Shown: positions 1-15,653 of the stretch, in pieces
Layout of the letters: every line of letters begins with the position of its first letter
How positions within the stretch are numbered: the first letter of the stretch is position 1
Assembly (NCBI GenBank): GCA_001871075.1
Contig: MNUP01000133.1
Location: 1 to 15,653 of the forward strand
Reading direction: 5' to 3'
DNA from: Candidatus Desantisbacteria bacterium CG1_02_49_89
Lineage (GTDB): Bacteria; Desantisbacteria; UBA1551
DNA: 15,653 nt
The notes under the pieces: generated by a model
Seen by the model: the letters and a program-made list of their open reading frames with translations, nothing else
Databases searched by the model: none
What the model was told of the DNA's origin: nothing
Position numbers and translations under genes: made by a program

Positions 1-6
1 GTTCGA

Positions 7-20
7 AATCACTGTAATCA
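7..20 (+). repeat. 14-base intergenic repeat AATCACTGTAATCA, copy 1
   Basis: AATCACTGTAATCA lies upstream of the broken secreted-protein gene. The identical word occurs at 3478-3491, and its exact reverse complement at 3372-3385. The flank TTCGAAATCACTG also resembles the reverse complement of the flank of the 3372 copy. Confidence 0.6.
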
Positions 21-62
21 GTCAGTAAGTACAAAATCTAACAGAAAAAGGTGGTGAGAAAG

Positions 63-520
63 ATGAACATTAAGAAATGGTTTTTAGCAGTAGGGCTTTT
101 AGCGGCAACGATACGTTTGCGCTGTTGTCGTTCTATCAGTATGGTAATTCCGGCTGTCTTGTAGGCCCTGATGATGGAGCCAATTCATTCACCTATGTAA
201 CAAACTCTGAGAGTGAGTCTACGGACGGCACATACACCGCACCAACCTACATCGCGTATTATGATTATGTGCAAAAGCAATGGGAGGGTACCGGAGGAAA
301 TCCTGTTGTCCTGACATCCGATCCTTCAATTCCCGCGAATAACTGGATACCCTACGGTCCCAACTGGGAAGACCAGGTCAATGGTATTCCGGGCAACGCT
401 AATCAGATCGTGGGTATTGCGTGGTACTGGACGTTTGTTTATTCACTTTATGCAGATGAGGGAGATAACTCACCATATGCTGTAAGAGTTCAGTTTCAGA
501 TCAAGAAGAACGACAACTAA
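63..520 (+). pseudogene. secreted protein of unknown function, frameshifted after the signal peptide
   Basis: A good ribosome-binding region (GGTGGTGAG, about 50-58) precedes an ATG at 63. From there the reading begins MNIKKWFLAVGLLAA, a typical secretion signal, but the frame hits TAG at 162-164. The rest of the protein is open in the -1 frame and runs to TAA at 520. It contains NDTFALLSFYQYG early on and is rich in Tyr, Trp, Asn and Gly, as expected of an extracellular domain. Restoring one base near 105-110 would join the signal peptide directly to the domain, so I read this as one gene of about 152 codons with a one-base loss or sequencing error. The ATG at 77 in the long frame lies inside the signal-peptide coding region, so it is probably not the true start. 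I recognise no family. No convincing slippery heptamer is visible, so programmed frameshifting is unlikely. Confidence 0.55.
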
Positions 521-528
521 GGTAACTG

Positions 529-598
529 CAGTGTTCGGTTGTCAGTTATTAGTGGTCAGTTAATCATGCTGATCACTCATCACTGAACACTGACCACT
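529..598. repeat. degenerate word-repeat palindrome (CAGT/GGTCAGT words)
   Basis: Directly after the broken gene. CAGTGTTC (529-536) pairs with GAACACTG (585-592), and AGTGGTCAGT (551-560) pairs with ACTGACCACT (589-598). The intervening sequence is made of variants of the same words (GTCAGTTA, GATCACT, CATCACTG). It could act as a transcription end signal, but no T-run follows closely. Confidence 0.6.
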
Positions 599-715
599 GC
601 TTTACGGTATAATCGGGGTTCTTGTGAATCTAATGGCTGAATCAGCTAGATTAGCCGGGTTCACAGGGATCCCAGTAGTTTTTCTTCGTCTCTGAGCCTG
701 CCGGAAAGAAAGTAT

Positions 716-859
716 GCTACTTGACCCTTGCTACTCCGACCGTAGAGTCATTGACTTTGTTCTGACTCGTAGGTCCCTGTGTTAAGCCCCGATTTATCGG
801 GGCTACAGGGATCAGAGTAAGCTGCTAGGGTATTCGTCTCTGGGTCTGACGGAAACCAT
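716..859 (-). repeat. extended structured repeat, copy A (minus orientation)
   Basis: Read on the minus strand, the order is TCAGACCCAGAGACGAA, AGCAGCTTACTCTGATCCC, a nested hairpin, the tail GGGACCTACGAGTCAGAAC, then AAGTCAATGACTCTACGG. Each block has a counterpart in the same order on the plus strand at 1234-1430. Partial minus-strand units flank it: a similar CAGAGACGAA and GGGATCCCTGTG block at about 640-710, and CAGAGGCGCAGACCCCAGCAGC at about 899-920 (first block only). Function unknown. Confidence 0.55.
774..811 (-). repeat. nested hairpin motif, copy 1
   Basis: Outer stem TCCCTGT/ACAGGGA encloses the inner hairpin AGCCCCGA/TCGGGGCT (785-804). Read on the minus strand, a single A lies on the 5' side and TTAAC on the 3' side of the inner hairpin, followed by the tail CCTACG. 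This is the layout shared with the copies at 1298, 1346 and 8761. Confidence 0.65.
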
Positions 860-976
860 GTGCGTTCCTTTACCCCTGCTAATTTCTGCGAAATTAAGCT
901 GCTGGGGTCTGCGCCTCTGGGCTCAAGAGTAAGTGTTCTGCTTGACATAACACTTATTATACGAAGTTGGATATTT

Positions 977-1001
977 ATACTATATATTCTTATTATAGTA
1001 T
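977..1001. repeat. AT-rich inverted repeat
   Basis: ATACTATA (977-984) and TATAGTAT (994-1001) are a perfect 8-bp inverted repeat with a 9-base loop, inside an AT-rich island (about 950-1010) between the oppositely oriented repeat copies. It could be a protein-binding site or a cruciform; no evidence decides. Confidence 0.45.
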
Positions 1002-1297
1002 TATCTCTAAATTCCGGGGCTTCCCTTCGGCTTGCTGCCAGCAGTTAATAAGGCTTTATTTTAGCTGAGCTAAGCATCAGACCCTGTTAGATAGTTTTGG
1101 AGATCCCGCAATAAAACTGCTTAGTTTCTATTTTCAATCAAAACTACCTTTCTAGAAGTTTATAACCAGACACTGGAACCTGAGGCCTGTGGCCGGCAGT
1201 CAAAATCCAGATCTTATGCTGCCTGCCCAAAAATTGGCTTTACCAGACGCCCTCAGACGAACGATCTCAACAAGGCCAAGGTGTTTATACCTGACTA

Positions 1298-1330
1298 TCC
1301 CTGCAACCCCTTCGGGGTTCAATGCAGGGA
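1298..1330 (+). repeat. nested hairpin motif, copy 2
   Basis: Outer stem TCCCTGC (1298-1304) / GCAGGGA (1324-1330); inner hairpin ACCCC/GGGGT; 5' A and 3' TCAAT asymmetric loop; tail CTTCCGGG. Confidence 0.65.
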
Positions 1331-1345
1331 CTTCCGGGTCAGAAC

Positions 1346-1377
1346 TCCCGCCAGCTCCAAGGAGCTTAACGGTGGGA
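1346..1377 (+). repeat. nested hairpin motif, copy 3
   Basis: Outer stem TCCCGCC (1346-1352) / GGTGGGA (1371-1377); inner hairpin GCTCC (1354-1358) / GGAGC (1361-1365); 5' A and 3' TTAAC; tail CCTTCGGG. Compared with copy 2 the stems differ in sequence on both sides but still pair. Confidence 0.65.
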
Positions 1378-1392
1378 CCTTCGGGTCAGGAC

Positions 1393-1430
1393 TAAGTTAG
1401 TGACCCTACGGTAAGTCGATGACCCTGCAG
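1393..1430 (+). repeat. 19-base tandem duplicate
   Basis: TAAGTTAGTGACCCTACGG (1393-1411) is followed immediately by TAAGTCGATGACCCTGCAG (1412-1430). The block matches AAGTCAATGACTCTACGG on the minus strand in copy A. Confidence 0.55.
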
Positions 1431-1435
1431 AAAAG

Positions 1436-1477
1436 AAAAGGGCAGGAGCCCGTTTTTTTGGGTCCCCTGCCCTTTTT
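1436..1477. terminator. bidirectional intrinsic terminator
   Basis: AAAAGGGCAGG (1436-1446) pairs with CCTGCCCTTTT (1466-1476), with an inner CCC/GGG pairing and a T7 loop. On the minus strand the stem is followed by TTTTCTTTT, placing it about 45 bases after the LamG-protein stop at 1522. On the plus strand it ends in TTTTT and could stop transcription arriving from the gene-free region. Confidence 0.8.
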
Positions 1478-1478
1478 A

Positions 1479-1518
1479 TAATCTATTTTCTATTCTCTAT
1501 TATCTATTTTTTATTAAA
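1479..1518. repeat. degenerate word repeat (TCTATT words)
   Basis: Between the terminator and the LamG-protein stop, the sequence is a run of variants of TCTATT (ATCTATTTTC, TATTCTCTAT, TATCTATTTTT). It resembles the word-repeat spacers elsewhere in the window but uses its own word. Confidence 0.5.
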
Positions 1519-1521
1519 AAA

Positions 1522-2217
1522 TTACTGCCAGCTGACATGCGCTTTTACTTTTTCTTCGTCAAGCGCAATGTTGTATATCCTGACCTCATCGATCATGCCC
1601 AGCATTGAACTGCCGGCGTCATCCGAGCCTATGATCAGATCGTACCCGGAAACATTGATCTGGTAAGATTCCAACCCGGTAATCACCGTTTTGCCCGGCA
1701 ATCTGCTATCCGCATACAGTTTTATTGCTTGTGTCATTGAACTGTAGGTTCCTGCCAGATAATGCCAGGCGTTCAGCTTCAGAATATCCTTACACACAAC
1801 CTGCCTGTATTCTCCGTGTATATACACCGAAAACCTGAATTTACCGCCGGACAGATCCAGGCTGTATGATTCCGGCTTCAATATGATCATCTGCGTGGAA
1901 CTGTCCTCGTATTTCATCGGAAATACCCAAGCCTCAACAGTGATCTCGTCAACCGGGCTTATCACCGCATTATTCATAAAGATCACGCTTTCTTTTCCGG
2001 TGAATTTCAACCCGCTGCCGAACTTGCCGCTTGCCCAGCCGGCGCCGATGATCATGCCCGGCAGGTTTCCTACCGCGTCATTGGCAATGTCACTCTTGTT
2101 CTCATCGAATTTCCACCAGGCAATAAGTCCTTTTTCCTGCGCGTGGGAAATACCGCCATTGCAGACCATTAGCACAAAAAACAACACAAACATTTTTGGC
2201 ACAATATCTTTTTTCAT
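1522..2217 (-). CDS. secreted LamG-like (concanavalin A-fold) domain protein
   Basis: A 231-residue protein from my chosen start (ATG at 2217). It begins MKKDIVPKMFVLFFVLMVCN and has a signal peptide probably cleaved after SHA. The rest is a single LamG/laminin-G-type jelly-roll: GLIAWWKFDEN at the start, GSGLKFTG and ITVEAWVFP in the middle, and the typical closing GMIDEVRIYNIALDEEKV. Such domains usually bind carbohydrate or serve as adhesion modules at the cell surface; no catalytic residues can be pointed out. An upstream in-frame ATG at 2259 would add 14 charged residues before the signal sequence and has no ribosome-binding site. The start at 2217 has GGGAAG about 8 bases ahead and gives a normal signal peptide. 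It is flanked by word-repeat spacers on both sides, so it is probably transcribed alone, ending at the terminator at 1436-1477. Confidence 0.85.
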   Translation of the reverse strand: MKKDIVPKMFVLFFVLMVCNGGISHAQEKGLIAWWKFDENKSDIANDAVGNLPGMIIGAGWASGKFGSGLKFTGKESVIFMNNAVISPVDEITVEAWVFPMKYEDSSTQMIILKPESYSLDLSGGKFRFSVYIHGEYRQVVCKDILKLNAWHYLAGTYSSMTQAIKLYADSRLPGKTVITGLESYQINVSGYDLIIGSDDAGSSMLGMIDEVRIYNIALDEEKVKAHVSWQ

Positions 2218-2270
2218 CTTTTTAACTTCCCGCCTGAAAAGCAGTTTGCCATTCTTCATTTAATGAAGCT

Positions 2271-2314
2271 AAATTTAAATTTTGCAATTTGAAATTTGAA
2301 ATTTACAATTTTTT
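2271..2314. repeat. degenerate word repeat (AAATTTG words)
   Basis: Run of variants of AAATTTGA (AAATTTAAATTTTGCAATTTG, then GAAATTTGAAATTTACAATT) filling the gap between the LamG-protein gene and the zinc dehydrogenase stop. Locally self-complementary. Confidence 0.55.
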
Positions 2315-3353
2315 ACGGATTTTCAACTATAACCTTCATTCCTTCGCGGTTTTCAACCGCGGCAAAAGCATCAAGGGTCCTGTCAAGCGGGAACCTGCGA
2401 GATATCATATCCTTAATTTTGATCTTGCCGCTGGCTATGATATCCAGCGCTGTTTTATGCTGCCTGGGTATACTGCCGTGCGACCCGTGAATGTACGCTT
2501 CCTTATAATGTATTATATTGCTGTCTATGCTTATATTGCGCGTGCCTTTTGGAAGCCCGCCGAAATAATTCACCCTGCCCCTGTTGGCAACTATCCTTAT
2601 GGCGTCTTCCTGGGCTTCCGGCGAAGCGCAGGCCACCATAACAACATCGGCTCCCCTGCCCTCTGTTTCCTCCATAACCCTTTTAACCAGGTCTTCCTCG
2701 GTAGTTGATATTACAACATCGGCAGGCGTTGAACGCGCCAGCTCAAGCCTTTTCTTGGACCTTTGCGCTATCATGACCTTTTTTGCACCCATGACCTTTG
2801 CCATGATCACGAGCATGCACCCTATAGGGCCGGCGCCTATTACAACCACTGAATCCCCCAGCTTTACCTGTGAAAGCTCAAGCCCGTTTATGCAGCAGGC
2901 AAGCGGTTCTGCCAGGGCAGCTTCCTCGTAACTGAGCCCGGAAGGGATCTTGTGGACCGGGCCGTATTTTACCGTAGTCGCGTTAAGCGGGATATATTCA
3001 GCGAACCCGCCCTGGAACTGGTAACCTATCGCGTAGTTGATGCGGCAGTTGTTGCCCATTCCGTTGCGGCAAAAAACGCAGCTGCCGCACGGAACATCCG
3101 CTCCTATTGCGACCCTGTCCCCAACGCTGAACGCTTTTACTTCAGCCCCTGCTTCCACCACATCCCCGGCAACCTCATGGCCTATTACCTGCGGGGTTTT
3201 TACCCTGGGATTACCGTAATGAAAGATCCTTATGTCCGACCCGCAAACCGCGCATGCCTTAACCTTTACGAGCATTCCGCCTTTTTCTATAACGGGTTTC
3301 GGAATATCCTTTATAACTATTTTATTAAGTTCCTCAAGAACCGCCGCCTTCAT
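2313..3353 (-). CDS. zinc-dependent medium-chain dehydrogenase (polyol/threonine dehydrogenase-like)
   Basis: A 346-residue MDR-family oxidoreductase, expected to oxidise a secondary alcohol of a polyol or sugar derivative with a nicotinamide cofactor in the cytoplasm. Visible catalytic zinc ligands are C37 (CAVCGSD), H59-E60 (GHE) and E149 (AEP). The structural zinc lobe has four cysteines, C89, C92, C95 and C103. The Rossmann motif GAGPIG is at 173-178. The position after the second strand reads AQRSKK (196-201) instead of the usual acidic residue, which hints at NADP(H) preference; this is inference. Length is normal for the family. It is last in the run after the GatD-like gene, from which it is separated by 135 bases carrying 14-base repeats, so it may have its own promoter. 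The substrate cannot be named from sequence. Confidence 0.88.
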   Translation of the reverse strand: MKAAVLEELNKIVIKDIPKPVIEKGGMLVKVKACAVCGSDIRIFHYGNPRVKTPQVIGHEVAGDVVEAGAEVKAFSVGDRVAIGADVPCGSCVFCRNGMGNNCRINYAIGYQFQGGFAEYIPLNATTVKYGPVHKIPSGLSYEEAALAEPLACCINGLELSQVKLGDSVVVIGAGPIGCMLVIMAKVMGAKKVMIAQRSKKRLELARSTPADVVISTTEEDLVKRVMEETEGRGADVVMVACASPEAQEDAIRIVANRGRVNYFGGLPKGTRNISIDSNIIHYKEAYIHGSHGSIPRQHKTALDIIASGKIKIKDMISRRFPLDRTLDAFAAVENREGMKVIVENP

Positions 3354-3371
3354 TTTTCCTCCGGAAAAAGA

Positions 3372-3491
3372 TGATTACAGTGATTTTTCGAAGATGATTA
3401 CAATGATTATTGAAATATATGAAAATCCTTAAATCCTGATTATAATTATTTTAAATAATCACCGTAATCTCTTTTGGAATCACTGTAATCA
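3372..3491. repeat. cluster of inverted 14-base repeats
   Basis: TGATTACAGTGATT (3372-3385) and TGATTACAATGATT (3395-3408) face AATCACCGTAATC (3457-3469) and AATCACTGTAATCA (3478-3491). The first and last are exact reverse complements. The last overlaps the TGA stop of the GatD-like gene (3489-3491). The rest of the gap is AT-rich. Another copy is at 7-20. Confidence 0.65.
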
Positions 3492-4538
3492 AAAGGTAAA
3501 TAAAACTTTATTGAAGAACTCCTTTTTACTACACATCATATCAAAAGCTTCCCTTGCCTTTTCGATACTGAACCTGTGAGTTATAAGCGGTTTGACGTCC
3601 AACAGGCCATTGCCCATGAAACGAAGGGAAAGCTGCCAGTCATCCCTGGGACCGGGCTTGAAATTAGAGTTCCAGGTGCCGTAAATAGTAAGTTGTTTCC
3701 TGAGTATCGATGAAACCAGCGCCTGCGGAAAATTGACATCCCCGCTGACATTACCGAGGAAAAGCACCTTCCCGAACGTGCCGGCCGCATCCACGCACTG
3801 GGCAAAAGATTTCGGGGAACCGGCTGCTTCTATGCTGATGTCCGCCCCGCCGTCCGTCTGTTCCCTGATGATCTTAACGGGATCATTTTCAAGCGCGTTT
3901 ATGCAGTCGCCAAATCCGTAACCTTTAGCGGCTTCCAGCTTCCCGGGAACTATATCAACAATAAATATTTTTTTAGCGCCAAGTATTTTTGCCCATTGGG
4001 CGATTATCACGCCGATCGGCCCCGCTCCGAACACCGCGACTGTGTTGCCCGCGTTCATCCCCGCGCGCCTGATACCGTGCAGGGCGACCGAAACGGGTTC
4101 GGCAAATGCCCCGGATTCAAAATCCAGGCCTTCCGGAAGAAGAACAAGGCTCTCTGAAGGAACGCTTACGTATTCGGCAAACCCGCCGTTCCTCCTTGAA
4201 CCCAGGTAATCATAATTGACGCACTGCGCGTATTCTCCCATCAGGCAGAACCTGCACTCCCTGCACGGGATAAGCGGAATTACAGCCACCCTGTCCTGTT
4301 TGCCGAAGTTCCTGACATTTTTCCCCGTCTCAACAACCTCGCCCGCGAATTCGTGGCCCGGGATAAGGGGGAACTTGTAGGTACCGTGCTGCATGATCCT
4401 GGCCGGGTCTGAACCGCATATACCGCTCGCAACAACCCTGATAAGGGCTTCGCTGTCACCTATAACCGGCATATCGACTTCTTCCACCCGCAGATCGCCT
4501 ATTTTGTGCAGGACCGCTGCTTTCATTTTTTCTTTCAT
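3489..4538 (-). CDS. GatD-like zinc-dependent polyol-phosphate dehydrogenase
   Basis: A 349-residue MDR dehydrogenase resembling galactitol-1-phosphate 5-dehydrogenase, which oxidises a hexitol phosphate to a ketose phosphate with NAD. Features shared with GatD as I recall it: CGSDPARIMQHG with catalytic C41, GHEF (H62-E63), the segment YDYLGSRRNGGFAEY (109-123), and ILRKQLTIYGTW and PLITHRF near the end. The structural zinc cysteines are C92, C95, C98 and C106. The Rossmann motif GAGPIG (171-176) is followed by IVDIV, with an aspartate at 195 that favours NAD. The start at 4538 has GGAG very close; an in-frame ATG at 4526 gives the family-typical MKAAVL start and is a fair alternative. It begins 14 bases after the GlcD-like gene, so the two are surely co-transcribed. 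The exact substrate is uncertain. Confidence 0.85.
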   Translation of the reverse strand: MKEKMKAAVLHKIGDLRVEEVDMPVIGDSEALIRVVASGICGSDPARIMQHGTYKFPLIPGHEFAGEVVETGKNVRNFGKQDRVAVIPLIPCRECRFCLMGEYAQCVNYDYLGSRRNGGFAEYVSVPSESLVLLPEGLDFESGAFAEPVSVALHGIRRAGMNAGNTVAVFGAGPIGVIIAQWAKILGAKKIFIVDIVPGKLEAAKGYGFGDCINALENDPVKIIREQTDGGADISIEAAGSPKSFAQCVDAAGTFGKVLFLGNVSGDVNFPQALVSSILRKQLTIYGTWNSNFKPGPRDDWQLSLRFMGNGLLDVKPLITHRFSIEKAREAFDMMCSKKEFFNKVLFTF

Positions 4539-4552
4539 AGCTCCGTCTCTGT

Positions 4553-5980
4553 TTAAAAGATCTTCCCCGGATTAAGTATATTGGAGGGGTCAAAAGCGTT
4601 CTTGATCATTTTCATCAGTTCGATCTGCTTCCGGTCAACGCTCAAATGCAGGTATTCCTTTTTAACCAGCCCTATTCCGTGCTCTCCCGAAATAACCCCT
4701 CCGCGCGCTTTAGCATCCTCGTGAAGCTCTTTCCGCACAGCGGGATATTTTTCCCTCCATCCGCCTGTCTCGGTATCATCCAGCCTGCCGTCCTTCATCC
4801 CGGCTTTCATAAGGAACGTATGGATATTCCCGTCAGCCGCGTGGCCGCACGTCGGCAGCCACATCCCGTATTTCTCAGAGATCGCGTGGACCTTCTTGAC
4901 ATGGCCGGCTATTTCCGACCTGGGAACGGTAATGTCCAGCGCTTCAATGGTTTTCGGCTTCAAAGCCTCATAGATCAGGCTGCGTATATCCATTACATCC
5001 TGCTGTTTCTGGCGGGTATTCGCCACGAATACGTCAGCGGCATTATTTTCCAGGCATATACGGGAAACGGACTCAGACAGCTTTTCTATCTCTTCTTCGC
5101 TTGATCCGTCAAGGACGATCATAAGATGCGCCTCTCCCCCCTTGCAGGGCCATTCCTTCCTTAAGAATTCCTCCGTGACAGTTATCAGGTCTCTCTCGAT
5201 AAATTCAACTGCCATCGGGACTATCTTGCCGCGGATCATTGCCGGGACCGTCCTTATGGCGTCGTTTAAACTGCCGTAGGGGATTATCAGCATGATCATT
5301 GCCGGAGGCGGAGGCATAAGGCTTATCACTGCCTTGGTCACAACCCCCAGAGTTCCTTCCGATCCGATCAAAAGATTCATAATATTGTATCCCGTGCTGT
5401 TCTTCATGATCTTCCCGCCGGTACTTATTATGCTCCCGTCGGATAAAACCGCCTCAATACCCCTGATGAAGTTCCTTATTACCCCGTATTTGACCGCCCT
5501 GGCCCCGCCCGCGTTAGTGGCGATCACACCCCCGATAGTAGCGCTTTCCTCGCCCGGATGCGGGGGAAAGAAAAAACCCGCCTTTTCAACTTCCGCGTAA
5601 AATTCCCTGAGCGTCACTCCTGCCTCAACCACGGCCATAAGGTTCTCCGTGTCTATCTCAAGGATCCTGTTCATATTTTCGAAAGAAATGACTATCCCTC
5701 CGGATACCGGGACGCAGCCGCCGCACAGGCCTGTCCCTCCCCCTCTCGGGGTGACGGGGAATCCTTCCTTGGCCGCGATCCGCAGGATCTCCGATATTTC
5801 ACCCGCGCTCCGGGGTTTTATCACCGCCTCGGGGATCCTTCCTGCTTCCGCAAGCGAAAATTCGTCATGGGAGTAATCCTGCATTTTTTCTTTGTCGGAA
5901 ATGACGTTATTTTCACCTGCAATTTCTTTGAGCCTTTCCAGGTTCCGGCTATCTATTTTGTTATAACGTGACCGCGCCAT
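4553..5980 (-). CDS. FAD-linked 2-hydroxyacid oxidase/dehydrogenase (GlcD/D-lactate dehydrogenase family)
   Basis: 475 residues, the usual length for GlcD-type flavoproteins that oxidise D-2-hydroxyacids such as glycolate, D-lactate or sugar-derived acids. The N-terminal FAD-binding domain is clear: IKPRSAGEISEILRIA (55-70), PRGGGTGLCGG (78-88), SATIGGVIATNAGG (146-159), KNSTGYN (193-199) and GSEGTLGVVT (206-215). The C-terminal substrate domain has CGHAADGNIH (378-387), the family's metal/substrate-binding histidine region, and SGEHGIG (431-437), ending in the typical DPSNILNPGKIF. No GlcE or iron-sulfur GlcF partner is present in the window, so the electron acceptor is unknown. The ATG follows the upstream stop by 14 bases with AGGA in the gap. 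It is embedded between an acyl-condensing enzyme and two dehydrogenases, suggesting that a hydroxyacid intermediate is oxidised in the same pathway. Confidence 0.9.
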   Translation of the reverse strand: MARSRYNKIDSRNLERLKEIAGENNVISDKEKMQDYSHDEFSLAEAGRIPEAVIKPRSAGEISEILRIAAKEGFPVTPRGGGTGLCGGCVPVSGGIVISFENMNRILEIDTENLMAVVEAGVTLREFYAEVEKAGFFFPPHPGEESATIGGVIATNAGGARAVKYGVIRNFIRGIEAVLSDGSIISTGGKIMKNSTGYNIMNLLIGSEGTLGVVTKAVISLMPPPPAMIMLIIPYGSLNDAIRTVPAMIRGKIVPMAVEFIERDLITVTEEFLRKEWPCKGGEAHLMIVLDGSSEEEIEKLSESVSRICLENNAADVFVANTRQKQQDVMDIRSLIYEALKPKTIEALDITVPRSEIAGHVKKVHAISEKYGMWLPTCGHAADGNIHTFLMKAGMKDGRLDDTETGGWREKYPAVRKELHEDAKARGGVISGEHGIGLVKKEYLHLSVDRKQIELMKMIKNAFDPSNILNPGKIF

Positions 5981-5994
5981 TCTACGGTTATCCT

Positions 5995-7371
5995 TTATAT
6001 CTCCATTACTATTTTTATCAGTTCGCTCTCCGAGATCCCGAGGGCTTCATAGTTTTTATAATATTCGTCTATAACCTTCCGGTAAAAGCCTGTCTTGATC
6101 TTCTCTTCTCTCATGACCTTTACTCTCTCCAGGGCTTTCTGGATAAGCCCGGGAGTGATCTCGATCCCTTTTTTCCGCAGCTTTTTTTCATTTTTCCGCA
6201 GGACCGCCTCGACAGCCGCGGTTCCGCTGTGTTTTCCGAAGACAAACCTTCTTGTCGCGCCTACATCATCTTCCCGGATGAACTGGTAGATAGCGGGGTT
6301 GATAACGATCGCTGCCGTATGGATCCCAGACTCGTGCGCGAACACGCCCTCTCCGATGATCGGCTCATGCGGCTGGACAGGGATCCCGGAATACTTTTCA
6401 ACAGCCTTTCTCAACTCCACGAGTTTTTCATACCTGAACCCGGGTATCTCCACGCCGTACAGGTCTTTCAAAACCATCACCGCCTGATGGATGGACGTAT
6501 TCCCTGCCCGCTCCCCTATCCCGTTCGCAGTAACCCCGAGATATGTTGCTCCGTGACTCAGGGCATAAACGGTATTTATAGCGCCCAGCCCGAAATCGTT
6601 GTGAAAATGCGCCGTCATCGGCACCCCGTCAAGCGCCTTCACCATCTCCGGGATGTAATGGCTGACGGCTTCCGGTGTGAATACGCCGCAGGTATCGGAA
6701 AAACACATCCTTGTGCCGCCCGCCTTTACACAGGCCTTAGCCCACCTTACCCCGTATTCAAGGTTTCCCCTGGATGAATCCTCGGAAGCGAATTCAACCC
6801 GGGAAATGCCTTTAGCCCTGGCATACCTGATGGCGTCGCAGATCATTTTTGAGTTCGCTTCCCTGTAAAACTCAAGCGGCGTCTCAAGCCACTGGCCCGG
6901 CGGCTTCCCCTCTCTTTTAAGGAGGGTCTTCCCGAGTTTGTATTTTATATGCAGGTCCGAAAAGGTCGAAAGTATAAGCACGCTCGCGTCATCAGGCTTT
7001 GCCCCTATCTCTGCCAGCGTCTGGACCACGGCATCTATATCCGCCGGGTTGCTCCTGCACATCGCGAGGATCTCGACATCCTTCCTGATCTCCCCTTTTT
7101 TCTGCGCCTGGACTATAAGCTGCAACGCCCTGCGGTCAGATTCGCCGTTCATCGGGAATGCCACGTCCATTACGTGTATCCCCATATCGCTCAACAGCTT
7201 TGCCAGCTCTAATTTCTGCTCAGGGCTGAAAGCAACGCCCGGCATCTGCTCGCCGTCCCGCAGCGTGTCGTCGTATATCCTGATCTCCGAGGGGTCCGGG
7301 AAGCGCAGTTTCTTCGTGAAATTCTTAGGATGACTGATAAGGTCCTCAAGCGGCTCACGGAACTCTATCAT
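5995..7371 (-). CDS. isopropylmalate/homocitrate/citramalate synthase-family enzyme (HMGL-like)
   Basis: A 458-residue DRE-TIM metallolyase: these enzymes join or split a 2-oxoacid and acetyl-CoA or a related carbon nucleophile. Diagnostic motifs are DDTLRDGEQ (34-42), the metal-binding HFHND (255-259), GIGERAGN (284-291), the catalytic HESGIH (346-351) and GKHSG (379-383). The C-terminus is a short helical tail; I do not see the long regulatory LeuA-dimer domain of classical isopropylmalate synthase, so it is unlikely to be a leucine-feedback-regulated LeuA. No leuB, leuC or leuD lies nearby; its neighbours are a RuBisCO-like protein (12 bases upstream) and a GlcD-like oxidase (14 bases downstream). 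A role in a dedicated sugar-acid or hydroxyacid route is therefore plausible. Family assignment is firm; the exact reaction is not. Confidence 0.85.
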   Translation of the reverse strand: MIEFREPLEDLISHPKNFTKKLRFPDPSEIRIYDDTLRDGEQMPGVAFSPEQKLELAKLLSDMGIHVMDVAFPMNGESDRRALQLIVQAQKKGEIRKDVEILAMCRSNPADIDAVVQTLAEIGAKPDDASVLILSTFSDLHIKYKLGKTLLKREGKPPGQWLETPLEFYREANSKMICDAIRYARAKGISRVEFASEDSSRGNLEYGVRWAKACVKAGGTRMCFSDTCGVFTPEAVSHYIPEMVKALDGVPMTAHFHNDFGLGAINTVYALSHGATYLGVTANGIGERAGNTSIHQAVMVLKDLYGVEIPGFRYEKLVELRKAVEKYSGIPVQPHEPIIGEGVFAHESGIHTAAIVINPAIYQFIREDDVGATRRFVFGKHSGTAAVEAVLRKNEKKLRKKGIEITPGLIQKALERVKVMREEKIKTGFYRKVIDEYYKNYEALGISESELIKIVMEI

Positions 7372-7383
7372 CTCGCAATTACC

Positions 7384-8694
7384 TCATTTTGTCAGGTCAA
7401 AAATATGCCCTTCGTCATCGGAAGTGCCCCATTTTTCTATCGCGGCCCTGAGTTCCTTATTCTTTTTGGCGGCTTCCTTTAACGGGATCTTGCTCTGGAA
7501 CGCCTTGATCGCCTGGTGGAACGATTTTGCTCCCCCGGACACGCCCATAGGATGACCCTGGATCCCGCCGCCTGCGCTGAGAAGCACGTCGTTGCCGAAA
7601 TTCTCCATAAGTTTATCAACCACCCCGGCGTGCAGCCCGGCTGAAGGAGCGCCGAAAACCCTCCGCAGGTGGTAGAACGGCGCGGTCAGCTCCTGCCATA
7701 TCCTGATAACCCTTTCCTTCACCATCGGGACCTTTCCGAAATAACTGGGGTATATCACCATGTCCGCGCCGGAAAGCCTGGCTAATTTCCCCAGCACAAG
7801 GCTTGACGTCAGCCCGTAATTCGGCGAACCGAAGATCGCCCCCGCGAAATTCGGGTGGGCAAGCACGGGAACATTGATCCGCGGGTCCTCCGCAAGCGCG
7901 CTCATCGCGGAAAAACTTACCGTGTACGTGTTCACCATAAGGCAGTTCGCTCCCTGCTTTACGGCGGATTCCGCCCTTTTGAACATAACGTCCAGGTTGT
8001 CGGTGATATTCACAGCGTAAAGGACTCTGCGGCCTGTCTCGGAACGTATCTTTTTGCATGCCTTGAGACAGATGTCCAGCCTTTCCTTAACAGGGCAGAA
8101 TTCAGGGTCTGCGAGCAGTTCGTCATCCTTAATTATGTCAACGCCTGCCGTGCCCAGCTCATAAAGCAGTTTGCCCAGGGTTTTAGGGTCCATGCCTACG
8201 CATGGCTTTAGCACGGCCACGATCACAGGCCTGCCTTTGACGCCAAGAAGCTTCCTCACGCCTTCAATGCCGAATTTAGGCCCTTTAAAATTCTTCACGA
8301 ATGACCCGGGCAGGAACGTGTCAAGCAGCTTTATTTTTCCGGACATTGAAATATTCCCGTAAAGGGTTGTCAGGAGCTGGGGTATCTGCCTGCTTATGTT
8401 TGCCGCGGGAAACCCTATCAGGAAAATAAATTTCCTGGTTCCCGGAGGTTCCGGAAGCGCGTCTTCATAGCTGGGGAGCTCGTGGACCGCGAGGACCTTA
8501 GCGGCGCATTTTTCCCTGATCTCCCGCGTCTCGCTGGGAACCGCGATCCAGGTGCCTGTGGACTGTTCAAGCGCGATCGCTTCCACCTTTTTCAGGATAT
8601 CAGCGGATTCCGCCTCCATGTAATAAAGCCCGAGAACGTAGTCTTCCTTGTTTATTCCCTCAAAAATTCCAAACACATTGGGATCCAGCCCCAT
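7384..8694 (-). CDS. RuBisCO-like protein (form IV RLP)
   Basis: 436 residues with the two-domain RuBisCO large-subunit layout. Aligned by eye to plant RuBisCO numbering, it keeps E60 and T65-W66 (EQSTGTW, 43-49), N123 (N114), K175 (K163), K201-D203-E204 (KDDE, 189-192), H294 (H280), the loop-6 K334 (K321), S379 (S351) and G403-G404 (GGGIQGHP, 375-382). It lacks K177 (C165), R295 (P281) and H327 (I314). The changed residues argue against true carboxylase activity, while the enolase-type lysines and metal site remain. Known RLPs act in methionine salvage or in apionate/isoapionate-type sugar-acid catabolism. The ribulose-phosphate epimerase, sugar epimerase and dehydrogenases nearby favour a sugar-acid role (inference). 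Strong ribosome-binding site AAAGGAG (8701-8707), six bases before the ATG. First gene of the close-packed run down to 3489. Confidence 0.9.
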   Translation of the reverse strand: MGLDPNVFGIFEGINKEDYVLGLYYMEAESADILKKVEAIALEQSTGTWIAVPSETREIREKCAAKVLAVHELPSYEDALPEPPGTRKFIFLIGFPAANISRQIPQLLTTLYGNISMSGKIKLLDTFLPGSFVKNFKGPKFGIEGVRKLLGVKGRPVIVAVLKPCVGMDPKTLGKLLYELGTAGVDIIKDDELLADPEFCPVKERLDICLKACKKIRSETGRRVLYAVNITDNLDVMFKRAESAVKQGANCLMVNTYTVSFSAMSALAEDPRINVPVLAHPNFAGAIFGSPNYGLTSSLVLGKLARLSGADMVIYPSYFGKVPMVKERVIRIWQELTAPFYHLRRVFGAPSAGLHAGVVDKLMENFGNDVLLSAGGGIQGHPMGVSGGAKSFHQAIKAFQSKIPLKEAAKKNKELRAAIEKWGTSDDEGHIFDLTK

Positions 8695-8700
8695 ACAACA

Positions 8701-8707
8701 CTCCTTT
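8701..8707 (-). promoter_or_regulatory. ribosome-binding site of the RuBisCO-like gene
   Basis: AAAGGAG on the minus strand, six bases before the ATG at 8694. It confirms the start and lies directly at the edge of the structured insert. Confidence 0.75.
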
Positions 8708-8709
8708 TA

Positions 8710-8913
8710 ACAGGGATCTTCGAGCGGGATTTCAGCTACCGTCGAGCGTCGGACGTCTTACCCCCTGCAGTTCCGAGTATACATCGGAACTAAACGCGGG
8801 GGTCTTCGACGTGTTATTAATCATTTACGAACGACCCGCTAGGGCGACTTACGACGTAAGACGGGATAAGTTCTCTTAAGCCTGCCCGCCAATCTTAGTG
8901 GAGGGTTCCCTGT
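8710..8913. other. structured gene-free insert in front of the RuBisCO-like gene
   Basis: About 204 bases between the sugar epimerase stop (8938) and the RLP start (8694), bounded by ACAGGGA (8710-8716) and TCCCTGT (8907-8913), which can pair. Inside are the nested hairpin at 8761-8802, a longer stem around it with ACGTC/GACGT-type pairing, and a small CTTAC/GTAAG hairpin near 8850-8862. The end words match the outer stem of the hairpin at 774-811. It could be a transcribed leader structure of the RLP operon or an inserted repeat; it matches no riboswitch I know. Confidence 0.5.
8761..8802 (+). repeat. nested hairpin motif, copy 4
   Basis: Outer stem CCCCCTGC (8761-8768) / GCGGGGG (8796-8802) with one bulged T; inner hairpin GTTCCGA (8770-8776) / TCGGAAC (8784-8790); 5' A and 3' TAAAC asymmetric loop; tail TCTTCG. 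Same layout as the copies at 774, 1298 and 1346, about 7.4 kb away and with different stem sequence. Confidence 0.6.
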
Positions 8914-8937
8914 AAAAAACATATCTTTTTCATGAGT

Positions 8938-9864
8938 CTACATCTTCACGTATTTGCGCCAGTAAGCCACTGACTCTTTCAGGTCATGGATCACCCTGTA
9001 TTCCTGGGGATACCTTTCCCTGAAAGAAAATTCAAAAAGCAGGACAACGTCCTTTGCCCCGGATTCCTTCAACGCCTTTATTACCTTCTGCGGGCGTATG
9101 ATCCCCTTTTTATTGTTTTCCTTCGTAAAAGGCCAGTGCCCGCTTTTATCTTTTGAGCTTTGCTTGATGTGTATCACCGGAGAAACCGGCCCGAATTCCC
9201 TCAGCCAGGCGTAGGGATCTGTGTCTTTCGGATCCCGTGAGTGCAGGTTCCCGTGGTCAACATCCATGCATAAGCGGATCGGAATAGCGGCATTCGAATT
9301 TACTCGTTCGAGCAATTCCCTGGTATCCCGTATTGTTGAGGCGCATTCCCGGGGAACGGACATTGGCTCAAATATAAGAAAATCAAAACCAAGTTTCTTG
9401 CCGTAATCAGAAAGCCTCTGCCAGTTTTTTATCCCCTCCTCGAATATGAACCTGCGCCTGGAAAGGTCATTAAAATCAGGAACGGAGAATATCCCGAAAT
9501 GCCCCCCGCTCCCCCTTGCCCCCAGCTCCCTTGAATAATAAAAATATCTTTTGAACCACTCAAACCAGATCTTCCTCACTTCGGGGTCAGGATGCAGCAG
9601 GTGATTGACCCTTGTGAACGCGCTCGTGAAGGTCGTATCAACCGTTACCCTGTATCTGGCGCAAAGGCGCCGGATCTTTTTTACCTCACTCTTAAGGATG
9701 TAATCCGGCAAAAATGGGTTTAAAAGATCGGCTACGTGCTGGACATACCTCAGATTAAGGACCTCCCCCACGATCTTTATCCATGATCCGGCTTCGGGAT
9801 ACCTGTTTATGGCAAATCCCGTGTCAATCCCCAATTTTATTTTCAGTTCTTTTGAGTCCACCAT
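8938..9864 (-). CDS. xylose-isomerase-like TIM-barrel sugar(-phosphate) epimerase, erythrulose-phosphate epimerase-like
   Basis: A 308-residue COG1082-type TIM barrel that isomerises or epimerises a ketose or ketose phosphate using a divalent metal. Likely metal/catalytic residues are E166 (FEPM), D201 and H204 (MDVDHGN), H232 (IHIKQS) and E278 (LLFEFSFRER). Segments such as VADLLNPFLP (44-53), STFTGAF-like TTFTSAF (77-83), TRVNHLLHPDPE (84-95) and GHWPFT (242-247) resemble, from memory, the D-erythrulose-1-phosphate 3-epimerases of bacterial tetritol catabolism; this is a family resemblance, not proof of substrate. It overlaps the 3' end of the ribulose-phosphate epimerase gene by 22 bases, indicating translational coupling. 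The preceding sequence has AAGGA immediately before the ATG and AAAGGAGG farther upstream, so the start is slightly uncertain. Confidence 0.8.
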   Translation of the reverse strand: MVDSKELKIKLGIDTGFAINRYPEAGSWIKIVGEVLNLRYVQHVADLLNPFLPDYILKSEVKKIRRLCARYRVTVDTTFTSAFTRVNHLLHPDPEVRKIWFEWFKRYFYYSRELGARGSGGHFGIFSVPDFNDLSRRRFIFEEGIKNWQRLSDYGKKLGFDFLIFEPMSVPRECASTIRDTRELLERVNSNAAIPIRLCMDVDHGNLHSRDPKDTDPYAWLREFGPVSPVIHIKQSSKDKSGHWPFTKENNKKGIIRPQKVIKALKESGAKDVVLLFEFSFRERYPQEYRVIHDLKESVAYWRKYVKM

Positions 9865-10580
9865 TTCCTTGATCCTGCGCCTCCTTTTCTAAGGATATCC
9901 TTCAGTGAAGACCGGGCATTAGCATACAGCCGGCTTAAAGACGCGGTAATATCTGTTCCCTCTTTTGTAAAGATCCCCGCGGTCCCTCCGACAAAAATAT
10001 TTGCCCCTGCTTCCAGGAACATAGCAATGGTCCTGTCATTAACGCACCCGTCAACCTCTATTTCAACGCGCTCTGCTCCGTTCTCCTGCAGCATTTTCCT
10101 CAGGTCAGCCACCTTCCTGACCGTCCCGGGAATAAACGCCTGTCCGGCAAAACCCGGGTTGACAGCCATGACCAGCACCACCTCGGTTTTATCCAGAACG
10201 TGCCGAATGGAATTCAGCGGTGTTGACGGGTTCAATGCAACCGCAGGCCTGGCGCCCGCGTCTTTTATTGCCTGGAGCGCGCGGTCCAGATGGACAGTTG
10301 CCTCCGCGTGTATGCTTATAATATCGCTGCCCGCGTCCGCGAACTGCCTTATATATTTCTCGGGATGGATTATCATAAGGTGGGTATCCAGAGGATGCCT
10401 GGTTGACGCCCGCACGGCTTTCACGATACCCGCGCCAAGCGCGATATTCGGAACGAACGTTCCGTCCATTATGTCAAAATGAAAAAGGCGCGCACCGCCT
10501 TTTTCCAGCCTGCGCACGTCCCTTTCAAGATTCAGCAGATCCGCGCACATGATCGAAGGCGCGATCTTTATTTTCCTCAT
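9843..10580 (-). CDS. rpe: ribulose-phosphate 3-epimerase (or close hexulose/pentulose-phosphate epimerase)
   Basis: A 245-residue (beta/alpha)8 barrel that interconverts D-ribulose 5-phosphate and D-xylulose 5-phosphate. Signature elements: APSIMCAD with S9, HFDIMDGTFVPN with H34 and D36, THLM with H67, VNPGFAGQAF (140-149) and EVDG with the catalytic D177. The residue after EVDG is C179 where a glycine is usual, and the phosphate loop reads VGGTAGIF. The C-terminus is some 20 residues longer than usual because the frame runs into the next gene. It is followed by the sugar epimerase with a 22-base overlap and preceded by the phasin-like gene at 14 bases. In a pathway built on the RLP it would link the product to the pentose phosphate pool. 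A related epimerase such as an allulose-6-phosphate epimerase cannot be excluded. Confidence 0.88.
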   Translation of the reverse strand: MRKIKIAPSIMCADLLNLERDVRRLEKGGARLFHFDIMDGTFVPNIALGAGIVKAVRASTRHPLDTHLMIIHPEKYIRQFADAGSDIISIHAEATVHLDRALQAIKDAGARPAVALNPSTPLNSIRHVLDKTEVVLVMAVNPGFAGQAFIPGTVRKVADLRKMLQENGAERVEIEVDGCVNDRTIAMFLEAGANIFVGGTAGIFTKEGTDITASLSRLYANARSSLKDILRKGGAGSRKWWTQKN

Positions 10581-10594
10581 TTTCTTCCGCCGGC

Positions 10595-10897
10595 CTATTT
10601 TTTCTTCTTCAGCTCATTTATGGATTTTTTGAGATTTTCAAACTCCTGCCTTGTGGGGACCCCTACCTTCTCGATCACATTTCTGATCGCTTCTTCTATC
10701 CTGGATTCCACAAGCTTTTTTCCCTTTCTTGCTTTGTCAAGTATTTCGCCTGTTACTTCTGCCACGTTCTCGCCGGAAGCTTCGCCTTTTTTCACAAGCT
10801 CGCGCGCGAGCTGCTGGGCTTTTTCCTTGGTCAGGACAGCCAGTCCCAGGCCTGCCAGAAGGCCTTTCCTCAATCCTTCTTCTAATTTATTACCCAT
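10595..10897 (-). CDS. phasin-like coiled-coil protein
   Basis: 100 residues from the ATG at 10897, which has AGGGGGG five bases upstream; the in-frame ATG at 10921 lacks a site and lies within a word repeat, so I prefer the later start. The sequence opens with an amphipathic glycine-rich stretch (KGLLAGLGLAVLTKEKAQQL) followed by charged alpha-helix with heptad character, ending in a lysine tail (INELKKKK). This layout is typical of short phasin/PhaF-like proteins annotated as polyhydroxyalkanoate granule-associated, although many such proteins occur in genomes with no granule synthesis. No PHA synthase is in the window. The stop is 14 bases before the rpe start, so it may lead the rpe operon. 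Confidence 0.7.
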   Translation of the reverse strand: MGNKLEEGLRKGLLAGLGLAVLTKEKAQQLARELVKKGEASGENVAEVTGEILDKARKGKKLVESRIEEAIRNVIEKVGVPTRQEFENLKKSINELKKKK

Positions 10898-10917
10898 TCC
10901 TACCCCCCTAATAACGC

Positions 10918-10996
10918 TCATGGCTCATGGCTTGTGGCTCATAGCTTAATGCTTTAAATATGTCCTATATACCATGAGCTATGAGCAATGAGCTAT
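10918..10996. repeat. degenerate word-repeat palindrome (GCTCATGGCT words)
   Basis: GCTCATAGCT (10937-10946) is an exact inverted match to AGCTATGAGC (10977-10986). Both are embedded in variants of the same word (GGCTCATGGCTTGTGGCTC on the left, ATGAGCAATGAGCTA on the right). On the plus strand it is followed by TTTTT, so it could form a terminator-like hairpin in that direction, where there is no gene to serve. Confidence 0.6.
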
Positions 10997-11003
10997 TTTT
11001 AAT

Positions 11004-11261
11004 TCATGCAATGACCTTAAAGACCTTATCGCCTACCCTTGCAGGGTCCTTGACCTTAAGGCCTATTATGTCACCTGGTTTCGCGACCTGAACCTGCGCG
11101 TGTTCAACCTGCAGGGAATCAATTTGCTGTGTGAAATCGCTTGTATGCCCTTTTACATGGATAGTGTCCCCTATCTTAATGGAATCGGCCGTGATCTTGA
11201 TCGCTGCTACCCCGATCTTGGTAAAATAATGTGCAACATCCCCAACCTCTATCTCCTCCAT
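11004..11261 (-). CDS. stand-alone EF-Tu domain 2-like protein (translation elongation factor-like)
   Basis: 85 residues forming only a beta-barrel like domain 2 of translation factors: VGDVAHYFTKIGVAAIKI, IKIGDTIHVKG, then the conserved GHTSDFTQQIDSLQVEHAQV, closing with GDIIGLKVKDPARVGDKVFKV. There is no GTPase domain. Small proteins of this type are widespread in anaerobes and archaea and are annotated translation elongation factor-like; their job is not established, and the same barrel is found appended to U32 peptidases. A strong ribosome-binding site AAGGAGG (11272-11278) lies ten bases before the ATG. Word-repeat palindromes sit on both sides, so it is likely a single-gene transcript. 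Confidence 0.85.
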   Translation of the reverse strand: MEEIEVGDVAHYFTKIGVAAIKITADSIKIGDTIHVKGHTSDFTQQIDSLQVEHAQVQVAKPGDIIGLKVKDPARVGDKVFKVIA

Positions 11262-11284
11262 GGTATCACCCCCTCCTTAAAAAT

Positions 11285-11396
11285 AATTATGAGTTATGAA
11301 TGATGAATTATGAATTAAAAACAAAGATTCTAATTTAAATTTAATTCCATGCTGTTGATTCATAACTCATAACTCATAATTCATAATTCATAATTA
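11285..11396. repeat. long degenerate word-repeat palindrome (ATTATGA words)
   Basis: Left arm from 11285 (AATTATGAGTTATGAATGA...) and right arm 11357-11396 (...CATAACTCATAATTCATAATT). The 14-base block AATTATGAGTTATG (11285-11298) is exactly inverted at 11368-11381. Each arm repeats variants of the word ATTATGA. It lies upstream of the EF-Tu-like gene and reaches the stop codon of the small membrane ORF. Confidence 0.65.
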
Positions 11397-11564
11397 AAGA
11401 TAACCGCCGTTGTATTCCCGCGGCTGGACTCTGTTCCTGCCCTTCCAGGACAGCCCGCCCTTCCAGGACATTCTGCCGTTTTCGTCTATGGTTATGAAAT
11501 TCAGCAGTACCAATCCAGCTGCAATCAGTATGATAATTATTGAAATATTTAATTTTATTCTCAT
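11394..11564 (-). CDS. possible small single-span membrane protein
   Basis: A 56-residue frame starting MRIKLNISIIIILIAAGLVL, a positively charged start plus one clear transmembrane segment, then a polar tail with a partly repeated sequence (MSWKGG, LSWKGR) ending in EYNGGYL. The frame is open upstream to an ATG at 11648, but that would place a palindrome inside the protein. No strong ribosome-binding site precedes 11564. It follows the dolichol-kinase-like gene by about 80 bases, so it could be the last gene of that run. I recognise no family; the hydrophobic profile is the main reason to list it. Confidence 0.4.
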   Translation of the reverse strand: MRIKLNISIIIILIAAGLVLLNFITIDENGRMSWKGGLSWKGRNRVQPREYNGGYL

Positions 11565-11602
11565 ATTTTTTCTTTTGAACGATCCGCGACCTTCGGCGAT
11601 AT

Positions 11603-11626
11603 GCCCCGAAGGGACTCCTTCGGGGC
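11603..11626. repeat. perfect 10-bp hairpin after the kinase-like gene
   Basis: GCCCCGAAGG (11603-11612) and CCTTCGGGGC (11617-11626) with a four-base loop, 19 bases beyond the stop at 11645. There is no T-run on the minus side, so it is a stabilising or repeat-type hairpin rather than a classic terminator. Its core resembles the inner stems of the nested hairpin motif (CCCCGAAGGGG type). Confidence 0.6.
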
Positions 11627-11644
11627 AATATACTGTTAACCGCT

Positions 11645-12247
11645 TCACCGCATTAACATCTGGGCAAAAAAACCTACGCCCAGCGGAGTGCTTATATTGT
11701 CGTCCATCGGTATGGGGATAACGTCGAACAACGTAGTAAGAAGAGCTATTGCCAGGACAAGGTTGAAATCAAGGCCTTCCGCGGCAAGGGGTGTGCGCAG
11801 AAGCAGCCATCCAGCGACCAGGCACGTCGCAAAACACGCAAGCGTCCCCTCAAGCGATTTGTTCCTGAAGATCCTGAAGCTACCCCCCCACTTGTTCGCG
11901 ACAAGCGAGGATACCGCGTCCCCCAGTATAGCGCATATAAGCACCGGGACAGCTATGACCCTGCGGAAGAACACCACGGTAAAAAGCGCGCCGAGTGCCA
12001 TGTAAGTGATCCCGGAAATGCGGTAAACTTCTTCGGCTTTGCCGATCGCGGAAAAGACTTTTTCCGTCATTCCCTTAATTTTAGGCGAGTAGAACCTGGT
12101 GGATTCGATTATTACCGCTACCGCCGCTATCACGCCTGAAACAAATACTACCTCCTGCTGCGAATATTTCATGTACAGCACCGGGTATATGAATGTCAGC
12201 ATCCTGAAAAGTTTCCTTCGTATCAGCTGTTTCGTGCGTCCCTCCAT
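11645..12247 (-). CDS. dolichol-kinase/phytol-kinase-like CTP-transferase family membrane protein
   Basis: 200 residues with several hydrophobic segments (about 15-22, 32-46, 76-93, 97-110, 136-152, 162-176). The signature of the CTP-dependent polyprenol/diacylglycerol kinase family is visible: an N-terminal RRKLFRMLTFIYP, the block CAILGDAVSSLVANKWGG (105-122), and NKSLEGTLACFATCL soon after. Members phosphorylate lipid alcohols using CTP or move cytidylyl groups at the membrane. It overlaps the end of plsY by 25 bases, so the two are translated together and probably work in membrane lipid metabolism. The substrate (dolichol-like, phytol or diacylglycerol) cannot be deduced. Confidence 0.75.
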   Translation of the reverse strand: MEGRTKQLIRRKLFRMLTFIYPVLYMKYSQQEVVFVSGVIAAVAVIIESTRFYSPKIKGMTEKVFSAIGKAEEVYRISGITYMALGALFTVVFFRRVIAVPVLICAILGDAVSSLVANKWGGSFRIFRNKSLEGTLACFATCLVAGWLLLRTPLAAEGLDFNLVLAIALLTTLFDVIPIPMDDNISTPLGVGFFAQMLMR

Positions 12248-12810
12248 GCGCTCTTCGCGTTCTCAGCGGCGTGAACGAAGATCAGGGCTATTATGGCAGC
12301 GGTGCCCCATATCAGGCTTGGTGAGCGCTTCATCAGCCAGCATATGACCGGGAGGAGCGGGCCGATCAGCATCATGGAAAATACCCAGCGCTTAAGTATA
12401 AAGTAAAGTATAAAAAGAGGGGCAAGGAACAAAGCTGCTTCTATCGGGACGAGCGCCCCCAGGACACCCATCGTAGTGGACAATCCCTTTCCGCCCTTGA
12501 AACCCAGGAATACCGGCCAGTTGTGGCCCGCTATGGAACAAATGCCTGCTATAACACACAGCGTGTCCGGCAGCTTAAAAACCACGCTCGCGAAAAAAAC
12601 CGGGAAAACACCCTTAATGACGTCAAACAGGAAAGCCGCTGTGCCAACCGCCTTGCCCGCGGCCTTCGAGGCATTTGTCGCGCCTACGTTGCCGTCCCCG
12701 AATTTTCGAAGGTCAATGCCCTTGGCCCACCTGACAAACAGGTAGCTGAACGGGATCGAGCCGGCCAGGTAGCTTATGACAGCGACCAGGACCGCGGTAA
12801 CCGGGTTCAT
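12223..12810 (-). CDS. plsY: glycerol-3-phosphate acyltransferase PlsY
   Basis: 195 residues, the usual size for PlsY, the membrane enzyme that transfers an acyl group from acyl-phosphate to glycerol 3-phosphate, the first step of phospholipid synthesis. The three conserved cytoplasmic motifs are present: GSIPFSYLFVRWAKGIDLRK followed by GDGNVGATNASKAAG (about 38-52), then GHNWPVFLGFKGGKGLSTTMG (about 96-116), and the hydrophobic spans around them. The ATG is two bases after the foldase stop codon, and the 3' end overlaps the next gene by 25 bases, so it sits mid-operon. The C-terminal tail (HAAENAKSAWRDARNS) is ordinary. Confidence 0.95.
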   Translation of the reverse strand: MNPVTAVLVAVISYLAGSIPFSYLFVRWAKGIDLRKFGDGNVGATNASKAAGKAVGTAAFLFDVIKGVFPVFFASVVFKLPDTLCVIAGICSIAGHNWPVFLGFKGGKGLSTTMGVLGALVPIEAALFLAPLFILYFILKRWVFSMMLIGPLLPVICWLMKRSPSLIWGTAAIIALIFVHAAENAKSAWRDARNS

Positions 12811-12812
12811 TT

Positions 12813-14747
12813 TTATTCCGTCTTTATGTATACTTCGATCTTTGCGCGCTTCTTGGCTTCATCATACCACTTGTCAAAAGCAGCCGTGTTCTTCTGGCTT
12901 TCAATATTTTTTTTCAGGCTGTCTTTTTCTTTGGCAAAAGCCTTTTCGTCCACCCCTGTCCTTTCAACGGGCTTAAATATGCAGATCCCCGCAGGCACCT
13001 CTACCGAATATACGGCGCCGCCCTTTATCAGCCCGGCCTCCTGCGGGGTTGAGTCGAAACTTGCCTTTGCAAGGTCCGGCACATACCCTATGCCCTCGAT
13101 ATAATACTGGTATCTCGTAATAGTGGTTTCCTTTGTTTCGCAGCCAGCATTTTCTGCTGTAGTAATAAAATTATCTGATGCCCTGAGGGCCGACATAACG
13201 CTGTCCGCGTTAATACGCGTCAGCTCTTTTTCCTTGTCCCTTTTGCAGTCCAGGATAAGGGAATTCCTTACTTCTTCCATGGTAGGAATAGACGATTCGA
13301 TCCTGTCTGCCAAGGCAATAACCGCATGACCCAGTATTTTTTTGGGCCTCCACTCAAGAGGCACCGCGGACCTGTCGATACCGCCCTTCTTGAGCGCGAA
13401 AGACCTTTTGTTAAATTCAGGTATGTACCCTATGGTATCGAGTGAATCCTTTTCCGAAAAAAGCGGGGTCTCCGTAAGGCCGCCGTAAGGCGCCGCGCTG
13501 CTTTCAAGGTCCGTGATGTTTTTTACTTCCGCGGCGATCTGGCCTGCCACCAGTGCTGCCCTTTCCTCGCTTTTTTTCTTCAGGACTGCCTCACGGACAG
13601 CGTCAAAAACCTCGTCAAAAAGGCCTATCCCGGCATCGCGCCTGTCATCCAGCCTGAATACGTGGTACCCGAAAGCGGTCTTCACGGGTTCTTTTGTATA
13701 CTGCCCTTTCTTCATGGCAAAGAGGATATCGTCAAGGTCCCTCATCCTGCCTTTAGGTATGTATCCCCCTATCGAACCGCCTTCCTTCGCAGTCCCGCGG
13801 TCCTCCGAATATTCTCCCGCCAGGTCCTCGAATTTCTTGCCCGATTTGAGAAGCCCGAGTACCTTCTCGATCACGGCCTTCTTTTCATCCTGGGTTTTCG
13901 TGTCCGCATCAGGAGGCACCGCCGCCATTATATGGCTTATCTTGATCCTCTCGGGCAGGAAAAATTCATCTTTGTTGGAATTGTAATATGCCGCTATCTC
14001 CTCGTTTGACACAGTGGTGCCGCTCCTTACCTTTTCCGGAGTTATGACCACATACTTCACTTTGGCCCGAGCCGGCATGCGGTATTTTTCGGTATTGGCT
14101 TTGAAATATGAGGAGATCTCAGCTTCGGTGAGGCTTGTGTCCGCCACTACCGCGGACTTCAGCAGGGCGCACTGGACTTTTACCTTTTCAGTGCGTTTCT
14201 TGAATTCCTCCAGGGCTTCGCCGTCAGAAGCTTTTTCACGGTTCATCATTTCCTTCTGGAATTCGGTATAGATCAGTTCGTCATCACCGCGCACCTGTTC
14301 CCTTACCTGTTTCAGGTTGAAATTTGGATCATTTATCGCCCAGAGGTATTTTGTGTTGTCAAACTTGCCGTCTTTACCTTTGAAATACGGATGGTCTTTT
14401 ATGATCTTGTCCACTTCCGCGTCGCTTACCTTGAAATTCTTTTTCTTGGCTTCCTGTATCACGATCTCGCGCTTGATGAACTCATCTATAACGTATTTCC
14501 TTGCCCAGTTCTTTGTTTCTTCATCCACAGGCGAACCGGGGTTGAAATTGCGGAAATCCTGCATGAACCTGTCGTACACGGAATTGAAAAAATCCTCCGC
14601 GATCTCGCTGCTGTTCACCTTAGCCACTATCGACTTGCCCTGCGCGTTCTTTTTCTGCCCCAGGCATTCGCCGGCATGGAAACAAAATAGGTAAAGTGAA
14701 ATAACGACAGGAACTGCAGCGTAGATAATTTTTTTGTTAAGATTCAT
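12813..14747 (-). CDS. secreted parvulin-type peptidyl-prolyl isomerase/chaperone (SurA/PpiD-like)
   Basis: 644 residues from the ATG at 14747, chosen because GGAGG lies five bases upstream and a signal sequence follows at once (MNLNKKIIYAAVPVVISLYL). Starting at 14864 would add 39 residues that overlap the preceding gene. The N-terminal chaperone region of SurA_N type spans about 38-215 (VAKVNSSEIAEDFFNSVYDR; FIKREIVIQEAKKKNFKVSD). One parvulin domain is clear at about 267-366: ERIKISHIM, the SGKKFEDLAGEYSED block, GGSIGGYIPKG, and FGYHVFRLDD. A second divergent, probably inactive parvulin-like region follows. It is expected to fold exported proteins in the periplasm. It lies 13 bases after the LarC-like gene and 2 bases before plsY. 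Confidence 0.88.
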   Translation of the reverse strand: MNLNKKIIYAAVPVVISLYLFCFHAGECLGQKKNAQGKSIVAKVNSSEIAEDFFNSVYDRFMQDFRNFNPGSPVDEETKNWARKYVIDEFIKREIVIQEAKKKNFKVSDAEVDKIIKDHPYFKGKDGKFDNTKYLWAINDPNFNLKQVREQVRGDDELIYTEFQKEMMNREKASDGEALEEFKKRTEKVKVQCALLKSAVVADTSLTEAEISSYFKANTEKYRMPARAKVKYVVITPEKVRSGTTVSNEEIAAYYNSNKDEFFLPERIKISHIMAAVPPDADTKTQDEKKAVIEKVLGLLKSGKKFEDLAGEYSEDRGTAKEGGSIGGYIPKGRMRDLDDILFAMKKGQYTKEPVKTAFGYHVFRLDDRRDAGIGLFDEVFDAVREAVLKKKSEERAALVAGQIAAEVKNITDLESSAAPYGGLTETPLFSEKDSLDTIGYIPEFNKRSFALKKGGIDRSAVPLEWRPKKILGHAVIALADRIESSIPTMEEVRNSLILDCKRDKEKELTRINADSVMSALRASDNFITTAENAGCETKETTITRYQYYIEGIGYVPDLAKASFDSTPQEAGLIKGGAVYSVEVPAGICIFKPVERTGVDEKAFAKEKDSLKKNIESQKNTAAFDKWYDEAKKRAKIEVYIKTE

Positions 14748-14752
14748 TTGAA

Positions 14753-14757
14753 CCTCC
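14753..14757 (-). promoter_or_regulatory. ribosome-binding site deciding the foldase start
   Basis: GGAGG on the minus strand, five bases before the ATG at 14747. It lies in the 13-base gap after the LarC-like stop and settles the start against the longer frame beginning at 14864. Confidence 0.75.
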
Positions 14758-14760
14758 GGA

Positions 14761-15450
14761 TTACTTTCCTGTGTATATAGTGAGCGGCCCGCGGCCGTCT
14801 GCGGCCGCACCGCAATAAATATTTTCAACGCAAATTTCCGGGAATCCCCCGAAACCGCGCGCAAGAAAGGAAACTATCGCCGCCCCAAGCGGCGTAGTGA
14901 GCTCCCCGCCTATGGAAGTATTTACAACAGGTATTCCGCGGGTCAGCTCGCGCGTGGCAGGAGTGGGCACGGAGAGCAAGCCGTGGCTGCACCGTACCTT
15001 TCCGGAACCAAGCGCCAGGGGAGAAACGTATATCGTGCCTATCTTGAGCTCTTCTAATCCGGCGATAATGCCTGTCGCGGCAAGTATTGCGGCCGGATGG
15101 CCGACCTCAAAAAGATGGACATCTTCGACCGGCTCCCCGTGAACCCTTGATTCCGCGGCTGCCACGCCGTAAAATATTTTACAGAGTTTGTTTTTAACGC
15201 TCTGCCTGATCCTGCTGGATCTTATAAAAGCGGTTATTTCCCCAATATTTGTCGGCTTCAGGGGAGCATTGCATTCCAGGTCTGCCACCGTGCGCGGAAC
15301 CCCGCCTGTCCTCCTGGATTTTTTTATCCTGAATTTAACGCCAAGCTTTTTCATTTGCGCTTCAGGCTCAGAAGCGCCGGAATCCAGTACCGCGGCGAGC
15401 AGTTTCCTGGGTGTTACCCCATTATAGCAGTCAATGTATGCGATACGCAT
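14761..15450 (-). CDS. short LarC-like protein (nickel-pincer cofactor synthesis family, N-terminal part only)
   Basis: 229 residues matching the N-terminal half of LarC (formerly DUF111), which inserts nickel into the pincer cofactor of LarA-type racemases. Family landmarks: MRIAYIDCYNGV at the start, HLFEVG near 119-124, SPLALGSGKVRCSHGLLSVPTPATRELTRGIP (about 143-175) and GELTTPLGAAIV. Differences: the usual SGDM after the opening motif is replaced by TPRK, the HxHE-type motif is altered to DVHLFEVG, and the C-terminal domain that carries the metallation chemistry in characterised LarC is absent; the frame stops 13 bases before the foldase ATG, leaving no room for it. It may have lost or changed the original activity. 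No larA, larB or larE is in the window. No ribosome-binding site is visible before 15450; a word repeat abuts the start codon. Confidence 0.78.
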   Translation of the reverse strand: MRIAYIDCYNGVTPRKLLAAVLDSGASEPEAQMKKLGVKFRIKKSRRTGGVPRTVADLECNAPLKPTNIGEITAFIRSSRIRQSVKNKLCKIFYGVAAAESRVHGEPVEDVHLFEVGHPAAILAATGIIAGLEELKIGTIYVSPLALGSGKVRCSHGLLSVPTPATRELTRGIPVVNTSIGGELTTPLGAAIVSFLARGFGGFPEICVENIYCGAAADGRGPLTIYTGK

Positions 15451-15484
15451 AGTTTGTTAGTTTGATAGTTGGTTAGTTGGTTAG
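15451..15484. repeat. degenerate word repeat (GTTAGTTTG words)
   Basis: A run of variants of GTTAGTTTG/GGTTAGTT directly before the LarC-like start codon. Together with the rest of the gap to 15558 it shows no gene and no convincing minus-strand promoter. Confidence 0.5.
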
Positions 15485-15558
15485 AAAATCCCTGAACTTG
15501 TTACTTGTCACTAGTGTGGTGTCACATAAATCCCTTGACATTTGATTCTGCTTTGAGT

Positions 15559-15643
15559 TGTCATTGCGAGCGACCAAAGGGAGCGTGGCAATCTCGATTT
15601 TTAGGTCAAGATTGCTTCGTCGTTAACACTCCTCGCAACGACA
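15559..15643. repeat. TGTCATTGCGAG-type palindromic repeat element (MITE-like)
   Basis: An 85-base element opening with TGTCATTGCGAGCGACC and closing with CCTCGCAACGACA, with internal arms GGCAATCTCGA and TCAAGATTGC that are also inverted. Very similar palindromes (TGTCATTGCGAG ... GCAATCT ... AGATTGCTTCG ... CTCGCAATGACA) are common in intergenic regions of many unrelated bacteria. The right arm here carries several mismatches, so it is a decayed copy. Confidence 0.8.
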
Positions 15644-15653
15644 GCCCAAATGT

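Follow-up and report, generated by a model that had tools for sequence, protein, structure and literature searches.

The RuBisCO-like protein (RLP) encoded in this 15,653-nucleotide stretch of Candidatus Desantisbacteria DNA (the window) may function as part of a co-inherited cassette with an HMGL-like acyl-condensing synthase, joined in Desantisbacteria by a GlcD-like flavoprotein. Taken jointly with the relocation and the reactions proposed below, we give this reading a probability of about 0.4. The seven genes of the cluster are not one ancestral operon. Three of them (RLP-HMGL-GlcD, block B) were relocated as a unit into a pre-existing sugar-phosphate operon (rpe-eryC-gatD-zinc dehydrogenase, module A) in the window's genome.

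An earlier note, made from the sequence, had placed the seven genes on one strand at positions 2313 to 10580. We found them there, all on the minus strand, and profile searches matched the families that it had named (Table 1). We are confident of this anatomy. The genes are real, because their orthologues in a relative from another family are 57 to 83% identical. A spacing of 12 to 14 bases had been described for most of the cluster. This was found at three junctions (RLP/HMGL, 12 nt; HMGL/GlcD, 14 nt; GlcD/gatD, 14 nt) but not at the other three, where rpe and eryC overlap by 22 nt, eryC and the RLP gene are 243 nt apart, and gatD and the second zinc dehydrogenase gene are 135 nt apart. The 243-nt gap holds a MITE-like element that is bounded by 12-nt terminal inverted repeats and contains further, nested ones. 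A structured RNA was considered for this gap, but there was no Rfam match and the fold z-score was only -1.7, so we treated it as a repeat element. The observation that no kinase is visible is correct for the window; FGGY-kinase genes are present elsewhere in the genome.

Table 1. Features of the seven-gene cluster. G001 is the nearest relative of the window's genome.
Feature	Positions	Strand	Assignment and remarks
rpe, ribulose-phosphate 3-epimerase	9843..10580	(-)	module A; TIGR01163, 254 bits (cut-off 212.6)
EryC-like tetrulose-phosphate epimerase/racemase	8938..9864	(-)	module A; AP_endonuc_2 barrel
Gap upstream of block B, 243 nt	8695..8937	(-)	holds MITE-like element at 8705-8918
RLP, form IV type, 436 aa	7384..8694	(-)	RuBisCO_large + RuBisCO_large_N
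HMGL-like acyl-CoA-condensing enzyme (DRE-TIM), 458 aa	5995..7371	(-)	HMGL-like + HCS_D2
GlcD/LctD-like FAD-linked 2-hydroxy-acid dehydrogenase	4553..5980	(-)	FAD_binding_4 + FAD-oxidase_C; third gene of block B
Block B (RLP-HMGL-GlcD)	4553..8694	(-)	also contiguous elsewhere, in G001 (contig C57)
GatD-like (galactitol-1-phosphate 5-dehydrogenase-like) zinc alcohol dehydrogenase	3489..4538	(-)	module A
Tdh/IolM-like zinc dehydrogenase	2313..3353	(-)	module A; zinc alcohol dehydrogenase family

Comparison with G001, also Candidatus Desantisbacteria, separated the two modules. On its contig C108, the rpe, eryC-like, gatD-like, and zinc dehydrogenase genes are contiguous with no block B between them, and module A has the same housekeeping neighbours there as it does in the window. 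Block B is contiguous on contig C57, flanked by NifV-like and TauE-like genes. These flanks are syntenic with contig C97 of the window's genome (G000), where the block is absent. In the window, it sits exactly between eryC and gatD. The two modules are also separate in a Firestonebacterium (G397), and the RLP-HMGL pair occurs without any eryC homologue in five genomes (G086, G226, G396, G398, and G399). Therefore, we do not uphold the proposal that the cluster is a single pathway. Neighbours that are not conserved in related genomes, which the earlier note had named as a refutation, were found in part: HMGL and GlcD stay with the RLP, but the remaining genes do not. Misassembly of a metagenome-derived contig might instead explain why block B adjoins module A, since the window's genome (93.5% complete) is in 150 contigs, its relatives are metagenome assembled, and one junction of the block has a repeat-like element. 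However, both junctions fall cleanly between genes, the spacing there is operon-like (14 nt on one side), and by identity all of the genes come from the same lineage. We consider misassembly very improbable.

The earlier note was right that an RLP beside an acyl-condensing enzyme is unusual. In the clade of this RLP, all eight loci with readable downstream sequence have an HMGL gene immediately downstream of the RLP gene and in the same orientation, whereas no HMGL gene was found near the RLP at about 80 loci outside that clade. The pair spans three phyla (Desantisbacteria, Firestonebacteria, and one Elusimicrobia MAG). The paired RLPs form one clade (support 100/99), and so do the HMGLs of the paired loci (100 SH-aLRT). 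The pairing could reflect regulation rather than consecutive reactions. GlcD accompanies the pair only in Desantisbacteria, and we rejected it as a universal partner. It may lie outside the pathway, because the Firestonebacteria and Elusimicrobia pairs have no GlcD alongside. An RLP of another clade (L041) also has GlcD-like and GlcF-like genes nearby. Two further partners were considered and dropped. One was a route resembling LsrF/AI-2, to which an LsrF-type thiolase (500 versus a cut-off of 297) downstream in G001 had pointed; it was dropped because the LsrF-TauE-NifV-AspC island on contig C97 of the window's genome stands without the block. The other was a link between HMGL and PHA via an upstream phasin-like gene.

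The RLP belongs to the RuBisCO superfamily (PF00016, 183 bits; PF02788, 32 bits; both above cut-off). It retains K163, K189, D191, E192, H280, K321, and E43, corresponding to RuBisCO K175, K201, D203, E204, H294, K334, and E60, respectively. However, C165, P281, and I314 replace K177, R295, and H327, so the complete catalytic set of RuBisCO forms I to III is not present. Without Lys177 and the phosphate ligands Arg295 and His327, the RLP cannot be a normal RuBisCO carboxylase. The active site combines features of the methionine-salvage enzyme MtnW and the apionate-pathway decarboxylase OiaX, retaining the carbamate lysine, Glu60, and Lys334 as decarboxylases do but not Lys177, Arg295, or His327. 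In RuBisCO, the Glu60-Lys334 pair handles a carboxyl group, and OiaX-type decarboxylases have it too. E60, K201, D203, E204, H294, and K334 are present in all nine paired RLPs. Retention of K334 is suggestive only, because 72 of 73 other unassigned RLPs, many of them beside sugar kinases, retain it too.

Judged from scores, trees, and residues, the paired clade is probably neither MtnW nor OiaX. The RLP fell below both MtnW cut-offs (TIGR03332, 343 versus 513.6; PRK09549, 400.4 versus 409), MtnW-type RLPs form one clade (100/99) that excludes it, and mtnA was not found in G000 or G001. We therefore rejected methionine salvage by MtnW, in agreement with the earlier note, although a tree constrained to unite the paired RLPs and MtnW in a single clade was not rejected (p-AU 0.23). 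MtnW (2,3-diketo-5-methylthiopentyl-1-phosphate enolase, YkrW-type) shares its fold family, carbamate lysine, and Mg ligands with the RLP, and both have Pro at position 295 and Ala at 380. Unlike MtnW, which has G and S at these positions, the RLP retains E60 and K334, and no mtn genes are adjacent. The analogy with apionate catabolism failed. The RLP scored 212.8 against the OiaX model (cut-off, 700), and grouping of the paired RLPs with OiaX-type RLPs was rejected (p-AU 0.0002). OiaX (3-oxo-isoapionate-4-phosphate decarboxylase) and DUF1537-kinase-linked RLPs resemble the RLP in having E/D60 and K334, and the tetrulose-phosphate epimerase near the RLP in the window is a further likeness, but no four-carbon acid sugar kinase lies alongside. 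The RLP shares a KPC motif (K177 replaced by Cys), E60, K334, and 42 to 48% identity with unassigned deep-branching YkrW-like RLPs. In those proteins, however, N123 is mostly Met and residue 380 is Gly, and their partners are FGGY kinase, PTS-like genes, or other barrels rather than HMGL.

HMGL has the barrel, metal ligands, and acyl-condensing domain of DRE-TIM Claisen-condensing enzymes (PF00682 and PF22617; R38, D39, E197, H255, H257, and a GERAGN motif). It reached no curated equivalog cut-off (best, 304.8 versus 484.75 for LEU1_arch and 248.6 versus 462.9 for NifV), and in the tree it forms a clade of its own, separate from both the LeuA and the NifV type. The RLP-linked HMGLs share private changes (DDTLRDGEQ, EFASEDSSRGN, and FSDTCGVFT) while retaining the residues for Claisen condensation. 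The HMGL-like and HCS_D2 domains, catalytic residues, and GERAGN motif are common to 2-isopropylmalate, homocitrate, methylthioalkylmalate, and Re-citrate synthases, but HMGL differs from these in an insertion of about 20 residues after His141 and in an Ala replacing the conserved Ser of isopropylmalate synthase (IPMS). Plasmid-borne homologues are 28 to 34% identical and, where annotated, are called NifV.

Re-citrate synthases are in the same superfamily and are often misannotated (PMC12016533). HMGL might therefore be a Re-citrate synthase for glutamate synthesis, with its position beside the RLP metabolically meaningless. Si-citrate synthase was not found in G000, G001, G086, or G226, and in G086 and G226 a split aconitase-like pair adjoins an NAD-type isocitrate dehydrogenase. 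However, each of these four genomes has a second, NifV-like HMGL (405 to 416 aa) that is a better candidate, encoded beside an aspartate aminotransferase gene or only a few genes from it. In addition, 458-aa family members also occur in genomes with a citrate synthase domain, and 225 genomes from the order of a Clostridiaceae-labelled MAG yielded no full-length member. This explanation leaves the strict pairing with the RLP unaccounted for, and we regard it as quite improbable. Salvage of methylthioadenosine or 5'-deoxyadenosine is another unlikely candidate, though less so. As with MtnW and the R. rubrum-type isomerase, the substrate of the RLP would be a methylthio- or deoxy-pentulose phosphate or the corresponding diketone, and the 2-oxo acid that results (e.g., 4-methylthio-2-oxobutanoate) would be condensed by HMGL. 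In the tree, the nearest characterised relatives of the paired clade are methylthio-sugar RLPs (MtnW and R. palustris RLP1 type; 96/88), the best PDB sequence matches of the RLP are MtnW enzymes, and mtnA lies beside a nucleoside-phosphorylase-like gene in the Firestonebacteria-like G086 and G226. However, the tree placement is not firm (alternative grouping with kinase-associated RLPs, p-AU 0.16), and the sub-threshold MtnW scores, the retained E60/K334, and the lack of mtnA in the two Desantisbacteria genomes also argue against it.

The integrated sugar-acid pathway fared little better, and we think it improbable. Here a phosphorylated keto-sugar acid would come from the dehydrogenases and flavoprotein, and its decarboxylation by the RLP would give a tetrulose phosphate for the EryC-like enzyme and Rpe to epimerise, block B having inserted as a functionally matched unit. 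The EryC-like barrel directly upstream of the RLP speaks for it. The best solved relative of this barrel is 4k3z, a "D-erythrulose 4-phosphate dehydrogenase" (E 8e-65), which we take to be Brucella EryC. EryC works as a tetrulose-4-phosphate racemase (PMC5992420). Thus, the epimerase-like barrel of the earlier note is present, with its activity predicted from homology. Moreover, OiaX and the RLPs linked to DUF1537 kinases belong to sugar-acid metabolism, and strand and tight spacing were preserved by the insertion. Against this, the two modules lie apart in G001 and G397, the five genomes named above have the pair without eryC, the OiaX grouping was rejected, and HMGL is given no role. Of the sugar-acid proposal, then, the EryC-like epimerase and the non-MtnW RLP survive, but the single pathway and the apionate analogy do not.

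For the RLP-HMGL cassette, which we prefer, a tentative scheme can be drawn from the retained residues. The RLP would most likely be a Mg2+/carbamyl-lysine enzyme that enolises a phosphorylated keto compound and decarboxylates or isomerises it. A 2-oxo acid arising downstream of the RLP would most likely be condensed by HMGL with acetyl-CoA, or with a different acyl-CoA, and the GlcD-like flavoprotein would interconvert that 2-oxo acid and its 2-hydroxy acid. It is rather doubtful, but conceivable, that the RLP and HMGL steps are linked in a pathway not yet described, with the RLP decarboxylating or rearranging the phosphorylated substrate and HMGL capturing the 2-oxo acid that results.

RLP lineages bear on the origin of RuBisCO chemistry, and to our knowledge most have no known reaction. 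The paired clade has the carboxyl-handling pair of RuBisCO but not the carboxylase base, and across three phyla it has a single, fixed acyl-condensing partner. The cluster also shows that a neat-looking operon in a single genome can be two modules joined by rearrangement, which would mislead a pathway prediction made from that genome alone. The RLP and HMGL make up a small, expressible two-protein system in which a new reaction is directly testable. If the two do act together, this would be the first case of an RLP linked to the building of acyl-CoA carbon chains.

The seven genes that the earlier note assigned by family are all present and fall in those families. Its spacing of 12 to 14 bases held at three of the six junctions. 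Elsewhere, one pair of genes overlaps by 22 nt, 243 nt separate eryC from the RuBisCO-like protein (RLP) gene, and the remaining gap is 135 nt. The barrel protein is EryC-like, GatD is nearest to galactitol-1-phosphate 5-dehydrogenase, and the last dehydrogenase (znDH) is nearest to threonine dehydrogenase-like enzymes. GlcD most resembles LctD from the 7qh2 lactate dehydrogenase complex (397 bits). The genome (2.48 Mb, 150 contigs, 93.5% complete) has one RuBisCO-family gene. A gene for a phasin-like protein lies upstream of rpe (PF05597 score, 36 bits; cut-off, 28.8), and antisense ORF similarity suggests a similarly placed homologue in G001, the nearest relative.

Coordinates of features in the window, in G001 loci, and in L218 of the window's genome
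Feature	Sequence	Position	Strand
Seven-gene cluster	window	2313-10580	-
RLP-HMGL-GlcD block	window	4553-8694	-
MITE-like element, 214 nt	window	8705-8918	
Phasin-like protein gene	window	10595-10921	
Palindrome, right after RLP gene	L004	9648	
Palindrome, exactly at eryC/gatD junction	L215	2242	
AspC/NifV-like/TauE/LsrF island	L004	3753-14049	
AspC/NifV-like/TauE/LsrF island	L218		

Within the phylum, the window's genome was compared with one other, G001. There, C108 carries orthologues of rpe (57%), eryC (67%), gatD (66%), and the second dehydrogenase (75%) as one uninterrupted run, with gatD directly after eryC and no RLP-HMGL-GlcD block between them. Four flanking genes, which we take from sequence reading to be dolichol-kinase-like, PlsY, peptidyl-prolyl isomerase, and LarC-like, follow the module in both G001 and the window. 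A Firestonebacterium (G397, C100) also has a contiguous eryC-gatD-znDH-rpe. The adjacency of eryC and gatD in G001 as well as in G397 marks the window arrangement of this four-gene module as the derived state; this concerns the module and not the origin of the block.

The G001 RLP, HMGL, and GlcD genes (81, 83, and 78% identity to the window) are on C57, apart from the module, in the order AspC, NifV-like, DUF1284-like, RLP, HMGL, GlcD, TauE, LsrF (DUF1284-like and TauE presumably, from sequence reading). The window's genome has AspC, NifV-like, TauE, and LsrF genes on C97, 76-85% identical to those of G001, and the block is absent there. Therefore, the three-gene block has been exactly relocated between the two Desantisbacteria genomes. 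The neighbourhood described in the earlier note is real and unusual, but the single pathway proposed from it reads two modules as one. The conserved Desantisbacteria island of AspC, NifV-like HMGL, TauE-like, and LsrF-type thiolase genes (the last a strong match, 500 bits against a cut-off of 297) is accompanied in G001 by a BhcA-like aminotransferase.

Repeats may have helped the rearrangement. The gap in front of the window RLP gene holds a MITE-like element whose terminal inverted repeats are 12 nt long and which also has nested inverted repeats; short fragments of the element recur in the same genome (L175 on C69 and L218 on C97). In G001, a short palindrome, GTGGCAGAG..CTCTGCC, occurs at both the RLP/HMGL and eryC/gatD junctions; in the window, the block occupies the second of these sites.

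The search for RLP homologues covered 386 genomes from many families, together with GTDB genome contigs. Those 54-81% identical to the window RLP belong to Desantisbacteria, Firestonebacteria, and a single Elusimicrobia MAG (fen_1177). Wherever the contig of such a locus continues, the gene that follows on that strand encodes an HMGL of one subfamily (the window, L004, L033, L034, L045, L047, L049, and L050; L034 is broken by a contig end and continues on C64). The L048 contig stops at the RLP gene. None of the other RLP loci examined had an HMGL of this subfamily beside the RLP. Outside Desantisbacteria, the pair lies amid unrelated genes, such as those for ribosomal proteins or a secA-like protein. 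No eryC homologues were found in five pair-carrying genomes (G086, G226, G396, G398, and G399), so the pair does not need the eryC module.

The HMGL (458 aa) has a DRE-TIM barrel and a homocitrate-synthase second domain, and it reached none of the curated synthase cut-offs. It falls in a 13-member clade (SH-aLRT, 100) apart from LeuA-, MAM-, and NifV-type enzymes; the RLP-linked proteins group in a subclade of their own, marked by private residues close to the metal site. Clade members in other phyla adjoin what we take, from sequence reading, to be thiolase, reductase, or aminotransferase genes. It is possible that this HMGL is a Re-citrate synthase: PF00285 citrate synthase was absent from searches of G000 (the window's genome), G001, G086, and G226, and in the Firestonebacteria-like G086 and G226 a split aconitase-like pair adjoins a gene presumed by eye to encode isocitrate dehydrogenase. 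However, a second HMGL, of NifV-like type, lies close to an aspartate-aminotransferase gene in each of these four genomes, and we judged it the better candidate for that role.

In a maximum-likelihood tree, the HMGL-paired RLPs form a single clade (100/99). The earlier note had proposed placing the RLP against the apionate-pathway and methionine-salvage clades. Methionine-salvage (MtnW-type) RLPs are another clade (100/99), with one member inside a mtn operon, and OiaX (3-oxo-isoapionate-4-phosphate decarboxylase) falls with DUF1537-kinase RLPs in a third (100/100). Grouping the paired RLPs with OiaX was rejected (p-AU, 0.0002). They were drawn as sister to MtnW plus R. palustris RLP1-type proteins (96/88); grouping with MtnW alone (p-AU, 0.23) or with kinase-associated RLPs (p-AU, 0.16) was not rejected.

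Other RLPs have different neighbours. About 30 loci among L051-L123 (Chloroflexota, archaea, and Bacillota) have RLPs from a related unassigned clade adjoining a xylulokinase/AI-2-kinase-like FGGY kinase gene (median distance, 42 nt, within 6 kb of the RLP), which suggests sugar-phosphate substrates. Among L051-L061, L067, L070, L077, and L088 (Syntrophomonas, Formimonas, Desulfoscipio, and others), the genes after the RLP are a barrel gene (12 loci; no NCBIfam match, presumably PEP-hydrolase-like from sequence reading) and a UPF0261/Tm-1-like gene (9 loci). RLPs at L040, L041, and L042 (G102, G356, and G015) have nearly all RuBisCO active-site residues, with Cys or Asn for K177; at L041, a GlcD-like gene and then one for a GlcF-like Fe-S protein lie next to the RLP.

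Alignment with C. necator RuBisCO gave the active-site residues. K175, K201, D203, E204, H294, K334, E60, T65, and W66 are kept in all nine paired RLPs. Replacements are K177 by Cys, R295 by Pro, H327 by Ile or Val, and N123 by Gln (Glu in one). The substrate-binding residues of RuBisCO include H294, R295, H327, and K334 (PMC8698309). Positions 60 and 334 are Gly and Ser in MtnW, whereas the paired RLPs keep E60 and K334, as OiaX-type RLPs keep Asp/Glu60 and Lys334. This residue pattern may point to carboxyl chemistry. No published report of an RLP-HMGL cassette was found in the papers searched, a search mostly outside the subscription literature. The finding left standing is a compact RLP-HMGL cassette that three phyla conserve and whose RLP active site is intermediate between those of MtnW and OiaX.
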